Shown here one piece after another: positions 1 to 64,000 of a stretch of 64,000 nt of DNA. A program made the position numbers and the translations under genes. The stretch's first letter is position 1, and the number at the start of each line of letters is the position of its first letter. Below the pieces are notes generated by a model, which did no database searches, was not told the origin of the DNA, and worked only from the letters and a program-made list of their open reading frames with translations. Source of the stretch: Pseudomonadota bacterium (GTDB lineage: Bacteria > Pseudomonadota > Alphaproteobacteria > Dongiales > Dongiaceae); the NCBI GenBank assembly GCA_021792365.1, contig JAJYUT010000005.1:248001-312000 (forward strand). Reading direction: 5' to 3'.

Positions 1-712
1 GCGCCGGCAGCGCGCGCATCATGATGTGGAACCCGCGCATGGGCTCGAACACGCGGTTGATGAAGGTGACGACCGGCGTCGTGCCGTCGATCTCTCGCGT
101 CTCGCCGAGCTTCAGCCTGGCGTTGGGCCGGCGCTTGATGCGATCGGTATCGATCCCCTCGTGAATGATGAGCGCGCGGTCCCGCAGCGCGGGCGGGAAG
201 GCACTGGCCTGGAACGGCGTGGGGCAGATGATGCGGTCGGCATCCGCATAGGTCATCGCCATCACGGCGTTCTTGGCATGGACCCTGAACGCATCCGGCG
301 CGCCCTGGTCCGAGAACTCGGGGTCGAAGCCGACGTCGCCGCCCTTGGCCTTGTAATAGAACTCGCCGACCAGGATCTGCCGCGCGAGGGGGAAGACCTC
401 CTTCATGAAGGCGACTTCGCCCCAAGCGGGATGGCCGATGACGAGGTCCGGCTCGAAACCGGACTCCTTCAGTTGCAGCGCGCAATCCGCAGCCGCGCGA
501 CCGCGGATCAGGTCCGCCTCCGCACGGACCGCTAGATCGAGAATGCCCGGTGTGGAGGAGCGCTTGCTCTTCCATTGCAGCAGGGGAATGCCCTCCACCT
601 GCCGCCCGCCTTGCGCGATCGCGGCGCATTGATGGCCGGCGGACAACAGCGAAGGAAGCAGGAATTCGAAGCGACCGGGAAAGTTGTTATGGACGAAGAG
701 GATCTTTGCCAT
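1..712 (-). CDS. Glycosyltransferase family 4-type protein, partial (C-terminus outside window)
   Basis: The gene is cut by the left window edge; about 237 N-terminal residues are visible, beginning MAKILFVHNNFPGRF at the ATG ending at 712. The opening ILFVHNNFPGRF followed by a helix, a first Rossmann-like half, HPAWGE near residue 95, and a later stretch containing IIHEGIDTDRI are typical of GT-B fold glycosyltransferases (GT4, Glyco_trans_4_3 type) that build exopolysaccharide or lipopolysaccharide. The HEGID/R segment corresponds to the linker leading into the nucleotide-sugar binding half, which is not in view. No obvious Shine-Dalgarno sequence precedes the ATG. The acceptor and donor cannot be told. 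The assignment to the fold is firm; the exact role is unknown. Confidence 0.8.
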   Translation of the reverse strand, partial: MAKILFVHNNFPGRFEFLLPSLLSAGHQCAAIAQGGRQVEGIPLLQWKSKRSSTPGILDLAVRAEADLIRGRAAADCALQLKESGFEPDLVIGHPAWGEVAFMKEVFPLARQILVGEFYYKAKGGDVGFDPEFSDQGAPDAFRVHAKNAVMAMTYADADRIICPTPFQASAFPPALRDRALIIHEGIDTDRIKRRPNARLKLGETREIDGTTPVVTFINRVFEPMRGFHIMMRALPA

Positions 713-828
713 TCGTGCGTGAGGGGTTGCCTGCCGCGCCTCGGGCACCTTCTTCCGTTCCGCAAGTGCGGTCAAGCCGCCCTCGGGGAGGCCGATTGCT
801 CCATCGCACCCTTGACAGGGGGGCGCGC

Positions 829-852
829 CGGGCATCTACCTGCAGATGCCCG
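829..852. repeat. Perfect 9-bp inverted repeat between glycosyltransferase and gene remnants
   Basis: CGGGCATCT at 829-837 pairs with AGATGCCCG at 844-852 around a 6-nt loop. It lies in the 713-871 gap, upstream of the decayed genes and downstream of a TTGACA (812-817 region). It could be an operator left from the lost operon or a simple stem-loop; no T-run follows on either strand, so a terminator role is not supported. Confidence 0.4.
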
Positions 853-871
853 CTCGCGCAGCAAGGAGCCG

Positions 872-1020
872 ATGCAGGCGGTCAGGCGCCTCAGCCTCGA
901 CGGACAGACGGTGAGACCGTGGCGCTGCTCGGGTCCTCTTGCGTCGGCAAGACCAGCGCTGCGCATGATCGCCGGCTTCGAGGCAGTGACGGAGGGCCAA
1001 ACTGGATCGGCCGCGAGATA
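872..1020 (+). pseudogene. Remnant of an ABC transporter ATP-binding protein (Walker A region, frameshifted)
   Basis: Read across two compensating frame changes, the plus strand gives VRRLSLDGQTV, then VALLGSSCVGKTSA, then LRMIAGFEAVTEG. This is the N-terminal block of an importer ATPase (usual form: GE-VALLGPSGCGKTT-LRMIAGFE-PT-G). The Walker A lysine and following residues are still legible, but the frame is broken just before and just after the motif, and nothing downstream of the first 50 or so residues is recognisable. It directly precedes a second fragment of an unrelated enzyme, so a large internal deletion probably joined two genes. The call rests on motif reading only. Confidence 0.65.
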
Positions 1021-1066
1021 CCCAGGCCCGCGCCTTGATCCGCCCGCGCCGGCCTCGCGACACGTC

Positions 1067-1255
1067 TGCGGCGCGATCCTGGAGATCGTCTGGCTGGAGC
1101 CGCCGCCGCCTGACGCACGTCTGCTCAAGCTTGACAATGTCATGCTGGCGCCGCACATCGCCGGCGCCACCACCACCGTGCGGAGCGCTGCCCGCATGAT
1201 CGCCGAGAAGATCCGGCGCCATGCAGCGGGCGAGCCGCCGCTCAATCCCTGCTGA
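1067..1255 (+). pseudogene. C-terminal remnant of a D-isomer-specific 2-hydroxyacid dehydrogenase
   Basis: The last 62 codons of an open frame read GAILEIVWLEPPPPDARLL, then LDNVMLAPHIAGATT, ending PPLNPC and TGA. This matches the C-terminal end of phosphoglycerate/hydroxyacid dehydrogenases (A-LDVF--EP-PPD-PLL-LDNV-L-PHIAGAT), including the histidine of the PHIAG motif. The NAD-binding domain and the first catalytic residues are absent: upstream sequence turns into ABC-ATPase debris. The fragment stops 8 bp before the start of the intact aldolase gene, whose ribosome binding site (GAGGA) overlaps its stop, so the aldolase was probably the next gene in the original operon. Confidence 0.7.
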
Positions 1256-1263
1256 GGAATTTT

Positions 1264-1965
1264 ATGAAGAAGGAAGAGATGGAACTGCGCAGGGGGATCA
1301 TTGCCGCGTGCCGGGCGATGAACTCCCTCGGCATAAACCAAGGCACGTCGGGCAATATCAGCGCGCGCTACCGCGACGCCATGCTGATCACGCCCTCGGG
1401 CGTGCCGTACGAGGATCTGAAGCCTGGCGACATCGCGACCATGCCGCTCAAGGGCGAATACGGATCCTGGAGCGGGCCCCTCAACCCGTCCTCCGAGTGG
1501 CGCTTTCATCTCGACATCATGCGCTCGCGGCCCGAGGTCGGCTCGGTGGTGCACACCCACAGCACCTATGCCACCACGCTCGCGATCTGCGGCAAGGAGA
1601 TACCGGCGATCCACTACATGGTGGCGGCGTCCGGCGGGCCGAACATCCGCGTCGCGCCCTACGCTACCTACGGCACCCTGGAACTGTCGGCACTGGCGCT
1701 CAAGGCGTTGGAGGGGCGCACCTGCTGCCTCTTGCGCAACCACGGCGTGATCGCGACCGGCGCCAACATCAAGCGCGCGCTGTGGCTGGCGGCGGAGATC
1801 GAGACGCTAGCGCGGCAATACTACCTCTCGCTGTCGATCGGCGGCGCGCAGGTCCTGCCCGATGACGAGATCGCGCACGTAGTCGAGAAGTTCAAGAATT
1901 ATGGCCCGAAGGCGAAGCCGACCGCACCGGCCGCCACGAAGAAGGGGGCCAACCCCGCGAAGTAA
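1264..1965 (+). CDS. fucA: Class II aldolase, L-fuculose-phosphate aldolase-like
   Basis: A 233-residue protein of the class II aldolase/adducin family, the usual length for FucA. These zinc enzymes cleave fuculose-1-phosphate (or a similar ketose phosphate) into dihydroxyacetone phosphate and lactaldehyde. Seen in the sequence: the phosphate loop GTSGNIS at 27-33, the catalytic glutamate in SSEW (E78), zinc ligands in HTH (97-99) and a third histidine in RNHG (H160). The tail (about 205-233) is a low-complexity K/A/P-rich extension. Start chosen for the GAGGA 6-7 nt upstream. It follows remnants of a decayed operon and stands alone, ending before a stem-loop. Substrate could also be a 4-phospho-erythronate/threonate-type compound; a FGGY kinase that might feed it lies 42 kb away. 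Confidence 0.85.
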   Translation: MKKEEMELRRGIIAACRAMNSLGINQGTSGNISARYRDAMLITPSGVPYEDLKPGDIATMPLKGEYGSWSGPLNPSSEWRFHLDIMRSRPEVGSVVHTHSTYATTLAICGKEIPAIHYMVAASGGPNIRVAPYATYGTLELSALALKALEGRTCCLLRNHGVIATGANIKRALWLAAEIETLARQYYLSLSIGGAQVLPDDEIAHVVEKFKNYGPKAKPTAPAATKKGANPAK

Positions 1966-2012
1966 GTTGCAAGGTGTCGCCAACCGCTCTCTGCTCTGTC
2001 ACCCTGCGCAGG

Positions 2013-2036
2013 CGCCTCACGCGGCAGCGTGAGGCG
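2013..2036 (+). terminator. Stem-loop downstream of the aldolase gene
   Basis: CGCCTCACGC (2013-2022) and GCGTGAGGCG (2027-2036) form a perfect 10-bp stem with a GGCA tetraloop, 48 bp after the fucA stop. There is no T-run, so it may act as a Rho-type or RNA-stabilising stem. The surrounding 1980-2130 stretch (CTGTCACCCTG ... AATGGGTTCCAGCT) resembles the palindromic repeat at 19616-19701, so the hairpin may be part of such a repeat. Confidence 0.5.
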
Positions 2037-2156
2037 ATCTGGTCCGGGATCTATGCGGCATCGAACAATGATTGGCGGGAGCAGCCAGCACGCCGCGACG
2101 CGAACGGCCTGATGGAATGGGTTCCAGCTGGCGCTGCGCTTGGCCCCGGCGCGCGC

Positions 2157-2834
2157 CTAGCGCCGACCGCCCACCTCATCGATATGATGCAGCAGATCGG
2201 CCGGATCCTCATAGACCCGGTAGGCGCTGCTGCGCTCCAGTTCCTCGCGGCCATAGCCGCCGGACAGCAATCCGATGCCGAGCGCGTGGGCGCGCCGCGC
2301 CGCCAGCATGTCCCAGATGCTGTCACCCACCACGCAGGCCGTGGTGATGTCGACCCCCAGCCGCTGCGCTGCTTCGAGGAACAGGTCCGGATCTGGCTTG
2401 GCGTATTTCACCTGGTCGCGCGTGACGACCGGAATGCTGTCGAAATCGACACCGAGGTTCTCGATCACGGGGCGCGCCGTCTCCATCCGTCCGCTGGTCG
2501 CGATGGCCCAGGGAATCTTCGCCGCGGTCAGATAGGCCAGCAGCTCGCGCGCGCCGGGCAGAGGCGGAATCTTGCGCGCGCGCTTCAGGTACGCTTCGGC
2601 GTGCAACCGGCGAAGCCGACTGATCCGCTCGTCGGTAATGTCGAGCCCGGTCTCGCGCAACAGCATGTTGGTGAAGAGGCCGCCGCTCATGCCGATCTTG
2701 CGATGGATGCGCCAGACGGAGAGCTCGATGCCCTCTTCATCCAGTGCATCGCGCCAGGCGAGGACGTGCTCGTACACGCTGTCCACCAGCGTGCCATCGA
2801 GATCGAACAGAAACGAGGTCTGAAGGCGCGCCAT
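2157..2834 (-). CDS. HAD-superfamily phosphatase (beta-phosphoglucomutase/Gph-like)
   Basis: A 225-residue haloacid dehalogenase hydrolase. The nucleophile motif FDLDGTLVDS lies at about 10-19 (D11, D13), motif II Thr/Ser in IATSG near 111, the lysine in the KYAKPDPD block near 143, and the acidic VVGDSIWD motif near 168. The helical cap between motif I and II is the size of subclass I phosphatases that act on small sugar phosphates. A GTG three bases upstream is in frame, but the AAGGAG lies 5 nt before the ATG at 2834, so that ATG is chosen. It is divergent from the TetR gene, and a palindrome of TetR-operator type sits 51 bp upstream, suggesting control by that regulator. Substrate unknown. 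Confidence 0.85.
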   Translation of the reverse strand: MARLQTSFLFDLDGTLVDSVYEHVLAWRDALDEEGIELSVWRIHRKIGMSGGLFTNMLLRETGLDITDERISRLRRLHAEAYLKRARKIPPLPGARELLAYLTAAKIPWAIATSGRMETARPVIENLGVDFDSIPVVTRDQVKYAKPDPDLFLEAAQRLGVDITTACVVGDSIWDMLAARRAHALGIGLLSGGYGREELERSSAYRVYEDPADLLHHIDEVGGRR

Positions 2835-2884
2835 CACAACTCCTTGACAGGATCATTTTGAGCCAATGCTCTCAGACATTGCTG

Positions 2885-2902
2885 ATACAAACCAGTCTGT
2901 AT
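2885..2902. promoter_or_regulatory. TetR-family operator palindrome
   Basis: ATACAAACCAGTCTGTAT is an 18-bp near-perfect dyad of the form ATACARACYRGTYTGTAT. This is the classic operator shape for TetR regulators whose recognition helix resembles KMTLYRHF. It lies in the 184-bp intergenic region shared by the HAD gene and the tetR gene, 51 bp before the former and 117 bp before the latter, so it could control both. Confidence 0.7.
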
Positions 2903-3018
2903 AAACAGCAATCCTGTCGATCTTCTCCACACCGCGGACCTACAACGGCATAGCCAAAGTCACACGCCATGGGCTATGCACAGGTCTGCTACGCGACCGC
3001 GAGCGGTGGAGTACTCCT

Positions 3019-3615
3019 TTGCACAATAACTCGGAAACCATCGGGACGGTGGGGCGGCAGGACGCACGCGAAAGGATTCTGGAGGCGGCCTATCGTCTGT
3101 TCGCCCATCAAGGCACCCGCCCGGTTGGCGTGGATGCCATCATCGAGAAGTCCGGCGTCGCGAAGATGACGCTGTACCGGCACTTCAAGTCGAAACAGGA
3201 CCTGGTGCTGGCCTTCCTGGATCGGCGGGCGGCGCTCTGGACCGAGGGGTGGCTGATCCGCGAGATCGGCCTTCGGGCCAAGGATCCGAGGAATCGGCTG
3301 CTGGCGATCTTCGATGCGTACCACGATTGGTTTCAGATCGAGGATTTCGAAGGCTGCACCTTCATCAATGTCTTGCTGGAGTATCAGGCCGGCAATCCGC
3401 TACGCGTCGCGGCGGCCGGCCATCTCGCCAGGATACGCGGCTTCGTGCTCGATTTGGCGAGACAGGCGGGGCTCCGGGATGTTCCGGATTTCTGCGAAAC
3501 CTGGCTCATGCTCATGAAGGGCTCGATCATCTCGGCGGCGGAAGGCAACCGCCAGGCCGCCCTGCAGGCCAGACCCGCCGCCGCGCTCATCCTCGACCGC
3601 TGGCCGAAGGAATAG
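3019..3615 (+). CDS. TetR/AcrR-family transcriptional regulator
   Basis: A 198-residue regulator with the N-terminal TetR helix-turn-helix (about residues 14-60): ARERILEAAYRLFA, GVDAIIEKSGVAK and the recognition helix MTLYRHFKSKQDL. The C-terminal ligand domain has no recognisable signature beyond a cysteine-containing GCTFINVLLEY segment common in TetR proteins of this subgroup. The start is a TTG with GGTGGAG 7 nt upstream; the DNA-binding domain begins about 14 residues later, which fits the family. It is divergent from the HAD phosphatase with the palindrome at 2885-2902 between them, and convergent with the methyltransferase gene. Ligand unknown. Confidence 0.88.
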   Translation: MHNNSETIGTVGRQDARERILEAAYRLFAHQGTRPVGVDAIIEKSGVAKMTLYRHFKSKQDLVLAFLDRRAALWTEGWLIREIGLRAKDPRNRLLAIFDAYHDWFQIEDFEGCTFINVLLEYQAGNPLRVAAAGHLARIRGFVLDLARQAGLRDVPDFCETWLMLMKGSIISAAEGNRQAALQARPAAALILDRWPKE

Positions 3616-3622
3616 GCACCCA

Positions 3623-3655
3623 CCATCATGGCAAGGCGACGCCCTGCCATGATGG
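3623..3655. terminator. Bidirectional stem-loop between convergent tetR and methyltransferase genes
   Basis: CCATCATGGCA (3623-3633) pairs with TGCCATGATGG (3645-3655), an 11-bp perfect stem with an 11-nt loop, sitting 7 bp after the tetR stop and 15 bp after the end of the opposing methyltransferase. No T-run is present. The arms share the word CATGGCAAGGC with the repeat at 27600-27703, so it may be a minimal copy of that repeat family as well as a terminator. Confidence 0.5.
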
Positions 3656-3670
3656 ATGGATTTGAGCCTC

Positions 3671-4720
3671 CTACGGCCTTGCTTCGAGCACCATATTGAA
3701 GGGCGTCTCGGTCGCGCGGCGAACGCGCGAGAACCCGCCCTGTCGGACAATCTCGGACAAGCGCTTCTCACCTGCCTGGGCGCCCAGGGCCGCACCGACC
3801 TCCTGGCTCAGGGAGGAGGGCACGCAGACCGCCGTCGAGAACGCGTAAAACACGCGCCCAACGGGATTGAGATTGTCGGAGAGACTGTCGCCTGCCATCG
3901 GTTCCACCAGCATCAGCGTCCCGTCCGGCTTCAGCGCCTTGCGCGCGTGGGCTGCGGCGCCGACCGGATCGCCCATGTCGTGAAGCGCGTCGAACATCGT
4001 GATCAGGTCGAAGCCTGACTCCGCGAAGTCCTGCGCGCGCCCGGTCTCGAAGCGCACGTTGGGCAGCTGCTTGGCATGTTCCCTGGCATGCTCGATCGAA
4101 GTCGCGTGGAAGTCGATCCCGACGAATTGCGCGTTCGGGAACGCCTCGGCCATGATGATGGTCGATGCGCCGTGGCCGCAGCCGACATCGGCGACCTTGG
4201 CGCCGCGCTCAAGCTTGCGCACCACGCCCTCCAGAGCGGGGAGCCATCCGGAGATGAGGTTCGCCCGGTAGCCCGGCCGGAAGAACCGCTCGACGCCGCA
4301 GAACAGGCAATTGCAGCGCTGACCCCAACCGAGGCCCGAGCCGGTGCGGAAGGCCTCCTCCAGCCTCGGCTGATCGGCGAATACCGCGGCGAGCGAATGG
4401 AAGCCGCCGGTCATGTTGACCACGCTATCCTCGTCGGCGAACACGGCCGCCTGTTCGGGCGAGAGGTGGAATGTCCCCTCACGGGCGTCATGGGTCACGA
4501 AGCCCGATGCGGCCTGCGAGGCCAGCCATTCGCGCACCAGCCGCTCTTGCGTTCCGGTTCTGGCCGCAAGCTGCTCCGACGTGACGGGCTGGCCATCGGC
4601 CATCGCGCGATACAGGCCCAGCCGGTCGCCGGTGAAGACCAGGGCCGCATTCGCGGCGGCGCCGAGTTCGTTCACCATCGTACCGAGCAGGGGCTCAAGC
4701 TTTTTCATATCCAGTGTCAT
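3671..4720 (-). CDS. Class I SAM-dependent methyltransferase with N-terminal winged helix
   Basis: A 349-residue protein. Residues about 15-90 look like the winged-helix dimerisation domain of Rv2258c-type methyltransferases (ALVFTGDRLGLYRAM ... TSEQLAARTGTQERLVREWL). The catalytic domain carries the SAM motif I VADVGCGHGAS at 176-186, the acidic end of strand 2 in GIDFH near 203, and motif IV in DLITMFDALHDMGDP. A cysteine-rich segment CNCLFCG at 137-142 is notable. It probably methylates a small molecule; the substrate is not evident. AAGGA 8 nt upstream supports the ATG at 4720. It is divergent from the GlxA-type regulator, which may control it. Confidence 0.85.
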   Translation of the reverse strand: MTLDMKKLEPLLGTMVNELGAAANAALVFTGDRLGLYRAMADGQPVTSEQLAARTGTQERLVREWLASQAASGFVTHDAREGTFHLSPEQAAVFADEDSVVNMTGGFHSLAAVFADQPRLEEAFRTGSGLGWGQRCNCLFCGVERFFRPGYRANLISGWLPALEGVVRKLERGAKVADVGCGHGASTIIMAEAFPNAQFVGIDFHATSIEHAREHAKQLPNVRFETGRAQDFAESGFDLITMFDALHDMGDPVGAAAHARKALKPDGTLMLVEPMAGDSLSDNLNPVGRVFYAFSTAVCVPSSLSQEVGAALGAQAGEKRLSEIVRQGGFSRVRRATETPFNMVLEARP

Positions 4721-4908
4721 GGTTCGGTTCCTTCAGTGTCCGCGCCTTGAGATATGTCTGCCGGCCCGGTCGGCGCTGTGAACTGCGCCACACGGGCTCG
4801 CGAACAGACGGGGTGGCGCGATGGGCGGGGAACATAGGGATGGCGCGGACCCGCAGTGAGAGGCAGAATAGCCGGGATAGAGCCACTTGGGCCAAGCCAA
4901 GCCGAGCC

Positions 4909-6081
4909 ATGAACCGCAAGCGAATCCACGTCAGCCTGATCGTGTTCCCGGAATGCGACCCGTCGATCGTCTATGGCGTGTTCGACACGCTGTGGTTTGC
5001 CGGCTCCCGGTGGGAGGCCGGGAAGGGCCTCAACCGCGACGAAGCGCTGTTCGATCCGCAACTCGTGACTGCCGATTCAGGTCCCCTCCTGCTCTGCACC
5101 GGCGTCACTATTGTTCCGCAAGCCACGATCAACGAGGTCGCCCGCACCGAGGTCGTGTTCGTGCCAAACGTGATGGTCTATTCCCCCAACGACCTGCGCG
5201 CGCTGGACCGGCGGCTGCTGGACTGGATCGTGCGCATGCACGCGAACGGGGCTCACCTCTATGCCGCCTGCGGCGGCTCATTGGTCCTGGCGGAGGCAGG
5301 GCTGCTGCACGGCCAGCAGGCGACCACCCATGTGGGCTACGCGCCTCTGTTCCGGCAGCAATACCCGAACGTCGACCTGCACGAGGATCGCATCCTCGTA
5401 CAAACAGGGGCGGGCCATAGCATCCTGTGCTGCGGCGGCGCGTCGTCCTGGCAGGATCTGGCGCTTCTGCTGATCGCCAAGACGGCCGGAACGGAAGAGG
5501 CGATCCGCGTTTCCAAGTTCTTCCTCTACCAATGGCACCGCGACGGGCAGCTTCCCTACGCGTCGATGGCCGCCAACGTCCAGCACGGCGATGCTGTGAT
5601 CCTGCGCTGCCAGACCTGGCTGGCCGAGAACTACGAGCGCCCCGACATCGTAGCCGCGCTGGCGCGGCGTTCGGGGCTTCCCAAGCGCACCTTCGACCGG
5701 CGGTTCAAAGCTGCGACCGGCTATTCGCCTTTGGCCTATGTCCAGGCGTTGCGCGTCGAGGAAGCCAAGCACCTGCTGGAAACCGGCAATCAGCCGATCG
5801 AGGCGATCGCGGAGGAAGTTGGATATGCGGACCTTGCGTCCTTCCGGCGCCTGTTCCGCCGGCTGTCCGGGATATCGCCCGGGGAGTATCGCAGGAAGCT
5901 TCAGTTGCCGCCCATCATCGGCCAGCTTGCGGGCCCACAGCGGGCGCCCGAGCCTCGGGGGATCAAGCGAAAAGCGCCGAGAGCGCAGGATCTTCCGCAG
6001 GCCGCGCGAACCGGAACCGCGTCACCTGCCGGTAGACGTCGCCGGGCCGCAGCACGACCGGCGAGAAGTGCGCGCGGTTGA
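4909..6081 (+). CDS. GlxA-family AraC-type transcriptional regulator
   Basis: About 390 residues: an N-terminal DJ-1/PfpI-like domain (about 8-180, with the AACGGSLVLAEAGLL nucleophile-elbow region) and a C-terminal AraC helix-turn-helix pair (about 235-320: VAALARRSGLPKRTFDRRF and IEAIAEEVGYADLASFRRLF). This is the GlxA layout; such proteins sense small metabolites and activate adjacent genes. The frame is open further upstream (from 4714), but family homology begins at MNRKRIHVSLIVFPE, so the ATG at 4909 is used. The last 60 or so residues are an Arg/Ala/Pro-rich tail beyond the normal end of the family, and they overlap the 3' end of galM on the other strand by 119 bp. Target probably the divergent methyltransferase gene. 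Confidence 0.85.
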   Translation: MNRKRIHVSLIVFPECDPSIVYGVFDTLWFAGSRWEAGKGLNRDEALFDPQLVTADSGPLLLCTGVTIVPQATINEVARTEVVFVPNVMVYSPNDLRALDRRLLDWIVRMHANGAHLYAACGGSLVLAEAGLLHGQQATTHVGYAPLFRQQYPNVDLHEDRILVQTGAGHSILCCGGASSWQDLALLLIAKTAGTEEAIRVSKFFLYQWHRDGQLPYASMAANVQHGDAVILRCQTWLAENYERPDIVAALARRSGLPKRTFDRRFKAATGYSPLAYVQALRVEEAKHLLETGNQPIEAIAEEVGYADLASFRRLFRRLSGISPGEYRRKLQLPPIIGQLAGPQRAPEPRGIKRKAPRAQDLPQAARTGTASPAGRRRRAAARPARSARG

Positions 6082-7018
6082 CCGAATCGGGAAAGCGCTG
6101 CGGCTCCAGGCACAGGCCCCGGTAGGGCAGGTGCGGCTCCCCATCATAGGCTTCGTCCGAAGGCGCGAGGCGGATGCCTTCATAGAACTGCAATCCGGGC
6201 TCGGTCGTCGACAGATCCATCGCGAGGTCGCCGCTCGGCGAAACGAGCTGCGCAGCCAAGGGCAGCTCGGCCGGTGCCGCATGCGGTATCCAGCCCTGGT
6301 CCAGCACGAAGTTGATGTCGTAGCCGGGGCCGCGATCGATGTGGATCGGGCGCAGCGTGCGGAAGTCATAGATGGTGCCGGCAACGCTGCGGATCTCTCC
6401 GGTCGGAATGAGCGACGGATCGAGCGGCGTGTAGAAGTCCGCCATCACCATCATGCGGTGGTCCCGCACGTCGCTGCCGGGCTGCAGCGTGAAATAGGAA
6501 TGGTGGCCGAGATTGCAAACGGTCGGTGCATCGGTGGTCGCGCTGAGCGTGATCGTCAGCGCGCCGGGGCCGTCGATCTCATAAGTGCAGTGTGCGGTGA
6601 GCGTGCCCGGATAGCCCTCGTCCCCGTCCGGCGATGTGAGCTCCAGCGTCACCGCGGTGTCCGTGGAGCCAACCAGCCGCCAGACGCGCTTGGAGAAGCC
6701 GTTCGGACCGCCATGCAGATGCACATGGTTGCCCTCGTTGACCGGCAGCGCGTAATGCTGGCCGTCCAGCGTGAACCCGCGACCGATGCGATTGATGCAG
6801 CGGCCGACCGTCGCGCCGATATAGGCGCGGCCATCGAGATAACCCTTCAGGGAACGATAGCCGAGCACGACCCGCCGCCTGGAATCGCCCACCGGAACGA
6901 TGAGGTCGTGCAGGATGGCGCCATAGGTCAGGATCGATGCCTCGGTCCCGCAACTCCCGCGCAGCCGGATCTCCTGGATTCCCTGGTCGCCCCACCGGCC
7001 GAATTCCGTGATCGACAT
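5963..7018 (-). CDS. galM: Galactose mutarotase (aldose 1-epimerase)
   Basis: A 351-residue aldose 1-epimerase, the normal length. It interconverts alpha and beta anomers of hexoses before dehydrogenase or kinase steps. Seen: NRIGRG at 76-81, HLHGG at 100-104, the catalytic histidine in NLGHHSYF (about 172), YDINF near 233, and the catalytic glutamate in CLEPQRFPDSVN (E305). No signal peptide, so cytoplasmic. It is divergent from the GntR operon across a 130-bp AT-rich promoter region and is likely to serve that sugar pathway. Its 3' end overlaps the tail of the GlxA-type regulator on the opposite strand. Confidence 0.93.
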   Translation of the reverse strand: MSITEFGRWGDQGIQEIRLRGSCGTEASILTYGAILHDLIVPVGDSRRRVVLGYRSLKGYLDGRAYIGATVGRCINRIGRGFTLDGQHYALPVNEGNHVHLHGGPNGFSKRVWRLVGSTDTAVTLELTSPDGDEGYPGTLTAHCTYEIDGPGALTITLSATTDAPTVCNLGHHSYFTLQPGSDVRDHRMMVMADFYTPLDPSLIPTGEIRSVAGTIYDFRTLRPIHIDRGPGYDINFVLDQGWIPHAAPAELPLAAQLVSPSGDLAMDLSTTEPGLQFYEGIRLAPSDEAYDGEPHLPYRGLCLEPQRFPDSVNRAHFSPVVLRPGDVYRQVTRFRFARPAEDPALSALFA

Positions 7019-7060
7019 GACGATCGTCCCGTTTTTGCTTTGTTTAGGTCCGGTACGGGG

Positions 7061-7111
7061 TTGACACGCGCCGGCTCCGGCACTGATAAAACATATAATA
7101 CTACAAATACC
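7061..7111. promoter_or_regulatory. Candidate promoter/operator between galM and the GntR operon
   Basis: TTGACA at 7061-7066 is followed after 18 bp by GATAAA (7085-7090), a fair plus-strand -35/-10 pair 60 bp before the gntR start. The adjacent patch 7087-7111 (ACATATAATACTACAAATAC) is the only strongly AT-rich block locally and contains a perfect TATAAT at 7094-7099; it is a likely binding site for the FadR-type regulator, but I do not see a clean dyad. Confidence 0.4.
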
Positions 7112-7148
7112 AGCCCACCGCTGCCGGATCTAAGGGAGGGTCCGTCTG

Positions 7149-7931
7149 TTGCAGGTCAAACGCAAGCCATCGCGCATGTTTTCGCAGCGCAGCATCCATG
7201 GCCGCATTGCACATGAGATCGGCCAGCAGATCCTGCGCGGCGACCTGCAGCCGGGCCAGATCCTGCCCAGCGAGATCGACCTCGGCGAGGGATTCGGCGT
7301 CAGCCGGACGGTCCTGCGCGAGGCCATCAAGGTGCTGGCGGCCAAGGGACTGGTCGAATCCCGGACCAAGATCGGCACGCGGGTGAAGCCGCGCGACCAG
7401 TGGAACATGCTCGATCCGGACGTCCTCTCCTGGAGCCTCGTTTCCAACGAGGCGGAGGATTACGCGCTGGCCGTGTCGGAGATGCGCCGGGTCCTGGAGC
7501 CCGCCGGCGCCGCCCTGGCGGCGCAGCGCGCGACGCCCGCGCAGGTCACCCGCATCCGCGCGGCCTTCGAGGCGATGGAAGCGGCCGGCCGGAACACGGA
7601 AGAGAGCGTCTATCACGATCTGCGGTTTCACCTGGCGATTCTGGAGGCGACCGGCAATCCGTTCCTGGTCTCCATGGGGCATGTGATCGAATCCGCGATC
7701 GCCTTCAATATCAAGCTTTCCGTGGAATTCCCGGCCCTGCGCATCCAATCGCTGCCGCTGCACCGCATCGTGCTGGAGCGGATCGAGAAGGGCGACCCGC
7801 GCGGGGCCCAGGCGGCAATGGTCAAGCTGCTGCAGGAGGCACAGATGGATATCGAACGAATTCTGGCTGGTCCGCGAAAGCGCGCTACGCGCGCGGCGTC
7901 CACGCGGCGGCTGCGTAAAGTACAGGAATAG
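7149..7931 (+). CDS. GntR/FadR-family regulator of the sugar-acid operon
   Basis: A 260-residue FadR-type GntR protein. The winged helix spans about 14-82 with the recognition segment SRTVLREAIKVLAAKGLVE at 52-70; the all-helical FCD ligand domain follows (about 100-235) with metal-site histidines in YHDLRFHLAIL and LHRIVLERI. FCD regulators usually sense sugar acids such as galactonate, gluconate or glucuronate and repress the adjacent operon. The start is a TTG with AGGGAGG 9 nt upstream; an in-frame ATG 27 bp later lacks such a site. It is followed after 10 bp by the IlvD-type dehydratase, so it heads and probably autoregulates the operon. Confidence 0.9.
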   Translation: MQVKRKPSRMFSQRSIHGRIAHEIGQQILRGDLQPGQILPSEIDLGEGFGVSRTVLREAIKVLAAKGLVESRTKIGTRVKPRDQWNMLDPDVLSWSLVSNEAEDYALAVSEMRRVLEPAGAALAAQRATPAQVTRIRAAFEAMEAAGRNTEESVYHDLRFHLAILEATGNPFLVSMGHVIESAIAFNIKLSVEFPALRIQSLPLHRIVLERIEKGDPRGAQAAMVKLLQEAQMDIERILAGPRKRATRAASTRRLRKVQE

Positions 7932-7941
7932 GAGTCGAACA

Positions 7942-9681
7942 ATGGCTGACGGAACGGACCCCAAGAAGCAGTTGAGATCCCGTCACTGGTATGGCGGTGC
8001 CAACAAGGACGCCTTCATGCACCGGAGCTGGATCAAGAACCAGGGCCACCCCGACCACATGTTCGACGGGCGGCCGGTCATCGGCATCTGCAACACCTGG
8101 TCCGACCTCAACCCCTGCAACGCCCATTTCAAGGAACTGGCGGAGGTGGTGAAGCGCGGCGTGTATGAGGCCGGCGGCTTTCCGGTGGAGTTCCCGGCCA
8201 TGTCGCTGGGCGAGACCACCCTGCGCCCGACCGCCATGCTGTTCCGCAACCTCGCGAGCATGGAGGTGGAGGAATCGATCCGCGCCAACCCGATCGACGG
8301 AGTCGTGCTGCTGGTCGGCTGCGACAAGACCACGCCCGCCTTGCTGATGGGCGCGGCGAGCTGCGACCTGCCGACCATCGCGCTCAGCGGCGGGCCGATG
8401 CTGAACGGCAAGTTCCGCGGCTGCGATGTCGGCTCCGGCACCTCTGTCTGGCAGTTCAGCGAAGCGGTGAAGGCCGGAGAGATGACGCTGGCCGATTTCA
8501 TGAGCGCGGAATCCGGCATGTCGCGCTCGCCCGGCCACTGCATGACCATGGGCACGGCCTCCACCATGGCCAGCATGGTGGAGAGCCTGGGCATCGGCCT
8601 GCCGGAGAATGCGGCCTATCCCGCGGTGGATGCGCGGCGCAAGCGCCTCGCGCATCTGGTCGGCATGCGCGCGGTCCAGATCGTGAAGGAGGACCTGCGC
8701 ATCTCCAAGGTGCTGACGCGCGAAGCCTTCCAGAACGCGATCCGCACCAACGGCGCGATCGGCGGGTCGACCAACGCGGTGGTGCATCTGCTCGCGGTTG
8801 CGGGGCGGCTCGGCATCGAGCTCACGCTCGACGATTGGGACCAGTGGGGCAGAGACGTGCCCACCATCGTGGACCTCATGCCCTCAGGGCGCTTCCTGAT
8901 GGAGGATTTCTGTTATGCGGGCGGCCTGCCGGTCGTACTGAAGGCGCTGGGCGAGCATGGGATGCTCAACCAGGACGTCGTCACCATCAATGGCAAGACC
9001 ATGTGGGAGAACGTCAAGGACGCGCAGAACTACAATGCCGAGGTCATCCGGCCCTGGGACAATCCGCTGACGGCGCAGGGCGGCATCGCGGTGCTGCGCG
9101 GCAATCTGGCGCCCAACGGGGCGATCCTGAAGCCCTCAGCAGCAACGCCCGCCTTGATGCAGCATCGCGGCCGCGCGGTCGTGTTCGAGAACATCGACGA
9201 CTACAAGAAGAAGATCGCCGATCCCAACCTCGATATCGACGAGACCTGCATCATGGTTCTGAAGAACTGCGGGCCGAAGGGCTATCCGGGCATGGCCGAG
9301 GTCGGCAACATGGGTCTGCCGCCGAAGGTCCTGAAAAAGGGCATCACCGACATGGTGCGCATCTCCGATGCGCGCATGAGCGGCACGGCCTATGGCACGG
9401 TCGTCCTGCACACCTCGCCCGAGGCGGCAGCGGGCGGGCCGCTCGCGCTGGTAAAGGACGGCGACATCATCGAGCTCGACGTGGCTGGGCGCGGGCTGCA
9501 TCTCGAGGTCGGCGACGAAGAGCTGGCGAAGCGCCGCGCGCACTGGAAGGCGCCGACGCCGCCTTTCGACAGCGGCTACCAGAAGCTCTATGTCGAACAC
9601 GTGCTGCAGGCCGACAAGGGCGCCGATCTCGACTTCCTGGTCGGCATGCGCGGCGCGGGCATACCGCGGGAATCGCACTGA
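7942..9681 (+). CDS. IlvD/Edd-family sugar-acid dehydratase, L-arabinonate dehydratase type
   Basis: A 579-residue dehydratase of the IlvD/Edd family, exactly the length of the characterised rhizobial L-arabinonate dehydratase. It removes water from an aldonate to give the 2-keto-3-deoxy acid. The iron-sulfur ligands C59 (NPCNAH), C127 (VGCDKT) and C200 (GHCMTMG), the lysine next to the second cysteine (K129, carbamylated in the family) and the catalytic serine S480 (ARMSGTAYG) are all present at the same positions as in that enzyme. RSRHWYGG at 12-19 is typical of the sugar-acid branch rather than the valine/isoleucine branch. Likely substrates are L-arabinonate, D-xylonate, D-fuconate or galactonate. 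It is the first enzyme gene of the operon. Confidence 0.9.
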   Translation: MADGTDPKKQLRSRHWYGGANKDAFMHRSWIKNQGHPDHMFDGRPVIGICNTWSDLNPCNAHFKELAEVVKRGVYEAGGFPVEFPAMSLGETTLRPTAMLFRNLASMEVEESIRANPIDGVVLLVGCDKTTPALLMGAASCDLPTIALSGGPMLNGKFRGCDVGSGTSVWQFSEAVKAGEMTLADFMSAESGMSRSPGHCMTMGTASTMASMVESLGIGLPENAAYPAVDARRKRLAHLVGMRAVQIVKEDLRISKVLTREAFQNAIRTNGAIGGSTNAVVHLLAVAGRLGIELTLDDWDQWGRDVPTIVDLMPSGRFLMEDFCYAGGLPVVLKALGEHGMLNQDVVTINGKTMWENVKDAQNYNAEVIRPWDNPLTAQGGIAVLRGNLAPNGAILKPSAATPALMQHRGRAVVFENIDDYKKKIADPNLDIDETCIMVLKNCGPKGYPGMAEVGNMGLPPKVLKKGITDMVRISDARMSGTAYGTVVLHTSPEAAAGGPLALVKDGDIIELDVAGRGLHLEVGDEELAKRRAHWKAPTPPFDSGYQKLYVEHVLQADKGADLDFLVGMRGAGIPRESH

Positions 9682-9764
9682 ATGCGGAGAATCAATCCGC
9701 GGAACTCGAAGCATCTGAACTGACGATCACAACGCAACAATAAATCAAATCTGAGGAGGAAAAA

Positions 9765-10787
9765 ATGCGTGCGAGCTTGAAGAAGGCCCTTTTGTCGATG
9801 GCGTCGACGGCGCTGATGCTGGGCGCCGGCGTCGCGGAAGCGGATACGTCGGACAAGAAAATCGCCCTCAGCAACAACTATGCCGGCAATTCCTGGCGCC
9901 AGTCGATGCTGAAGAGCTGGGACACGGTCACCAAGCAGGCGGTGGCCGATGGCATCGTGGCGGAGGCGACGCCCTTCACCACGTCCGAAAACCAGGTGAC
10001 GGAGCAGGCGGCGCAGATCCAGAACCTGATCCTGCAGGGCTATGACGCGATCGTGCTCAACGCCGCTTCACCGGACGCATTGAACGGCGCGGTCAAGGAA
10101 GCGTGCGATGCCGGCATCGTCGTCGTGTCTTTCGACGGCATCGTGACCGAGCCCTGCGCCTGGCGCATCGCGGTCGACTTCGCAAAGATGGGGGAGGTGC
10201 AGCTCGACTATCTGAACGAGAAGATGCCCCAGGGGGGTAACCTGCTGGAGATCCGCGGACTCGCCGGCGTATTCGTCGATGACGAAATCCACAAGGGCAT
10301 CGAGGCGGGCGTGAAGAAGTATCCGCAGTTCAAGGTCGTCGGTTCGGTCCATGGCGACTGGACCCAGACGGTGGCGCAAAAGGCGGTGGCCGGCATCTTG
10401 CCGTCATTGCCGGAGGTGGCGGCGGTCGTCACGCAGGGCGGCGATGGCTATGGCGCCGCGCAGGCCTTCAAGGCCGCCGGGCGTCCGACGCCGCTCATCA
10501 TCATGGGCAACCGGCAGGACGAGCTTGCCTGGTGGAAGGAGCAGAAGGACGCCAACGGCTATGAGACCATGTCCGTCTCGATCGCGCCGGGCGTGGCCAC
10601 GCTGGCGTTCTGGGTGGCGCAGCAGATCCTCGACGGCAAGGACGTGCCGAAGGACATGATCGTGCCGTTCCTGCGCATCGATCAGGGCAATCTCGAGGAG
10701 AACCTGGCGAACACCGAATCGGGCAGCGTGGCCAACGTGGAATATGCGCTTGAGGATGCCAACAAGGTGATCGAGGCGGCGAGGTAA
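9765..10787 (+). CDS. Sugar ABC transporter, periplasmic substrate-binding protein
   Basis: A 340-residue Peripla_BP_4 (ribose/galactose class) binding protein. A signal peptide (about 1-26, ending in GVAEA) directs it to the periplasm. The mature protein starts KIALSNNYAGNSWRQ and has the two-lobed pattern: QIQNLILQGYDAIVLNAASPDAL, VVSFDGIV, VTQGGDGYGAAQAFKAAG. The aromatic W in GNSWRQ and the acidic residues after VVSFDG are expected ligand contacts. GAGGAGG 5 nt upstream gives a very strong ribosome binding site, as usual for binding proteins. It heads the transporter block of the GntR operon. The sugar is unknown and need not be the free sugar: it could be an aldonate or lactone. Confidence 0.9.
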   Translation: MRASLKKALLSMASTALMLGAGVAEADTSDKKIALSNNYAGNSWRQSMLKSWDTVTKQAVADGIVAEATPFTTSENQVTEQAAQIQNLILQGYDAIVLNAASPDALNGAVKEACDAGIVVVSFDGIVTEPCAWRIAVDFAKMGEVQLDYLNEKMPQGGNLLEIRGLAGVFVDDEIHKGIEAGVKKYPQFKVVGSVHGDWTQTVAQKAVAGILPSLPEVAAVVTQGGDGYGAAQAFKAAGRPTPLIIMGNRQDELAWWKEQKDANGYETMSVSIAPGVATLAFWVAQQILDGKDVPKDMIVPFLRIDQGNLEENLANTESGSVANVEYALEDANKVIEAAR

Positions 10788-10799
10788 GGCTCCTCGAGA

Positions 10800-12296
10800 T
10801 TGGCGTTCGGGTCCATGCTCCATGCCACCGAGAAGATCGTCAGCCTTTCCGGCATGACAAAGAGCTTCGGCGCGGTGCGCGCGCTCGCCAAGGTCGACCT
10901 CACGGTCGGCGTTGGCGAGTGCCTGGGGCTGGTCGGCCACAACGGGGCGGGCAAGTCGACCCTGATTAACCTGCTTGCCGGCACGCTGGCGCCCGACGGC
11001 GGCGAGATCCGCATCAGCGGGCAGGCGCAGCCGGCCGGTTATGGCGTGCGGCGCGCCAGCGCCCTCGGCATACGCTGCGTGTTCCAGGAACTCTCCCTCT
11101 GCCCGAATCTGAGCGTGGCGGAGAACACCCGCATCTATCACAAGTCGTTGCGCGGTTGGGGCTGGCGCGGCAGTGCTGCGGAATTGATCCGGCGGGGGCT
11201 GGATGAGATCTTTCCTGGCCACGGCATCTCGCCGCACGCGACCGTTGGGGACCTGCCGATCGGCGACCGGCAGATGGTGGAGATCGCGCGCGCCTTCACC
11301 GTCACAGACAGCCCCACGCGGCTGGTGATCCTGGACGAGCCGACATCCTCACTGGATGCGGTTGCCGGCAAGCAATTGCTGACCTATGTGCGCAAGCTCG
11401 TCGCCGAAGGCGGGTCGTGCCTGCTGACCTCGCATCTGCTGGGCGACATCCTCGACTACTGCGACCGCGTCGTGGTCATGAAGGACGGCGGCGTGGTGGC
11501 GGATCGGCCGGCTGTCGAGTTCGACCGCGAGAGCCTGGTGGCGGCCATGGGAAACGTGGTGAGCGATGCGCGCATCAAGGCCCATGCGCGCGTGACGGCG
11601 CAACGCGGCGCAATGCCTGTCGTGGTGAAAGCCGTTCCCAAGCTGCAGGCGGACCAGGCCGCGCTCGTGGCGCACAAGGGGGAGATCATCGGCCTTGCCG
11701 GCCTTGCCGGACACGGCCAGACGCGTTTGCTGCTGCAAATCTTTGAGGCGGCCGGGCAAACGCGCGCCGACACCAACGCCGCCGGCCCCGTCGCTCTGGT
11801 CGCCGGCGACCGGCAGAACGACGGTGTGCTGCATCTCTGGTCGATCGCGCGCAACATATCGGTCCGGTCGATGCGCAGCCTGGTCAATATGGGATTGATA
11901 GACGGCGCCGCCGAGGCGGCGCTGGCGAGCAAGTGGCGCGAGCGTATCCGCATCAGGACCCCGGACATCGACAACAACATCCTGTCGCTGTCGGGCGGCA
12001 ACCAGCAGAAGGTCCTATTCGCCCGCGCCCTCGGCTCGGATGCCGGCATCATCCTGATGGATGACCCGATGCGCGGCGTCGATGTCGGCACGAAGCTGGA
12101 GGTCTATGAGCTGATCCGCGCCGAGGCTGAGGCGGGCCGCACCTTCATCTGGTACACCACGGAGATCGAAGAGCTGAACAACTGCGACCACGTCTATGTT
12201 ATGCGCGACGGCCAGATCGTCGCCGACATCGCGCGGGCCGAGCTGACCGAGGAGAAGGTGCTGCAAGCCTCGTTCCGCGAAGGAGCGCAGACATGA
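10800..12296 (+). CDS. Sugar ABC transporter ATP-binding protein (RbsA/MglA type, two domains)
   Basis: About 498 residues with two fused nucleotide-binding domains, as in RbsA/MglA. Domain 1 has Walker [10 protein letters not shown] near 44-52 and Walker [13 protein letters not shown]; domain 2 has the degenerate first motif [14 protein letters not shown] typical of this class and an intact signature [15 protein letters not shown] with [14 protein letters not shown]. The TTG at 10800 gives the longest frame (AAGG 10 nt upstream); an ATG at 10815 is an equally possible start. The 3' end overlaps the next gene by ATGA, showing translational coupling. It energises the two permeases that follow. 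Confidence 0.9.
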
Positions 12297-13267
12297 CCGA
12301 TTCCGTGCTCTCCAGCCCGCTTCGCGATCGCATTGACATGCTCCGCGACCCGCGGCTGCTGCGACGAGCGCTGCCGGCAGTCTCGCTGGCGGCGATCCTG
12401 ATCGCGATCTTCCTGATCAACGACCGCGCCATGAGCTATCGCGGCCTCGATCTCATGCTGAAATACGCGGTGCCGATCGCCTTTGCTACGATTGCGCAGA
12501 TGTTCATCCTCACGGTGAACGACCTCGATCTCTCGATCGGCGCCTTCGTTGGGCTGGTGGCGTGCATCGCCGGCACCTGGCTGGTGGACCAGCCCGTGCT
12601 CTGCGTCCTGATTCTCGCCGGCTGCGTCGCCTCCTATGCGGCGGTCGGCGCGCTCATCCATGTGCGGCGCCTGCCGAGCATCGTGGTGACGCTCGGCATG
12701 TCGTTCGTGTGGCTCGGCATCGCCGTCATTCTGATGCCGACGCCCGGCGGCACGGTGCCGGAGTGGCTGAAAGGCCTGATGAGCTGGAAGCCCCCGCTCA
12801 TTCCGTTCCCCATCGTGGCCTGCGCGGCCATCGCGCTCGTCGCGCATGTGCTGCTGATGGAATCCTCCTATGGCGCAGTCCTGCGCGGGGCGGGCGGCAA
12901 CGCGACGGCGATCGACCGGGCCGGCTGGTCGCTGCTCCGGATCCGCATGTCCATGTATGCGCTGGCCGGCTTCTTCGGCGTGCTATCGGGCCTCAGCCTC
13001 ATCGGCCTCACCACCTCGCCGGATGCCCACATTGCCGATCGCTACACGCTGCTCTCGATCGCGGGCGTGATCCTGGGCGGCGGCGAATTCGTGGGCGGTC
13101 GCGTTTCGCCCATTGGGGCGGTGATCGGCGCCGTGACGCTGACTTTGACCGGCTCGTTCCTGATCTTCATGCGCATCTCGCCGGACTGGCAGATCGGGGC
13201 GCAGGGGGCGGTGCTGATTGTCGTGCTGGCTCTGCGCGCCCTGATCAAGCTGCGGGAGGGCAGATGA
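12293..13267 (+). CDS. Sugar ABC transporter permease (RbsC type), first copy
   Basis: A 324-residue integral membrane permease of the BPD_transp_2 family. The hydrophobic segments begin at about 35 after a short cytoplasmic N-terminus, and the conserved coupling region [13 protein letters not shown] and [22 protein letters not shown] are visible. It overlaps the ATPase gene at its start (ATGA) and the second permease gene at its end (ATGA), so the three are tightly coupled. Two different permeases next to one two-domain ATPase predict a heterodimeric pore, rather than the homodimer of simple RbsABC systems. Confidence 0.9.
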
Positions 13268-14214
13268 GAGCGCTGGCTGCCCGCATCGGCAACAAGCCCT
13301 GGCTGCTCTCCTTCGCAGGCGCGCTCGCGGTCTGGCTCGCCACCATCCTGTTCACGGAAGGCAAGGGCGGAGGCCAGATCATCACGGCTGCACTTGCCTT
13401 CTCGACCTTCACCGTCATCGTCGGCATCGGCCAGATGTTCGTGATCACCACTGGGCCCGGCAATGTCGACCTCTCGATCCCATCCACGATCGCCCTCGCC
13501 GGTGGGGTCGCCATGAAGATCATGGGCGGGCAGGACGGCCTGATCTGGCTCGGCCTCCTGGCGTGCATCGGCGCGGGGCTGGCCGTTGGCACCTTCAACT
13601 ACATCTTGATTCGGCTGCTCAAGATCCCGCCGATCATCGCGACTCTCTCGTCCAGCCTGATCGTAATGTCGGTGGCGATCTCCTACGGCCGCGGGCTGCA
13701 GATCAAGCCGCCGCCGAGCTTCGCGGATTTCACGACGGCCCAGGTGGCGGGCGTGCCGATGCTCTCCCTTTGCGCGATCCTGTTCGCGATGATCATGGCG
13801 GTGATCCTCGAGCGCACCGTCTATGGCCGGGCCACCCTTGCAATAGGGCAGAACATGCGCGCCGCGCACCTGGCGGGTGTGAAGGTCGAGCGCACGCGCT
13901 GCATCACGTATCTGATGAGCGCCGCCTTCGCCGGGTTGTGCGGCGCGCTGCTGGCCGGCTTTTCCGGCGGCAATGCGCTCAACATGGGCGAGGAATACCT
14001 GCTGGCGACCATTGCCGTGGTGGTGATCGGCGGCACCTCCGTCGCCGGCGGGCGTGCCAATGTGCCAGGCATCTGGGGGGCGGCCCTGTTCCTCTATCTG
14101 CTGGTCACAATGCTGAACACCTACGGCGCCAGCGCCGGGGTGCGGCTGGTGCTGACCGGCCTTATCATCATCGCCATGATCACGCTGGCCGGCGGCGACA
14201 AGCCGAGCCGCTGA
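13264..14214 (+). CDS. Sugar ABC transporter permease (RbsC type), second copy
   Basis: A 316-residue BPD_transp_2 permease. The frame is open far upstream inside the previous gene, but the ATG at 13264 overlaps the preceding stop by ATGA and begins [20 protein letters not shown], the normal family start. Conserved features: GPGNVDLSIPSTIALAGGVAM, the loop GQNMRAAHLAGVKVERTR, and IAVVVIGGTSVAGGRANVPG. It partners the previous permease in the importer. It ends 15 bp before the lactonase gene, continuing the same operon. Confidence 0.9.
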   Translation: MRALAARIGNKPWLLSFAGALAVWLATILFTEGKGGGQIITAALAFSTFTVIVGIGQMFVITTGPGNVDLSIPSTIALAGGVAMKIMGGQDGLIWLGLLACIGAGLAVGTFNYILIRLLKIPPIIATLSSSLIVMSVAISYGRGLQIKPPPSFADFTTAQVAGVPMLSLCAILFAMIMAVILERTVYGRATLAIGQNMRAAHLAGVKVERTRCITYLMSAAFAGLCGALLAGFSGGNALNMGEEYLLATIAVVVIGGTSVAGGRANVPGIWGAALFLYLLVTMLNTYGASAGVRLVLTGLIIIAMITLAGGDKPSR

Positions 14215-14229
14215 AGAGGAGGGAGAGAC

Positions 14230-15147
14230 ATGCCTGCGAATGACGGCCTCTACGAGACCTTCGACAAGCGCTTCCATTCTCTGATGATCGGGATCGCGCA
14301 TCTGGACAAGCTGGCGGACGGCTGCGTCTGGGCCGAAGGTCCGGTGTGGTTCGCCGATGGCGGCTATCTGTTGTGGAGCGACATCCCGAACAATCGGATC
14401 CTGCGCTGGATGCCGGAGACGGGTGTCAGCGTCTTCCGCGCCGATTCCAACAACAGCAACGGCAACACCCGCGACCGCCAGGGCCGGCTCGTGACCTGCG
14501 AGCACCTCACGCGCCGGGTGACGCGTACCGAGCCGGACGGTTCGATCACGGTGATCGCCGACAGGTATAAGGGCAAGCGGCTCAACTCGCCGAACGACGT
14601 CGTGGTGACGTCCGACCACTCGATCTGGTTCACCGATCCCAGCTACGGGATCCTGACGGAGTTCGAGGGCAGCCGCGCGGAGCAGGAGCAGGGCGGGTGC
14701 TACGTCTACCGCGTCGATCCCGCAACCGGCGAGATCGCCGTCGTGGTGGACGATTTCGTAAAGCCGAATGGCCTTGCCTTCTCGCCGGACGAGAAGATCC
14801 TCTATGTCGCGGACTCCGCAGGCTCGCACGATCCGGAAGCGCCGTGCCATATCCGCGCCTTCGACGTTGTCGATGGCAAGCGGTTGGTCAATGGCCGCGT
14901 GTTCTGCAAAATAAAGACCGGGGTTCCCGACGGCTTCCGCATGGACGTGAACGGCAATTTGTGGACCAGCACCCATGCAGGCGTCGAGTGCTATGCGCCC
15001 GATGGCGCTCTGCTGGGACGGATCAACGTGCCGGAGATCGTAGCCAATGTCTGCTTCGGCGGGACGCGGCGTAATCGCCTCTTTATCACCGCGACGACCT
15101 CGCTCTATGCGGTATATGTCAATACGACCGGCGTCCAGCGACCTTGA
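14230..15147 (+). CDS. SMP-30/gluconolactonase-family sugar lactonase
   Basis: A 305-residue six-bladed beta-propeller lactonase (SGL family). It opens the aldonolactone made by an aldose dehydrogenase to give the aldonate. Metal-binding residues are visible: E36 in WAEGPVW, an asparagine in SPNDVVVTSD near 126, and an aspartate in FSPDEKILYVADSAG near 190-200; NGNTRD near 76-81 lies in the substrate cleft. The strong GGAGGGAGAG upstream fixes the ATG. No signal peptide, so it acts in the cytoplasm after import. Its presence implies that a sugar, not only an acid, enters this pathway; the matching aldose dehydrogenase is not obvious within the operon, unless the SDR downstream does it. Confidence 0.88.
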   Translation: MPANDGLYETFDKRFHSLMIGIAHLDKLADGCVWAEGPVWFADGGYLLWSDIPNNRILRWMPETGVSVFRADSNNSNGNTRDRQGRLVTCEHLTRRVTRTEPDGSITVIADRYKGKRLNSPNDVVVTSDHSIWFTDPSYGILTEFEGSRAEQEQGGCYVYRVDPATGEIAVVVDDFVKPNGLAFSPDEKILYVADSAGSHDPEAPCHIRAFDVVDGKRLVNGRVFCKIKTGVPDGFRMDVNGNLWTSTHAGVECYAPDGALLGRINVPEIVANVCFGGTRRNRLFITATTSLYAVYVNTTGVQRP

Positions 15148-15187
15148 GAAGCGGAGGCCGTGAGGTGAGGGGCGCGAGGAGACCAGG

Positions 15188-16720
15188 ATGAACCAGATCA
15201 TCGGCGGAACCACCATCCGCCTGCATCAGGATGATAATGTGGTGGTGGCCGCGCAGGCGGTCCCGGCCGGCGCGACCATCCCCGGCGAGGGCGTGGTGAG
15301 CGCGGGCGCCATCCCGTCGGGGCACAAGATCGCGACCCGCGCGATTCCCGCCGGCACGTTCGTGCGCAAATATAATCAGATCATCGGCGTGGCGACTGCC
15401 GACATCGCGCCGGGCCAGCATGTGCATGTGCAGAACTGCGCCATGAGCGCGTTCGAGCGCGACTACGCCTTCAGCGCCGACATGCGGCCGACGCAATACT
15501 TTACCGGAGATGCGCGCGCCACCTTCCAGGGCATCGTGCGCGCGGATGGCCGGGTCGCCACCCGCAACTATATCGGCGTGCTCACCACGGTGAATTGCTC
15601 GGCCACGGTCGCGAAGCGCGTGGCGGCAGCCTTCGAGCATGGCGGGCTGGAGGACTATCCGAACGTCGATGGCGTGGTCGCGCTGGTGCACGGCACCGGC
15701 TGCGGCATGGCGACCAAGGGGGAGGGATTCGAGACCCTGCAACGGGTGTTGTGGGGCTATCTGCGCCATCCGAATTTCGCGGGCGTGCTGCTGATCGGCC
15801 TCGGCTGCGAGGCGGCGCAGATCCGCTTTCTGCTGGACGCCTATGGCATCCAGGCAACGGACAGCTTTCAGTACATGACAATCCAGAACACGGGCGGCAC
15901 GCGTGCGACCATCGACGAGGGCATCAAGCGCGTCAAGGCGATGCTGCCCAAGGCCAATCAGGCGAGGCGCGAGGCCGTCTCCGCCGAGCATCTGACGCTG
16001 GCGCTGCAATGCGGCGGCTCGGACGGCTATTCCGGCATCACCGCCAATCCGGCGCTGGGCGCCGCGGCGGATCTGCTGGTGCGCCATGGCGGCACGGCGA
16101 TCCTGTCGGAAACGCCGGAGGTCTATGGCGCGGAGCACCTGCTGACCCGGCGCGCGGTCAGCAAGCAGGTGGGCGAGAAGCTGCTAGAGCGCATCCGCTG
16201 GTGGGAGGACTACACCAGCCGCAATGGCGGCGAGATGAACAACAATCCCTCGCCCGGCAACAAGGAGGGGGGCCTCACCACCATCCTCGAAAAGTCGCTG
16301 GGCGCGGCGGCAAAGGGCGGCACCACCAACCTCGTCGACGTCTACAAATATGCCGAGCCGGCGACCGCCAAGGGCTTCGTGTTCATGGACTCGCCCGGCT
16401 ACGATCCCGCCTCGGTGACCGGCCAGGTGGCGAGCGGCGCGAACGTCATCTGCTTCACCACCGGACGCGGCTCGGTGTTCGGCTTCAAGCCGGTACCCAG
16501 CATCAAGCTCGCGACCAACACGGCGATGTATCAGCGCATGGCGGAGGATATGGACGTGGATTGCGGCGAGATCCTGAGCAAAGGCGTCACAGTGCCGGAG
16601 ATGGGGGAGCGCATCTTCGACCTCATCCTGCGCGTGGCCTCCGGCGAGCAGTCCAAGAGCGAGGAACTCGGGTTCGGCGACAATGAGTTCACGCCTTGGC
16701 AGATCGGCGCGGTGATGTAG
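15188..16720 (+). CDS. UxaA-family altronate/galactarate-type dehydratase
   Basis: A 510-residue UxaA/GarD-family protein with an N-terminal SAF domain (about 8-95) and the C-terminal iron-dependent dehydratase domain (about 110-505). Conserved elements include NYIGVLTTVNCSATVA, HGTGCGM, LIGLGCEA, QCGGSDGYSGITANPALG and NNNPSPGNKEGGLTTILEKSLG, as in altronate dehydratase. The family dehydrates uronate-derived aldonates such as D-altronate, or aldarates, to 2-keto-3-deoxy acids. A second dehydratase unrelated to the IlvD-type enzyme in the same operon is unusual and suggests either two substrates or two epimeric acids. GAGGAG upstream supports the start. It ends 2 bp before the FAH gene. Confidence 0.88.
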   Translation: MNQIIGGTTIRLHQDDNVVVAAQAVPAGATIPGEGVVSAGAIPSGHKIATRAIPAGTFVRKYNQIIGVATADIAPGQHVHVQNCAMSAFERDYAFSADMRPTQYFTGDARATFQGIVRADGRVATRNYIGVLTTVNCSATVAKRVAAAFEHGGLEDYPNVDGVVALVHGTGCGMATKGEGFETLQRVLWGYLRHPNFAGVLLIGLGCEAAQIRFLLDAYGIQATDSFQYMTIQNTGGTRATIDEGIKRVKAMLPKANQARREAVSAEHLTLALQCGGSDGYSGITANPALGAAADLLVRHGGTAILSETPEVYGAEHLLTRRAVSKQVGEKLLERIRWWEDYTSRNGGEMNNNPSPGNKEGGLTTILEKSLGAAAKGGTTNLVDVYKYAEPATAKGFVFMDSPGYDPASVTGQVASGANVICFTTGRGSVFGFKPVPSIKLATNTAMYQRMAEDMDVDCGEILSKGVTVPEMGERIFDLILRVASGEQSKSEELGFGDNEFTPWQIGAVM

Positions 16721-16722
16721 CC

Positions 16723-17910
16723 ATGGAGCTTTCCATCTCGACCAAGAATACGCTGCCGGTCGACGGCACCGCCGGAACGCTGGTCGGGCGCGCTTGGGTG
16801 CCGGGCGATCCAGCCGGGCCCAGCGTGGTGCTGGCCAGAGAGGATGGCCTCTATGACCTGACGCCGCACTTCGCGACTTTGTCTCTCCTGCTGGACAATG
16901 CGGACCCTGCCGAAGCGGCGCAACGCGCGGGCCGGGAAGCCAGGCGCATCTGCGGCCTCGAGGAATGTCTCGCCAATTCTTCCGCCGACCGGCGCACGCC
17001 GGACACGCCCTATCTGCTGGCCCCTGCAGACCTGCAGGCGCTGAAGGCCTGCGGGGTCACCTTCGTCCTCTCCATGCTGGAGCGGGTGATCGAGGAGCGT
17101 GCCAAGGGCAATCCCAAGTTGGCGGAAGACATTCGCGCCTCGATCAATGAGGAGATCGGGGGCGATCTCGCTCGCGCCAAGCCGGGCTCCTTCGAGGCCG
17201 AGCGCCTCAAACAGGCTCTGATCCTGCGCGGCCTGTGGTCGCAATATCTCGAGGTCGGCATCGGCCCGTATGCGGAGGTCTTCACCAAGTCCCAGCCCAT
17301 GTCGGGCGTCGGCACAGGCGCGGATGTCGGCATCCATCCGGACTCGGTCTGGAACAATCCGGAGCCGGAGGTCGTGCTGGCGGTCAATGCCTCCGGAACT
17401 ATTGTCGGAGGAACGCTCGGCAACGACGTGAATCTGCGGGATTTTGAGGGACGCAGCGCGCTGCTGCTCGGCCGCGCCAAGGACAACAACGCGTCTTGCG
17501 CGCTCGGCCCATTTGTCCGCCTGTTTGACGGCACCTTCGACCTCGATGACCTGCGCAAGCTGGTCGTCACCGTCCGGGTCGATGGTCCGGATCAGTTCGT
17601 CCTCGAGGATTCCTCGTCCATGGCCGAGATCAGCCGGGACGTAACCGACCTCGCGTCGCAGACCTTGAACAGGAACCATCAATACCCGGACGGCGTCATG
17701 CTGTTCTGCGGCACCATGTTCGCGCCGATCAAGGACCGGGACGCGCCTGGCGAGGGCTTCACCCACAAGGTGGGGGACATCGTGACGATCGCAAACCCCA
17801 AGCTGGGCGCGCTCACAAATCGGGTGAAGCATTCCAGCGAGATCGCGCCCTGGACCTTCGGGACGGGGGCCTTGATGCAGAATCTGGCGCAGCGTGGGCT
17901 GCTGCGTTGA
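16723..17910 (+). CDS. Fumarylacetoacetate hydrolase-family protein (diketo-acid hydrolase candidate)
   Basis: A 395-residue FAH-family protein. The catalytic fold lies in about residues 170-390: YAEVFTKSQPMSGVGTGADVG, the acidic metal ligands in NNPEPEVVLAVNASG, and GNDVNLRDFEGRSALLLG; the first 160 residues form the long N-terminal domain seen in the larger sugar-pathway FAH proteins. Family members either dehydrate 2-keto-3-deoxy acids or hydrolyse 2,4-diketo-3-deoxy acids to pyruvate and a small acid. With an SDR of 2-keto-3-deoxy-fuconate dehydrogenase type directly downstream, the hydrolase role is favoured. A second, shorter FAH protein (34254-35102) serves the fucose operon, so the two are not duplicates. 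Confidence 0.85.
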   Translation: MELSISTKNTLPVDGTAGTLVGRAWVPGDPAGPSVVLAREDGLYDLTPHFATLSLLLDNADPAEAAQRAGREARRICGLEECLANSSADRRTPDTPYLLAPADLQALKACGVTFVLSMLERVIEERAKGNPKLAEDIRASINEEIGGDLARAKPGSFEAERLKQALILRGLWSQYLEVGIGPYAEVFTKSQPMSGVGTGADVGIHPDSVWNNPEPEVVLAVNASGTIVGGTLGNDVNLRDFEGRSALLLGRAKDNNASCALGPFVRLFDGTFDLDDLRKLVVTVRVDGPDQFVLEDSSSMAEISRDVTDLASQTLNRNHQYPDGVMLFCGTMFAPIKDRDAPGEGFTHKVGDIVTIANPKLGALTNRVKHSSEIAPWTFGTGALMQNLAQRGLLR

Positions 17911-18678
<768 letters not shown>

Positions 18679-18694
18679 TTGTCTGGAGAGTGAT

Positions 18695-19588
18695 ATGGCC
18701 AAACCGGAGCGCATCGGATTGATCGGCGTCGGCCTCATGGGCCACGGCATCGGCAAGAACATCCTCGCGAAGGGCTTCGCGCTCAATGTGCTCGCGCATC
18801 GCAATCGCGGTCCGGTGGAGGACCTGGTCGCCAAGGGCGCCAAGGAGCTGAAAAGCCCGAGGGAGGTCACGTCCGCCAGCGACCTTGTCATCACCGTGGT
18901 CGGCAACTCGAACCAGCTCGAGGATATCGTGTTCGGCGAGGATGGCATCCTCGCCGGCGTGCACAAGGGCACGATCATGGCCGATTGCACCACGGCGATG
19001 CCTGACTCGACCCTGAAGATCGCCAAGGCTATCCAGGGAAAGGGCGGCCGCTTCGTCGACACGCCTATGACCCGCACGCCCAAGGAGGCGGAGGCCGGCA
19101 AGCTTGGCCTGATGACCGGTGGCGATCCGGCAACCCTGGCGGAGATCCGGCCCGTGCTGGAGTGCTTTGCCGATCTCATCGTCCATTGCGGCGAGGTCGG
19201 GGCCGGCCACAAGGTGAAGCTGGTCAACAACATGCTGAGCCTCGGCTACGGCATGGTGACGGCCGAGGCGCTGCTCGCGGCGAAGAAGGGCGGCATTGAC
19301 CTCAAGGCGCTGCGCGAGATCGTCAGCGGCGGCGGCGCCAACTCCGTGATGTTCCAGCGCCTGGCCGCCTATGCAATCGAAGGCGACAACACGCAGCTCC
19401 GCTTCGCGATCACGAATGCCGCGAAGGACGTGCGCTATTTCACCCATATGTGCGAGAGCCTGCAGGCGGCCACACCGGTCGCGCAGGCGATTCACCAATC
19501 TTATGCCATGGCCAGCAACATGGGGTTCGGCGAGCAGTATGTGCCGAGCATGGTGGACCTGCTCGGCAAGTGGAACGAGAAGAAATAG
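18695..19588 (+). CDS. 3-Hydroxyisobutyrate dehydrogenase-family (GarR-like) oxidoreductase
   Basis: A 297-residue beta-hydroxyacid dehydrogenase. The N-terminal Rossmann motif is GVGLMG at 11-16; the catalytic lysine is K175 in KVKLVNNM. The substrate loop that normally reads DAPVSGG-xx-A--G-L is here DTPMTRTPKEAEAGKL (122-136), so the usual SGG is replaced and the substrate is probably not hydroxyisobutyrate or tartronate semialdehyde itself. GGAGAG 5 nt upstream supports the ATG. It ends the operon; a palindromic repeat follows. It may reduce the small aldehyde or keto acid released by the pathway. Confidence 0.85.
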   Translation: MAKPERIGLIGVGLMGHGIGKNILAKGFALNVLAHRNRGPVEDLVAKGAKELKSPREVTSASDLVITVVGNSNQLEDIVFGEDGILAGVHKGTIMADCTTAMPDSTLKIAKAIQGKGGRFVDTPMTRTPKEAEAGKLGLMTGGDPATLAEIRPVLECFADLIVHCGEVGAGHKVKLVNNMLSLGYGMVTAEALLAAKKGGIDLKALREIVSGGGANSVMFQRLAAYAIEGDNTQLRFAITNAAKDVRYFTHMCESLQAATPVAQAIHQSYAMASNMGFGEQYVPSMVDLLGKWNEKK

Positions 19589-19615
19589 CGCGAAGCACGG
19601 CGCATCTTCTCTCTG

Positions 19616-19701
19616 TCATCCTGGGCAAGCCCCATGGCGGTCCGACCCGCGCGCGGACAGAGCGCATGGGTCCCAGCTCTCGCAGCGCGCGGCGAGGATG
19701 A
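19616..19701. repeat. Palindromic intergenic repeat between the GntR operon and iolB
   Basis: Nested inverted arms: TCATCCT (19616-19622) with AGGATGA (19695-19701), CCCATG (19631-19636) with CATGGG (19665-19670), and an inner GTCC/GGAC pair around an alternating GC loop. It fills the space between two convergent transcription units and probably acts as a bidirectional terminator or REP-like element. Words such as CTGTCATCCTG and GGGTCCCAGCT recur, degenerate, at about 1990-2130. Confidence 0.65.
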
Positions 19702-19713
19702 GAGGTGGGAGGA

Positions 19714-20520
19714 TTACTTCGCTGGTTTGACGATCCACTCGTGGGCGGGGTCGTTCTTGAACACCCATTTGCGGTTCGGGCCGGCCATCACGTTGAGGTA
19801 GTAGAGATCGTAGCCGTGCGGCGCGCCGACCGGGTGATAGCCGCGCGGCACCATCACGCAATCGCCGTCTTCTACCGCCATGGTCTCATCGATGGAGCGA
19901 TCGTCGGTGTAGACGCGCTGGAAGGCGAAGCCCTGGGGCGGATTGAGACGGTGGTAGTAGGTCTCCTCCAGGAAGCTCTCTTCCGGCAGGGCGTCGCGGT
20001 CGTGCTTGTGCGGCGGATAGGAGGACCAGTTGCCGCCCGGCGTCACCACCTCCACCACCAGCAGGCTTTCCGCCGGGGCGGTGTCCGGCAGGATGTTGTA
20101 GACGAGGCGACGGTTCGTGCCCCTGCCGCGCTCCTCGAAGCCGACCTCCTCGGGCGGGATGATCCGCGCCGGAAAGCGCTTGCCGCCCGGCGCGGTGCAT
20201 ACGCCGATCTCCATATCCGTCTTCGCCGTCAGCACGCAGCGCGTATCGGCCGGCAGGTAGACCGACCAGCCCGGCCCCTCGAACACGTTGTTGCGCTCCC
20301 CGATCTCGACCGGCGCGTTGCCGTCTATGCTGGCCGTCGCCTTGCCCGAGAGCAGCACCAGGCAACTTTCCCGGCCGCCGAGCTTCCAGTCCAGTTCCTC
20401 GCCGGCCGCGCGGCGATAGACCTGGAAGCCGACATACTTCCACCCCGCGCTCTCGGGTGTCACGGACAGAACAAGGCCGTCCGGGCCGGGGTTCTTGCCT
20501 TTGACCAGCAGGTTCGGCAT
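19714..20520 (-). CDS. iolB: 5-deoxy-glucuronate isomerase
   Basis: A 268-residue bicupin, the normal IolB length. It isomerises 5-deoxy-D-glucuronate to 2-deoxy-5-keto-gluconate in myo-inositol catabolism. Visible: two cupin halves with metal-binding SSYPPHKHD near 165 and a later PRGYHPVGAPHGYDLYYLNVMAG, both hallmark IolB motifs. AAGGAGAA 8 nt upstream fixes the ATG. It is the last gene of iolC-D-E-B, 13 bp after iolE. Confidence 0.95.
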   Translation of the reverse strand: MPNLLVKGKNPGPDGLVLSVTPESAGWKYVGFQVYRRAAGEELDWKLGGRESCLVLLSGKATASIDGNAPVEIGERNNVFEGPGWSVYLPADTRCVLTAKTDMEIGVCTAPGGKRFPARIIPPEEVGFEERGRGTNRRLVYNILPDTAPAESLLVVEVVTPGGNWSSYPPHKHDRDALPEESFLEETYYHRLNPPQGFAFQRVYTDDRSIDETMAVEDGDCVMVPRGYHPVGAPHGYDLYYLNVMAGPNRKWVFKNDPAHEWIVKPAK

Positions 20521-20533
20521 ACCGCGTTCTCCT

Positions 20534-21418
20534 TCAGGCCAATCTGGCGTCTTTGGCGTAGCGCTTCAAGTTGGCGCAGCCCATCGTTGCATACTTGAGC
20601 GGATTGGCCTTTTCCGGGTCCTGCTCGGCCTCCACCACCAGCCAGCCGGAATAGCCGGCAAGCTCGCCCAGCACGGCCGGGAAGTCGACCATCCCATCGC
20701 CAGGAACAGTGAAGCAGCCTTCGACCACCGCGTCGAGGAAGCTCCAATCCTTCGCTCGCGCGTCGGCCAGCACTTTGCGCCGCACGTCCTTGCAATGCAC
20801 GTGAGCGATGCGCGTGCGGTAATTCTTTGCCAGCACCACCGGATCGGCGCCGCCGAAGGTGGCGTGACCCGTGTCCAGCAGCAGATTCACCGCGCTGCCG
20901 GTCGATTCCATGAAGGCGGCGATGTCCTCGGCGCTCTGCACGACGGTGCCCATGTGATGATGATAGGTAAGGGCGATGCCTTCCTTCGCGACCGCCTCGG
21001 CTACCTCCGTCACGCGCTGGCCGAACTCGCGCCAGTCTGCGGATTTCAGCTTCGGCCGCTGGCTGAGCGGCTTTCCGCGGTCGCCGTGGGTCGCGTTGGA
21101 GGTCTCGGCGAAGATGAGGATGTTGGAACCGAGTGCCTTCAGCAGGTCGAGATGCGGACGCAGCTTCCTGATCTCCTCCTGGGGTTCGCGCGCCAGCAAT
21201 GCACAGGAATACCAGCCCGACACCAGGGCAAGCCCGGCCGTGCCCAGCACGTCCTTCAGCGCGTTCGCCTCCCGCGGGAACTTGTGGCCAAGCTCGATGC
21301 CCTCGTAGCCCGCCTCCTTGGCTTCCTTGAGGCAGGTCTCGAGCGGCGTCTTGCCGCCAAGCTCGCGCAGATCGTCATTCGACCAGGCGATGGGATTGGT
21401 ACCGAAACGAACAGCCAT
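20534..21418 (-). CDS. iolE: Myo-inosose-2 dehydratase
   Basis: A 294-residue TIM-barrel enzyme of the AP endonuclease 2 fold. It dehydrates 2-keto-myo-inositol (inosose) to the trione substrate of IolD. The start MAVRFGTNPIAWSNDD is characteristic of IolE; metal ligands are seen in GYEGIELG, YHHHMGTVV, LDTGHATFGG and AHVHCKDV, with the final glutamate in LVVEAEQDPE. The frame is open upstream, but GGAGAG lies 10 nt before the ATG at 21418 and homology begins there. Only 7 bp separate it from iolD. Confidence 0.95.
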   Translation of the reverse strand: MAVRFGTNPIAWSNDDLRELGGKTPLETCLKEAKEAGYEGIELGHKFPREANALKDVLGTAGLALVSGWYSCALLAREPQEEIRKLRPHLDLLKALGSNILIFAETSNATHGDRGKPLSQRPKLKSADWREFGQRVTEVAEAVAKEGIALTYHHHMGTVVQSAEDIAAFMESTGSAVNLLLDTGHATFGGADPVVLAKNYRTRIAHVHCKDVRRKVLADARAKDWSFLDAVVEGCFTVPGDGMVDFPAVLGELAGYSGWLVVEAEQDPEKANPLKYATMGCANLKRYAKDARLA

Positions 21419-21425
21419 GATGTTG

Positions 21426-23273
21426 CTACTCTCCGACGCGCTGCAATGTTGTGGATTTCTCATAGGCCTTGCGGGCGGCCCGCACCTTCGGGCGCTGCGA
21501 CACTTCCGGCACCGCCACATCCCACCAGAAACCGCCGGCCTCGGTGGTCTTGTAGGGATCGGTCTCGATCACGATGACCGAGGTGCGGTCCGCCTTGCGC
21601 GCGCGGCCGATCGCCGCTTCCAACTCGGACGTGTTCGCCACCTTCTCCGCAATGGCGCCCATGCTGCGCGCATGGGCGGTAAAGTCGATCTCCGGCAGCG
21701 TCTCGTGTTTCGCGTGCTGCAGCAGGTTGTTGAAGCTTTCGCCGCCGGTCGCCCGCTGCAGGCGATTGATGCAGCCGAAGCCGCGATTGTCGAGCAGGAC
21801 GATGATCAGCTTCTGCCCCAGCATGACGGAGGTGGCGATCTCCGAATTCATCATGAGGTAGGAGCCGTCGCCGACCATCACGACCACGTCGCAATCCGGC
21901 TTCGCCATCTTCACGCCGAGCCCGCCGGCGATCTCATAGCCCATGCAGGAATAGCCGTATTCCAGGTGGTAGCCGCCCGGCGCACCGGATTGCCAGAGCT
22001 TGTGCAACTCGCCCGGCAGGCCGCCGGAAGCGCAGACCACGATATCGCTCGGTCTGCCGGCGCGCTGCACGGCGCCGATCACGTGGCCGTCGGAGGGCAG
22101 GCCGCGATTTGGCGCGGCGGTGGCCGCGGCGTGCTCGGCCGACCAGGTCTTGCGCAGGGTGGCGGCCTGCTTCTGCCAGGCGCCCGGCGCGGACCAGTTG
22201 CCGAGGGCCTTGCCAATCGCCGCCAGGCCCGCGCGCGCATCGCACACCAGCGGTATGCCGTCATGCTTCACGGCATCGAATACCTGGACATTCAGCCCGA
22301 TGATCTTGCGGTCCGGATTGCGGAACAGGGCGCGCGAGCCGGTGGTGAAATCCTGAAGCCTCGTGCCAATGGCGAGCACCAAGTCCGCGTCCTGCGCCAG
22401 TGCGTTGGCGGCGCTGCTGCCCGTGACGCCGATCGAACCCATGTTGAGCCTGTGCTCGATCGAGAGCGCGGACTTGCCGGCCTGCGTCTCGGCCACTGGA
22501 ATGCCGCGCTTGTCCGCGAGCTCCGCCAGCGCTTTTTCGGCTTCGGAATAGAGCACGCCGCCGCCGCTGACGATGATCGGCTGCTTCGCGCGCTTGATGC
22601 GGGAGACGGCGTGCGCCAACTCGTCGCGATCGGGCTCGATGCGGCGGAAACTCCAGAGCCGTTCTTCGAAGAACGCTTCTGGATAGTCGTAGGCCTCCGC
22701 CTGCGCGTCCTGGCACATGCAGAGCGTCACCGGCCCGCATTCCGCCGGATCGGTCAGCACGCTCATGGCGCGGGGCAGGGCGGTCAGGATCTGCTCCGGG
22801 CGCAGGATGCGGTCGAAATAGCGCGAGACCGGCCGGAAGCAATCGTTGGCCGAAACGGTGCCGTCGCCGAAATCCTCGATCTGCTGCAGGACCGGATCGG
22901 GCCGCCGGTTGGCGAAAATGTCGCCGGGCAGCAAAAGGACCGGCAGCCGGTCGACATGCGCCACCGCGGCCGCCGTGACCATGTTGGTTGCGCCCGGGCC
23001 GATGGAGGTGGTGCAGGCCATCATCTGCCTGCGCCGCGCCGCCTTGGCAAAGGCGATCGCGCTGTGAGCCATCGCCTGCTCGTTGTGCGCGCGGAACGTC
23101 GGTAGCGTGCCCTGGGCGTGAAACAGCGCCTCGCCGAGCCCCGCCACATTGCCATGCCCGAAGATCGCCCAAACGCCGGCGAACAGCGGCACCTCTTTGC
23201 CGTCGCGCAGCCCGCGCTGCTTGCCCAGATACCGCACCACAGCCTGCGCCATGGTCAGGCGGATGGTTTTCAT
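21426..23273 (-). CDS. iolD: 3D-(3,5/4)-trihydroxycyclohexane-1,2-dione hydrolase
   Basis: A 615-residue ThDP-dependent enzyme that opens the inositol ring to 5-deoxy-glucuronate. It starts MKTIRLTMAQAVVRYLGKQ, the usual IolD opening; the PYR-domain glutamate is in FRAHNEQAMAH, the central NAD/FAD-like domain spans about 200-350, and the ThDP motif is VVMVGDGSYLMMNSEI with N in LLDNRGFGCINRLQ. The open frame extends upstream to 23432, but GGGAG precedes the ATG at 23273 and conserved sequence starts there. It is 40 bp after iolC. Confidence 0.95.
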   Translation of the reverse strand: MKTIRLTMAQAVVRYLGKQRGLRDGKEVPLFAGVWAIFGHGNVAGLGEALFHAQGTLPTFRAHNEQAMAHSAIAFAKAARRRQMMACTTSIGPGATNMVTAAAVAHVDRLPVLLLPGDIFANRRPDPVLQQIEDFGDGTVSANDCFRPVSRYFDRILRPEQILTALPRAMSVLTDPAECGPVTLCMCQDAQAEAYDYPEAFFEERLWSFRRIEPDRDELAHAVSRIKRAKQPIIVSGGGVLYSEAEKALAELADKRGIPVAETQAGKSALSIEHRLNMGSIGVTGSSAANALAQDADLVLAIGTRLQDFTTGSRALFRNPDRKIIGLNVQVFDAVKHDGIPLVCDARAGLAAIGKALGNWSAPGAWQKQAATLRKTWSAEHAAATAAPNRGLPSDGHVIGAVQRAGRPSDIVVCASGGLPGELHKLWQSGAPGGYHLEYGYSCMGYEIAGGLGVKMAKPDCDVVVMVGDGSYLMMNSEIATSVMLGQKLIIVLLDNRGFGCINRLQRATGGESFNNLLQHAKHETLPEIDFTAHARSMGAIAEKVANTSELEAAIGRARKADRTSVIVIETDPYKTTEAGGFWWDVAVPEVSQRPKVRAARKAYEKSTTLQRVGE

Positions 23274-23313
23274 GAAATGGCTCCCGATCTCGGTCTTGTC
23301 CCCACGGATTGTA

Positions 23314-25227
23314 TCAAGCCGCCGCCGAGTTCGCGCGCTTGGCCTTCTTCCACGCATCGGCAAGGCGGGAGAAGCGCTTCGCCATCTCGGCGATGGCGGC
23401 GGCATCGTCGATGGTGCCGCGCAGCCAGGCATCGGCGGGCGCGGCGAAGATGGTGCGCCCGACGGCGAAACCCTTCACGATCGAATCGCCGGCCGCCGCC
23501 TGGAACGCGGCTTCCAGCACGTCTTCGGCCGCTTCCAGGCCCAACAGCACGACCCCGCGGCAGAACGGATCGCGCGTGCGGATCACCTCGCCAATCTGCT
23601 GCCATGCGGCGCGCGTCGCCTGCGGCTCCAGCTTCCACCAATCCGGCCGGATGCCGAGGTCGTAGAGCCGGCGCAGGACCGCCGCCACCGTCTCGTCGGT
23701 CAGTGGCCCGTGCCTGCCGGCGATGATCTCGACCAGCAATTCCCGGCCCACGGTGCGCGCGGCGTCATGGAGTGTCAGCAGCCGTACTTCCTGCTCCAGT
23801 CTGAGCCCCTCCGGATCGTCCGGGTGGTAGAAGCACAGGCACTTGATGACATGCGTCACCGGCCATTCCGCGAGGTGCGAGCCGAGATCCTCGGTCTCGA
23901 AGCGGAGCGGCCGCGATCCCGGACGTTCCACCGGCCGCGCGATCCACAGGTCGTGATCGGCGGCGCGGAACAGCGCCTCGCGCCCATAGGTGCCGTCGAG
24001 CAGCATGCCGAAGCCCGGCTGCCCGTCGGCGACCTTGGTAGCGGCCGCCACCGCCAGCGCCTTGAACGCCTCGATGCGCGCGCGGGGCGCGCCGGCTTTG
24101 TCCGCCAGCTCCTCCATCTGCGCACGGTGGTCGATCGCCAAGGCCATCAGGAGCGGCCAATGACCGCGCCGGGTCGTTGACCAGTGGATGTGGTTGAGAT
24201 CGGCATCATGGCGCAAGGCGCGATGCCTGCTGCCATGCTTCAAGAAATATTGCAGTTCCGTCCAGGTCGGGATCTCCGGCGCGCAGAGCAGGCGCGAGAC
24301 GGCGAAGGCGCCGCAGGCATTGGCCCAGGTCGCGCACGTCTCCAGCTTCTCACCCGTCAGCCAGCCGCGCAGGAAGCCCGACATGAAGGCATCGCCCGCG
24401 CCCAGGACATTGTAGACCTCGATCGGGAACCCGCTGCCGACGATGCCTTGGTCGACATTGTCCGGGATCGCGTCGGGGAACACCGTGCAGCCTTTCGGCC
24501 CGCGCTTCAGCACGATGGTCGCGCCGCTCCTGACGCGGATGTTGCGCAGGGCGGTCGGCACATCCTCGGCGCCGCCGGCGATCTTCACTTCTTCCTCGGT
24601 GCCGACGATCAGGTCGCAGTCCGGCAGGATGGGCTGCAGATGCTGCGACACGCGGCCGGACGCGATGTAGCGCGATTCCCCCGCGCCATGCCCGGCAAGG
24701 CCCCACAGATTCGGCCGATAATCGATGTCGAATATGACTTTAGCGCCGTTCTCGCGCGCGATCGCCATTGCCTTGCGTTGCGCAGCCGCCGTGCCCGGCG
24801 CCGAGAAGTGGGTGCCGGTCACAGCCACGGCTCGCGCGCGCTTGATGAAGGCAGGATCGACGTCGCTTTCGTCCAGCGCCATGTCGGCGCAATCGGTGCG
24901 ATAGAAGATCAGCGGAAAGCTGTCCGAATCCCGCACGCCCAGGATGACCAGGGCGGTCAAACGCTTGGGATCGGTCTTGATGCCGTCGATCGCGACCCCT
25001 TCGCGCGCCATTTGCTCACGGATGAAGCGGCCCATATGCTCGTCGCCGACGCGCGTCAGGACAGCCGATTTGAGGCCGAGGCGCGCCGCGCCGATCGCGA
25101 TGTTGGAGGGACAGCCGCCGACCGACTTGGCGAAGGAGCCCATGTCCTCCAGGCGGCCGCCGATCTGCTGCCCATAGAGGTCGACCGAGGAGCGCCCGAT
25201 GGTGATGACGTCAAGGTCCTGGGCCAT
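23314..25227 (-). CDS. iolC: 5-dehydro-2-deoxygluconokinase fused to DUF2090 domain
   Basis: A 637-residue two-domain protein, the common proteobacterial IolC form. Residues about 5-330 are a PfkB kinase: VITIGRSSVDLYGQQ, GGCPSNIAIGAARLGL, and the catalytic NVLGAGDAFMSGFLRG. Residues about 335-637 are DUF2090, an aldolase-like TIM barrel (LLMALAIDHRAQMEEL, CLCFYHPDD, FAVGRTIFAAPADAWL). The kinase phosphorylates 2-deoxy-5-keto-gluconate; the second domain is thought to serve the following aldol cleavage, which would explain why no iolJ is present here. The start at 25227 has AGGAAGG 5 nt upstream; an in-frame upstream ATG lacks this. Confidence 0.93.
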   Translation of the reverse strand: MAQDLDVITIGRSSVDLYGQQIGGRLEDMGSFAKSVGGCPSNIAIGAARLGLKSAVLTRVGDEHMGRFIREQMAREGVAIDGIKTDPKRLTALVILGVRDSDSFPLIFYRTDCADMALDESDVDPAFIKRARAVAVTGTHFSAPGTAAAQRKAMAIARENGAKVIFDIDYRPNLWGLAGHGAGESRYIASGRVSQHLQPILPDCDLIVGTEEEVKIAGGAEDVPTALRNIRVRSGATIVLKRGPKGCTVFPDAIPDNVDQGIVGSGFPIEVYNVLGAGDAFMSGFLRGWLTGEKLETCATWANACGAFAVSRLLCAPEIPTWTELQYFLKHGSRHRALRHDADLNHIHWSTTRRGHWPLLMALAIDHRAQMEELADKAGAPRARIEAFKALAVAAATKVADGQPGFGMLLDGTYGREALFRAADHDLWIARPVERPGSRPLRFETEDLGSHLAEWPVTHVIKCLCFYHPDDPEGLRLEQEVRLLTLHDAARTVGRELLVEIIAGRHGPLTDETVAAVLRRLYDLGIRPDWWKLEPQATRAAWQQIGEVIRTRDPFCRGVVLLGLEAAEDVLEAAFQAAAGDSIVKGFAVGRTIFAAPADAWLRGTIDDAAAIAEMAKRFSRLADAWKKAKRANSAAA

Positions 25228-25339
25228 ATGGCCTTCCTGTCGGGTGCGGAGAGCGCTCATCGCCATCCAATTCAGCGCGGTTCAGGCACAACATTCCGTT
25301 GCGCTGCTTGACCTTCGCGCTTGCTCTAATGAAACAAGC

Positions 25340-25382
25340 ATTCTATTTTCTGTCAATAACGGAATATATGGTATTTTGCAGG
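25340..25382. promoter_or_regulatory. Candidate inositol regulator sites in the iolC-iolG intergenic region
   Basis: Within the 164-bp divergent region, ATTCTATTTT (25340-25349) and TATTTTGCAGG (25372-25382) recur, in inverted orientation, in the rpiR/Gfo-Idh intergenic region (28636-28649). Sharing of two words between the only two other inositol-linked promoters suggests binding by the RpiR-type regulator. The block also contains GGAATATATGG, and lies just upstream of the iolG ribosome binding site (AGGAGAA). Confidence 0.5.
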
Positions 25383-25391
25383 AGAACAATC

Positions 25392-26381
25392 ATGCGGATT
25401 GGAGTTCTGGGCGCTGGCCGGATCGGCCGGATTCACGCGCGTTCGGCCGCCGCGCACAAGACCGCGAGGCTGGCCGCCGTCTTCGATGTCGATGCCAAGG
25501 CCGCGGGCGCGGTTGCCGCTGAAACCGGCGCGAGCGTCGCCAGGAGCATGGCCGAGATCATCGAGGACAAGAGCATCGACGCGGTGCTGATCTGCACGCC
25601 GACCGACACCCATGCCGATTTGATCGAGCAGGCCGCAAGGGCGGGCAAGGCGATCTTCTGCGAAAAGCCGGTGGACTTGTCGGCCGAGCGCGTGCGCGCC
25701 TGCCTCAAGGTGGTGGCGGACACCAAGGCCAAGCTGATGATCGGCTTCAATCGCCGCTTCGATCCCAGCTTCGCAAGCCTGCAGAGGCGCCTGGCTTCCG
25801 GTGAGGTGGGCAAGCCGGAGCTTGTCACTATCCTTTCGCGCGACCCCGGTCCGCCGCCGATCTCCTACATCAAGCATTCCGGCGGCATGTTCCGCGACAT
25901 GATGATCCATGATCTCGACATGGCGCGCTTCCTGTTGGGCGAGGAGCCGGTGGAGGTTTCCGCCATGGCGTCCTGCCTGGTCGATCCCGCCATCGGCCAG
26001 GCCGGCGACATCGACACTGCGGTCGTGACGCTGAAGACCAAGAGCGGGCGCTTGTGCCAGATCTCCAACTCGCGCCGCGCGACCTATGGCTACGACCAGC
26101 GCATCGAAGTGCATGGCAGCGGCGGCATGCTGCGCGCGCACAATCTTCATCCGACGACGGTGGAGAAGGCGACTGGTGACGGCTTCGCCTCGGACCCCAC
26201 GCTACACTTCTTCCTGGAGCGCTACACCGCCGCCTACCGGATGGAGATGGACACCTTTGTCGACGGCGTCACCGAAGGCAAGAAGCTGGAACCGACCGGC
26301 GAAGATGGTTTGAAGGCGCTCATCCTGGCCGATGCTGCCGAGGAATCTGCAAAGTCGGGCAAGAGCGTGCGGGTAGGCTGA
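25392..26381 (+). CDS. iolG: Inositol 2-dehydrogenase
   Basis: A 329-residue Gfo/Idh/MocA oxidoreductase that oxidises myo-inositol to 2-keto-myo-inositol, the first step of the pathway. NAD motif GAGRIG at 7-12, the EKP motif at 91-93 (CEKPVD), and the catalytic DLDMARFLL/HD segment near 173-182 are clear. AGGAGAAC lies 6 nt before the ATG. The open frame runs upstream to 25299 but crosses the promoter region and lacks homology there. It is divergent from iolCDEB. Confidence 0.93.
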   Translation: MRIGVLGAGRIGRIHARSAAAHKTARLAAVFDVDAKAAGAVAAETGASVARSMAEIIEDKSIDAVLICTPTDTHADLIEQAARAGKAIFCEKPVDLSAERVRACLKVVADTKAKLMIGFNRRFDPSFASLQRRLASGEVGKPELVTILSRDPGPPPISYIKHSGGMFRDMMIHDLDMARFLLGEEPVEVSAMASCLVDPAIGQAGDIDTAVVTLKTKSGRLCQISNSRRATYGYDQRIEVHGSGGMLRAHNLHPTTVEKATGDGFASDPTLHFFLERYTAAYRMEMDTFVDGVTEGKKLEPTGEDGLKALILADAAEESAKSGKSVRVG

Positions 26382-26383
26382 GG

Positions 26384-26731
26384 CTAAGCCGCGCTCTTCC
26401 GCACCGGCGGGCATTGTTTCACGTTCGCGAGGCGCGCGCCGACCTCACCCAGCAGGTCGACCAAGCTGCGCAGGCGCTTGCCTTCATCGGTCAGGTCGTA
26501 TTCCACGCGTGGCGGCACCTCGGGATAGATCGTGCGGCGCACCAGACCGGCCTTCTCGAGCGCGCGCAGATCGAGCGTCAGCATGCGCTGCGAGATGCCA
26601 GGCATGGCGCGCCGCAGATCGCTGAAGCGCCGCTTGCCGTCGAGCAGATGATAGACCAGCACGATGCGCCAGCGGCCGCCCAGCAGGCGCATGGCGTCTT
26701 CGACCGGGCACCCGGACACGCTCTCTTTCAT
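26384..26731 (-). CDS. HxlR-family transcriptional regulator
   Basis: A 115-residue winged-helix protein of the HxlR family. Typical blocks: CPVEDAMRLLGGRWRIVLVYHLL, RRFSDLRRAMPGISQRMLTLDLRALEKAGLV and PPRVEYDLTDEGKRL. The conserved cysteine near residue 7 (SGCPVE) is the redox or aldehyde-sensing cysteine in several relatives. GGAGGGG 5 nt before the ATG at 26731 decides the start over longer in-frame options. It is divergent from the GST gene and only 2 bp from the convergent end of iolG. It likely controls the GST. Confidence 0.9.
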   Translation of the reverse strand: MKESVSGCPVEDAMRLLGGRWRIVLVYHLLDGKRRFSDLRRAMPGISQRMLTLDLRALEKAGLVRRTIYPEVPPRVEYDLTDEGKRLRSLVDLLGEVGARLANVKQCPPVRKSAA

Positions 26732-26755
26732 CGCGACCCCTCCATTAGTCGAACT

Positions 26756-26793
26756 CGGTATAAAATTTGTTCCGGCCACACAAAATAGTGCCG
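26756..26793. promoter_or_regulatory. Imperfect dyad in the hxlR-GST intergenic region
   Basis: CGGTA (26756-26760) and TGCCG (26789-26793) flank an AT-rich block with AAAATTTGTT and ACACAAAATA, giving a weak dyad in an otherwise GC-rich region between the divergent HxlR and GST genes. It is a candidate operator only; symmetry is poor in the centre. Confidence 0.3.
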
Positions 26794-26869
26794 TCTTCAC
26801 AAGTAGCACGGTCGAGGCCAGGTTCAATCCCGTTGAGAGCAGGCAAGTTCATCTCGGGAGTTGAAAATC

Positions 26870-27574
26870 ATGGAACCGGTGTTGTTCTACGGTGTGCCGC
26901 ACGGCTGCTCGTTCGGATCGATCGTCGCGCTGGAGTGGCTGGGCCAGCCCTATCGCCTCTGCCGAATCGACATGCTGGCATCGCGCGATGAGCGCTACAA
27001 GCGGATCAATCCCAAGCGCCAGACGCCGACCCTGCTGCTGGAGGACGGCGAGACGCTGAGCGAGAGCCTGGCGATCCTCCATCACATCGCCGCGCGTGAT
27101 CTAGGCCAGCGGCTCGGCTTTCTGCAGGCCACGCGCGCGTTCGACCGGCTGAACAGCGCACTGTCGTTCCTGCACACAGAGCTGCACGGCGCGTTCGCCC
27201 CAGCCTGGACAGCCTTCAAGCTGCCGGAGCACGCGACCAAGGAGAAGGACATGCTGCGGAAGCTGGCACGCGAACGGGCGGCCGAGACCTACGCGCACCT
27301 TGAGCACATGCTGTCGAACCCCGCGTGGCTCGCAGGCGATCATCGAACCGTGGCGGATGCGTATCTGATCGGCGTAGCGCGCTGGGGCGAGGATCTGAAT
27401 CTGTTCGACCTCAAGCGCGAGTACCCCCTCTTGCACAAGCACCTGCAGAAGCTGCAAGCCGACAAGGCCGTGGCGTTCGCTCACGCCATCGAGGATGGTC
27501 AGCCCGCGACCAGCAGCGACGCGTTCCTGGGGCACGTCACGCTGGATGAATTGCAGCCGCGTTTGGCCGCATGA
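26870..27574 (+). CDS. Glutathione S-transferase family protein
   Basis: A 234-residue GST: an N-terminal thioredoxin fold (about 1-80) with VLFYGVPHGCSFGSIVALEWLG, the cis-proline in RQTPTLLLEDG and the glutathione gamma-glutamyl contact in LSESLAILHHIA, then an all-helical domain with LAGDHRTVADAYLIGVARW. The cysteine in PHGCSFGS sits where beta-class GSTs have their catalytic residue. GGGAG is 9 nt before the ATG; an upstream TTG is less likely. Paired with the HxlR regulator, it probably detoxifies an electrophile; the pair interrupts the inositol genes without an obvious metabolic link. Confidence 0.85.
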   Translation: MEPVLFYGVPHGCSFGSIVALEWLGQPYRLCRIDMLASRDERYKRINPKRQTPTLLLEDGETLSESLAILHHIAARDLGQRLGFLQATRAFDRLNSALSFLHTELHGAFAPAWTAFKLPEHATKEKDMLRKLARERAAETYAHLEHMLSNPAWLAGDHRTVADAYLIGVARWGEDLNLFDLKREYPLLHKHLQKLQADKAVAFAHAIEDGQPATSSDAFLGHVTLDELQPRLAA

Positions 27575-27599
27575 TTTGGCACGCAGTATGTCTCTCACT

Positions 27600-27703
27600 C
27601 CGTCATCCCAAGGCTTGGCCTTGGGATCCACGAGTTTGCCCGGAGCTGCACTGTCCCCCGCATCGAAACTCGTGGATGGCAAGGCCAAGCCTTGCCATGA
27701 CGG
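27600..27703. repeat. Compound alphaproteobacterial palindromic repeat
   Basis: Outer arms CCGTCAT (27600-27606) and ATGACGG (27697-27703); inner arms ATCCACGAGTTT (27626-27637) and AAACTCGTGGAT (27666-27677). Each side also folds on itself: CCCAAGGC/GCCTTGGG (27607-27625) and GGCAAGGC/GCCTTGCC (27678-27696). The result is a four-hairpin cruciform between the convergent GST and rpiR genes. Elements of the CCGTCAT-CCC ... GGATCCACG type are widespread in alphaproteobacterial intergenic DNA. It may terminate both genes. Confidence 0.8.
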
Positions 27704-27731
27704 ACAAGGGAAGCAAGTTCCGAGCTAACGC

Positions 27732-28607
27732 CTACCCCGTCGCCCCCAGCGCGACCACCAACGCCTGCGCCAGGCACATCGAGGCGCCGAGCGAGCGGAA
27801 GTCGTGCACCGCGGCGTCCTCGATATAGAACACCACGTCGCATTGCGCGGTGAGCGGGCTTAGCGGCTGGTCGGTGATGCCGACGACCGGCACCTTGCGC
27901 TGGGCGGCGAACGCAACCGTTTCCACCACGCGCGGGGTGTAATCGGCATAGGTGACGGCGACCAGCGCATCATGCGGCGCCATCAGCGAGCGCTGCTCCT
28001 GGTCCATGCCGCCGATCGCGTCGATGAGATGCGCGCGGCGGCCGATCTTGCTCAGGGCATAGTAGAGATAGGCGGCGAGGGGGAAGGAGCGGCGTTGCGC
28101 GACCAGGTGGATGGTCTCTGCCTTGCGCAGGATCTGCACCGCGCGGTCGAGGTCGCCCGACTTGGTCTCCTCGCACAGATGCTGCAGGGCGGCGATGTTG
28201 GCTTCGGCGAAGCGCGTCAGGATGGCTTGCGGCCCGTGGTCGCGCTGGCCGTGCAGCTCCTCGCGCATGGCGGCAATGCGCTCGGCATAGCTCGGCCGGC
28301 TCTCGCGCAGGCGCTGCTGGAAGATGCGCTGCAAATCGGAAAAGCCTTCATAGCCGAACGCCTTGGCGAAGCGGATCAGAGCGGATGGCTGGACGCCGGC
28401 ATGCTGGGCGATCACCGCGATCGATTCGATCGCGATCTCGTTAGGATGCTTGAGCGCGAACTCCGCGATTTGCCGGAGCCGCTTGCTAAGGGTCGGGTAG
28501 CGGGTCGAGATCTCGCGATTCAGCTCCATCACGTCGGCCGGAGCGGCTGCCGTCGCGGCGCGGCGCGGACGTGTGCCGGCCGATGTCAGGTTCTTGCGTC
28601 TGGGCAT
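27732..28607 (-). CDS. RpiR/MurR-family regulator, probable inositol regulator
   Basis: A 291-residue RpiR-type protein. After a basic N-terminus, the helix-turn-helix spans about 30-105 (PTLSKRLRQIAEFALKHPNE, IAVIAQHAGVQPSALIRFAKAFGYEGFSDLQRIF) and a SIS sugar-phosphate binding domain about 130-275 (IHLVAQRRSFPLAAYLYYAL, VAVTYADYTPRVVETVAFA, VVGITDQPLSPL). Inositol repressors of rhizobia (IolR) belong to this family and respond to an inositol intermediate. Divergent from a Gfo/Idh dehydrogenase, with a motif also found upstream of iolG. Symbol withheld because the function is inferred from context. Confidence 0.88.
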   Translation of the reverse strand: MPRRKNLTSAGTRPRRAATAAAPADVMELNREISTRYPTLSKRLRQIAEFALKHPNEIAIESIAVIAQHAGVQPSALIRFAKAFGYEGFSDLQRIFQQRLRESRPSYAERIAAMREELHGQRDHGPQAILTRFAEANIAALQHLCEETKSGDLDRAVQILRKAETIHLVAQRRSFPLAAYLYYALSKIGRRAHLIDAIGGMDQEQRSLMAPHDALVAVTYADYTPRVVETVAFAAQRKVPVVGITDQPLSPLTAQCDVVFYIEDAAVHDFRSLGASMCLAQALVVALGATG

Positions 28608-28635
28608 TCACCGCATCTCGCTTTTGATGGAAAGA

Positions 28636-28649
28636 CCGCAAAATAGAAT
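28636..28649. promoter_or_regulatory. Shared inositol-promoter motif, rpiR-Gfo/Idh intergenic copy
   Basis: CCGCAAAATAGAAT (28636-28649) is, on the other strand, ATTCTATTTTGCGG. Its two halves match ATTCTATTTT and TATTTTGC-G in the iolC-iolG region. Directly after it, GAATAAAAATTC (28646-28657) is a small dyad. It lies 29-42 bp upstream of the rpiR start and so could mediate autoregulation. Confidence 0.5.
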
Positions 28650-28733
28650 AAAAATTCCTCTTGCTTGATACAAACGAAAAATTCCACAATCCGCCGCCGT
28701 CGCGCGAATGCGGCGGCTTCGGAGCGTACTCCT

Positions 28734-29903
28734 ATGCCGCAATCCATCGGGATCGGTGTCGTCGGCACCGGCATCATGGGCGCCGCCCATGCCATGGCGT
28801 TCAGATCAGCGCCCACGATCTTCGAGACCGCACTCACGGCCGAGCTTGAGGTCGTGGCGGATGTGAACCTTTCCGCCGCGCAGAAGGCCGCGCAGCGTTT
28901 CGGGTTCAAGCGCGCGGTCGGATCGTGGCAGGAGCTGGTCGCCGATCCCGCAGTCGATGTCGTCTCCGTCACCACGCCCAACGCGTTGCACCACGAGATC
29001 GCCGTCGCCGCGCTTAAGGCGGGCAAGCATGTCTATTGCGAAAAGCCGCTGGCCGCGGATCTTGCGGCGGCTGAGGAGATGGCGGCGGTTGCGCGCTCCG
29101 CAAAGGGCAAGACGCTGGTCGGCTACAATTACCTGCGCTCGCCGGCGATCGCCTTCGCCAGGCAGCTCATCGCCGAAGGGGCGATCGGCAAGGTCAGCTA
29201 CTTCCGCGGCGTGTGCGACGAGGACTACATGGCGGACGAGGAGACGCCGTATTCCTGGCGCTGTCGCAGGGATATGGCGGGCCTCGGCGCACTCGGTGAC
29301 CTCGCCTCGCACCTGGTCAGCGTTGCGCACAACCTGATCGGGCCGGTGCGCCGGCTCGTGGCAGACACGCGCATCGTGATCCCGAAGCGCCCCGTTCCGG
29401 CCGCCGGCGATGGAACGGAGCGGCGCGACGTCAAGGTCGCGCTGAGCGGCGAGTATCGCGCCGTGGAGAACGAGGATACGGCCCACGCTTTGCTGCAATT
29501 CGACGACGGCACCATGGGAACGCTCGTAACGAGCCGTTCCCATTGGGGCCGCAAATCACATCTCGGTTTCGAGGTGTTCGGGTCCAAGGGCTCGATCCTG
29601 TTCGACCACGAGCGCATGAACGAGCTGCAGATCTACACCAAGGATGCGACCGACGGGCCGACCAACGGCTACCGCCTCATTCCCATGGGGCCGGAGCATC
29701 CCTTCTATGGCCGGTTCTCGCCGGCCAAGGGCCATGGCATCGGCTTCAACGACCTCAAGATCATCGAGGCGGCGCATCTGCTCGAAGGTATTGCCGGAAA
29801 AGCAACGCTCTCACCCACGATCGGCGACGCTCTGGCGATCGAGAAGGTGCTGCATGGCATCATTGCCTCGACCAAAAGCGGCAGCTGGGTCGAGGTGAGC
29901 TGA
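28734..29903 (+). CDS. Gfo/Idh/MocA-family dehydrogenase (second inositol-type dehydrogenase)
   Basis: A 389-residue oxidoreductase. GVVGTGIMG at 7-15 binds NAD(P); CEKPLA near 101-106 is the family EKP motif; the C-terminal domain has GDLASHLVSVAHNLIG with the catalytic His. It is longer than IolG (329) and of the IolX/MocA-like subgroup. GGAG lies 9 nt before the chosen ATG; the frame opens earlier at 28665 but that part overlaps the promoter. Neighbouring rpiR and the iol operon suggest a role with scyllo-inositol, an inositol epimer or a methylated inositol. Substrate unproven. Confidence 0.85.
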   Translation: MPQSIGIGVVGTGIMGAAHAMAFRSAPTIFETALTAELEVVADVNLSAAQKAAQRFGFKRAVGSWQELVADPAVDVVSVTTPNALHHEIAVAALKAGKHVYCEKPLAADLAAAEEMAAVARSAKGKTLVGYNYLRSPAIAFARQLIAEGAIGKVSYFRGVCDEDYMADEETPYSWRCRRDMAGLGALGDLASHLVSVAHNLIGPVRRLVADTRIVIPKRPVPAAGDGTERRDVKVALSGEYRAVENEDTAHALLQFDDGTMGTLVTSRSHWGRKSHLGFEVFGSKGSILFDHERMNELQIYTKDATDGPTNGYRLIPMGPEHPFYGRFSPAKGHGIGFNDLKIIEAAHLLEGIAGKATLSPTIGDALAIEKVLHGIIASTKSGSWVEVS

Positions 29904-29904
29904 G

Positions 29905-32196
29905 CTATTCCGCGACCGGCTCTTCGCCGTCGGATGGCTGATCCGGCCGACGCCGCCGCACCGCGACAGCGGCGGCGACTTGGTCCCTGTTCTGCCCCTC
30001 CGACACGACGACATAGGCGGGCAAACCCGGCACGGCGAGCTGAATGTCCTTCTCATCGAACTTGCGCTTGAGGAGCCGCAGGAATGCGCGTCCCACGTCC
30101 CATTGCCGGATCGGCCGCGTCTTGATACGGGAGCGAATGACGAAAGTGGTGTCGGCAAACCCTTCGACCCCAGCAATCTCGATCGGCTCCAGAATGTCGT
30201 GCTTGAGGACCGGATCCTTGCGAACTTCTTCATCTGTCGCCTTGATCACTTGGATGACCTCGTCGATGTCGTAGCGATAGGCCACCTTGACGTCGAACAG
30301 ATAGTAGGAGAAGTCGCGCGTCATGTTGGTGATGACGCCGACAGATCCGAAGTTGATGGTATGGAGGTTGCCGTTGTAGTCGCGCAGCCGGATCGACCGG
30401 ATGGTCATACCTTCGACCAAGCCGCCCTTGCCGTTGATGTCGACCACGTCGCCGATGTTGATCGTGCCCTCGAACAGGAAGAACGCGCCGGTGATGACGT
30501 CCTTGACCAGGGACTGCGCGCCGAAGCCGACGGCGAGTCCGACAACGCCGGCGCCGGCCAGCAGCGGAGCGATGTTGACCCCGATCTCGGACAGAATGAC
30601 CAGGCCCGCCATCACGCTGATGACGATCAGCAGCACATTGCGGGCAAGCGGCAGCAAGGTTCGCAGCCGCGCCGAGCGCAGCACGACGAGCCCCGTTTCG
30701 TCTTGCTGCGTGAGGCGGGCATAGATGAGTCCACCCAGAATCTCCCACGCGAGCAGGGCCAGTACGAGAACGATGGCGATATCTGCCACGCTGCCGAGCA
30801 CGCTCCGTCCGAAATCGTCGAACAGGAATCCGCGGACATCGACCCGCCATGCGGCGAGAATCAGCAGGATCGCCGCAATGCGCACCGCATATACGACGAT
30901 GCGTCGCAGGATGGGCATGTAGCGGTTGGCCCGCGCCGCCACCAAGGGATGGCGCGCCAGCAACGTTGTGTCCAGGCCCGCGAAGCGGTTGAACAGGCGT
31001 GGCAGCCACCTTTCGCCCACGGCCACCGCGCCGATGATCAGGGCCGTCATGACAGTCGCGCGCAGCAGATAAAAGATGCCGCCAGCGATATCGAATGCCC
31101 AGACCAGATAAACGCCGACGAGATATACGACGACGGGAATGTGCCAGATCTCTGCGAGCCGGCTGCGCATGACACTGGGCACGATGTGCCGCGCGCCTTC
31201 GACCTGCCTGCCGCGGATCCAGTGCGCCACCGTGTGGCGGTTCTGCAGGACGAGAATGACCAGCAGCGCCGTGAAGATGAAGGCCACGATCTTGGCGGCC
31301 ACCAGGTATCCGGATCGCGGCATCCCGAGCAGCAACGCCGTCTGCAGCAGCACATAGCCCCAGACGCCGACCACGATCATGCGCCGCGACCAGATATAGA
31401 GATAAACGGCACTGGAATCCCTGAGCGGCAGGAAGCGCAGCCCCGGCTCCATCGGGCTGAACAGGAAACGCGCGATGGTCGCGCCGGCCATCGAGACGAG
31501 GGTCGCGTTGATGATCGCGAGCAATGCCAGTCGTGCGCTGGCGACCGGCGCCGCCCAGCCGGCGACCAGGAGCGCGGCCACGCCGAATGCGATGATGGGC
31601 AGGAAGTCGAGCACCAGCCGCGCACTGGCGAAGCGGATGCGCCGGAACGAGTGGTTGCCCGCGCGCTGCGCCAGGCGGCTCCGCGCCGCCTTGACCGCAA
31701 AACCGATGGCATAGCCGGCGATCAGGCCGGCGGCCAGGCTGAGCAAGAGATCCTTGCCGACCTCGAGCCACCTGGCGCGCAAGGTTGGATCGGTACCCTG
31801 CAGCTCCAGCCATCTGACCAGATGTCCGGTGGCGCCGAAATTGTCGCCGACATCCGTCATGAACCCGCCGACCTGCTCAAATCCGGTGGAGAAGGCGCCC
31901 AGGATGCGGGCGCCGAGTCCCGGCTCCTGTTGCGGCGCCTGTTCGGCGTGCTGGACTTGCAGCAGCGTTTCGATCTGCTTGGCGAGTTCGTCGCGTTTCG
32001 CTGGGTCGCGCAGCGTGTCGAGCATGTTCTGCAGGTCTTCGCGCGACGCCCCCGCAGTGGCCTGGCCTGCGGGACCGGGTTCTGCCTGCGGCGCAGGCTG
32101 CGCCGTCTGCGCGGCGGCATAGGGGATCGCGACATTGGTCGCGAGCGCGATCAGCGCCGCTGCGAGCCAGGTTGTCGGCCGCCACCTCGATCTCAT
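29905..32196 (-). CDS. Large MscS-family mechanosensitive channel (YbiO-like)
   Basis: A 763-residue inner-membrane channel. A signal peptide (about 1-29, ending AAAQ) precedes a coiled, Q/E-rich periplasmic segment (about 30-120) and then about ten hydrophobic segments. The C-terminal MscS core contains the pore helix and beta domain: AGVVGLAVGFGAQSLVKDVITG, FLFEGTINIGDVVDI, TIRSIRLRDYNGNLHTI. Such channels open under osmotic downshock. GGGAGA 4 nt upstream of the ATG sets the start; the frame stays open a further 1.1 kb across the divergent AKR gene, which is a GC-rich artefact. Ends one base beyond the stop of the Gfo/Idh gene, convergent with it. Confidence 0.92.
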   Translation of the reverse strand: MRSRWRPTTWLAAALIALATNVAIPYAAAQTAQPAPQAEPGPAGQATAGASREDLQNMLDTLRDPAKRDELAKQIETLLQVQHAEQAPQQEPGLGARILGAFSTGFEQVGGFMTDVGDNFGATGHLVRWLELQGTDPTLRARWLEVGKDLLLSLAAGLIAGYAIGFAVKAARSRLAQRAGNHSFRRIRFASARLVLDFLPIIAFGVAALLVAGWAAPVASARLALLAIINATLVSMAGATIARFLFSPMEPGLRFLPLRDSSAVYLYIWSRRMIVVGVWGYVLLQTALLLGMPRSGYLVAAKIVAFIFTALLVILVLQNRHTVAHWIRGRQVEGARHIVPSVMRSRLAEIWHIPVVVYLVGVYLVWAFDIAGGIFYLLRATVMTALIIGAVAVGERWLPRLFNRFAGLDTTLLARHPLVAARANRYMPILRRIVVYAVRIAAILLILAAWRVDVRGFLFDDFGRSVLGSVADIAIVLVLALLAWEILGGLIYARLTQQDETGLVVLRSARLRTLLPLARNVLLIVISVMAGLVILSEIGVNIAPLLAGAGVVGLAVGFGAQSLVKDVITGAFFLFEGTINIGDVVDINGKGGLVEGMTIRSIRLRDYNGNLHTINFGSVGVITNMTRDFSYYLFDVKVAYRYDIDEVIQVIKATDEEVRKDPVLKHDILEPIEIAGVEGFADTTFVIRSRIKTRPIRQWDVGRAFLRLLKRKFDEKDIQLAVPGLPAYVVVSEGQNRDQVAAAVAVRRRRPDQPSDGEEPVAE

Positions 32197-32379
32197 TGCG
32201 TCTCCCACAAACAGAAGGCGGGCGGGGCGATCTCTCGCACCCGGCCCGCGCCGCAGCGTTGCTGGCATGCTCGGACGAAACATACAAGCAGCCGCTAAGT
32301 TCTCAAGCACTCCTGGGACAAACCCGTTGCAGGCATGAAAACTCATATAATAGTGTAACCGCGCCGTCAGGGAGGCCGC

Positions 32380-33393
32380 ATGCGCAATCTCGGAAAGACC
32401 TCGCTCCGCATTACTGAAATAGGCTTCGGCGGCGCGCCGCTCGGCAACCTGTTCGAAATGGTTACGGATGCGGATGCCCGGGCCAGCGTCCGGACGGCGT
32501 GGGACAGCGGCTGCCGGTTCTTCGATACCGCGCCTTTCTACGGCTACGGCCTCAGCGAGCGGCGAGTCGGCGACGCCCTGCGCGAAGTGCCGCGCGAGCA
32601 ATACGTGCTGTCCACCAAGGTCGGACGCCTGATTCGCCCGGGCAGGCAGGCGAGCAGCGGCGGCACCGATTTCAAGTCGCCAATGCCGTTCCATGCGGAG
32701 TTCGACTATTCCTATGATGCGGCCATGCGCTCGATCGAGGATTCGCTGCAGCGCCTCGGGCTTGAGCGCATCGACTTGGCGCTGATCCACGACATCGCCC
32801 GCGACTGGCATGGCGAGCGGCAGCCGGCGGTGTTCCGCCAGGCGATGGACGGAGCCGCCAAGGCGCTCATGGAGTTGAAGGCCGCCGGCCGGATTGGCGC
32901 CATCGGGCTCGGCGTGAACGGGTCCGATGTATGCGAGGAGGCGCTGCAGGAGGCGGATTTCGACTGCTTCCTGCTCGCCGGTCGCTACACATTGCTGGAG
33001 CAGAAGCCGCTCGAGCGCTTGTTGCCCGCCTGCGTGAAGCGGAATGTCTCCATCATTATTGGCGGTCCGTTCAATTCCGGCGTCCTGGCCCGCATCGGCC
33101 AGCCGGACGCGACGTACGACTACGCCGCCGTCCCGCCGGAGATCGCGCAACGCGCCGCCGCTCTGCACGAGATCTGCAGCCGTCATGGTGTGCCGCTGCC
33201 CGCCGCGGCGTTGCAGTTCCCGCTGGCACATCCGGCCGTGGCTTCGGTGATTCCCGGCGCGCGCAACGCGGCGGAGGTGGCGAGCCATTGGCAATGGGCG
33301 CGGCTCGCTATTCCGGCCGCCCTGTGGGAGGATTTGCGGAAAAGCGGACTGCTGCACCCCGAGGCGCCGGTGCCGCAGGGGCCTGTGTTCTAG
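32380..33393 (+). CDS. Aldo/keto reductase, L-fucose (D-threo-aldose) 1-dehydrogenase type
   Basis: A 337-residue aldo/keto reductase of the L-fucose dehydrogenase/pyridoxal 4-dehydrogenase subgroup. The catalytic tetrad is visible: D in FFDTAPFYG (about 49), Y in YGYGLSER (54-56 region), K in LSTKVGRL and H in ALIHDIARD. It would oxidise L-fucose, or a D-threo sugar such as D-arabinose, to the lactone with NAD(P). A TATAAT lies at 32346-32351 and GGGAGG 6 nt before the ATG. First gene of the fucose operon; the lactonase gene follows 2 bp after. Confidence 0.88.
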   Translation: MRNLGKTSLRITEIGFGGAPLGNLFEMVTDADARASVRTAWDSGCRFFDTAPFYGYGLSERRVGDALREVPREQYVLSTKVGRLIRPGRQASSGGTDFKSPMPFHAEFDYSYDAAMRSIEDSLQRLGLERIDLALIHDIARDWHGERQPAVFRQAMDGAAKALMELKAAGRIGAIGLGVNGSDVCEEALQEADFDCFLLAGRYTLLEQKPLERLLPACVKRNVSIIIGGPFNSGVLARIGQPDATYDYAAVPPEIAQRAAALHEICSRHGVPLPAAALQFPLAHPAVASVIPGARNAAEVASHWQWARLAIPAALWEDLRKSGLLHPEAPVPQGPVF

Positions 33394-33395
33394 CC

Positions 33396-34229
33396 ATGCG
33401 GATCGATTCCCATCAGCATTTCTGGACTCTCGGCCGCGGCGATTATGCCTGGCTGACGCCGGACCTCGGCATCATCTTTCGCGATTTCGGTGCGGATGAC
33501 CTGCGCCCGATCCTGCAATGCCACAAGATCGACGCCACCATCGTCGTGCAGGCGGCGCCGACCATCGCCGAGACCGAGTTCATGCTCGATCTCGCGCGCC
33601 GCGCCGATTTCGTGAAGGGCGTCGTCGGCTGGGCCGATTTCGAGGGCAAGGATGCCCCCGACGTGATCGGCCGCCTGGCGGCGCGCGACCGCCTGGTGGG
33701 GCTGCGCCCCATGATCCAGGACATCCCGGACCCGGAGTGGGTGCTGCGCCCGGCGATCGAGCCAGCGGTTGCGGCGATGGAAAGCGCCGGTTTGCGCTTC
33801 GATGCGCTGCTCAAGCCGCCGCATCTCCAGCCCTTCCTGAAGTTTCTGCGCCAGTACCCCAACCTCTCGATCGTCGTGGACCACGGCGCGAAGCCCGACA
33901 TCCGCAACGACGGCTTCGCCGCCTGGGCGCCGGCCATGCGGGAGATCGCGCGCGACGAGCGCGTGTTCTGCAAGCTGTCCGGCCTGATCACCGAGGCGAA
34001 GGCGGACTGGCAGGTTGACGATCTCAGACGCTACATCGATCATCTGGTGGCATGCTTCGGCCCCGGCCGTCTGATGTGGGGCAGCGACTGGCCGGTCGCC
34101 AATTTGGCGGGCGGCTATGATCGTTGGATGCAGGCGAGCGAGGCGTGCCTGTCTTCGCTCGGCGGTGACGAGCAGGCGGCGATCTTTGGCGGAACGGCGG
34201 CACGCTTCTACGGCTTGGTGGCGGCCTGA
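33396..34229 (+). CDS. Amidohydrolase-family sugar lactonase (L-fucono-1,5-lactonase type)
   Basis: A 277-residue COG3618 amidohydrolase. It starts MRIDSHQHFW, which supplies the HxH metal motif; SIVVDHGAKPDI near 165 and RLMWGSDWPV near 226 (with the catalytic aspartate) complete the active site. Members hydrolyse L-fuconolactone, L-rhamnonolactone or related lactones. The reading frame extends upstream into the AKR gene, but only the ATG 2 bp after its stop gives the family start. It opens the lactone formed by the AKR. Confidence 0.9.
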   Translation: MRIDSHQHFWTLGRGDYAWLTPDLGIIFRDFGADDLRPILQCHKIDATIVVQAAPTIAETEFMLDLARRADFVKGVVGWADFEGKDAPDVIGRLAARDRLVGLRPMIQDIPDPEWVLRPAIEPAVAAMESAGLRFDALLKPPHLQPFLKFLRQYPNLSIVVDHGAKPDIRNDGFAAWAPAMREIARDERVFCKLSGLITEAKADWQVDDLRRYIDHLVACFGPGRLMWGSDWPVANLAGGYDRWMQASEACLSSLGGDEQAAIFGGTAARFYGLVAA

Positions 34230-34253
34230 ACACGATATCTTGAGGAGAACGAC

Positions 34254-35102
34254 GTGAAACTATTGCGCTATGGCCCGAAAGGGCGGGAGAAGCCGGGGCT
34301 TCTGGACAAGGACGGGCAGATCAGGGATCTGAGCGCGCATGTCACCGACATTGCAGCTGAGGCGCTGCTGCCGGAATCGCTGAAAAAACTTTCGCAACTG
34401 GACCCCAACAGCCTGCCGCTCGCCACCGGCGAACTGCGCGTCGGGCCGTGCGTCGGGCGGATCGGCAAGTTCATCTGCATCGGCCTCAACTATGCCGACC
34501 ATGCGGCGGAATCCAATGCACCGATCCCGAAAGAGCCGATCGTCTTCATGAAGGCGACAAGCGCGGTCTGCGGCCCCAACGACGATGTCGAGATCCCGCG
34601 CGGCGCCACCAAGACAGATTGGGAGGTCGAGCTTGGCATCGTCATCGGCAAGCCGGGCAAATACCTGCCCGAAAACCACATCATGGATCACGTCGCCGGC
34701 TATTGCGTGATCAATGACGTATCCGAGCGGGAGTACCAGCTCGAGCGCGGCGGCGGACAGTGGGACAAGGGCAAGGGCTGCGACACCTTCGGCCCGATCG
34801 GCCCGTGGCTCGTCACCAGGGACGAGATCCCGGACCCGCACAACCTGGCCATGTGGCTGGAGGTCGACGGCCACCGCTATCAGAACGGCAATACCAAGAC
34901 GATGATCTTCAACGTGCCGAAACTGGTCTCGTATCTCAGCCACTTCATGAGCCTGCAGCCGGGCGACGTCATCTCCACCGGCACGCCGCCGGGCGTCGGC
35001 TTGGGGCAGAAGCCGAACCCGATCTACCTGAAGGCCGGCCAGGTGATGCAGCTCGGGATCCAGGGCCTCGGCGAGCAGCGGCAGCGCGTGGTGCAGGGCT
35101 AG
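34254..35102 (+). CDS. FAH-family 2,4-diketo-3-deoxy-L-fuconate hydrolase type
   Basis: A 282-residue fumarylacetoacetate hydrolase-family protein. Start MKLLRYGPKGREKPGLLD is typical of the sugar-pathway branch often misnamed ureidoglycolate lyase. Metal ligands are in DWEVELGIVIGKPG, with GLNYADHAAE and ISTGTPPGVGLG as the conserved loops. It would cleave 2,4-diketo-3-deoxy-L-fuconate to pyruvate and L-lactate. GAGGAG lies 6-8 nt upstream. Note that its position in the operon precedes the dehydratase gene. Confidence 0.9.
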   Translation: MKLLRYGPKGREKPGLLDKDGQIRDLSAHVTDIAAEALLPESLKKLSQLDPNSLPLATGELRVGPCVGRIGKFICIGLNYADHAAESNAPIPKEPIVFMKATSAVCGPNDDVEIPRGATKTDWEVELGIVIGKPGKYLPENHIMDHVAGYCVINDVSEREYQLERGGGQWDKGKGCDTFGPIGPWLVTRDEIPDPHNLAMWLEVDGHRYQNGNTKTMIFNVPKLVSYLSHFMSLQPGDVISTGTPPGVGLGQKPNPIYLKAGQVMQLGIQGLGEQRQRVVQG

Positions 35103-35140
35103 ACGATCGTGGACCACGGCCTCCTTGCGGGGAGCGCGTC

Positions 35141-36442
35141 ATGACCAGGATCACCGCCGTCACGGTCCGCGACATCCGTTTCCCCACGTCGCGCGATCTC
35201 GATGGGTCGGATGCGATGAATCCAGACCCGGACTATTCCGCGGCCTATGTCGTGCTGAAGACCGACAGGCCAAGCCTGGAAGGGCACGGCCTCACCTTCA
35301 CCCTCGGCCTCGGGACGGAATTATGTGCCGCGGCGGCACAGGCGCTGGCGCCCGCCGTGATCGGCCGCGATCTCGCCGAGATCACCCGGGACATGGGCAG
35401 GTTCTGGCGTGGTCTCACCGAGTTCCGCCAGTTGCGCTGGGTGGGGCCGGAGAAGGGGGTGCTGCATCTCGCGACGGCGGCAGTCGTCAATGCGGTGTGG
35501 GATCTCTGGGGAAAGGCGGCGAGCAAGTCGGTCTGGCGCCTGGTCGCGGACCTGTCGCCGGAGGAGTTCGTGCGCCTGATCGACTTCCGCTACATCACCG
35601 ACGCGCTGACGCCGGAGGAGGCGCTCGCGATTCTGCGCGCGAACGACGGCAGCAAGGATGTGCGCATCGCCGAGATGGAGAAGAACGGCTATCCAGCCTA
35701 CACGACCTCGGCCGGCTGGCTCGGCTATCCCGACGACAAGGTGCGGCGCCTGACGCGCGAGGCGGTGAGGCAGGGCCTCGACTATATCAAGATCAAGGTC
35801 GGACGCGACCTCGCCGACGACAAGAAGCGCTGCAAGGCGGTGCGCGAGGAGATTGGGCCCAACCGCAACCTGATGATCGACGCCAACCAGGTGTGGGATG
35901 TCGGCCAAGCGATCGAATGGATCAAGCAGCTCGCGCCCTATAAGCCGCTCTGGATCGAGGAGCCGACCTCGCCCGATGACGTGCTCGGCCATGCTGCGAT
36001 CCGCAAGGCGGTGAAGCCGCTGGGCATCGGCGTGGCGACCGGCGAGATGTGCCAGAACCGCGTCATCTTCAAGCAGCTCATGCAGGCCGAGGCGATCGAT
36101 TTCTGCCAGATCGATTCGTGCCGCCTGGGCGGCGTCAACGAAGTGCTCGCCGTGCTCCTGATGGCGAAGAAGTTCGGAATCCCCGTGTGCCCGCATGCCG
36201 GCGGTGTCGGCCTCTGCGAATATGTCCAGCACCTCGCGCTCATCGACTACATCTGCGTCTCGGCCAGCCTGGAGCATCGCGTGGTCGAATATGTCGACCA
36301 TTTGCATGAGCATTTTATCGATCCGGTGGTGGTGAGGAACGGCCGCTACATGCCGCCCGGGATGCCCGGCTATTCCATCACCATGAAGCCGGAGAGCCTT
36401 GACCGGTATGCGTTCCCGAACGGGGCGGAGTGGCGCGGCTGA
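35141..36442 (+). CDS. fucD: L-fuconate dehydratase (enolase superfamily)
   Basis: A 433-residue mandelate racemase/enolase-superfamily dehydratase, the size of characterised FucD. Catalytic lysines K217/K219 in YIKIKVG, metal ligands D247 (DANQ), E273 (WIEEP) and E302 (TGEMC), general acid/base H352 (CPHAGG) and E378 (ASLEH) all match that enzyme in spacing. It converts L-fuconate to 2-keto-3-deoxy-L-fuconate. GGGGAG 6 nt before the ATG at 35141 sets the start; upstream sequence in frame is shadow coding of the FAH gene. Last gene of the operon. Confidence 0.93.
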   Translation: MTRITAVTVRDIRFPTSRDLDGSDAMNPDPDYSAAYVVLKTDRPSLEGHGLTFTLGLGTELCAAAAQALAPAVIGRDLAEITRDMGRFWRGLTEFRQLRWVGPEKGVLHLATAAVVNAVWDLWGKAASKSVWRLVADLSPEEFVRLIDFRYITDALTPEEALAILRANDGSKDVRIAEMEKNGYPAYTTSAGWLGYPDDKVRRLTREAVRQGLDYIKIKVGRDLADDKKRCKAVREEIGPNRNLMIDANQVWDVGQAIEWIKQLAPYKPLWIEEPTSPDDVLGHAAIRKAVKPLGIGVATGEMCQNRVIFKQLMQAEAIDFCQIDSCRLGGVNEVLAVLLMAKKFGIPVCPHAGGVGLCEYVQHLALIDYICVSASLEHRVVEYVDHLHEHFIDPVVVRNGRYMPPGMPGYSITMKPESLDRYAFPNGAEWRG

Positions 36443-36462
36443 GCAGCCGTTCGTGGTCCGCT

Positions 36463-36526
36463 TGTTCCTTTGGAGGAACGTGAACCAGAACTTAAGACAT
36501 CCTGGGCGAGCCTTTGGAAGGCTGGG
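36463..36526 (+). terminator. Two short hairpins after the fucose operon
   Basis: GTTCCT-TTGG-AGGAAC (36463-36478) and AGCCTT-TGG-AAGGCT (36512-36526) are perfect 6-bp stems in the 185-bp gap after fucD. Neither has a T-run. They may attenuate read-through into the acetyltransferase gene. Confidence 0.3.
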
Positions 36527-36627
36527 TGAGCGGCGCGCAGTTCGATTTTGATTCAATTGCAGCGGAATTGCCGCCGGCCAATCGGATAGCCGGGCTCGTC
36601 ATGTTCGATCGCGATGGGGGTAGGTTC

Positions 36628-37173
36628 ATGTCTGACATCAGGCTGCCCACGGGCGGCGTTTCGGTTCTGGAAACCGAGCGATTGAGGCTGCGCGGCCACC
36701 GCTTGGAGGATTTCGATGCCTGCGTGGTGATGTGGGCCGACCCCGTCGTCACGCGCCATATCGGTGGACGGCCGTTCTCGCGCGAGGAGACCTGGTCGAA
36801 GATGCTGCGCTATGCCGGGCACTGGGCGCTGATGGGTTTCGGCTATTGGGCGGTCGAGGAAAAGGCGACCGGCACCTTCCTGGGAGAGGCCGGCTTTGCC
36901 GAGTTCCGGCGAGAGGTCACCCCGTCGATCGAAGGCCTGCCGGAAATCGGCTGGGCCTTCCTCCCCTCGGCGCACGGCAAAGGGCTGGCGACCGAGGCGG
37001 TGCATGCCATCTGCGCTTGGGCCGACCAGAATTTCGGGGAAAAGCCGACCGTCTGCCTGATCGACCCGGAGAACATCGCCTCCGCCTGGGTTGCGAAAAA
37101 ATGCGGCTACCAGGAATACCTGCGCGCCACATACAAGGACCACCCCACGATGCTGTACCGGCGGCAGGCCTGA
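36628..37173 (+). CDS. GNAT N-acetyltransferase (RimJ/RimL-like)
   Basis: A 181-residue acetyltransferase of the Acetyltransf_3 type. Seen: LETERLRLRGHRLEDFDACVVMWADP at the start, GEAGFAEFRREVTPSIEGLPEIGWAFLPSAHGKGLATEAV (the acetyl-CoA loop is HGKGLATEA), and IASAWVAKKCGYQEYLR near the end. The frame is open to 36514, but the ATG at 36628 has GGGGG 7 nt upstream and starts next to the family domain, so it is preferred. Substrate unknown; no link to the sugar genes is evident. Confidence 0.8.
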   Translation: MSDIRLPTGGVSVLETERLRLRGHRLEDFDACVVMWADPVVTRHIGGRPFSREETWSKMLRYAGHWALMGFGYWAVEEKATGTFLGEAGFAEFRREVTPSIEGLPEIGWAFLPSAHGKGLATEAVHAICAWADQNFGEKPTVCLIDPENIASAWVAKKCGYQEYLRATYKDHPTMLYRRQA

Positions 37174-37257
37174 GCGTCGGCTGCTCCTACGAAAGACGTA
37201 CAGCACCCTACAGCCGGCTCGCCCTATTGCGAGCCGGCGCACCTTATGCCGCGGCGG

Positions 37258-37563
37258 TCAGACCGAGACTTCGGGTTCGCTGGGCGGCCCGAGATCGATC
37301 GTATCGGTAACTTCCGCGTCCTGCGGCACCAAGCTGTTCTTCCGGTCGTCCGCCCAGTGCGCGACCTTCACGACGTAGGTGGTCTGCTCGCTGACGGCTT
37401 CGCCGGCACCGCGCTCCACGACATGCAGGCCCTCTTGTCCAATAAAGAAAGTATGTGGCCCGAATACAGATTCGAGCTGTGGAACCGTCGGATGATCATC
37501 CGGGATCACTTCCGCCGGTAGCTGATCCAGCACCTGATCAACCTGGGACTCATTGAGCTTCAT
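37258..37563 (-). CDS. Hypothetical small acidic protein
   Basis: A 101-residue protein I do not recognise. It is acidic, with an N-terminal helix-forming MKLNESQVDQVLDQLPAEVIP, a central VFGPHTFFIGQEGLHVVERG, and an acidic C-terminus EVTDTIDLGPPSEPEVSV. AAGGAA lies 9 nt before the ATG and codon composition agrees with neighbouring genes, so it looks real. No signal peptide or membrane segment. It stands alone between the acetyltransferase and the frc operon. Confidence 0.6.
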   Translation of the reverse strand: MKLNESQVDQVLDQLPAEVIPDDHPTVPQLESVFGPHTFFIGQEGLHVVERGAGEAVSEQTTYVVKVAHWADDRKNSLVPQDAEVTDTIDLGPPSEPEVSV

Positions 37564-37717
37564 GCCTCGATTCCTTGGCTGGTGTTAACCTTTTCGACAA
37601 CAAGGACCGGGGAAATGGGTTCCGTCGGAGGCAGAAATGCGCCGTGACATCGTCGGTCGTGCCGCCGTGACGGCACGCATCGATTTGACCCCGTGCGCGT
37701 GCGATGCCCAAGCGTGG

Positions 37718-38503
37718 CTAATGCAGGCGTTCCTCAACCGGTGCTTCGAGCGCGCCGGTCATCAGGGCGACTGCTTCGGACATGGTGTACTTCTTGGGAT
37801 CGATGACCGCCAGCCGCCGCCCGAGACGATGGATGTGGATGCGGTCCGCGACCTCGAACACGTGCGGCATGTTGTGGCTGATGAGCACGATCGGTAGGCC
37901 GCGGCGCTTCACGTCCAGGATGAGTTCCAGCACGCGCCGCGATTCCTTCACGCCGAGTGCGGCGGTCGGCTCGTCCATGATGACCACCTTGCTGCCGAAC
38001 GCCGCGGCGCGCGCGACCGCGACACCCTGACGCTGACCGCCGCTCAGAGTCTCGACCGGCTGGTTGATGTTCTGGATGGTGAGCAGGCCCAGTTCCGACA
38101 ATCGCTCGCGCGCGATGCGTTGCATCGCAGCCTTGTCGAGCTTACGGAAACAAGCGCCCAGGAAACCCTTGGCCTTGATCTCCCGGCCCAGGAACAGATT
38201 GTCGACGATGGAGAGGGCGGGGGAGAGGGCGAGATTCTGATAGACCGTCTCGATCCCCGCGCGCCGCGCATCCATGGGCGAGCGGAAATGGATCGGCTTG
38301 CCATCCAGCAGGATCTCGCCCTGGTCCGGCAGGATCGCGCCGGTCAGCGCCTTGATCAGCGTCGACTTGCCGGCGCCGTTATCGCCGATGACGGCCAGGA
38401 TCTCGCCGGGATAGAGATCGAAATCCGCATGGTCGAGTGCGGTGACGCGGCCGAACCTTTTGACCAGGCCGCGCGCCTGGATGATGGCAGCCGGGCTCGT
38501 CAT
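37718..38503 (-). CDS. frcA: Fructose ABC transporter ATP-binding protein
   Basis: A 261-residue single-domain ATPase: Walker A GDNGAGKST near 41-49, the Q-loop in TVYQNLAL, signature LSGGQRQGVAVARA and Walker B KVVIMDEPTAAL. A single nucleotide-binding domain distinguishes FrcA from RbsA-like two-domain ATPases. It starts inside the end of frcC (ATGA overlap), so translation is coupled. The frame is open well upstream inside frcC, which is shadow. It powers FrcC-FrcB uptake of fructose (and in rhizobia also ribose and mannose). Confidence 0.92.
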   Translation of the reverse strand: MTSPAAIIQARGLVKRFGRVTALDHADFDLYPGEILAVIGDNGAGKSTLIKALTGAILPDQGEILLDGKPIHFRSPMDARRAGIETVYQNLALSPALSIVDNLFLGREIKAKGFLGACFRKLDKAAMQRIARERLSELGLLTIQNINQPVETLSGGQRQGVAVARAAAFGSKVVIMDEPTAALGVKESRRVLELILDVKRRGLPIVLISHNMPHVFEVADRIHIHRLGRRLAVIDPKKYTMSEAVALMTGALEAPVEERLH

Positions 38504-39585
38504 GCCGACACCCTCCGCAGCCACTGGTCGATGGCCACCGCCGCGATGATGAGGAAGCCGACCGCGAATTCCTGCCACAGCACATCGACACCGGACAGCG
38601 CGAGGCCGTTGCGGAACACACCCACGATGAGCGCGCCGATCAGCGTGCCGATGATGGAGCCGCGCCCGCCGAACAGGCTCGTGCCGCCGATCACGACGGC
38701 AGTGATGCTGTCCAGGTTCGCTGTATAGCCGGCCTGCGGGCTGACCGACCCGATGCGGCCGATCAGGGCCCAGCCCGCGATCGCGCAGATAAGGCCGGCG
38801 ATCGCATAGACCGAGAGCAATACTCCGTTGGTGCGGATGCCCGCCAGTTTCGCGGCTTCCGGATCGTCGCCGATCGCATAGACGTGCCGGCCGAACGACG
38901 TCCAATTCAGGATGTACCAGAACAGGAACACCAGAGCGAGCATCAGGATCGAGCCGATGGTGATGCGCGCTTGGCCGAGGACGAAGGGCGTACCGGTGAA
39001 TTGCAGGAACGCCGCGCCTTCCGCGATGTCCTGGGAGCGGATGCTCTCGCTGCCCGAGTACCAAAGATTGAGCGCGAAGAAGATGCTCCAGGTGCCGAGC
39101 GTCACGATGAAGGGCGGCAGACGCAGCCGCGTGACCAGCAGGCCATTGACGATGCCGCAGAGCGTGCCGACGACGAGGCCGCTCGCGAAGGCCAGCGGGA
39201 CGGGCAGGCCGACATCGATCGCAAACTTGCCCATCACCACCGAGCTCAGGACCATGATCGCGCCGACCGAGAGGTCGATACCCGCGGTAAGCACGATCAG
39301 GGTCTGCGCCACGCCGACGATGCCGATGATCGTCACCTGCTGCAGCACCAGCGAGAAGTTGAACGGGTGCAGGAAGCGCTGGCCGGCGATAATCGAGAAC
39401 AGGAGGATCGCCAGCACCAGCACGATGGCCGGGATGGCGGTCGGATGCGCATGCAGGAAATGCTGCAGCCGCTTGAGCGGAGTCGCTGCTTCCTCTTCAA
39501 AGGAGGCAATGCTTGGATCGGTTTTCTTGAGGACCTGCTCGTAGCCGGCTGGACCAGCCCTGGAGTCAGTATCGGCACCGCTCAT
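38500..39585 (-). CDS. frcC: Fructose ABC transporter permease
   Basis: A 361-residue BPD_transp_2 permease, the length of rhizobial FrcC. After a 45-residue cytoplasmic N-terminus there are about ten membrane segments; conserved blocks are LTAGIDLSVGAIMVLSSVVMG, GDDPEAAKLAGIRTNGVLL and VVIGGTSLFGGRGSIIGTLIG. It is separated from frcB by 228 bp that hold a large inverted repeat, and overlaps frcA by 4 bp. Confidence 0.93.
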   Translation of the reverse strand: MSGADTDSRAGPAGYEQVLKKTDPSIASFEEEAATPLKRLQHFLHAHPTAIPAIVLVLAILLFSIIAGQRFLHPFNFSLVLQQVTIIGIVGVAQTLIVLTAGIDLSVGAIMVLSSVVMGKFAIDVGLPVPLAFASGLVVGTLCGIVNGLLVTRLRLPPFIVTLGTWSIFFALNLWYSGSESIRSQDIAEGAAFLQFTGTPFVLGQARITIGSILMLALVFLFWYILNWTSFGRHVYAIGDDPEAAKLAGIRTNGVLLSVYAIAGLICAIAGWALIGRIGSVSPQAGYTANLDSITAVVIGGTSLFGGRGSIIGTLIGALIVGVFRNGLALSGVDVLWQEFAVGFLIIAAVAIDQWLRRVSA

Positions 39586-39606
39586 GAACCACCCCTGATC
39601 TGATTT

Positions 39607-39778
39607 CTCCTTCCCCCTTGTGGGGGATGGTTGGGATGGGGGGTGATGCAGTGCGAGATTGCTTCGGGATTGATCGCTTCTGCGGGCGCTCGCCGTGCGG
39701 CGGCACCCCCCACCCAGCTTCGACTAAGCTCACTTCGTTCGCTAAGTCTCCGCGACCCTCCCCACAAGGGGGGAGGGC
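39607..39778. repeat. Long stem-loop repeat between frcB and frcC
   Basis: CTCCTTCCCCCTTGTGGGGG near 39607-39626 pairs with CCCTCCCCACAAGGGGGGAG near 39756-39774, and an inner ATGGGGGGTG (39636-39645) pairs with the CACCCCCCAC near 39705. The loop side contains CTTCGACTAAGCTCACTTCG, a word seen in alphaproteobacterial palindromic repeats. It lies inside an operon, downstream of the binding-protein gene, where a stable 3' hairpin could protect frcB mRNA and lower frcCA expression. Confidence 0.75.
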
Positions 39779-39813
39779 GAATTGAAATGATGCGGTCTAG
39801 TGGAAGCCTGGAC

Positions 39814-40860
39814 TCAACCCCAGCACCTGGCAAGGCCTTCCTCGACGCCGATTGAGGGGACGCCCTCGACCGGCTTCGCGGTGACAAGCTCGACGCCGGT
39901 GTTGAAGAACTCAAGGCCGGGCGAGTTCTCCGGCTTCTTGCCGGTCTTCACGTAGTTGACCACAGCCTCGACGCCCATCGAGGCCATCAGCAGCGGATAT
40001 TGCTGCGAGGTGGCGCCGATGATGCCAGCCTCCACGTTCTTGACGCCCGGGCAGCCGCCGTCGACCGAGACGATCAGCACGTCCTTCTCCCGGCCCACGG
40101 CCTTCAGCGCTTCATAGGCCCCGGCGGCGGCCGGTTCGTTGATGGTGTAGACGACGTTGATGGTGGGATCCCGCTGCAGCAGGTTCTCCATCGCCCTGCG
40201 GCCGCCTTCCTCGTTGCCGGAGGTCACGTCATGGCCGGAGATGCGCGGATCGTCCTCGTCACCGATATCGGTGGGATCCTGGATATCGATGCCGAAGCCC
40301 TTCATGAAGCCCTGGTCGCGCAGGTAGTCGACGGTCGGCTCCATCGGTGTCAGGTCGAGAAAGCCGATGCGCGCGTCCTGCGCTGCATCGCCCAGGGTCT
40401 TGGCAGCCCACTGGCCGATCAGCTCGCCCGCGCGGAAATTATCGGTGGCCAAGGTTGCGTCGGCGGCGGTGATCGGCTCGAGCGGCGTGTCGAGCGCGAT
40501 CACCATGATGCCGGCTTCGCGTGCCTTTTCGACCGACGGCACGATCGCCTTGGTGTCGCTGGGGGTGATGAGGATGCCCTTCGCACCGGCGGCGATCAGG
40601 CTCTCGATGGCTGCGACTTGGGATTCGTTGTCGCCATCGACCTTGCCCGCATAGGAACGCAATTCGACGCCCAGCTCCTTGGCCTTGGCCTGCGCACCTT
40701 CTTTCATCTTCACGAAGAAGGGATTGATCTCGGTCTTTGTAATCAGGCCGACGATGATGTCCTGGGCAAGGGCAGGGGCCGTGCCGATGGATGCAAGGCA
40801 GACGGTGCCGAAGGCCGTACCCAGGGCGATACTCTTCAAGCGGCGGAATGCTGTGGTCAC
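39814..40860 (-). CDS. frcB: Fructose ABC transporter periplasmic binding protein
   Basis: A 348-residue binding protein. A signal peptide (about 1-28, ending APALAQ) precedes [23 protein letters not shown]; the blocks [62 protein letters not shown] and [19 protein letters not shown] are nearly the same as in Sinorhizobium meliloti FrcB, including the final CWG. The start is GTG at 40860 with GGGAGG 6 nt upstream. It is divergent from the ROK regulator, across a palindromic operator. Confidence 0.93.
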
Positions 40861-40999
40861 GTTCGTCCTCCCATGGCTGCCCTGTTCGGGCTGAACATTG
40901 ATTGAGTTCATCTGCGGCCAGCGTTGTTCCAGGGGTCGCGCAACCCCGCCCGCAAAGCAACCGGCCGCCGCGCTCATTCCAAACAATGTTCCGGTGGGA

Positions 41000-41033
41000 G
41001 TCAATAATAAATCAGGCGGATTTAATTATTGAC
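41000..41033. promoter_or_regulatory. ROK-type operator between frcB and the regulator gene
   Basis: GTCAATAATAAATC (41000-41013) and GATTTAATTATTGAC (41019-41033) are inverted repeats of each other apart from one extra base, around GGAC-free spacer AGGCG. The AT-rich dyad in a GC-rich context is the style of ROK (Mlc/NagC/FrcR) operators. It lies 140 bp before frcB and 73 bp before the regulator, so it could control both. Confidence 0.75.
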
Positions 41034-41105
41034 CAGGCCCTAGAAAAGCGCATCCTTCGAGGCATACGGCCCATTGGGGCTGAGCCGAAACAGCGCGGCG
41101 GTACC

Positions 41106-42371
41106 ATGGCAAAAGCCGATCCAGATTTGGTGCGTGACCAGGCGGCGGGGTCGGGACGGGCTTCCGGCGCCGTCCTGCACCCCGGCGATCTGGCGCGCGG
41201 CGGCAGCCAGTCGGGCGTGCGGCTCTACAACGAGCGTCTGGTGCTGTCGCTCATCCGTCGCTACGGCAGCCTGCCGAAGGCGGAAATCGCGCGCGTGACG
41301 GGCCTCTCAGCGCAGACCGCCTCCGTCATCGTGAAGCAGTTGGAGGCCGACGGGCTGCTGCTGCGGCAGCGGCCGCAGCGCGGGCGCATCGGCCAGCCGC
41401 CGGTGCCGCTCAGCCTCAATCCCGACGGCGCCTACTCCATCGGACTCAAGGTTGGCCGGCGCAGCGCGGACCTGGTGCTGATCGACTTGATGGGAAAGGT
41501 GCGCGCCGGCTTGCACCGGACCTATCGCTATCCGGAGCCCGACGCCACGCTCGCCTTCGTGCGCGCGGGCCTCGAGGACCTGCAGCGCGACCTCAATCCG
41601 GCGCAGCGCGCGCGCATCTCTGGTCTCGGCATCGCGACGCCCTTCGAGCTCTGGAACTGGGAGAAAGAGATCGGCGCGCCGCACGACGTGCTGCAGGTCT
41701 GGCGCGCCTTTGATCTGGTCGGAGAGGTCGCGAAGCTGTCGAGCTGGCCCGTCCAACTCTGCAACGACGCCACCGCCGCCTGCGCCGCGGAGCTTTCCTT
41801 CGGCATCGGCGGGCGCTATCGCGATTTTGTCTATTTCTTCGTCGGCTCGTTCATCGGCGGCGGCATCGTGCTCAACGGCATGCTTTACCAGGGCCGCACC
41901 GGAAATGCCGGCGCTCTAGGCTCGATGCCGGTGAGCGGCGACGGGCCGCTAGGCGTGGTGCAGCTCATCCGCTCCGCATCCCTCTACCATCTCGAGCAAT
42001 TGATCGGCAGGCAAGGGCGCGACCCCTCCATGCTGTGGAAAACGCCGCAGGACTGGGAGGGGATCGGCCAGCCGCTCGACGCATGGATCAAGGATTCCTC
42101 GATCCACTTGGCGCAGGCGATCGTGGCGGCGGTGTCGGTAATCGATTTCGAGGCTGCAATCATCGATGCGGCGTGTCCGCCCGAAATCCGCACCCGGCTG
42201 ATTGAGGAAACCGGGAAGCAGGTCGCGCAACTGGATCAGCAAGGTCTCTCGCCCTTCTCGATCATCGAAGGCACGATCGGCAGCGACGCCCGCGCCATCG
42301 GCGGGGCAAGCTTGCCGCTGCTCGCGAACTTCGCAGTGGATCGGGAGATATTCCTGCGCAATGCGGGTTAG
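41106..42371 (+). CDS. ROK-family transcriptional regulator of the frc operon (FrcR-like)
   Basis: A 421-residue ROK repressor. The N-terminal winged helix (about 35-95) reads NERLVLSLIRRYGSLPKAEIARVTGLSAQTASVIVKQLEADGLL; the sugar-kinase-like ROK domain follows, with LCNDATAACAAELSFG, FFVGSFIGGGIVLNG and GNAGALGSMPV. The usual zinc-binding CxCGxxGC cluster is not present, as in some repressors of this family. The ATG at 41106 is chosen; earlier in-frame starts run through the operator. Divergent from frcB, so it most likely represses frcBCA in the absence of fructose. Confidence 0.88.
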   Translation: MAKADPDLVRDQAAGSGRASGAVLHPGDLARGGSQSGVRLYNERLVLSLIRRYGSLPKAEIARVTGLSAQTASVIVKQLEADGLLLRQRPQRGRIGQPPVPLSLNPDGAYSIGLKVGRRSADLVLIDLMGKVRAGLHRTYRYPEPDATLAFVRAGLEDLQRDLNPAQRARISGLGIATPFELWNWEKEIGAPHDVLQVWRAFDLVGEVAKLSSWPVQLCNDATAACAAELSFGIGGRYRDFVYFFVGSFIGGGIVLNGMLYQGRTGNAGALGSMPVSGDGPLGVVQLIRSASLYHLEQLIGRQGRDPSMLWKTPQDWEGIGQPLDAWIKDSSIHLAQAIVAAVSVIDFEAAIIDAACPPEIRTRLIEETGKQVAQLDQQGLSPFSIIEGTIGSDARAIGGASLPLLANFAVDREIFLRNAG

Positions 42372-42372
42372 C

Positions 42373-42401
42373 GCCGTGGCCGGATCCCGACCGGCCACGG
42401 C
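42373..42401. terminator. Strong hairpin between ROK gene and small membrane protein gene
   Basis: GCCGTGGCCGG (42373-42383) and CCGGCCACGGC (42391-42401) form an 11-bp perfect stem with a 7-nt loop, 1 bp after the ROK stop and 10 bp after the convergent small gene. No T-run; probably a bidirectional terminator or RNA-stabilising stem. Confidence 0.6.
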
Positions 42402-42411
42402 GGTGAAGAGG

Positions 42412-42483
42412 TTACGCCAACCCCAGCCAGCCAAGGACGAGAGCGACGACCACCACCACGCCGATGATGTAGAAGATGTTCAT
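42412..42483 (-). CDS. 23-residue single-span membrane protein
   Basis: A very short gene reading MNIFYIIGVVVVVALVLGWL then GLA and TAA. It is one continuous hydrophobic segment and so a small transmembrane peptide; GGAGAGAGG sits 4-8 nt before the ATG. Near-identical 22-25 residue proteins (MNI-YIIGVVVVV--VLG) occur in many Rhizobiales and other alphaproteobacteria as unnamed small proteins, which supports this as a true gene. Function unknown; small single-span peptides often modulate membrane enzymes or transporters. It stands alone, convergent with the ROK gene, 89 bp before the metA-like gene's end on the same strand side. Confidence 0.7.
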   Translation of the reverse strand: MNIFYIIGVVVVVALVLGWLGLA

Positions 42484-42572
42484 TATCCTCTCTCCACAAG
42501 AGTGACCGCATGGCTGCTGAGCAGGCATGTCGTCTCCTGTAAACAACATCGGTGGGTGGAAAGGTTCCGCGC

Positions 42573-43544
42573 TCAGAACGTTCTTGGAATATCGTCGATG
42601 TTGTAGGGCGTGGCTTCGTACAGCGCCTTGGTCCAGTTGGTGTAAATGTGCGCCGTGTGCCGCCAGGTGTTGGGCGGCGTGCGGGCGGGGTCGTTGCCGG
42701 GGAAGTAGTGGAGCGGCAGCGGCCAGGCTGGATCCCGCGCCGAATCGCGCTTGTACTCCACGCCCAAGGTTTCGGTATCGTATTCCGGGTGGTTGAGGAT
42801 GTAGACGCGGCGCGGGAAGAGAAAACGTCCGCGATCGTAGGGTGCGCTCTCAACGATGATGTTCGGCCCCGACTCCTCCGAGTCCGCGACGATCTCGAGT
42901 TCCTTGTGCTCGAGGATGTCGTCGCGGCGCGGGCTTTTCCAGCGCGACACCGGGACCGGAAACACGTCGGGAAAGCCGAACAGCAGGCCGGTCTTGTCCG
43001 AGACGAGGCGATGCTCGAACAGGCCGAACAGCTTGCGCTGCGCCTTGAAGCTCTCGACATCGTGGAAATGCTTCAGCGCCGCCTTCGCCCCCCAGCACAG
43101 GAAGAGAGACGAGAGGACGTTGCTATCCGACCAGCGCAGGATCGTCTGCACCTCGGGCCAGATATCCTCGTCGCTGACGCGTTCCTTCAGCGCGTTGACG
43201 CCGGTGACGATCAGGCCGTCGAACTTCTTCTCTTTGATCTCGCTCCAGCCGGAATAGAACTTGCGGATGTGCTCGGCCGGCGTGTTCTTGGTCTCGCGCC
43301 CGGCATGCACGTCGCGCACATAGGTGTCCGTGGTCGCGAAGGTCAGCCTCACCTGCAGCATCGTGTTGCCGAGCCAGAGCGCCAATTGCCGTTCCGTCGT
43401 CTGCTTGTCCGCCATCAGGTTGATGATGGCGATCTCGAGCGGGCGGATGTCCTGGTGCTCCGCCCGCGCGCTCTCGATCGCGAGCGGCGTGCCGAGCGAC
43501 GGCAGGAAGGGGTGGATGGCTTCGCTGTTGATAATGACCGGCAT
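42573..43544 (-). CDS. metA: MetA-family homoserine O-acyltransferase homologue
   Basis: A 323-residue MetA-family protein. Start MPVIINSEAIHPFLPSLG is a less usual variant of the MPI-IP--LPA opening. The nucleophile cysteine is in LFLCWGAKAAL (C150) and the His/Glu pair in ILNHPEYD. The motif that fixes acyl-CoA choice, normally VTGAP(V/L)(E/G), reads VTGVNALKE (113-121), so whether it uses acetyl-CoA or succinyl-CoA, or acts on homoserine at all, is open. It would activate homoserine for methionine synthesis. An in-frame upstream extension to 43622 lacks homology. No SAM riboswitch is recognised in the 114-bp leader. Confidence 0.82.
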   Translation of the reverse strand: MPVIINSEAIHPFLPSLGTPLAIESARAEHQDIRPLEIAIINLMADKQTTERQLALWLGNTMLQVRLTFATTDTYVRDVHAGRETKNTPAEHIRKFYSGWSEIKEKKFDGLIVTGVNALKERVSDEDIWPEVQTILRWSDSNVLSSLFLCWGAKAALKHFHDVESFKAQRKLFGLFEHRLVSDKTGLLFGFPDVFPVPVSRWKSPRRDDILEHKELEIVADSEESGPNIIVESAPYDRGRFLFPRRVYILNHPEYDTETLGVEYKRDSARDPAWPLPLHYFPGNDPARTPPNTWRHTAHIYTNWTKALYEATPYNIDDIPRTF

Positions 43545-43658
43545 AAAGACCCTCGTCGCGGGCGGGCTATGGCCGCCTCGTTCCAACCGCGGGTAAATAG
43601 GGCAAGTCCCGTCCCATCGCAACAGCCCCCTGGGCAGAGGCTTCTGGTGCCAGCGGCC

Positions 43659-45053
43659 TCAGTTGAACGACAGCGGCTCGCCCGCGAGCAGTCGCCTGGC
43701 GCCGATGAAGGTGCGCCAGCGGGCGCGATAGACCCCGAGCTCCAGCATTGGCGCCGGCACGGCGTCCGGCATGTCCAGTTCCATGCCGGGCTCGACCAGC
43801 ATCGCGGCGCCGAGGCTGGTGCCATGGGCATCATGGCTGGGCCTTACCGCGCTCCTCGGGCGCAGGGCGGCCAGCGCCGCCACATAGGTCGGGTTGGCGG
43901 CGAACGGGCCTTCGATCAGGACCGGCCCTTGCGCTTCGATCACGTCGAGCATCAGGTCGGTCATGAGCGCGCAGTAGAGCGCGGCCAAGGTCGCGCGCCG
44001 CCAGGGAATGGCGTCGTTGCCGTTCGCATCTACGAAGCGGCCGCGCGCGCCGGCGAAAGGACCACCCTGATCCGAGAAGGCGGGCAGGGCAAAGCAGGGA
44101 CGGGCGGCCAACTCGGAAAGGGCTTGCTGCGGCGGCTCCGGGTCCTCCGCGGCATCGCTCCGGATGACCTCGTACTCGCGGCCACCCATGAACCGCGCGC
44201 TCGCCACCAGTTTGCCGAACGTGTCGACATTGCCCAGGCAGTCGAGATGCTCGCCTGCCGCTGGCAGATTGCCGCCGGCCGTCAGCAGGATGATCCAGGT
44301 CCCGGTGGAGGCGACGGTGAAGGGGGCGCGCAAGGCCGAGCGCCAGCGCAGGAAGGTGGCGTTGCTGTCGTGGATGCCGCAGCGCACCCGGCATCGGGGC
44401 GGCAGGCCGGTGCGCGCGGCGATCTCGGGGCGGATCGGCCCCAGCACGTCGCTTGCCTTGCGCAGCGGCGGCATCAGCGGGCGCCAGCCCGCCGCATCCA
44501 CCAACCGTGAATAATCCGCCGCCCGCGGCCGCCACAGATCCGTGTGGCAGCCGAGGGCCGTGACTTCGCTTGCGGCGACACCGCTCAGCAGGAACGACCA
44601 ATACTGCGCGTAGCCGACGATCGCCGTGGCGCGTGCGAACGCCTCCGGGTACTTGCGCTCGAGCCAGAAGAGCTGGCGGCCGGTATTGTGGCCGCAGGGC
44701 AGGCGCGGGCAGGCAGTCTCGGCGAAGTCGCGCGCCAGCTTCTCGTACTCGTCGTCGTAGTCCGAGATGTCCAACTCATAGTCGAGCATGGGTAGGACGA
44801 GGCCGTCCTGGTCGATCACGGCGATGCTGGCGCCGTGCGCCACCGGCACGATGTCGGTGATGTCCGCATGGCGCGCCAGGTCCGCAAGCTCGCCCAGCGC
44901 CCAGTCCCATATCCGGTCGTTGGCGAGATGCAGATACGGCGGCGCGGGATGCGGTGCGTTGTGCTGCCGGCGCTGCTCGACCACGCGCCCGCCGGCGACC
45001 AGGGTCACCTTCACATTGGTCTTGCCCACATCCAGAATCGCGATCGCGTTCAT
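43659..45053 (-). CDS. FGGY-family carbohydrate kinase
   Basis: A 464-residue FGGY kinase. The N-terminal phosphate motif is AILDVGKTNVKVTLV (5-19); GCHTDLWRP near 178 and the catalytic base in RCGIHDSNATFLRW near 233 follow; STGTWIIL near 259 is the adenosine-binding block. It belongs with the fuculokinase/rhamnulokinase-like group, and a fuculose-phosphate-type aldolase is present at 1.3 kb, but no isomerase is near, so the sugar is unknown. AAGGA 7 nt upstream supports the ATG at 45053 and is itself part of a stem-loop (45057-45087). The C-terminus ends near LAGEPLSFN. Confidence 0.85.
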   Translation of the reverse strand: MNAIAILDVGKTNVKVTLVAGGRVVEQRRQHNAPHPAPPYLHLANDRIWDWALGELADLARHADITDIVPVAHGASIAVIDQDGLVLPMLDYELDISDYDDEYEKLARDFAETACPRLPCGHNTGRQLFWLERKYPEAFARATAIVGYAQYWSFLLSGVAASEVTALGCHTDLWRPRAADYSRLVDAAGWRPLMPPLRKASDVLGPIRPEIAARTGLPPRCRVRCGIHDSNATFLRWRSALRAPFTVASTGTWIILLTAGGNLPAAGEHLDCLGNVDTFGKLVASARFMGGREYEVIRSDAAEDPEPPQQALSELAARPCFALPAFSDQGGPFAGARGRFVDANGNDAIPWRRATLAALYCALMTDLMLDVIEAQGPVLIEGPFAANPTYVAALAALRPRSAVRPSHDAHGTSLGAAMLVEPGMELDMPDAVPAPMLELGVYRARWRTFIGARRLLAGEPLSFN

Positions 45054-45056
45054 GCC

Positions 45057-45087
45057 GCCATCCTTGCCCATCTCCGGCAAGGATGGC
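45057..45087 (-). promoter_or_regulatory. Hairpin enclosing the kinase ribosome binding site
   Basis: On the minus strand GCCATCCTTGCC, a 7-nt loop and GGCAAGGATGGC form a perfect 12-bp stem ending 3 nt before the kinase ATG. The AAGGA Shine-Dalgarno sequence lies inside the 3' arm, so folding would hide it. It also lies 15 nt after the acetyltransferase stop, so it could equally serve as that gene's 3' stem. Confidence 0.5.
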
Positions 45088-45102
45088 GAGAGGCAAGGCG
45101 CG

Positions 45103-45675
45103 CTAGGCCGACTTCAATGATGGGCTGGGGCGGTCATCGGAATTGGCCGGCACGAGTACCTTGCGCATGCGGGTAAAGGGCATGGTGATGCCTTTCCCAA
45201 GCTCCACCTGGAACGGGCCGACCGCCTGGTAGCCGACGCTGCGGTAGAAGGCGCAGCCGTTCTCGGTGGCGCCCAATTCGGCAGTCTGGAAACCCTCACG
45301 GCGCAGGGCATCCTCGACCGCGGCCATTATGCGGCGGCCGATGCCCCGGCGCGCGGCAAGCGGCTCCACAAATACGCTGCGAACGGTGGCGCGGCTGGAC
45401 TCCGGGACGTGAACCTTGTCCTGGGCATGGCGGGCATAGCTGGGCAAGCGAGTCGTCCAGCCGCCGCAGCCGAGTATCTCGCCCGCCATCTCCGCCAACA
45501 GATAGGTACGGTCGCTGACCAGATAGTCGTCCATCGTTCCGATGCGGGTGATGAAGGCCTCAAGCTGCGTCGCCGTGTAGCGCTGGCGCCCCAGCACGCG
45601 CAGGGACCGCTCCTGCAGGTCACGCAAGGCGGGAAGATCGGCGCCCATCGCCAGGCGGATTTCGACTTGGCTCAT
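45103..45675 (-). CDS. GNAT N-acetyltransferase
   Basis: A 190-residue GNAT protein. Acetyl-CoA binding is by SVFVEPLAARRGIGRRIMAAVEDALRREG (about 105-133, loop AARRGIG), with the N-terminal IRLAMGADLPALRDL and the C-terminal GATENGCAFYRSVGYQAVG blocks of the fold. Upstream is the divergent LysR gene; downstream is the FGGY kinase, 49 bp away on the same strand. Substrate unknown. The ATG at 45675 is the only start that gives the full fold; its ribosome binding site is weak. Confidence 0.82.
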   Translation of the reverse strand: MSQVEIRLAMGADLPALRDLQERSLRVLGRQRYTATQLEAFITRIGTMDDYLVSDRTYLLAEMAGEILGCGGWTTRLPSYARHAQDKVHVPESSRATVRSVFVEPLAARRGIGRRIMAAVEDALRREGFQTAELGATENGCAFYRSVGYQAVGPFQVELGKGITMPFTRMRKVLVPANSDDRPSPSLKSA

Positions 45676-45769
45676 GTTGGTCTCGCGTGGTTGGTGTTTG
45701 CCGCGGATATACGGGCCGGCTTTACATCACGGAAACGAATTTATATGATCCGTCAGATCAATTGTTTTG

Positions 45770-46696
45770 ATGATGCTCGAGCCGGACCTCTTGCGCACCT
45801 TCCTGGCGATCTGCGATGCCGGCAGCTTCACTGCCGCCGGCGCCGTGGTCGGACGCACCCAATCGGCGGTCAGCATGCAGATGCGCCGCCTGGAGCAGGA
45901 ACTGCGATGCAGCTTGTTCCGCCGCTCCGCGCACGAGGTCGCCTTGACGCCGCAGGGGGAGGTGCTGCGTCGCCATGCGCGGCTCATCCTCAACGCCCAG
46001 CAGGAGGCGCTTGCCGCGCTCAACCGGCCCGATGTCCCGTACGAGATCTCGCTCGCCATTCCAGATGATTATGCGCTCGGGATGCTGCCCGTCGTGCTGA
46101 AGGATTTTGCCGCTATCCATCCCAACGCGTCGGTCAACATCACCTGCGAGCCGTCCCGCGACATCATCCGGAACATGGCGGAGGGCGCCTACGATCTCGC
46201 CTTGGTGACCGAGGGGCAGGGCGGGATGACGGGCCCGGTCGTTCATCAGGAGCCTTGCCACTGGGTCACCGGCGTCTCCAGCGATGCTCATCTTCGGGAT
46301 CCGCTGCCGCTGGCCTTCGGCACCGAGGAAGACACCTACCGGCAATGGGCGATCGATCGGCTGTTGAAGCAGGGGCGCTCGTTTCGCATTGCCTACACCT
46401 CGATCAGCATGGCCGCCATCCGGGGCGCCGTCGCCTCCGGCCTTGCGGTCAGCGTGATGGCCAGGAGCAGCACGACACCCGCGATGCGCGCCTTGACACG
46501 GGCCGATGGGCTCCCTGATCTGCCGATCCTGAGGATTTGCCTGGTGACGAGCCCGCGCAATCGGACGCAGATGGTGCGGGCGCTGGAGGCGTTCCTGGTC
46601 GAGCGCATGCGCAAGCGGGCGGGCGCGATCCTCGATCAGCCTACTCCGCCCAACAAACGGGTCCGCACGCGGCAGAAGAAGCGCTCCGCAGGGTGA
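45770..46696 (+). CDS. LysR-family transcriptional regulator
   Basis: A 308-residue LysR protein. The helix-turn-helix is residues about 3-60 (LEPDLLRTFLAICDAGSFTAAGAVVGRTQSAVSMQMRRLE), followed by the effector domain from about 90. It could start at the TTG (45767) or at either of two ATGs (45770, 45773); no clear Shine-Dalgarno sequence is present. Upstream, ATTTATATGATCCGTCAGATCAATT (45739-45763) is AT-rich and may carry the LysR site. It precedes, on the same strand, a hydroxypyruvate isomerase gene and is divergent from the acetyltransferase gene. Confidence 0.88.
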   Translation: MMLEPDLLRTFLAICDAGSFTAAGAVVGRTQSAVSMQMRRLEQELRCSLFRRSAHEVALTPQGEVLRRHARLILNAQQEALAALNRPDVPYEISLAIPDDYALGMLPVVLKDFAAIHPNASVNITCEPSRDIIRNMAEGAYDLALVTEGQGGMTGPVVHQEPCHWVTGVSSDAHLRDPLPLAFGTEEDTYRQWAIDRLLKQGRSFRIAYTSISMAAIRGAVASGLAVSVMARSSTTPAMRALTRADGLPDLPILRICLVTSPRNRTQMVRALEAFLVERMRKRAGAILDQPTPPNKRVRTRQKKRSAG

Positions 46697-46745
46697 GCGG
46701 CGTGACGGCCTAGCAAAAGGGCCGAAAGGCCTGTATGCAGATTCC

Positions 46746-47516
46746 ATGCTCCGCCTCGCCGCCAACATCTCCTTCCTGTTCAAGGAACTGCCGTTCCTCG
46801 ACCGGTTTGCCGCGGCGGCGGAGGCCGGCTTCAAGCTGGTCGAATGCCATTGGCCGTATGACAATTCGGTCGCGGTGCTGCGCGAGCACCTGGAGCGCAG
46901 CGGGCTTTCTCTGGTCATGGTCAATACCCCACCCGGCAATCTGGAGGCCGGCGATTTCGGCCTCGGCGCCGTTCCGGGGCGCGAGGCAGAGTTCGCGGCG
47001 GCTTTGGACCAAGCGCTGCACTATGCCTCCGCGCTGGGCGCCACGCGCATCCATTGCATGGCGGGCAAGGTGCCGGTGACGTCGACGGCGCATCGCACCT
47101 TCATCGACAATCTGCGCCGCGGCGCGGACAAGGCGGTGGACAAGGGCGTCACTCTGGTGATCGAGCCGATCAACGCGCGCTCGGCGCCGGGCTACTTCCT
47201 CACGGGCTCGCAGCAGGCGGCAGACATCATCGGAGAGGTCGGCCGGCCGAACCTGCGGCTGCTGTTCGATGTCTTCCATCTGCAGATCATGGAAGGCGAC
47301 ATCACCACGCGGCTTGAGCGGCTCAAGCCGCTGATCGGGCATGTGCAGATCGCCGCCGTCCCATCCCGCGCGGAGCCCGACGAAGGAGAGATCAATTATC
47401 GCGCCGTGTTCGATACACTGGAGCACATCGGCTATGACGGCGTCGTCGGTTGCGAATACCTGCCGCGTGCCGGTACAGGGGAAGGGCTGGCGTGGCGCCG
47501 GAAGCTCGGCGTTTGA
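46746..47516 (+). CDS. hyi: Hydroxypyruvate isomerase family protein
   Basis: A 256-residue TIM-barrel isomerase, the usual Hyi/OtnI length. It interconverts hydroxypyruvate and tartronate semialdehyde, or in relatives a 2-keto-tetronate epimer. Family blocks: LAANISFLFKELPFLDRFAAAAEAGF, FKLVECHWPYD, RIHCMAGK, LVIEPINARSAPGYFL, FDVFHLQIMEGD and GYDGVVGCEYLP, which supply the metal ligands E (VIEPIN), D (FDVFH), and E near the end. It is 49 bp after the LysR gene and probably its target. Confidence 0.9.
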   Translation: MLRLAANISFLFKELPFLDRFAAAAEAGFKLVECHWPYDNSVAVLREHLERSGLSLVMVNTPPGNLEAGDFGLGAVPGREAEFAAALDQALHYASALGATRIHCMAGKVPVTSTAHRTFIDNLRRGADKAVDKGVTLVIEPINARSAPGYFLTGSQQAADIIGEVGRPNLRLLFDVFHLQIMEGDITTRLERLKPLIGHVQIAAVPSRAEPDEGEINYRAVFDTLEHIGYDGVVGCEYLPRAGTGEGLAWRRKLGV

Positions 47517-48120
47517 TCGGCGCTCAGAGGTCCGCTACGGCACGGGCCAGCGGCCCGGCCTCGATGTGCAGACGTGATGCAGGAGCTCTGTTTCCAGGTG
47601 GCTGGCGCAGCCTCCTGCGGAAGCACGGCCGACGCGATCCGGCAGAGCTACTGAGCGCCAGCCCGCTAATTGCCAATGCACTACATCCCGATGAGTGGAC
47701 AGAGTGATACACCGCGCACGCTTGCAGCGGCCACAAACATCCAACATGATCCCGCTGCAATCGGCGGACCTGGTGGTGCCGGCCGGGCTCGACGGGGTGG
47801 GGATCGGCATGGCACGGCCGCGATCATGCAACTCAATGCTGAAGGAGGGGTGGCTGGGTGCGGCTGTTTCGCATCGCGCGGCGGGGGAGGCGGCGTATTG
47901 CCTGGCTTGCAACCGCGCACGAGTCGGAGCATGGCGGGGCGTCACGTCGCCGAATGGCTGATCGAGGAGGCGAGACAGGGCAACGGGGGCGAGGTCGGCG
48001 CCTCAGCGGACGGGACGGTCATCGGACAGCAGTCCCGCGGCAGCACAATCAAGAAGGCGAAAGGACAGAAGGCATGACCTGCAATCCCAGTGCAACCGAA
48101 CGGTTCGGTGGTCCCGACCG
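47517..48120. other. 604-bp stretch without a confident gene
   Basis: Between hyi and the DUF1499 gene I see only overlapping short open frames with Gly/Arg/Ala-rich translations and no recognisable domain, signal peptide or good ribosome binding site. The sequence could hold a non-coding RNA or decayed gene, but nothing in it can be named. Confidence 0.6.
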
Positions 48121-48630
48121 ATGATGCGCTTCCTTCGCAACCTTCTGATTGCGATCGGCGGCATCGCGATCGCCGTCGCCGCGCTGATCCTGGAGGGCGA
48201 GACACTGGAGAGCATGATCTTTCCGATCGACACTGTCCCGGTCATCGACTTTGCCACGTTGGAGCGTGGACCGGCGCCCAACCAGTACTTGCTGTGCCCG
48301 GAATCCGTCTGCTCCACGCAGACCGAAGGCGTGGCGCCCGTCTTCAACGTCGCAGTCACGAAGCTACAGGCCGCGTGGGACAAGATGATCGCCGAGCAGC
48401 CGCGGGTCCAGGTGCTCCGTCGCGACATCACCAACCAGCAGATCGACTATGTCCAGCGCACCCGGCTGCTGCGTTTTCCCGACCTCGTAACCGTCCGCTT
48501 TCTCCCGGTGGACGACACGCACGCGACGATCGCGATATACAGCCGCTCGATCTACGGAGAGGGAGATTTCGGGGTGAACCGGGCCCGCGTCGAGGAATGG
48601 CTGGCCAAGCTGAAGATGCAGATCGAGTAG
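48121..48630 (+). CDS. DUF1499 family protein
   Basis: A 169-residue protein. An N-terminal hydrophobic segment (about 5-25: FLRNLLIAIGGIAIAVAALIL) anchors or exports it. The rest follows the DUF1499 pattern: CPESVCST near 60, a central LLRFPDLVTVRFLPVDDT and IYSRSIYGEGDFGVNRARVEEWL near the C-terminus. Function is not known; DUF1499 proteins are common in alphaproteobacteria and often sit with membrane or stress genes. The two adjacent ATG codons (48121, 48124) are equally possible starts. It is convergent with the desaturase gene, 10 bp away. Confidence 0.8.
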   Translation: MMRFLRNLLIAIGGIAIAVAALILEGETLESMIFPIDTVPVIDFATLERGPAPNQYLLCPESVCSTQTEGVAPVFNVAVTKLQAAWDKMIAEQPRVQVLRRDITNQQIDYVQRTRLLRFPDLVTVRFLPVDDTHATIAIYSRSIYGEGDFGVNRARVEEWLAKLKMQIE

Positions 48631-48640
48631 AAACCCGGTC

Positions 48641-49834
48641 CTATCGCGTCGCCGCCACAAGCCTGCTGGCGGGCGCACGATTGGATGCCACGGCGACAGG
48701 CGCGAGGCGCGCGCCCACCGAGGCGAGCAGAAGCTCGTAGGCCCGATCCACGATCTCATCCAGGGAGATGGTGCGGGCGAACATCGCCCTGGCCTGCGCC
48801 AGGAACTCGTCACGGCTCGGCAGATGGGGCAGGTGCAGGCTCGCCAGCACGTCACCGGCCCTTCCGCCCGTGCGGGCCAGGCGTTCCTCCAGGCTGGACA
48901 AGGCGGGGCCATGCATCGCCGCCATGATGGCCTGGGCTATCCGCTCGGGATTGAAGTGCGCCGCAAGCTGCTCGGCCGCGCGATCGACAATCCGCGCGCC
49001 CAACCGCTGCTCGTTGCGCAGCACCCGCTCGGGCGGCGTCTTCAGGTCCCAGATCACGCCGACCCAGGACAGCGCCTTCAGTCCATAATAGGCGAGGTCG
49101 ATCTCCCACCACCTGAACCCCTGGCGGGCGCTGCTCTGGTAGGCGTGATGGTTGTTGTGCCAGCCCTCTCCCAGTGTCAGGAGCGCAAGCAGCCAGTTAT
49201 TGCGGGAATCATCGCCCGTGACATAGCGCGTGCTGCCGCGCACATGCGCGAGGGAGTTGATGCAGAAGGTGGCGTGGTAGACGAGCACGGTGCTCCACAG
49301 GAAGCCGACAACGAGGCCGGACCATCCCGCGATCGCAAAACAGAGCGCGGCAAGAACCGCGGCGGGGACCAGCTCCATCCGGTGGAGCCACGTCAGTTCG
49401 GGCCAGCGCGCAAGATCGGCGACTTTCGAAAGATCCGCTTGATCGTGCTTCCGATCGAAGATCCATCCGACATGACTGTACAGGAAGCCCTTATGGCGGG
49501 GCGAATGCACGTCCTGCTCGGTGTCCGAGTGAAGATGGTGATGCCGGTGCTTTGCGGCCCACCAGAGGACGCTTTTCTGCGCGGTGCTTTGCGCAACAAC
49601 GGCAAGCATGAACTGGAACGCTCGGCTGGTGGCGAAGGCGCGGTGCGAGAAGTATCGATGATAGCCGGCAACGACGGCGAACATGCGAACCAGATAAAGG
49701 GCAGCGCAAAGCACGATCGCGGACCAGCTTACGCCCGTCCAGACTACCGCCATGCAACCGAGGTGCACCAGCACGAACGGGATGGCGGAAGGATACATGA
49801 TGTCGTCGCCCGCGTGGGCGGCGGCAGATCGCAT
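48641..49834 (-). CDS. Acyl-CoA (delta-9 type) fatty acid desaturase
   Basis: A 397-residue membrane desaturase. The three histidine boxes that hold the di-iron centre are HRYFSH (about 59-64), HRHHH (about 96-100) and EGWHNNHH (about 228-235); hydrophobic segments lie before and between them. Such enzymes introduce double bonds into acyl chains and adjust membrane fluidity. The C-terminal 110 residues are a helical extension beyond the core. The stop of the small upstream gene lies 1 base before the ATG, so translation is probably coupled. A cold-shock protein gene is further upstream on the same strand, consistent with a cold-response block. Confidence 0.9.
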   Translation of the reverse strand: MRSAAAHAGDDIMYPSAIPFVLVHLGCMAVVWTGVSWSAIVLCAALYLVRMFAVVAGYHRYFSHRAFATSRAFQFMLAVVAQSTAQKSVLWWAAKHRHHHLHSDTEQDVHSPRHKGFLYSHVGWIFDRKHDQADLSKVADLARWPELTWLHRMELVPAAVLAALCFAIAGWSGLVVGFLWSTVLVYHATFCINSLAHVRGSTRYVTGDDSRNNWLLALLTLGEGWHNNHHAYQSSARQGFRWWEIDLAYYGLKALSWVGVIWDLKTPPERVLRNEQRLGARIVDRAAEQLAAHFNPERIAQAIMAAMHGPALSSLEERLARTGGRAGDVLASLHLPHLPSRDEFLAQARAMFARTISLDEIVDRAYELLLASVGARLAPVAVASNRAPASRLVAATR

Positions 49835-49835
49835 T

Positions 49836-50111
49836 CTAGGAGCCCTTCTTTACCTTTTTCGAGGTCTTCCCGGTCGCTTCACCGGCCTCTTCGCCGGCTT
49901 CCCTGGCGAGGCGGAGCGCGCGAAGGCGTTCGGTGTTGGCGAGAACAGCGCGCCGCTCGGCCTCATATTCCTTCATGGCCTGGGCGGCGTCGCGCGCACG
50001 GTCCGCTTTCATCGCATCCCGCGCCGCCCGATCCGGGCGCGCCTTTGCGGTTGTCGTCTGCTCATCGATTGCACGGGTTTGCGGCATGGGGCGGCGACGG
50101 CTCACGATCAT
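49836..50111 (-). CDS. Small basic helical protein, unknown function
   Basis: A 91-residue protein rich in Ala, Arg, Glu and Lys, with a long predicted helix (KARPDRAARDAMKADRARDA, then AMKEYEAERRAVLANTERLR) that may form a coiled coil, and a basic end KTSKKVKKGS. Proteins of this composition are common, unnamed, in Rhizobiales. GAGGA 8 nt before the ATG at 50111 favours this start over the next ATG upstream. It is coupled to the desaturase gene, 1 base apart. Confidence 0.6.
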   Translation of the reverse strand: MIVSRRRPMPQTRAIDEQTTTAKARPDRAARDAMKADRARDAAQAMKEYEAERRAVLANTERLRALRLAREAGEEAGEATGKTSKKVKKGS

Positions 50112-50236
50112 AGGACGCATTCCTCGATGGTTGCTCAGAAGCCGGAGACCCTGCGTCTGGAGAACCAGGCGCAGGGGTCGATCCATTGCTTTGCCAGTAC
50201 ATCCGTGGTCAAAGCTGGTCGATGCTCTGCGGCTGC

Positions 50237-50446
50237 CTAGGCGGCGCGCAGGTTCTCTGCCGAAGACCGGCCGCTTTTGCGGTCGTCCACCACATCGTAG
50301 GACACCTTCTGGCCCTCGCTGAGGGCGCCCATGCCGGCGCGTTCGACCGCGCTGACATGAACGAAGACGTCTTTGCCGCCGTTGTCCGGCTGAATGAAGC
50401 CGAAGCCCTTTTGGCTGTTAAACCACTTAACAATTCCCGTATTCAT
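50237..50446 (-). CDS. cspA: Cold-shock protein
   Basis: A 69-residue CspA-type OB-fold protein. RNA-binding motifs RNP1 KGFGFI (13-18) and RNP2 VFVHVS (27-32) are present, with W9 and the start [17 protein letters not shown]. It binds single-stranded nucleic acid and prevents RNA secondary structure. AAGGA 9 nt upstream. A stem GGCCGC/GCGGCC (50477-50494) lies 31 nt upstream of the start and could be part of a cold-responsive leader. Monocistronic, on the same strand as the small gene and desaturase that follow. Confidence 0.95.
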
Positions 50447-50649
50447 GGGAGTATTTCCTTCTAGATAGTAAGTTCAGGCCGCTCACGTGCGGCCGTTCGG
50501 ATCGAGATTTTGGAGGAAGGTCGTCAGTCAGCGCGCTTTCGCGGCGAGGCCAAGTCGTTCGGGCCGAATCTCAACAGACAACAGATGGTCTTTCCAGGCC
50601 CGTTCCGCAAGTCCAAATCGCCACCCAGGCAACTTTTTCTATTGGGGCA

Positions 50650-51381
50650 TCAGCAGGACGGCGTGCGTAGAGCCGCGGCGGTCAGGGCGCCGAGGCCTTG
50701 TTGCTGCCGGCCGTGAGCGTCGAAATTGCCGGGATCCAGCCAGGTTTCAAAGGCCGCCTTCAGGGCCGGCCAGTCGTGGTCGATCATGGCAAACCAAGCG
50801 GTGTCGCGGTTGCGGCCCTTGTAGATCGTGGCCTGCCGGAACACGCCCTCGAAGCTGAAGCCAAACCGGAGGGCCGCACGGCGCGAGGGCTCGTTCAGGG
50901 CATCGCACTTCCATTCGTAGCGCCGGTAGCCCAGTTCCTCGAACACCCGGCGCATCATGAGATACATCGCCTCGGTCGCGGCGCGCGTGCGCTGCAGGCG
51001 CGGCGAATAATGGATGTGGCCGGTCTCGATGACACCGAACTTCGGATCGATCCGCAGATAGGAGGCGACCCCGACCGCCTTGTCCGTGGCGCCGTCGACG
51101 ACCGCGTGGAACAGCGGGTCCTCGCCAAGGCAGGTCGCCTTCATCCAGGCGCGGTATTCGGGCAGGGTGCCGAACGGGCCATAGGCCATGTAGGTCCAGC
51201 TTCGCCCGTCCGGATCATCAGAGATCGCCTCGAACAGGTCCGCGGCATGCCGGTCGACCTCGACCGGCTCCACCCGGCAATACCGTCCGGTCATCGGCGT
51301 TCGCGGCGGCGGGCTGACGGGCTTCCAGTGCGGCACCTGATAGCCGATGGATTGACCCAGCGAATTCACCCGGTTGTTCAT
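50650..51381 (-). CDS. GNAT N-acetyltransferase (RimJ/RimL-like, long form)
   Basis: A 243-residue protein of the Acetyltransf_3 family. After an N-terminal 40 residues, RVEPVEVDRHAADLFEAI starts the fold; VGVASYLRIDPKFGVIETGHIHYSP and QRTRAATEAMYLMMRRVFEELGYRR form the acetyl-CoA binding region; NEPSRRAALRFGFSFEGVFR and RDTAWFAMIDHDWP complete it. GGCGGAG 5 nt upstream of the ATG at 51381 sets the start. Substrate unknown. The 203-bp region between it and cspA holds no gene that I can see. Confidence 0.8.
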   Translation of the reverse strand: MNNRVNSLGQSIGYQVPHWKPVSPPPRTPMTGRYCRVEPVEVDRHAADLFEAISDDPDGRSWTYMAYGPFGTLPEYRAWMKATCLGEDPLFHAVVDGATDKAVGVASYLRIDPKFGVIETGHIHYSPRLQRTRAATEAMYLMMRRVFEELGYRRYEWKCDALNEPSRRAALRFGFSFEGVFRQATIYKGRNRDTAWFAMIDHDWPALKAAFETWLDPGNFDAHGRQQQGLGALTAAALRTPSC

Positions 51382-51499
51382 GCGCGCTCCGCCCGATCGA
51401 TTCGCGTCATCATAGAACGTTTGCAGGCACACCGCATCGCCCTGAGCATGCTGCGGAGGAAGCCGGTCGCGCTGTGGGCGGACCCCGTCGGCGTGCGCG

Positions 51500-52060
51500 C
51501 TAGTCGAGGATCTCCAGCGCCGCGACAGTCAGCACGTCTAGGATCAAGTTGCTGGCGGCCTGGATCAGCATGACGCGGTCATCGGCGATGACGTACCGAT
51601 AGGCGGGCTGCAGTGGCGGCAACTGCACGACAAGATCGTGCGGGAGCGGCCGGTAGTCGATGCCTGGAGGCATGCGGCCGTTGCGCGCCAACTGCTTGGC
51701 GATACCCGGCGGGATGGTGCCTTTCTTGGCAATGCCGGGCGGCAGGGCCTTGTGCTTTTTCTTCTTGCCCTTGCTCTTCGTGTATTCGTGCCAGTCCGGG
51801 CTCGCCTGGTACGCCTGCAAGTGGCGCTGATAGTAGCTGGCGATGATCCGCTTCTCGAACTCGCCGATGAATATGTCGGCTGCGTCCGGCGCCTCCGCCA
51901 CCGAAGGCGGCGTGCCCGGCGCGCCGTGCTGCCCGGGCTGTCCGGCCCAGGCGGCTTGGGGCAATAAAGCCAGCGGAAGCGTGAGGCCGATGGTCCGCAG
52001 AGCGGACCGGCGGGAAATACATCGCATGAACAGAGTCCCCGTGCTTGCGCGAGGAGTCAT
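51500..52060 (-). CDS. CigR/RcnB-like exported protein, hypothetical
   Basis: A 186-residue protein. An N-terminal signal near residues 15-38 (SRRSALRTIGLTLPLALLP then AAWAG) contains a twin arginine, so export may be by Tat. The mature part carries KALPPGIAKKGTIPPGIAKQ and PPGIDYRPLPHDLVVQLPP, the repeated PPG-I-K pattern of the CigR/RcnB family, then AYRYVIADDRVMLI. Periplasmic. Two starts are possible (52060, 52027); the first has GCGGAG 8 nt upstream. No link to the pilus locus is obvious beyond adjacency. Confidence 0.7.
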   Translation of the reverse strand: MTPRASTGTLFMRCISRRSALRTIGLTLPLALLPQAAWAGQPGQHGAPGTPPSVAEAPDAADIFIGEFEKRIIASYYQRHLQAYQASPDWHEYTKSKGKKKKHKALPPGIAKKGTIPPGIAKQLARNGRMPPGIDYRPLPHDLVVQLPPLQPAYRYVIADDRVMLIQAASNLILDVLTVAALEILD

Positions 52061-52124
52061 GGGTGGTGCTCCGCCGCCGCCGTCAAACCAAGAGGCACGC
52101 GACCCGCCCCGGAGTCGAGGGCGA

Positions 52125-52640
52125 TCAGTAGGATGGGCCGCCGCCGGGCGAGGGTGGGGGAAGCTGGTCCACCGTGGGCTCGGTCGGGATCGGGCCATCG
52201 CCGCCGCCACCGCCGCCGCCGCCATCGCCCGTGCCGCTGGCGCGCTTGGTGCCGGGCACGATCGTGCAGCGGTCGCTGCAGGCGAAGATGGTTTCGGTGA
52301 CGTTCTGGCCGTCAGGCGCCAGGACGGAGACCTGCGCGCTCGCATTCTTCGCCGTCACGACGATCTGGGTGTCCATCGTGATGGTCCCGTCATTCATGAC
52401 GATGAGGCGCGTGATGCCGGGTGCCCGGCCAAGGATCACCAGGCGGTTCGGCGTCTGCACCGTGACGTCGGCGACGTTCGGGTTGCCGATCACGACATCG
52501 CTGGCGGGGTTGTCCAGCTTCAGGATGCGAGCGCCGTCCAGCTCGACGGTCAAGGCGTTCTGGGCCTGGACGCTGCTTGCCATGGTCGCGGCCAGGCCGG
52601 CAGCGATCATCAGCGGCCAACACGATCTGAACATGCTCAT
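52125..52640 (-). CDS. Stand-alone pilus/secretin N-domain protein (T2SS-T3SS_pil_N type)
   Basis: A 171-residue exported protein. A signal peptide (about 1-29, ending SVQAQ) precedes a BON-like domain (about 32-105: GARILKLDNPASDVVIGNPNVADVTVQ, RLVILGRAPGITRLIV) that matches the N-terminal domain of CpaC (compare GNPDVADVVVRAPGQVYIIGRS there). It lacks the secretin barrel. It ends with a CSDRC cysteine pair and a glycine run and a proline-rich tail PTEPTVDQLPPPSPGGGP. It probably supports the Tad secretin in the periplasm. Divergent from tadD. Confidence 0.8.
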   Translation of the reverse strand: MSMFRSCWPLMIAAGLAATMASSVQAQNALTVELDGARILKLDNPASDVVIGNPNVADVTVQTPNRLVILGRAPGITRLIVMNDGTITMDTQIVVTAKNASAQVSVLAPDGQNVTETIFACSDRCTIVPGTKRASGTGDGGGGGGGGDGPIPTEPTVDQLPPPSPGGGPSY

Positions 52641-52766
52641 CAATCCTCTCTTTTTAAACGATTTGTTCATCATGTTCGGCGATGCTCTTTGCTGAGTGAT
52701 ACTCCACCAGAACATCCTCAACGATCAGTTAACGCGGACCAAGAACCGCGGAGGTAAGGGGAAAAA

Positions 52767-53630
52767 ATGGCACGATTCACGACGCGATTGCTGGGCAGTG
52801 TGGCGCTTTCGCTCGCCATCTCCGGATGCGCGATGACGGCGGATACTGGTCCCAAGCCGGCCGAGAAGGCCGCGAGCGTGGAACCGGCCCTGCGCCAGGC
52901 GGCGATGATGTCCGAGCGCAACGCCAGCTATGGGGAAGCCGCGCAGCATTACGCGGCGCTCCACGCCAAATACCCCGAGGACAAGGCGGTCACCCTGGCG
53001 CTGGCCCGCAACCTCCGCTTCGCGGGCAATCCCCAGAGGGCGGTCGCGGTGATCACCAACTCCACGGCCGGCCAGTCTCCCGATGCCCTGACGCTGCTGG
53101 AACTGGGCAAGGACTACTTGGCCGCCGACCAGCTCAACCTCGCCAAGCCGACGCTGGAGCGCGCCAAAGCGGCCGCGCCCCTCAACTGGGAGATCCTGTC
53201 GTCGCTGGGCGTGGTCTACGACTACGAGGGCGATTACGGGAAGGCGCAGCAGCAATACGATGCCGCCCTGTTCGCCGACCCCGAGAACCCGACCGTCCTC
53301 AACAACAAGGCGCTCTCCCTGGCCCAGCAGGGCCGGCTGGACGAAGCCGTCTCGATCATGAAGCTCGCGACCGACCAACCGTCGGCGAGCGCCCAGGCGC
53401 GCCAGAACCTTGCCCTGCTCATGGCCCTGAAGGGCGACGCGGAAGCGGCCGAGCGCCTGGCGCGCAAGGATCTGCCGCCGGCGATCGCCGAGGCCAACAT
53501 CGAATACTATCGCTCCCTGGCGAAGCCGGAGGCCCCGGCCAAGCCAGCCCAGAAGCCGCGTGCCAAGCCGGCCGCGCCGGCGATGGAGGAGGATCTGCCG
53601 CCGCCGCCACCGCCGCCGCTCGACTACTGA
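52767..53630 (+). CDS. tadD: Tad pilus assembly lipoprotein with TPR repeats
   Basis: A 287-residue TadD-type protein. The lipobox is LAISGC (C20), so it is a lipoprotein; tetratricopeptide repeats run from about 45 to 235 (YGEAAQHYAALHAKYPED, LNLAKPTLERAKAAAPLN, YGKAQQQYDAALFADPEN, LDEAVSIMKLATDQPS), followed by a Pro/Lys/Ala tail and DLPPPPPPPLDY. It acts as outer-membrane pilotin/assembly factor for the pilus secretin. AAGGGGA is 5-6 nt before the ATG. Transcribed away from tadC and ends at a terminator. Confidence 0.9.
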   Translation: MARFTTRLLGSVALSLAISGCAMTADTGPKPAEKAASVEPALRQAAMMSERNASYGEAAQHYAALHAKYPEDKAVTLALARNLRFAGNPQRAVAVITNSTAGQSPDALTLLELGKDYLAADQLNLAKPTLERAKAAAPLNWEILSSLGVVYDYEGDYGKAQQQYDAALFADPENPTVLNNKALSLAQQGRLDEAVSIMKLATDQPSASAQARQNLALLMALKGDAEAAERLARKDLPPAIAEANIEYYRSLAKPEAPAKPAQKPRAKPAAPAMEEDLPPPPPPPLDY

Positions 53631-53650
53631 GCCCGACGCGCTTCCCACGA

Positions 53651-53684
53651 AACGGCGGCCCTTCCGGAAGGAACGGCCGCCGTT
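53651..53684 (+). terminator. Terminator after tadD
   Basis: AACGGCGGCC (53651-53660) pairs with GGCCGCCGTT (53675-53684), a 10-bp perfect stem with a 14-nt loop, 21 bp after the tadD stop, followed by CTCATT. The short pyrimidine tract makes it a probable intrinsic terminator. Confidence 0.7.
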
Positions 53685-53978
53685 CTCATTATGCAAGGTG
53701 CCACGCGCCGATGACGGCGGGCAGTGGCGGGCGATGCGAGGCCGCGCACCCGATTGCGCCCGTGCATCCCTATGGAGCTCCGCTCACCACGGCCTGGGGA
53801 AGTCCAGCATCGCGGGATGGCGCATGCGGCCAGGGAGAGCATCCTTCAGCGACGCTGGGGCGTCTCGACCTGGCATGGCGGCGAGTCGACGAGACGCGCG
53901 ATGCAGGCCGCTCGAATGCCGATGGCCGGGCGCTTGCGCCCGGCCATCGGGGAACTGGATCGGGAACTTTGCCGGAGC
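53685..53978. other. Gap between tadD terminator and tadC end
   Basis: About 290 bp (348 bp counting the terminator region) with no gene I can support. The open frames here are Arg/Gly-rich and have no start signal or homology. The region separates the convergent ends of tadD and tadC. Confidence 0.6.
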
Positions 53979-54962
53979 CTAGGAGGACGACATCAACTGC
54001 GCGATCTGGATCCCGGCGGGGGCGGCGATGATGACGAACAGCACCGGAAGGAAGAAGATGATCATCGGCACGGTGAGCTGGGCCGGCAGCGCCGCCGCTT
54101 TCTTTTCGGCCATCGACATGCGGGTGTCGCGGTTCTCCTGCGCCAGCACGCGCAGGCCGTTGGCGATCGGGGTGCCGTAGCGTTCCGATTGCAGCAGCGT
54201 GGTGGTGAGCGCCTTGAACGACGGCATGCCGGTGCGTTCGGCCAGGTTCTCGAAGGCCTGCCGCCGGTCGCTGAGGAAGGCGAGCTCGGCAGCGGTGAGG
54301 CCCATTTCCTCCGACATCTCGGGCGAGCTCTCGGCCATCTGATCGGTCACCTTGTTGAAGGCGGCCTCGATCGACATGCCGGATTCGACGCAGATCACCA
54401 GCAGGTCGAGCGCGTCGGGGAAGGCCCGCTGCAACGCCTTCTGACGCTTCTGGATCGAGTTGTTGAGCATGATCTGCGGCAGGAAGTAGCCGAGGCCGCC
54501 GGCGGCGAGCACGCCGGCCAGACGGACCGGGATCGGCTTGTCCGGGAACACCAGCCAGGCATAGAGCAGCGCCGCGATGACGAAGCTGATGGGCAGGGCG
54601 ATGCGCTTGAACAGGTAGTTGGCGACCGCGCTCGGGTTGCGCTTGCCGGCCCGCGCCAGCTTTACGCGCAGCTCCTTGGCGTCCAGCAGGTCGGACATGC
54701 TGACGCCGCGCAGGAAAAATCCCTTGATGCCCTTGTTCGGCACCGCCTGCAGCCGGTTGCGCGCCTGGAAGGACTGGGTCTGGGCATTCGACAGGGCGCG
54801 GCGCCGCTCGCGCACCGCACGCAGGCGGGCTTCAAAGCGCTCGCCCCGCATGAAGGGCATCGCCAGCGCAAAGATCGTGGCGATCGTGGCGGTGAACACG
54901 ATCAGCACAATGATGCTGGTCATGTTGAAGCCGCTGGAGAAGTCGACTCCGAGTTGCGCCAT
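53979..54962 (-). CDS. tadC: Tad pilus platform protein (type II secretion F domain)
   Basis: A 327-residue inner-membrane protein. An N-terminal membrane segment (about 15-35) is followed by a cytoplasmic T2SSF domain (LQRAFPDALDLLVICVESGMSIEAAFNKV, EMSEEMGLTAAELAFLSDRRQAFENLAERTG, LTTTLLQSERYGTPIANGLRVLAQE) and C-terminal membrane segments (VPMIIFFLPVLFVIIAAPA). It forms the platform with TadB. The ATG at 54962 is the first codon of the family domain; the frame runs on upstream through tadB as shadow. 11 bp after tadB. Confidence 0.93.
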   Translation of the reverse strand: MAQLGVDFSSGFNMTSIIVLIVFTATIATIFALAMPFMRGERFEARLRAVRERRRALSNAQTQSFQARNRLQAVPNKGIKGFFLRGVSMSDLLDAKELRVKLARAGKRNPSAVANYLFKRIALPISFVIAALLYAWLVFPDKPIPVRLAGVLAAGGLGYFLPQIMLNNSIQKRQKALQRAFPDALDLLVICVESGMSIEAAFNKVTDQMAESSPEMSEEMGLTAAELAFLSDRRQAFENLAERTGMPSFKALTTTLLQSERYGTPIANGLRVLAQENRDTRMSMAEKKAAALPAQLTVPMIIFFLPVLFVIIAAPAGIQIAQLMSSS

Positions 54963-54973
54963 GGCGGTGCCCC

Positions 54974-55975
54974 CTAGATCTCGAAATTGATCATCTTGCG
55001 CATCACGGCGATCCCGATGCCGAACGAGCAGGCGCCGAAGACAAGACACCAGTTGCCCGCGTTCGTCGTCACCAGCAGGCTGATGTAGGTGGGCGCGATG
55101 AAGCTGAGGATGCCCGCCACCGCGAAGGGCAGGGAGCCGATGATGCCGGCCGAGGCCTTGGCCTCGCTGGACAAGGCCTTGATCTTGTCTTTCATCTTCT
55201 TGCGGTCGCGCAGGATGCCGGACAGCTTCGCGAGGGTCTCGGCCAGGTTGCCGCCCGTCACCTGCTGGGTGATCAGCACGATTGTGAAGAACTTGACCTC
55301 GGTGGTCGGCACGCGCGTGACCAGGCGGTTGAGGCATTCCTCGAGAGTGATGCCCATCTGCACACCCTCCGTGATCGTGCGGAACTCGACACCGATTGGA
55401 TCCGGCATTTCCTTGCCGACGATGGAGAGACACTCGGCGACGGTCATGCCGGTCCTGACACCGCGAACGATCAGGTCGATGGCGTTGGCAAAGTCCGTCG
55501 TGAACGCCTTGAGGCGACGGTTGACGAGCTGAAAGAGAATATAGCGGGGGATGCCGAACGTGCCGACCAGCAGGCCAGCCGGAATGGTGTAGACGATGCC
55601 GCTGGCCGCGTAGATGACGACCGTGAAGACCAGGCCGCAGGCCGCGCTATACGCCCAGAACCGCTTCGGCGAGATCTTCAGGCCCGCCTGGATCAGCTTC
55701 TCCTGCAGCTTGTAGCCACGCTGCTGGTGCCGCATCTGCTCGGCGGCCTTCAGCTTGGCTTCGATGTCCTTGCGCCGCATGCCGGCGCCGGTCTTGGCCG
55801 CTCCCCGGTCGCGCCCCATGCCGCTGCCGCCCACGGTGCTCAAGCGCCGCTCCAGCCTCGCTCGCGGCCCGTAAAGGCTGTTCAGCAGCGCAATGGACAC
55901 GGCGATCAGCCCGAGCAGGAGGACGGCGACGGCACCCACGATCAACGGGTCAAGAGTGGCCAGGGTCTCAGTCAA
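54974..55975 (-). CDS. tadB: Tad pilus platform protein (type II secretion F domain)
   Basis: A 333-residue inner-membrane protein, partner of TadC. Start is TTG at 55975 with GGAG 6 nt upstream, overlapping the end of the tadA gene by 8 bp. Membrane segments lie at about 10-32, 105-140 and near the C-terminus; the T2SSF domain has FANAIDLIVRGVRTGMTVAECLSIV, GVQMGITLEECLNRLVTRVPT and TIVLITQQVTGGNLAETLAKLSGILRDRKKM. A longer alternative start is not available. Confidence 0.93.
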   Translation of the reverse strand: MTETLATLDPLIVGAVAVLLLGLIAVSIALLNSLYGPRARLERRLSTVGGSGMGRDRGAAKTGAGMRRKDIEAKLKAAEQMRHQQRGYKLQEKLIQAGLKISPKRFWAYSAACGLVFTVVIYAASGIVYTIPAGLLVGTFGIPRYILFQLVNRRLKAFTTDFANAIDLIVRGVRTGMTVAECLSIVGKEMPDPIGVEFRTITEGVQMGITLEECLNRLVTRVPTTEVKFFTIVLITQQVTGGNLAETLAKLSGILRDRKKMKDKIKALSSEAKASAGIIGSLPFAVAGILSFIAPTYISLLVTTNAGNWCLVFGACSFGIGIAVMRKMINFEI

Positions 55976-57377
55976 GTTCCGCTCCCATGATTTCCGCCAG
56001 TTCGCGCTCGCGGCCGAAATACTTCGCCTGGTCCCAGAAAGCCGGACGCAGGCCCGTGAACTTGTGACGGCCGACGATGCGGCCGGACGCGTCTTCGCCT
56101 TGGATCTCGTAGATGAACAGATCCTGCAGGGTGACGACGTCGCCTTCCATGCCGATGACCTCGGTGACGTGCGTGATCTTGCGCGAGCCGTCGCGCAGGC
56201 GCGCCGCCTGGATGATGACGTTGATTGAGCCTGCGATCTGCTCGCGGACGGTCTTGGCGGGCAGGTTGTAGCCGCCCATCGCGATCATGTTCTCGAGGCG
56301 CGAGATGCATTCGCGCGGGTTGTTGGAGTGGATGGTGCCCATGGAGCCGTCGTGGCCGGTATTCATGGCCTGCAGCAGGTCGAATGCCTCGGAACCGCGG
56401 ACCTCGCCGACGATGATGCGTTCGGGACGCATACGCAGGCAGTTGCGGACCAGGTCGCGCATGGTCACCTGGCCGACGCCTTCCAGATTGGGCGGGCGGG
56501 TTTCCAGTCGGACCACGTGCGGCTGCTGGAGCTGAAGCTCGGCGGCATCCTCGCAGGTGATGACGCGCTCGCCCTTGTCGATGAACTGTGTCAAGCAGTT
56601 CAGCAGCGTGGTCTTGCCCGAGCCGGTGCCGCCCGACACGATGGTGTTGAGCCGGCAATGGCCGATGATCTGCAACAGCTTGGCGCCGGCCGGCGAGACC
56701 GAGCCGAAGTTCATCAGCTTCTCGAGCGTCAGGCGGTCGCGCTTGAACTTACGGATGGTGAGGGCGCAGCCGTCCAGGGCCAGCGGCGGCGCGATGACGT
56801 TGACGCGCGAGCCGTCGGACAGACGCGCGTCGCAGATCGGGCTGGCTTCGTCGACGCGGCGGCCGACCGCCGACACGATGCGCTGGCAGATGTTCATGAG
56901 CTGCTGCTGGTCGCGGAACTTGATATCAGTCAGCTCGATCTTGCCGTTGCACTCGATGTAGACCTTGTCAGGCCCGTTCACCATGATGTCGGCGATGTCG
57001 TCCCGGGCGATCAGCGGCTCCAGCGGGCCGAGGCCAAGGACGTCGTTGCAGATGTCCGTGACCAGCAGCTGCTGCTCGGCCGCGCTGATGGTCAGGTTGC
57101 GGAGATTGATGATCTCCGCGACGACTTCGCCGATCGCCTCGCGAACCGACTTGTGGTCGAGCTTCGCCAGCTCGGCCAGGTCGACCGTGGAGATCAGGTC
57201 GTTGAAGACGTTCTGCTTGATCTCCTGCAGGCGATTGTCCAGCTCGCCTGGGCGGCCGCTGGCCTTCTTCGGCACAGGCGCGGCCGCGGCCGCAGGCGCC
57301 TGATTCGCTGCGGCCGAAACCGCGACGTCCTGGCTGGGCGCCGCCTGGGTCGGCGGGGAGGAACGTCGGCCAAACAT
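55968..57377 (-). CDS. cpaF: Tad pilus assembly ATPase (CpaF/TadA)
   Basis: A 469-residue type II/IV secretion ATPase. An Ala/Pro-rich N-terminus (1-45) precedes the N2 domain and the RecA-like core: [13 protein letters not shown], Walker [11 protein letters not shown] (248-257), [11 protein letters not shown] (Asp box), [36 protein letters not shown] with the Walker B and His box, and [20 protein letters not shown]. It powers both extension and retraction in Tad systems. 17 bp after cpaE. Confidence 0.96.
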
Positions 57378-57394
57378 GAACGCTCAGTGCCCCC

Positions 57395-58612
57395 TTAAGC
57401 GACCTTCGGCTGCGGCTTCCGGAACAAGCCGGGGAACGCCAGCTTCTTCGGCGCCGTCGCAGAACCGCTCTTCACGCCGGCGCGGACGCCGGTCCGCATG
57501 ACGAGATCGGTGAATACACCGATCAGCTTGTGCGACTTGAACCGCTCCCCGATCATCTTGCCGTCGTTCGCGGCCTCGATGAAGGTGGTCGGGTCGAAGG
57601 GGATCGCGGCGACCGGCTGGATCCCGAGGGTGCTGGAGATGTCCTTGGGAAGCAGGCGCGTGCGCTTGGCGATATCGGACTTGTTGATCACCACCTTGAC
57701 CTGCTTGCTGTCGCCGCGCTTGCCGTTCAGGAAGTCGAGCAGGTTGCGCGCCTCGCGGATGTTCGCGATATCCGGCGCGAGCACCAGCACGGTCTCGTCC
57801 GCGCTGGTCAGCAGTGCTTCCGACCAGTCGGTCCAGACGTGGGGCACGTCGACGATGACAAGCTTGGCCATCTGCCGGCAGAGGTCGATGGCCTTCTCGA
57901 CCGATTCCTCGTCGATGCTGTCGTACTGGCGCAGGGCGCCCGGCGTGCTCAGGATCTGCAGATTGTCGTCGTCGCCCGCCATATACCGCTCGAGCAGGGT
58001 AACGTCGATTCGTTCGGGATCGCCGAAGGCCTCGCCGAACGCCGTGCGCGGGTCCTGGTTGAAGGCGAGGCCGGCGGTCCCGAAGGTCAGGTCCATGTCG
58101 GCCAGGATGGTCCTGATGTTGAGCCGCTTGGCGGCGGCCCAGGCCATGTTGTGGGCAATCGTCGAGGCGCCGACGCCGCCACGGGCGCCGGTGACCGCGA
58201 TGAACTTGCACTTTTCCGGCCCTTTCGGGTCGTGCGCGGCGCGCTCGATCGCGTCCGTCATGCCTTCCAGGCTGAGGGGCGAGACCAGGTAGTCGGTCAC
58301 GCCCAGCGACACGATGCGGCGGTACACCGAGATGTCGTTGATCGCGCCGACGACGATGAGTTTGCGGCCGGGCTCGACCACCTGCGCGAGCGAGTCAAGC
58401 CGCGACTGCAGCATGTCGGTATCGCCGTCATCCTCGACGATGATGAGGTGAGGCGAGGGGTGGTCGGCGTAGTGCGTCACCGCACGGGCCAGGCCGCCGT
58501 CCCGGACCGCGATCTTGCACCGGGCGAATGCGCGCTGCTCGGCCAATGCCTTCGCGGCGGACGAGGTCTGTTCGGCGTGGCAGAAGACGTCAATGGTCAG
58601 GCGATACTGCAT
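57395..58612 (-). CDS. cpaE: Tad pilus localisation ATPase-like protein (CpaE/TadZ)
   Basis: A 405-residue protein: an atypical receiver-like domain (about 1-125) and a ParA/MinD-like domain. The P-loop reads TGARGGVGAST (141-151), so both signature lysines of a standard deviant Walker A (K before GG, K before T) are replaced (R144, A149); this is common in CpaE proteins, which often lack tight ATP turnover. VIVDVPHVWTDWSEALL and VINKSDIAKRTRLLPKDIS follow. It places the pilus machinery at the cell pole. 13 bp after cpaD. Confidence 0.93.
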   Translation of the reverse strand: MQYRLTIDVFCHAEQTSSAAKALAEQRAFARCKIAVRDGGLARAVTHYADHPSPHLIIVEDDGDTDMLQSRLDSLAQVVEPGRKLIVVGAINDISVYRRIVSLGVTDYLVSPLSLEGMTDAIERAAHDPKGPEKCKFIAVTGARGGVGASTIAHNMAWAAAKRLNIRTILADMDLTFGTAGLAFNQDPRTAFGEAFGDPERIDVTLLERYMAGDDDNLQILSTPGALRQYDSIDEESVEKAIDLCRQMAKLVIVDVPHVWTDWSEALLTSADETVLVLAPDIANIREARNLLDFLNGKRGDSKQVKVVINKSDIAKRTRLLPKDISSTLGIQPVAAIPFDPTTFIEAANDGKMIGERFKSHKLIGVFTDLVMRTGVRAGVKSGSATAPKKLAFPGLFRKPQPKVA

Positions 58613-58625
58613 GGCTCGTCTCTCG

Positions 58626-59291
58626 CTAACTGGAGATCTTGAAGTTGTAGTCTTGCAGGAGGTCGTTCGCGCTCGGCAGCGCTTGGCCCCGCTGATAGTT
58701 CTCGATCACGTAATAGGCGCGCGCGCCGGACCGGCCGGGCGTCATCTCGCGCGGGTAGACGAGATCGCGCGGATTGGCCACCATGGCGTCGATGTTGTGC
58801 TGGATCGAGCAGCCATAGTTGGGATGGATGGCGTTGTCGTGGCCGAAGTCCCATGCCTCGCCGGGATATCCGCACGGCTCCGGCGCGGTGATGTAGATCG
58901 GGAACGTGACGCTCGCCGTTCCCTTGGTCTGCGTCTCGGCGACGTAGAGCTTGATATCCTCCGCCTCGACGCCGCGCTGCATCAGGGCGTTGGCAAGCTG
59001 CAGCGCGTGCTCGCGCGCCGCCGGATCGTCGGTCGACTTGCCTGGCACGGTCACCTCAAGCGGGCGCTCGCCCTGGGTGTGATAGGCAGCGAGGAACTCG
59101 TCGATCCGCTCCTGGTCGGACGGGCTCGGTTTCCCGGCATAGAGGGGCCCGACATCCAGCCGCGCCGTCTTGCGCTGGACGGTCGTGGGGTGGGAATAGG
59201 CGGCATCGTGCTGGGTGATGTCGGTCTCGCAGGCGCTGACGAAGACAGCGATGAGGCCGGCGCAGGCGCAACGCAGCAGAGAATGGGTCAC
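58626..59291 (-). CDS. cpaD: Tad pilus lipoprotein CpaD
   Basis: A 221-residue lipoprotein. The start is GTG at 59291 with GAGGAG 7 nt upstream; an upstream TTG is poorer. Lipobox AVFVSAC (C22 region) makes it an outer-membrane lipoprotein. Family blocks: QRKTARLDVGPLYAGKPSPSD, EPCGYPGEAWDFGHDNAIHPNYGCSIQHNIDAMVANPRDLVYPREMTPG. It supports the CpaC secretin. The gene overlaps nothing but lies 11 bp after cpaC. Confidence 0.92.
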   Translation of the reverse strand: MTHSLLRCACAGLIAVFVSACETDITQHDAAYSHPTTVQRKTARLDVGPLYAGKPSPSDQERIDEFLAAYHTQGERPLEVTVPGKSTDDPAAREHALQLANALMQRGVEAEDIKLYVAETQTKGTASVTFPIYITAPEPCGYPGEAWDFGHDNAIHPNYGCSIQHNIDAMVANPRDLVYPREMTPGRSGARAYYVIENYQRGQALPSANDLLQDYNFKISS

Positions 59292-59302
59292 GGCTGGTCT
59301 CC

Positions 59303-61207
59303 TCAATTAATGATGTAGCCGATCGGGCCCTTGGGGCCGTCGCTCGGTTGGCTGCCTTCAGGTGGCCGCTTGACGTAGAGGCTCTGCAGGTTGCCGAGGA
59401 AGTAGCGGTCGAGGTCGTGCGCCGGCGCGAACCCGTCCGTCGGCGTCGCCAGCATGTCCGGGTCCACCGGCTTGGCGAGCATGACGTTCACCAGGATCAC
59501 CAGCTCCGTCTCGTTGCGCTGGAACGAGGTCGAGCGGAAGAGCGAACCCAGGATGGGGAGGTCCATCAGGCCCGGGACGCCGTTCACGCTGCTCTGGATG
59601 TCGTTCTGCAACAGGCCGGCGATCATGATGCCGCCGCCGCTGGGCAGCTCGATCGTGGTATTGGCGCGACGGGTCGCCAAGCCGAGGATCTGGAAGCTGT
59701 CGTTGCCGAACGGAATGATGACCGAGTTCTGCGCCGAAAGCGCGCTGACCTCCGTCGACACCTTCAGCCAGATGCGGCCGGGGGCGATGACGACGGGCAG
59801 GAAGGCAAGGCTGACGCCGAACGGCTTGTATTCGACGGACACGGTGCCGGTATCGCCGTCATCCGAAACCGCCACCACCGGGTACTCGCCGCCCGCCAGC
59901 ATGCTGGCCGGCTCGCCGGAGATCGCAAGGAGGTTCGGTTCGGCCAGCGTGCGGAGCAGGCCGTGCCTCTCCAGCAACTGGAAGGTCGTGTCGCTGTCGC
60001 TGGTGCCGATGCCGAGAATGCCCGCGAAGGTGCCGGCGCTGAGGCCGGTGGCCGCGGTGGCAAGATCAAGCGTGATCGGACCCAGAGTCTGCGGGTCCAG
60101 GATGTTTGACGTGCCGAGCTCCTTCAGCACGCTCTTGCTGATCTCGGCCACCTTGACCTTGATCAGAACCTGCTGCTCGGAGCCGACGGTGATCATGTTG
60201 ACGATGTTTTCGTCGCCCGGAACGAAGCGGCGGGCAATCTGCTGGGCCTGTGCCGCGGCGCCATCCGAGCTGGCGACGCCGGAGAGGACCACCGAATTGC
60301 CGACTCCTTTGACGCTGATGCGCTCCTTCGGCAGAAGCTGACGGATGGCCGATTCGATCGCCGAGCCGTCCGGATTGACAACGATGTCAAGCTTGCGCAC
60401 GAGATTGCCGTTGGCATCGACCAGGAAAACGTTGGTTTCGCCGACCGACCGGCCAATGATGTAGACTTGGCCCGGAGCGCGCACCACGACGTCCGCGACG
60501 TCGGGATTGCCGATGATCACGTCGCGCACCGCCCTTTCAAGCTCGATCGGACGCGTCTTGTTGAGCGGCAGCTCGAAATGGTCAGCACCCACCGCGGGCA
60601 TCGCCGGCAACGGCTCGACCGGGATCTGCACGCGCTTGACCGGAGCCATGGCGCCCTTCGTGGGGTCGAACTCGTAGGCGTCGAGCGGAACGTTCGCGGC
60701 AGCCTGGCTCGCCGGGAGACGGGCGGGGGCTGTATTGACCTGCGGCGTGGTGGCGAGGAGCTCAGCTTCCGCGTCCAGTGTCGCGTCGTCCGTGCTCGAG
60801 CCCTCGTTGTTGACGATGCCGATCACCTTCTTGATCGGCTTGAGCTGGCTGTCGGTCTGGGCCGCGAGCGCGCTGGCCGCGGCGCTTGCCGCCGCCGTGG
60901 CGTTGTCGCCGCCGGACGGAGCCGCGGATGCCGCGGTCGCCTTGCCAATCGGTTTGTTGGCTGCCTTGTTGGTCGGCACCAGCCGCTGTTCGCCCGGCGC
61001 AACGGGCTTGCCGTTGGTGTCGACCGGCGTCAGCATCACGGCATTCGGGCCGGGAACCGTCGGCGAACCTGCCAGCGGAAGTTGCTCGATAACCGGCGCC
61101 GGAACTTCAGGCGACGTCGCGGCCGGCGGGGGCTCCGCAAAAGTCGTGGAGGCCCCCCACAGTGCCCCAACGACCAGGATGGCTGCGATACCGTGAAGTC
61201 TGGACAC
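59303..61207 (-). CDS. cpaC: Tad pilus secretin (CpaC/RcpA)
   Basis: A 634-residue secretin. Signal peptide about 1-24; then an unusually long low-complexity Ala/Pro/Thr segment (about 25-205) before the N-domain (RAVRDVIIGNPDVADVVVRAPGQVYIIG, about 225-300), a second BON-like fold and the secretin domain (LGTSNILDPQTLGPITLDLA, TLAEPNLLAISGEPASMLAGGEYPV, LPSGGGIMIAGLLQND, GVPGLMDLPILGSLFRS). It forms the outer-membrane pore. The start is GTG with AAGGGA 6-10 nt upstream. 2 bp before cpaB's stop. Confidence 0.93.
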   Translation of the reverse strand: MSRLHGIAAILVVGALWGASTTFAEPPPAATSPEVPAPVIEQLPLAGSPTVPGPNAVMLTPVDTNGKPVAPGEQRLVPTNKAANKPIGKATAASAAPSGGDNATAAASAAASALAAQTDSQLKPIKKVIGIVNNEGSSTDDATLDAEAELLATTPQVNTAPARLPASQAAANVPLDAYEFDPTKGAMAPVKRVQIPVEPLPAMPAVGADHFELPLNKTRPIELERAVRDVIIGNPDVADVVVRAPGQVYIIGRSVGETNVFLVDANGNLVRKLDIVVNPDGSAIESAIRQLLPKERISVKGVGNSVVLSGVASSDGAAAQAQQIARRFVPGDENIVNMITVGSEQQVLIKVKVAEISKSVLKELGTSNILDPQTLGPITLDLATAATGLSAGTFAGILGIGTSDSDTTFQLLERHGLLRTLAEPNLLAISGEPASMLAGGEYPVVAVSDDGDTGTVSVEYKPFGVSLAFLPVVIAPGRIWLKVSTEVSALSAQNSVIIPFGNDSFQILGLATRRANTTIELPSGGGIMIAGLLQNDIQSSVNGVPGLMDLPILGSLFRSTSFQRNETELVILVNVMLAKPVDPDMLATPTDGFAPAHDLDRYFLGNLQSLYVKRPPEGSQPSDGPKGPIGYIIN

Positions 61208-61209
61208 GG

Positions 61210-62262
61210 CTATTTCCCTTCCTGTGAGATTGCACCGCCCCTGTTGACCCGCACGCCGCCGGTGCTCCGGCTGCCATAGAGAGACGACGTCGTGTTGATC
61301 GCAGACACTGCGCGGCTGGTTGCCACGTCGGTCGTGAAGTTGAACGGATCCTCGAACGCGTCGACTTCATCCTGCGGCGAGTCTTCGAGCACCAGGCTGC
61401 GCAGAACCAGCGTCAGATCGCCGAGCCTCGAAGCTGTAAGCAGCTTCTCCGTGTCCGCGAGCGAGACCTCGAGCGTCGCGGTCTTGCCCACGTCGGCCGG
61501 GCCTTCCTCCGTGTTGCGGCCCAGCTTCTGGTCGATCGCCAGCACCTTCACATTGCGAAGGACGGTCTCGGTCGTGACCTTCAGCAGCTCATCGCCATCA
61601 GGCAGCATCGCCGGCGTGCCCTCGGGCAGCTTCCTGCCGGCCGAGTCATAGATCGTGAGCTTGTGCTCGATCGAGAGGATCACGTCGACATAGTCGCCCG
61701 GCGCGATGAAGCCGCCGGAGGCGGTGGCGGGAGAAATCTTGATCGACACCGCGCGCATGCCCGGCGAGACGACGGCGGCGCCGACGCTGCGGTCGCCGCG
61801 GTGGATCAGTTGATCCGGGCTGATCGGCTCGTTCGCGAGGATGCGTCGGCGCGCCACGGCGCCGACGACCGCGGCGTCCGCCGGGGTCGACGACTTGGCG
61901 CTCTGATTGGGCGCGCCGCTCTCCGGTTTCTTCTGGGGCGCCGCTTCGCCTTCCGTGCGCACCACCATGCCGACTTCGGTCGGCGGGACGGCCGCGGACG
62001 GCAGCACGAACTCGCTCTCCTCGATCAGGCGTTCCTGCAGAAGGGCCTTGGGCCATTCGGCCCAGGTGACGTCCTTCGTCTGCAGGATTTCACCGGGGTT
62101 GATGGTGCGGCTCGCGACCAGAACCTTCACCACGCCCTTCACCTTCTCCTCTTGAACGACGACCGGCTGTGACTGTCGTTCGAGGAACACTTTGACCATA
62201 AATGCCGCGGCGCCCGCGAGTACCAGGGCGACAACGGCGAGCATGATGACGGAAGGCCTCAT
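61210..62262 (-). CDS. cpaB: Tad pilus assembly protein CpaB/RcpC
   Basis: A 350-residue protein. An N-terminal membrane segment (MRPSVIMLAVVALVLAGAAA) anchors it; then SAF-like domains (VLVASRTINPGEILQTKDVTWAEWP, about 50-75; RRRILANEPISPDQLIHRGD; PGMRAVSIKISPATASGGFIAPGDYVDVILSIEH). It is a periplasmic assembly factor. AGGAG lies 10 nt before the ATG at 62262. The frame is open another 195 bp upstream, but homology starts at the ATG. First gene of the long tad operon. Confidence 0.93.
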   Translation of the reverse strand: MRPSVIMLAVVALVLAGAAAFMVKVFLERQSQPVVVQEEKVKGVVKVLVASRTINPGEILQTKDVTWAEWPKALLQERLIEESEFVLPSAAVPPTEVGMVVRTEGEAAPQKKPESGAPNQSAKSSTPADAAVVGAVARRRILANEPISPDQLIHRGDRSVGAAVVSPGMRAVSIKISPATASGGFIAPGDYVDVILSIEHKLTIYDSAGRKLPEGTPAMLPDGDELLKVTTETVLRNVKVLAIDQKLGRNTEEGPADVGKTATLEVSLADTEKLLTASRLGDLTLVLRSLVLEDSPQDEVDAFEDPFNFTTDVATSRAVSAINTTSSLYGSRSTGGVRVNRGGAISQEGK

Positions 62263-62535
62263 CGAAAACCTGCTCCTCTTCCCACGAAACGATGCAACGT
62301 GCACGTGTGCGAGTATCGCAATCGTCCCGATGCTAGGGACCCATGGTGAAGGATTGGTAAATTCCAGAGGCGCTATTTGCGGTTTACTGCGCGGAGCGAA
62401 GAACTTGCCGAGGTTCACCACGGCGTGTGCCCGGCCCGTGAGCCTGGCCGGCGCCACTTGGAAGATTGACGCCGGAGATGATAAAAACTCGCGCTAATTG
62501 AATCCGCGAATTGGCGGCCGCGGCACGGCGACGCG
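62263..62535 (-). promoter_or_regulatory. Probable promoter region of the cpaB-tadC operon
   Basis: A 273-bp gap between cpaA and cpaB, both on the minus strand. It is the longest gap inside the Tad cluster and contains AT-richer blocks (GATAAAAACTCGCGC near 62478-62492 and GCTATTTGCGG near 62372-62382) that could hold the promoter for the cpaB-C-D-E-F-tadB-tadC transcript. No clean consensus was found. Confidence 0.35.
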
Positions 62536-63105
62536 CTACTGCATCCAAGGCCAGAGCGGCGCGAACGGCGAGTGCGCGCTGGTGACGAAAAAGTCGAGTC
62601 CGGCGATGGCGATCGCCACGCCGTAGGGAATGCGGTTCGGCATCTGCGGAGCCTGCGCACCCTCGGCCGGCTGCGTGCCTGTGGCGGAACCCTCGGCGGA
62701 TATGGCCGCATTGCCGGCCAGCGCCGCCCGATGGCGGCGGCGCCTCGCCAACCAGAGGAGGCCGAGAAGGCCGCCCGCGGCGGTCATGACGAGCAGGAAC
62801 CGAGGCAGGCCGGCGAACCCGGTCCACAGCGCCATCGCCGCGATCAGCTTCACATCGCCGCCGCCGAACAGTCCTGCCGCGAACAGGCCAGCTCCCACCA
62901 GAAACATGACGACGCCTGCCAGAATCGCCAATGCGGTCGTCGGCCATGCGAAGTTGAACGCCGCGCCCACCAAGAAGGTGGCGACGATCGCGTACACGAT
63001 GACGTTCGGTATGCGATAGCGCGCAACGTCGGTCGCGGCCGCAGCCAACAGGAGAAGCACGGTGCCGGCGGCGGCCAGGATCTCGATCCAATCGCTGGGA
63101 GTCAT
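62536..63105 (-). CDS. cpaA: Prepilin peptidase (CpaA/TadV)
   Basis: A 189-residue membrane peptidase of the type IV prepilin peptidase family that cleaves Flp pilins. The two catalytic aspartates are D26 (AAATDVARYRIPN) and D84 (FGGGDVKL), in the expected membrane context; hydrophobic segments lie at about 8-25, 35-50, 58-80 and 95-115. The tail contains an Arg-rich loop and a final membrane segment. The ATG at 63105 starts the family domain; upstream in-frame sequence is not conserved. It lies 171 bp after the second pilin gene. Confidence 0.9.
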   Translation of the reverse strand: MTPSDWIEILAAAGTVLLLLAAAATDVARYRIPNVIVYAIVATFLVGAAFNFAWPTTALAILAGVVMFLVGAGLFAAGLFGGGDVKLIAAMALWTGFAGLPRFLLVMTAAGGLLGLLWLARRRRHRAALAGNAAISAEGSATGTQPAEGAQAPQMPNRIPYGVAIAIAGLDFFVTSAHSPFAPLWPWMQ

Positions 63106-63221
63106 GCGGCGCTGCGCCTTACTGGAGTTATCGTCTGTCGCGGGGCCGCCAGGATTGCAGAATGGGCCTCGACCATGCAAGTGGCCGAATCGGATTGACG
63201 CGATGCGCGCGCAAAACGAAA

Positions 63222-63251
63222 GCGGCGGGCCGGGAGAATCCGGCCCGCCGC
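63222..63251 (-). terminator. Terminator after the second pilin gene
   Basis: GCGGCGGGCCGG (63222-63233) and CCGGCCCGCCGC (63240-63251), a perfect 12-bp stem with a 6-nt loop, followed on the minus strand by TTTCGTTTTGC. It is an intrinsic terminator for the pilin gene whose stop is 26 bp upstream, and it isolates that gene from cpaA. Confidence 0.8.
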
Positions 63252-63276
63252 AATTTTCGTCCCGTTATGGCCTAGT

Positions 63277-63456
63277 TTACTGTAGCGACCCCGAGAGCGT
63301 CGAGCTGATGTACGTGTAGGCATCGATGAGGCGAGTGTTGACCACCCTCAGCGAGCCGATGATCGCGACCGAGATAAGACCGGCGATCAGGCCGTACTCA
63401 ACGGCCGTGGCGCCATCCTCGTCGCTCCAAAGCCCTCGTAAGAACCGTGAGATCAT
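63277..63456 (-). CDS. Flp-type pilin, second copy
   Basis: A 59-residue Flp prepilin: MISRFLRGLWSDEDGATAVE then YGLIAGLISVAIIGSL. The peptidase site is the G in EDG|ATAVEYG, with the glutamate at +5 required for pilin assembly, followed by the hydrophobic stalk. The C-terminal 20 residues (LIDAYTYISSTLSGSLQ) differ from the other copy. The start ATG has GGAGGGA upstream. Too short to be picked by length filters, but fully typical. Ends before a strong terminator. Confidence 0.93.
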   Translation of the reverse strand: MISRFLRGLWSDEDGATAVEYGLIAGLISVAIIGSLRVVNTRLIDAYTYISSTLSGSLQ

Positions 63457-63516
63457 CGGTTCCCTCCGAACTTATCAACCGCGGGCCAACCCCGGACGAG
63501 CGCCTGTTGGCTCCGC

Positions 63517-63559
63517 AAAAAAGGGAGAGCGGCGGGCGAGGAATACCAGCCCGCCGCTC
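63517..63559 (-). terminator. Terminator after the first pilin gene
   Basis: GAGCGGCGGGC (63527-63537) and GCCCGCCGCTC (63549-63559) form an 11-bp perfect stem; on the minus strand it is followed by TCCCTTTTTTGC. This is a textbook intrinsic terminator 38 bp after the first flp stop. It means the two pilin genes are mostly transcribed separately or with attenuation between them. Confidence 0.85.
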
Positions 63560-63597
63560 GCCACGTAACTCAGCCCACCGGCGGGTGGGCCAGCCCG

Positions 63598-63774
63598 TTA
63601 CTGGTTCACGGACTCCAGCGTCGTGCCGACGTGATTGAACACGGCCGACAGCTGAGTGCCGACCAGCATCACGGCACCGATGATGACCACCGAGATCAGA
63701 CCGGCGATCAGACCGTATTCGATGGCCGTGGCGCCGTTCTCGTCCTTGCGCAGCTTGCGGAAGAAGCGAAGCAT
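63598..63774 (-). CDS. flp: Flp-type pilin, first copy
   Basis: A 58-residue Flp prepilin: MLRFFRKLRKDENGATAIEY, then GLIAGLISVVIIGAVMLVG. Peptidase cleavage is after G in ENG|ATAIEYG, with E at +5; the tail is QLSAVFNHVGTTLESVNQ. It is the major pilin candidate, being closest to the promoter and having a strong Shine-Dalgarno (GGAGGAA) 5-9 nt upstream. Basic leader and short hydrophobic helix match the Tad family. Followed by an intrinsic terminator. Confidence 0.93.
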   Translation of the reverse strand: MLRFFRKLRKDENGATAIEYGLIAGLISVVIIGAVMLVGTQLSAVFNHVGTTLESVNQ

Positions 63775-63840
63775 CGTTTAGTTCCTCCTAATCGACGTGG
63801 CGCCCCGACGGCGACCACTTCCCACTCCACCCATGCGGCA

Positions 63841-64000
63841 TCGGATTCTTTTTGCCGCCGAATGTCACATGAGCAAATAAATGAACTGGCACATTAACAC
63901 AAGTAAATATCTGAACTGTTCGCAATGATTTATTTTAGATAACGTCGATAAACTTGAATTTGTTCTGTATTACGCAGAAACAAAGAAACTGTATACTTGA
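63841..64000 (-). promoter_or_regulatory. AT-rich upstream region of the flp gene
   Basis: The last 160 bp of the window are sharply AT-rich compared with the rest and lie upstream of flp. A direct repeat, AAATAAAT-GAACTG (63875-63888) and AAGTAAATAT-CTGAACTG (63901-63918), suggests paired regulator sites. It probably holds the flp promoter, with a 5' untranslated leader of about 100 bases. The promoter itself could not be assigned with confidence. Confidence 0.45.

Follow-up and report, generated by a model that had tools for sequence, protein, structure and literature searches.

The window, by which we mean the whole 64-kb stretch of DNA that was analysed, encodes MNIFYIIGVVVVVALVLGWLGLA followed by a stop codon on its minus strand (42412-42483), with the plus-strand reading of the same bases, LRQPQPAKDESDDHHHADDVEDVH, being unrelated to this peptide. 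Among the 262 ATG-initiated ORFs of 18–30 codons in the window, the 23-residue peptide ORF is the only one composed to at least 85% of hydrophobic and small residues. The first-pass annotation had described an ORF with a strong ribosome binding site at this position, and both are confirmed on the minus strand, the site being the Shine-Dalgarno-like run listed in Table 1; the Shine-Dalgarno region, GTGGAGAG, is the same in two relatives of the same genus as in the window.

The peptide gene lies downstream of metA and converges on a gene for a ROK-family regulator, with the ROK gene adjoining the peptide gene in all three members of the genus that carry a copy, and metA adjoining it in the window and in one relative (G002), not in the other (G003). 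The hairpin positioned directly 3' of both convergent genes has strongly folding counterparts, with z values of −6.0 and −6.4 and other stem bases, in the two same-genus relatives, and is probably a shared transcription end for the peptide and ROK genes, one without a T-run. Scans of the window locus for a consensus or T-run terminator and for a sigma-70-type promoter found neither. With metA upstream, and with the hairpin lying between the stops of the peptide and ROK genes, the window copy looks, from its arrangement, like an independent, short transcription unit that follows metA.

Table 1. Features at the peptide locus, in coordinates of the window.
Feature	Position	Strand	Details
23-residue one-helix membrane peptide ORF	42412..42483	-	ATG 42481-42483, stop 42412-42414; translation, homologues, purifying selection
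Shine-Dalgarno-like run GGAGAGAGG	42487..42495	-	ends three bases before the ATG; its GGAG lies eight bases before
Candidate sigma-EcfG-type promoter	42542..42568	-	GGAAC 42564-42568; TGTT at N15 (42545-42548) or N18 (42542-42545)
Hairpin	42372..42402	.	immediately 3' of the peptide gene and of the ROK gene that converges on it; -27.8 kcal/mol, z -3.8
metA, homoserine O-succinyltransferase, upstream neighbour	42573..43622 (longest-ORF coordinates)	-	Pfam HTS 3.6e-86
ROK-family regulator, convergent neighbour	40902..42371 (longest-ORF coordinates)	+	Pfam ROK 1.4e-16

A family of one-helix peptides

A tblastn search of 61 genomes revealed clear copies in two of three genomes of the same genus (86% and 78% identity) and weaker matches further out, with no clear copy found by this method in the third genome of the genus, G001, which is 68% complete. 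The wider family was sought with a 60-base degenerate DNA pattern built from the first copies, in which the distance from Tyr6 to the stop codon was fixed and the position of the start was left free. The pattern matched at least 120 stretches in genome contigs, and 25 of the 385 genomes in an evenly drawn sample of the class contain a match, with the reversed pattern, used as a control in the same genome searches, giving none; the earlier expectation that the peptide recurs in many alphaproteobacteria is thereby borne out. In a sample of the phylum, matches were present in 35 of 397 genomes, 26 of them from the same class and nine from outside it, the reversed pattern again giving none; the nine belong to two other families, which named contigs suggest to be Halomonas- and Variovorax-like.

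An in-frame ATG or GTG start is present in 181 of the 182 pattern matches, giving peptides of 24 (174 copies), 23 (five copies) or 25 residues (two copies), and a Shine-Dalgarno-like run, loosely defined, is found in 176 of these 181. The family consensus is M-N-x-I-I-Y-[LI]-[VI]-G-L-[VI]-V-V-[VI]-x-A-[IV]-L-S-F-[LF]-G-L-R. At positions that were free or nearly free in the pattern, Ser19 is kept in 162 of 181 copies, Arg24 in 132 of 181 and Asn2 in 107 of the 174 24-mers; Gly9 and Gly22 are invariant, both being imposed by the search pattern. Only six of the 181 copies are charged anywhere from residue 6 to the one before last, these two excluded, and a single transmembrane helix with little else, as judged from the sequence, fits every copy with a start (23–25 residues), in agreement with the first description of the peptide as one helix without a soluble part. 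A stretch reading IFYIIGVVVVV is common to the window peptide and a copy from a Geminicoccaceae MAG (L049), a hint as to the family from which the window comes.

Four family peptides compared with Pfam and NCBIfam gave no match above a curated cut-off. The hydrophobic stretch shows weak similarity to BcsF (PF11120/TIGR03493) and to the Thivi_2564 family (NF041949), the window peptide giving E-values of 0.16 and 0.14 and a Sinorhizobium/Ensifer peptide (L074) one of 0.023, with scores that lie far under the curated cut-offs (12.4 against 23, 12.2 against 56 and 14.8 against 33 bits). A tblastn search of plasmids and phages with the 24-residue consensus returned no matches even though plasmid copies exist, likely because of the low-complexity filter. 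Neither the peptide nor any small EcfG-regulon membrane protein is described in the titles and abstract openings listed, in part those of the top-ranked papers only, from a body of literature in which few subscription papers are covered. On these comparisons, the peptide belongs to an undescribed, mainly alphaproteobacterial family of one-helix peptides, usually of 24 residues.

Among the closest published descriptions is that of SEP6 (sORF6) of Sinorhizobium meliloti 2011, for which the available sections of PMC10117765 report a length of less than 30 residues with a predicted transmembrane helix, translation evident from Ribo-seq and from Western blotting of a tagged protein, recovery mainly in the membrane/ribosome pellet, and conservation in Hyphomicrobiales. 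Both SEP6 and the present peptide thus have fewer than 30 residues and one predicted transmembrane helix, with sections 23 and 24 of that text naming neither a stress promoter nor a partner for SEP6. The family copy of S. meliloti, MNQIIYLVGLVVIVIAILSFFGLS, is encoded on pSymB of strain Ak57, and SEP6, compared by description only, may be a member of the family.

Amino acid changes are strongly depleted relative to silent ones, with a pN/pS of 0.09 among the Sinorhizobium/Ensifer copies (nine loci, eight distinct ORFs; pS 0.61, near saturation) and of 0.29 among the three copies of the window's genus. The Sinorhizobium/Ensifer set consists of L074, which was found by the pattern, and eight of the 15 records matched to it by blastn, with all copies behind both ratios, except the query L074, also recovered by tblastn or DNA similarity. 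For 14 of the 15 blastn records, the alignment spans approximately the Shine-Dalgarno site and the ORF and little else; in the fifteenth, from S. meliloti, it also takes in the promoter. A median pN/pS of 0.38 over the pattern-selected copies was disregarded, since the pattern by which they were selected already constrains their amino acids. The ratios of 0.09 and 0.29 indicate that the peptide is selected as a protein, which upholds the initial view that it is a real small protein conserved at the protein level.

Promoters of the general-stress type

In Methylobacterium extorquens, sigma-EcfG reads GAAC-N16,17-C/GGTT upstream of general-stress genes (PMC4814048, in the part of the text available), and PMC3892343 (likewise in part) assigns EcfG exclusively to Alphaproteobacteria. 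The motif GGAAC was first spotted by eye upstream of the peptide and then tested in the 105 nt preceding each start (−115 to −10), where it is present in 111 of the 146 alphaproteobacterial copies, compared with 9.5% of control windows and three of 21 copies from outside the class, and is absent from the other 35 alphaproteobacterial copies. The full consensus is found in 60 of the 146 alphaproteobacterial copies against 221 of 29,016 control windows (0.76%), in none of the 21 outside-class copies and in one of eight copies of uncertain taxonomy, these statistics, like those of co-occurrence and adjacency given below, ignoring shared ancestry and genome size. With GGAAC and [CG]GTT held fixed, the two elements are separated by 16 nt in 36 copies and by 17 nt in 23, with at most two copies at any other spacing between 8 and 25 nt. 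This link to a general-stress promoter, read from upstream sequence, is the main new fact of the analysis: a large part of the family, not all copies, carries the promoter expected of the EcfG regulon.

The full consensus lies 49–51 nt before the start in eight of the nine Sinorhizobium/Ensifer loci, the exception being the Ensifer canadensis locus L188. The unannotated copy on pSymB of S. meliloti Ak57 (L187, 3052-3126) has GGAAC-N16-CGTT 50 nt before its start. The E. canadensis copy (L188, 2513-2587) is located near otsA/otsB and a gene for a sigma-70-family factor. The window copy has the −35 stretch GGAACCTTTC, of which GGAACCT is kept in both same-genus relatives; its −35 box is canonical, but its −10 candidates, TGTT at N15 or N18, have a non-canonical spacing, so that the copy departs from the EcfG consensus, and in the G003 copy the −10 element is not recognisable. 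From this candidate promoter, EcfG regulation of the window copy is likely.

Regulators of this response are encoded in the window genome, in which genes for PhyR, NepR and an ECF sigma factor stand side by side on contig C10, with GGAAC-N17-GGTT between nepR and the likely start of phyR. The EcfG-type site in this nepR-phyR gap (L185, 1361-1388) is an inverted repeat, GGAACCCC...GGGGTTCC, and is therefore readable in both directions. Of the 25 peptide genomes in the class sample, 19 have a NepR match and six have none, compared with matches in 47 of 360 other genomes; the PhyR sigma-like domain scores over the cut-off in 21 of the 25 and is without a match in two, with this model also matching the sigma factors of other genomes.

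Many target genes of the general stress response in Alphaproteobacteria lack a known function, which leaves the way in which it protects cells poorly explained; in S. meliloti, the available part of PMC3616915 gives 150 of the 202 genes raised by rpoE2 as having no predicted function. In the same source, 23 sRNAs of this species are predicted to be preceded by sigma-E2 (RpoE2) motifs, and among such sRNAs a short mRNA like that of the peptide could hide. A paper on Bradyrhizobium sORFs (PMC5082802) does not use the term EcfG in its main text.

A four-helix membrane protein as candidate partner

A profile search places a membrane protein of ~290 residues, in the same orientation as the peptide gene and within 300 nt downstream of it, in 67 of 178 peptide loci, of which 174 have at least 400 nt of downstream sequence; this count supersedes that of a first clustering of neighbours, in which the protein was directly downstream in 34 of 151 loci. 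The profile (A2) was built from 30 of the large proteins, with 37 of the 67 linked loci independent of it, and only five other matches to it occur in the same 178 loci. The gap between the peptide and the large gene, taken as its longest ORF, measures 3–40 nt in 26 of the 34 first-clustered pairs. Adjacency is seen for 65 of the 146 alphaproteobacterial copies, the other 81 not lying upstream of the large protein, and for none of 22 copies from outside the class. The EcfG consensus is no more frequent among these linked alphaproteobacterial copies (23/65) than among the unlinked ones (37/81).

The two proteins also tend to occur in the same genomes, with the large protein encoded in 21 of the 25 peptide genomes of the class sample, seven of which gave sequence to the profile, compared with 27 of the 360 genomes without the peptide; the pair is adjacent in 16 of the 25, and no large-protein match is present in four (E ≤ 1e-5). 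Outside the class, five of nine peptide genomes have a profile match and four have none (E ≤ 1e-3). Of 17 plasmids matched by one large-protein query, six carry the peptide immediately upstream, the peptide pattern not being found upstream in the other 11, and several large proteins from genomes of the window's own family were likewise checked and found to have no peptide upstream. No large protein adjoins the window copy, and a distant, unlinked homologue is encoded elsewhere in its genome (L230, G000:C17:181729-182499, E 4.5e-21), missed by the single large-protein query and found by the profile. The proposal that the peptide may bind a larger membrane protein, to be checked by comparing neighbouring genes across species, is supported indirectly, by a recurrent neighbour and by co-occurrence in the family at large, but not by the window copy, beside which there is no such gene.

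AlphaFold predicts that the large protein consists of four long helices and a small helical part (mean pLDDT 80); at E 0.001 the model matches no PDB fold, the best having E 1.0. Thirty members searched at E 1e-3 gave no match in NCBIfam and one weak, holin-type match, for a single member, in Pfam, and no PADLOC match was found for the one member searched. When the peptide and the large protein were modelled as one chain, the peptide helix came out at low confidence and the result said nothing about contacts.

Vreelandella/Halomonas loci (L031, L036, L056, L093, L095, L107) and Variovorax loci (L041, L043, L062, L069, L087), the latter with a GTG start, carry the peptide with neither a stress promoter nor an adjacent large protein. 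The presence of the peptide in these Halomonas- and Variovorax-like groups is likely the result of horizontal transfer.

Role of the peptide

CydX, KdpF, AcrZ and MgtS are single-helix accessory microproteins of membrane complexes, and the present peptide resembles them in its size class (~20–50 residues), its one hydrophobic helix and its frequent co-encoding with a larger membrane protein, as well as in being easily overlooked by gene callers. Unlike these proteins, the peptide has no Pfam or NCBIfam match over cut-off, its candidate partner belongs to no known family, and its promoter is of the general-stress type. A conserved family, a frequent stress promoter and a frequent membrane-protein neighbour together point to the peptide as a probable minor component with a function in the stress response.

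We assign a probability of roughly 0.5 to the reading that the peptide is a stress-response microprotein, predicted to pack against a larger membrane protein. Under stress, PhyR would bind NepR and EcfG would be released, switching on the peptide gene, and the peptide would insert in the membrane as one helix, whose small residues Gly9, Ala16, Ser19 and Gly22, the first three of them on the contact face, may pack against the larger protein. The partner would most likely be the four-helix protein where this is present, with the peptide as an accessory subunit that stabilises or regulates it; the window gene is probably also stress-driven, and its partner would be encoded elsewhere. More tentatively, the 24-residue helix and the four-helix protein, neither of them in Pfam or NCBIfam, might form a two-part membrane module that EcfG switches on and that, in stressed cells, seals the inner membrane or remodels it, as a hidden core component of the alphaproteobacterial general stress response. 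The peptide would in addition have been retained on its own and transferred to the Halomonas and Variovorax lineages.

The 81 alphaproteobacterial copies that stand apart from the large protein, the lack of a large-protein match in four of 25 peptide genomes of the class and four of nine outside it, and the variety of the other neighbours, often stress genes as read from sequence or annotation, would suit a stress-induced helical peptide with no fixed partner, acting by self-association or by altering local lipid packing, in which case the four-helix protein would be no more than a further stress gene of that unit. We regard such autonomy as unlikely, given that both adjacency (67/178) and co-occurrence (21/25 against 27/360) are far over background and that the invariant Gly9 and Gly22, imposed by the pattern, together with the mostly kept Ser19, suggest specific packing. 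TisB and Ibs are type I toxins, short membrane peptides induced by stress as is proposed here, and a growth inhibitor of this kind, which would depolarise the membrane and slow growth, fits the size, hydrophobicity and stress promoter of the peptide. It is a distinctly improbable role, since TisB is amphipathic whereas internal charge is nearly absent from the family, and since conservation across a class and frequent adjacency to a membrane-protein gene are both unusual in type I toxins. On the side of an inhibitor stands a survey of ORFs in coding sRNAs which, in the part of PMC5521070 available, finds predicted membrane helices to be over-represented, particularly in B. subtilis, S. aureus and S. 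meliloti, and connects many of them with type I toxin systems.

The position of 67 copies within 300 nt upstream of the large-protein gene, with the short gaps measured in most first-clustered pairs, might also be expected of a leader peptide (uORF) controlling translation of the downstream gene and not acting as a protein. After the window copy come only the hairpin and the convergent ROK gene, so that there is nothing downstream for a leader to regulate, and amino acids are conserved among Sinorhizobium/Ensifer copies, with no large-protein gene directly after L074, L187 or L188; this reading was rejected on the hairpin before the convergent gene and on conservation of the peptide as a protein, and we consider it very improbable. 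The plasmid records examined that have gene tables, which are incomplete, list no CDS at the peptide, including six records that pair the peptide with the large protein, as would be the case if there were no gene here, the ORF having arisen by chance or being an incidentally open stretch of a non-coding RNA. With pN/pS well below 1, Shine-Dalgarno-like runs before nearly every copy and a reversed-pattern control of zero, this possibility is negligible, the control and purifying selection being the grounds on which it was rejected.

As a stress-response microprotein, the peptide would be a small and directly testable target, being strongly conserved and common to Sinorhizobium, Bradyrhizobium, Mesorhizobium, Paracoccus, Devosia and others, and one that tends to be hidden by standard gene calling. 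In one genome (G005:C1:196837-197268; L006/L014), two copies of the peptide with Trp in place of Tyr at position 6 lie 369 bp apart on one strand; the pair adjoins a gene read as a trehalose-phosphatase (otsB), and the first copy has GGAAC-N17-CGTT upstream.
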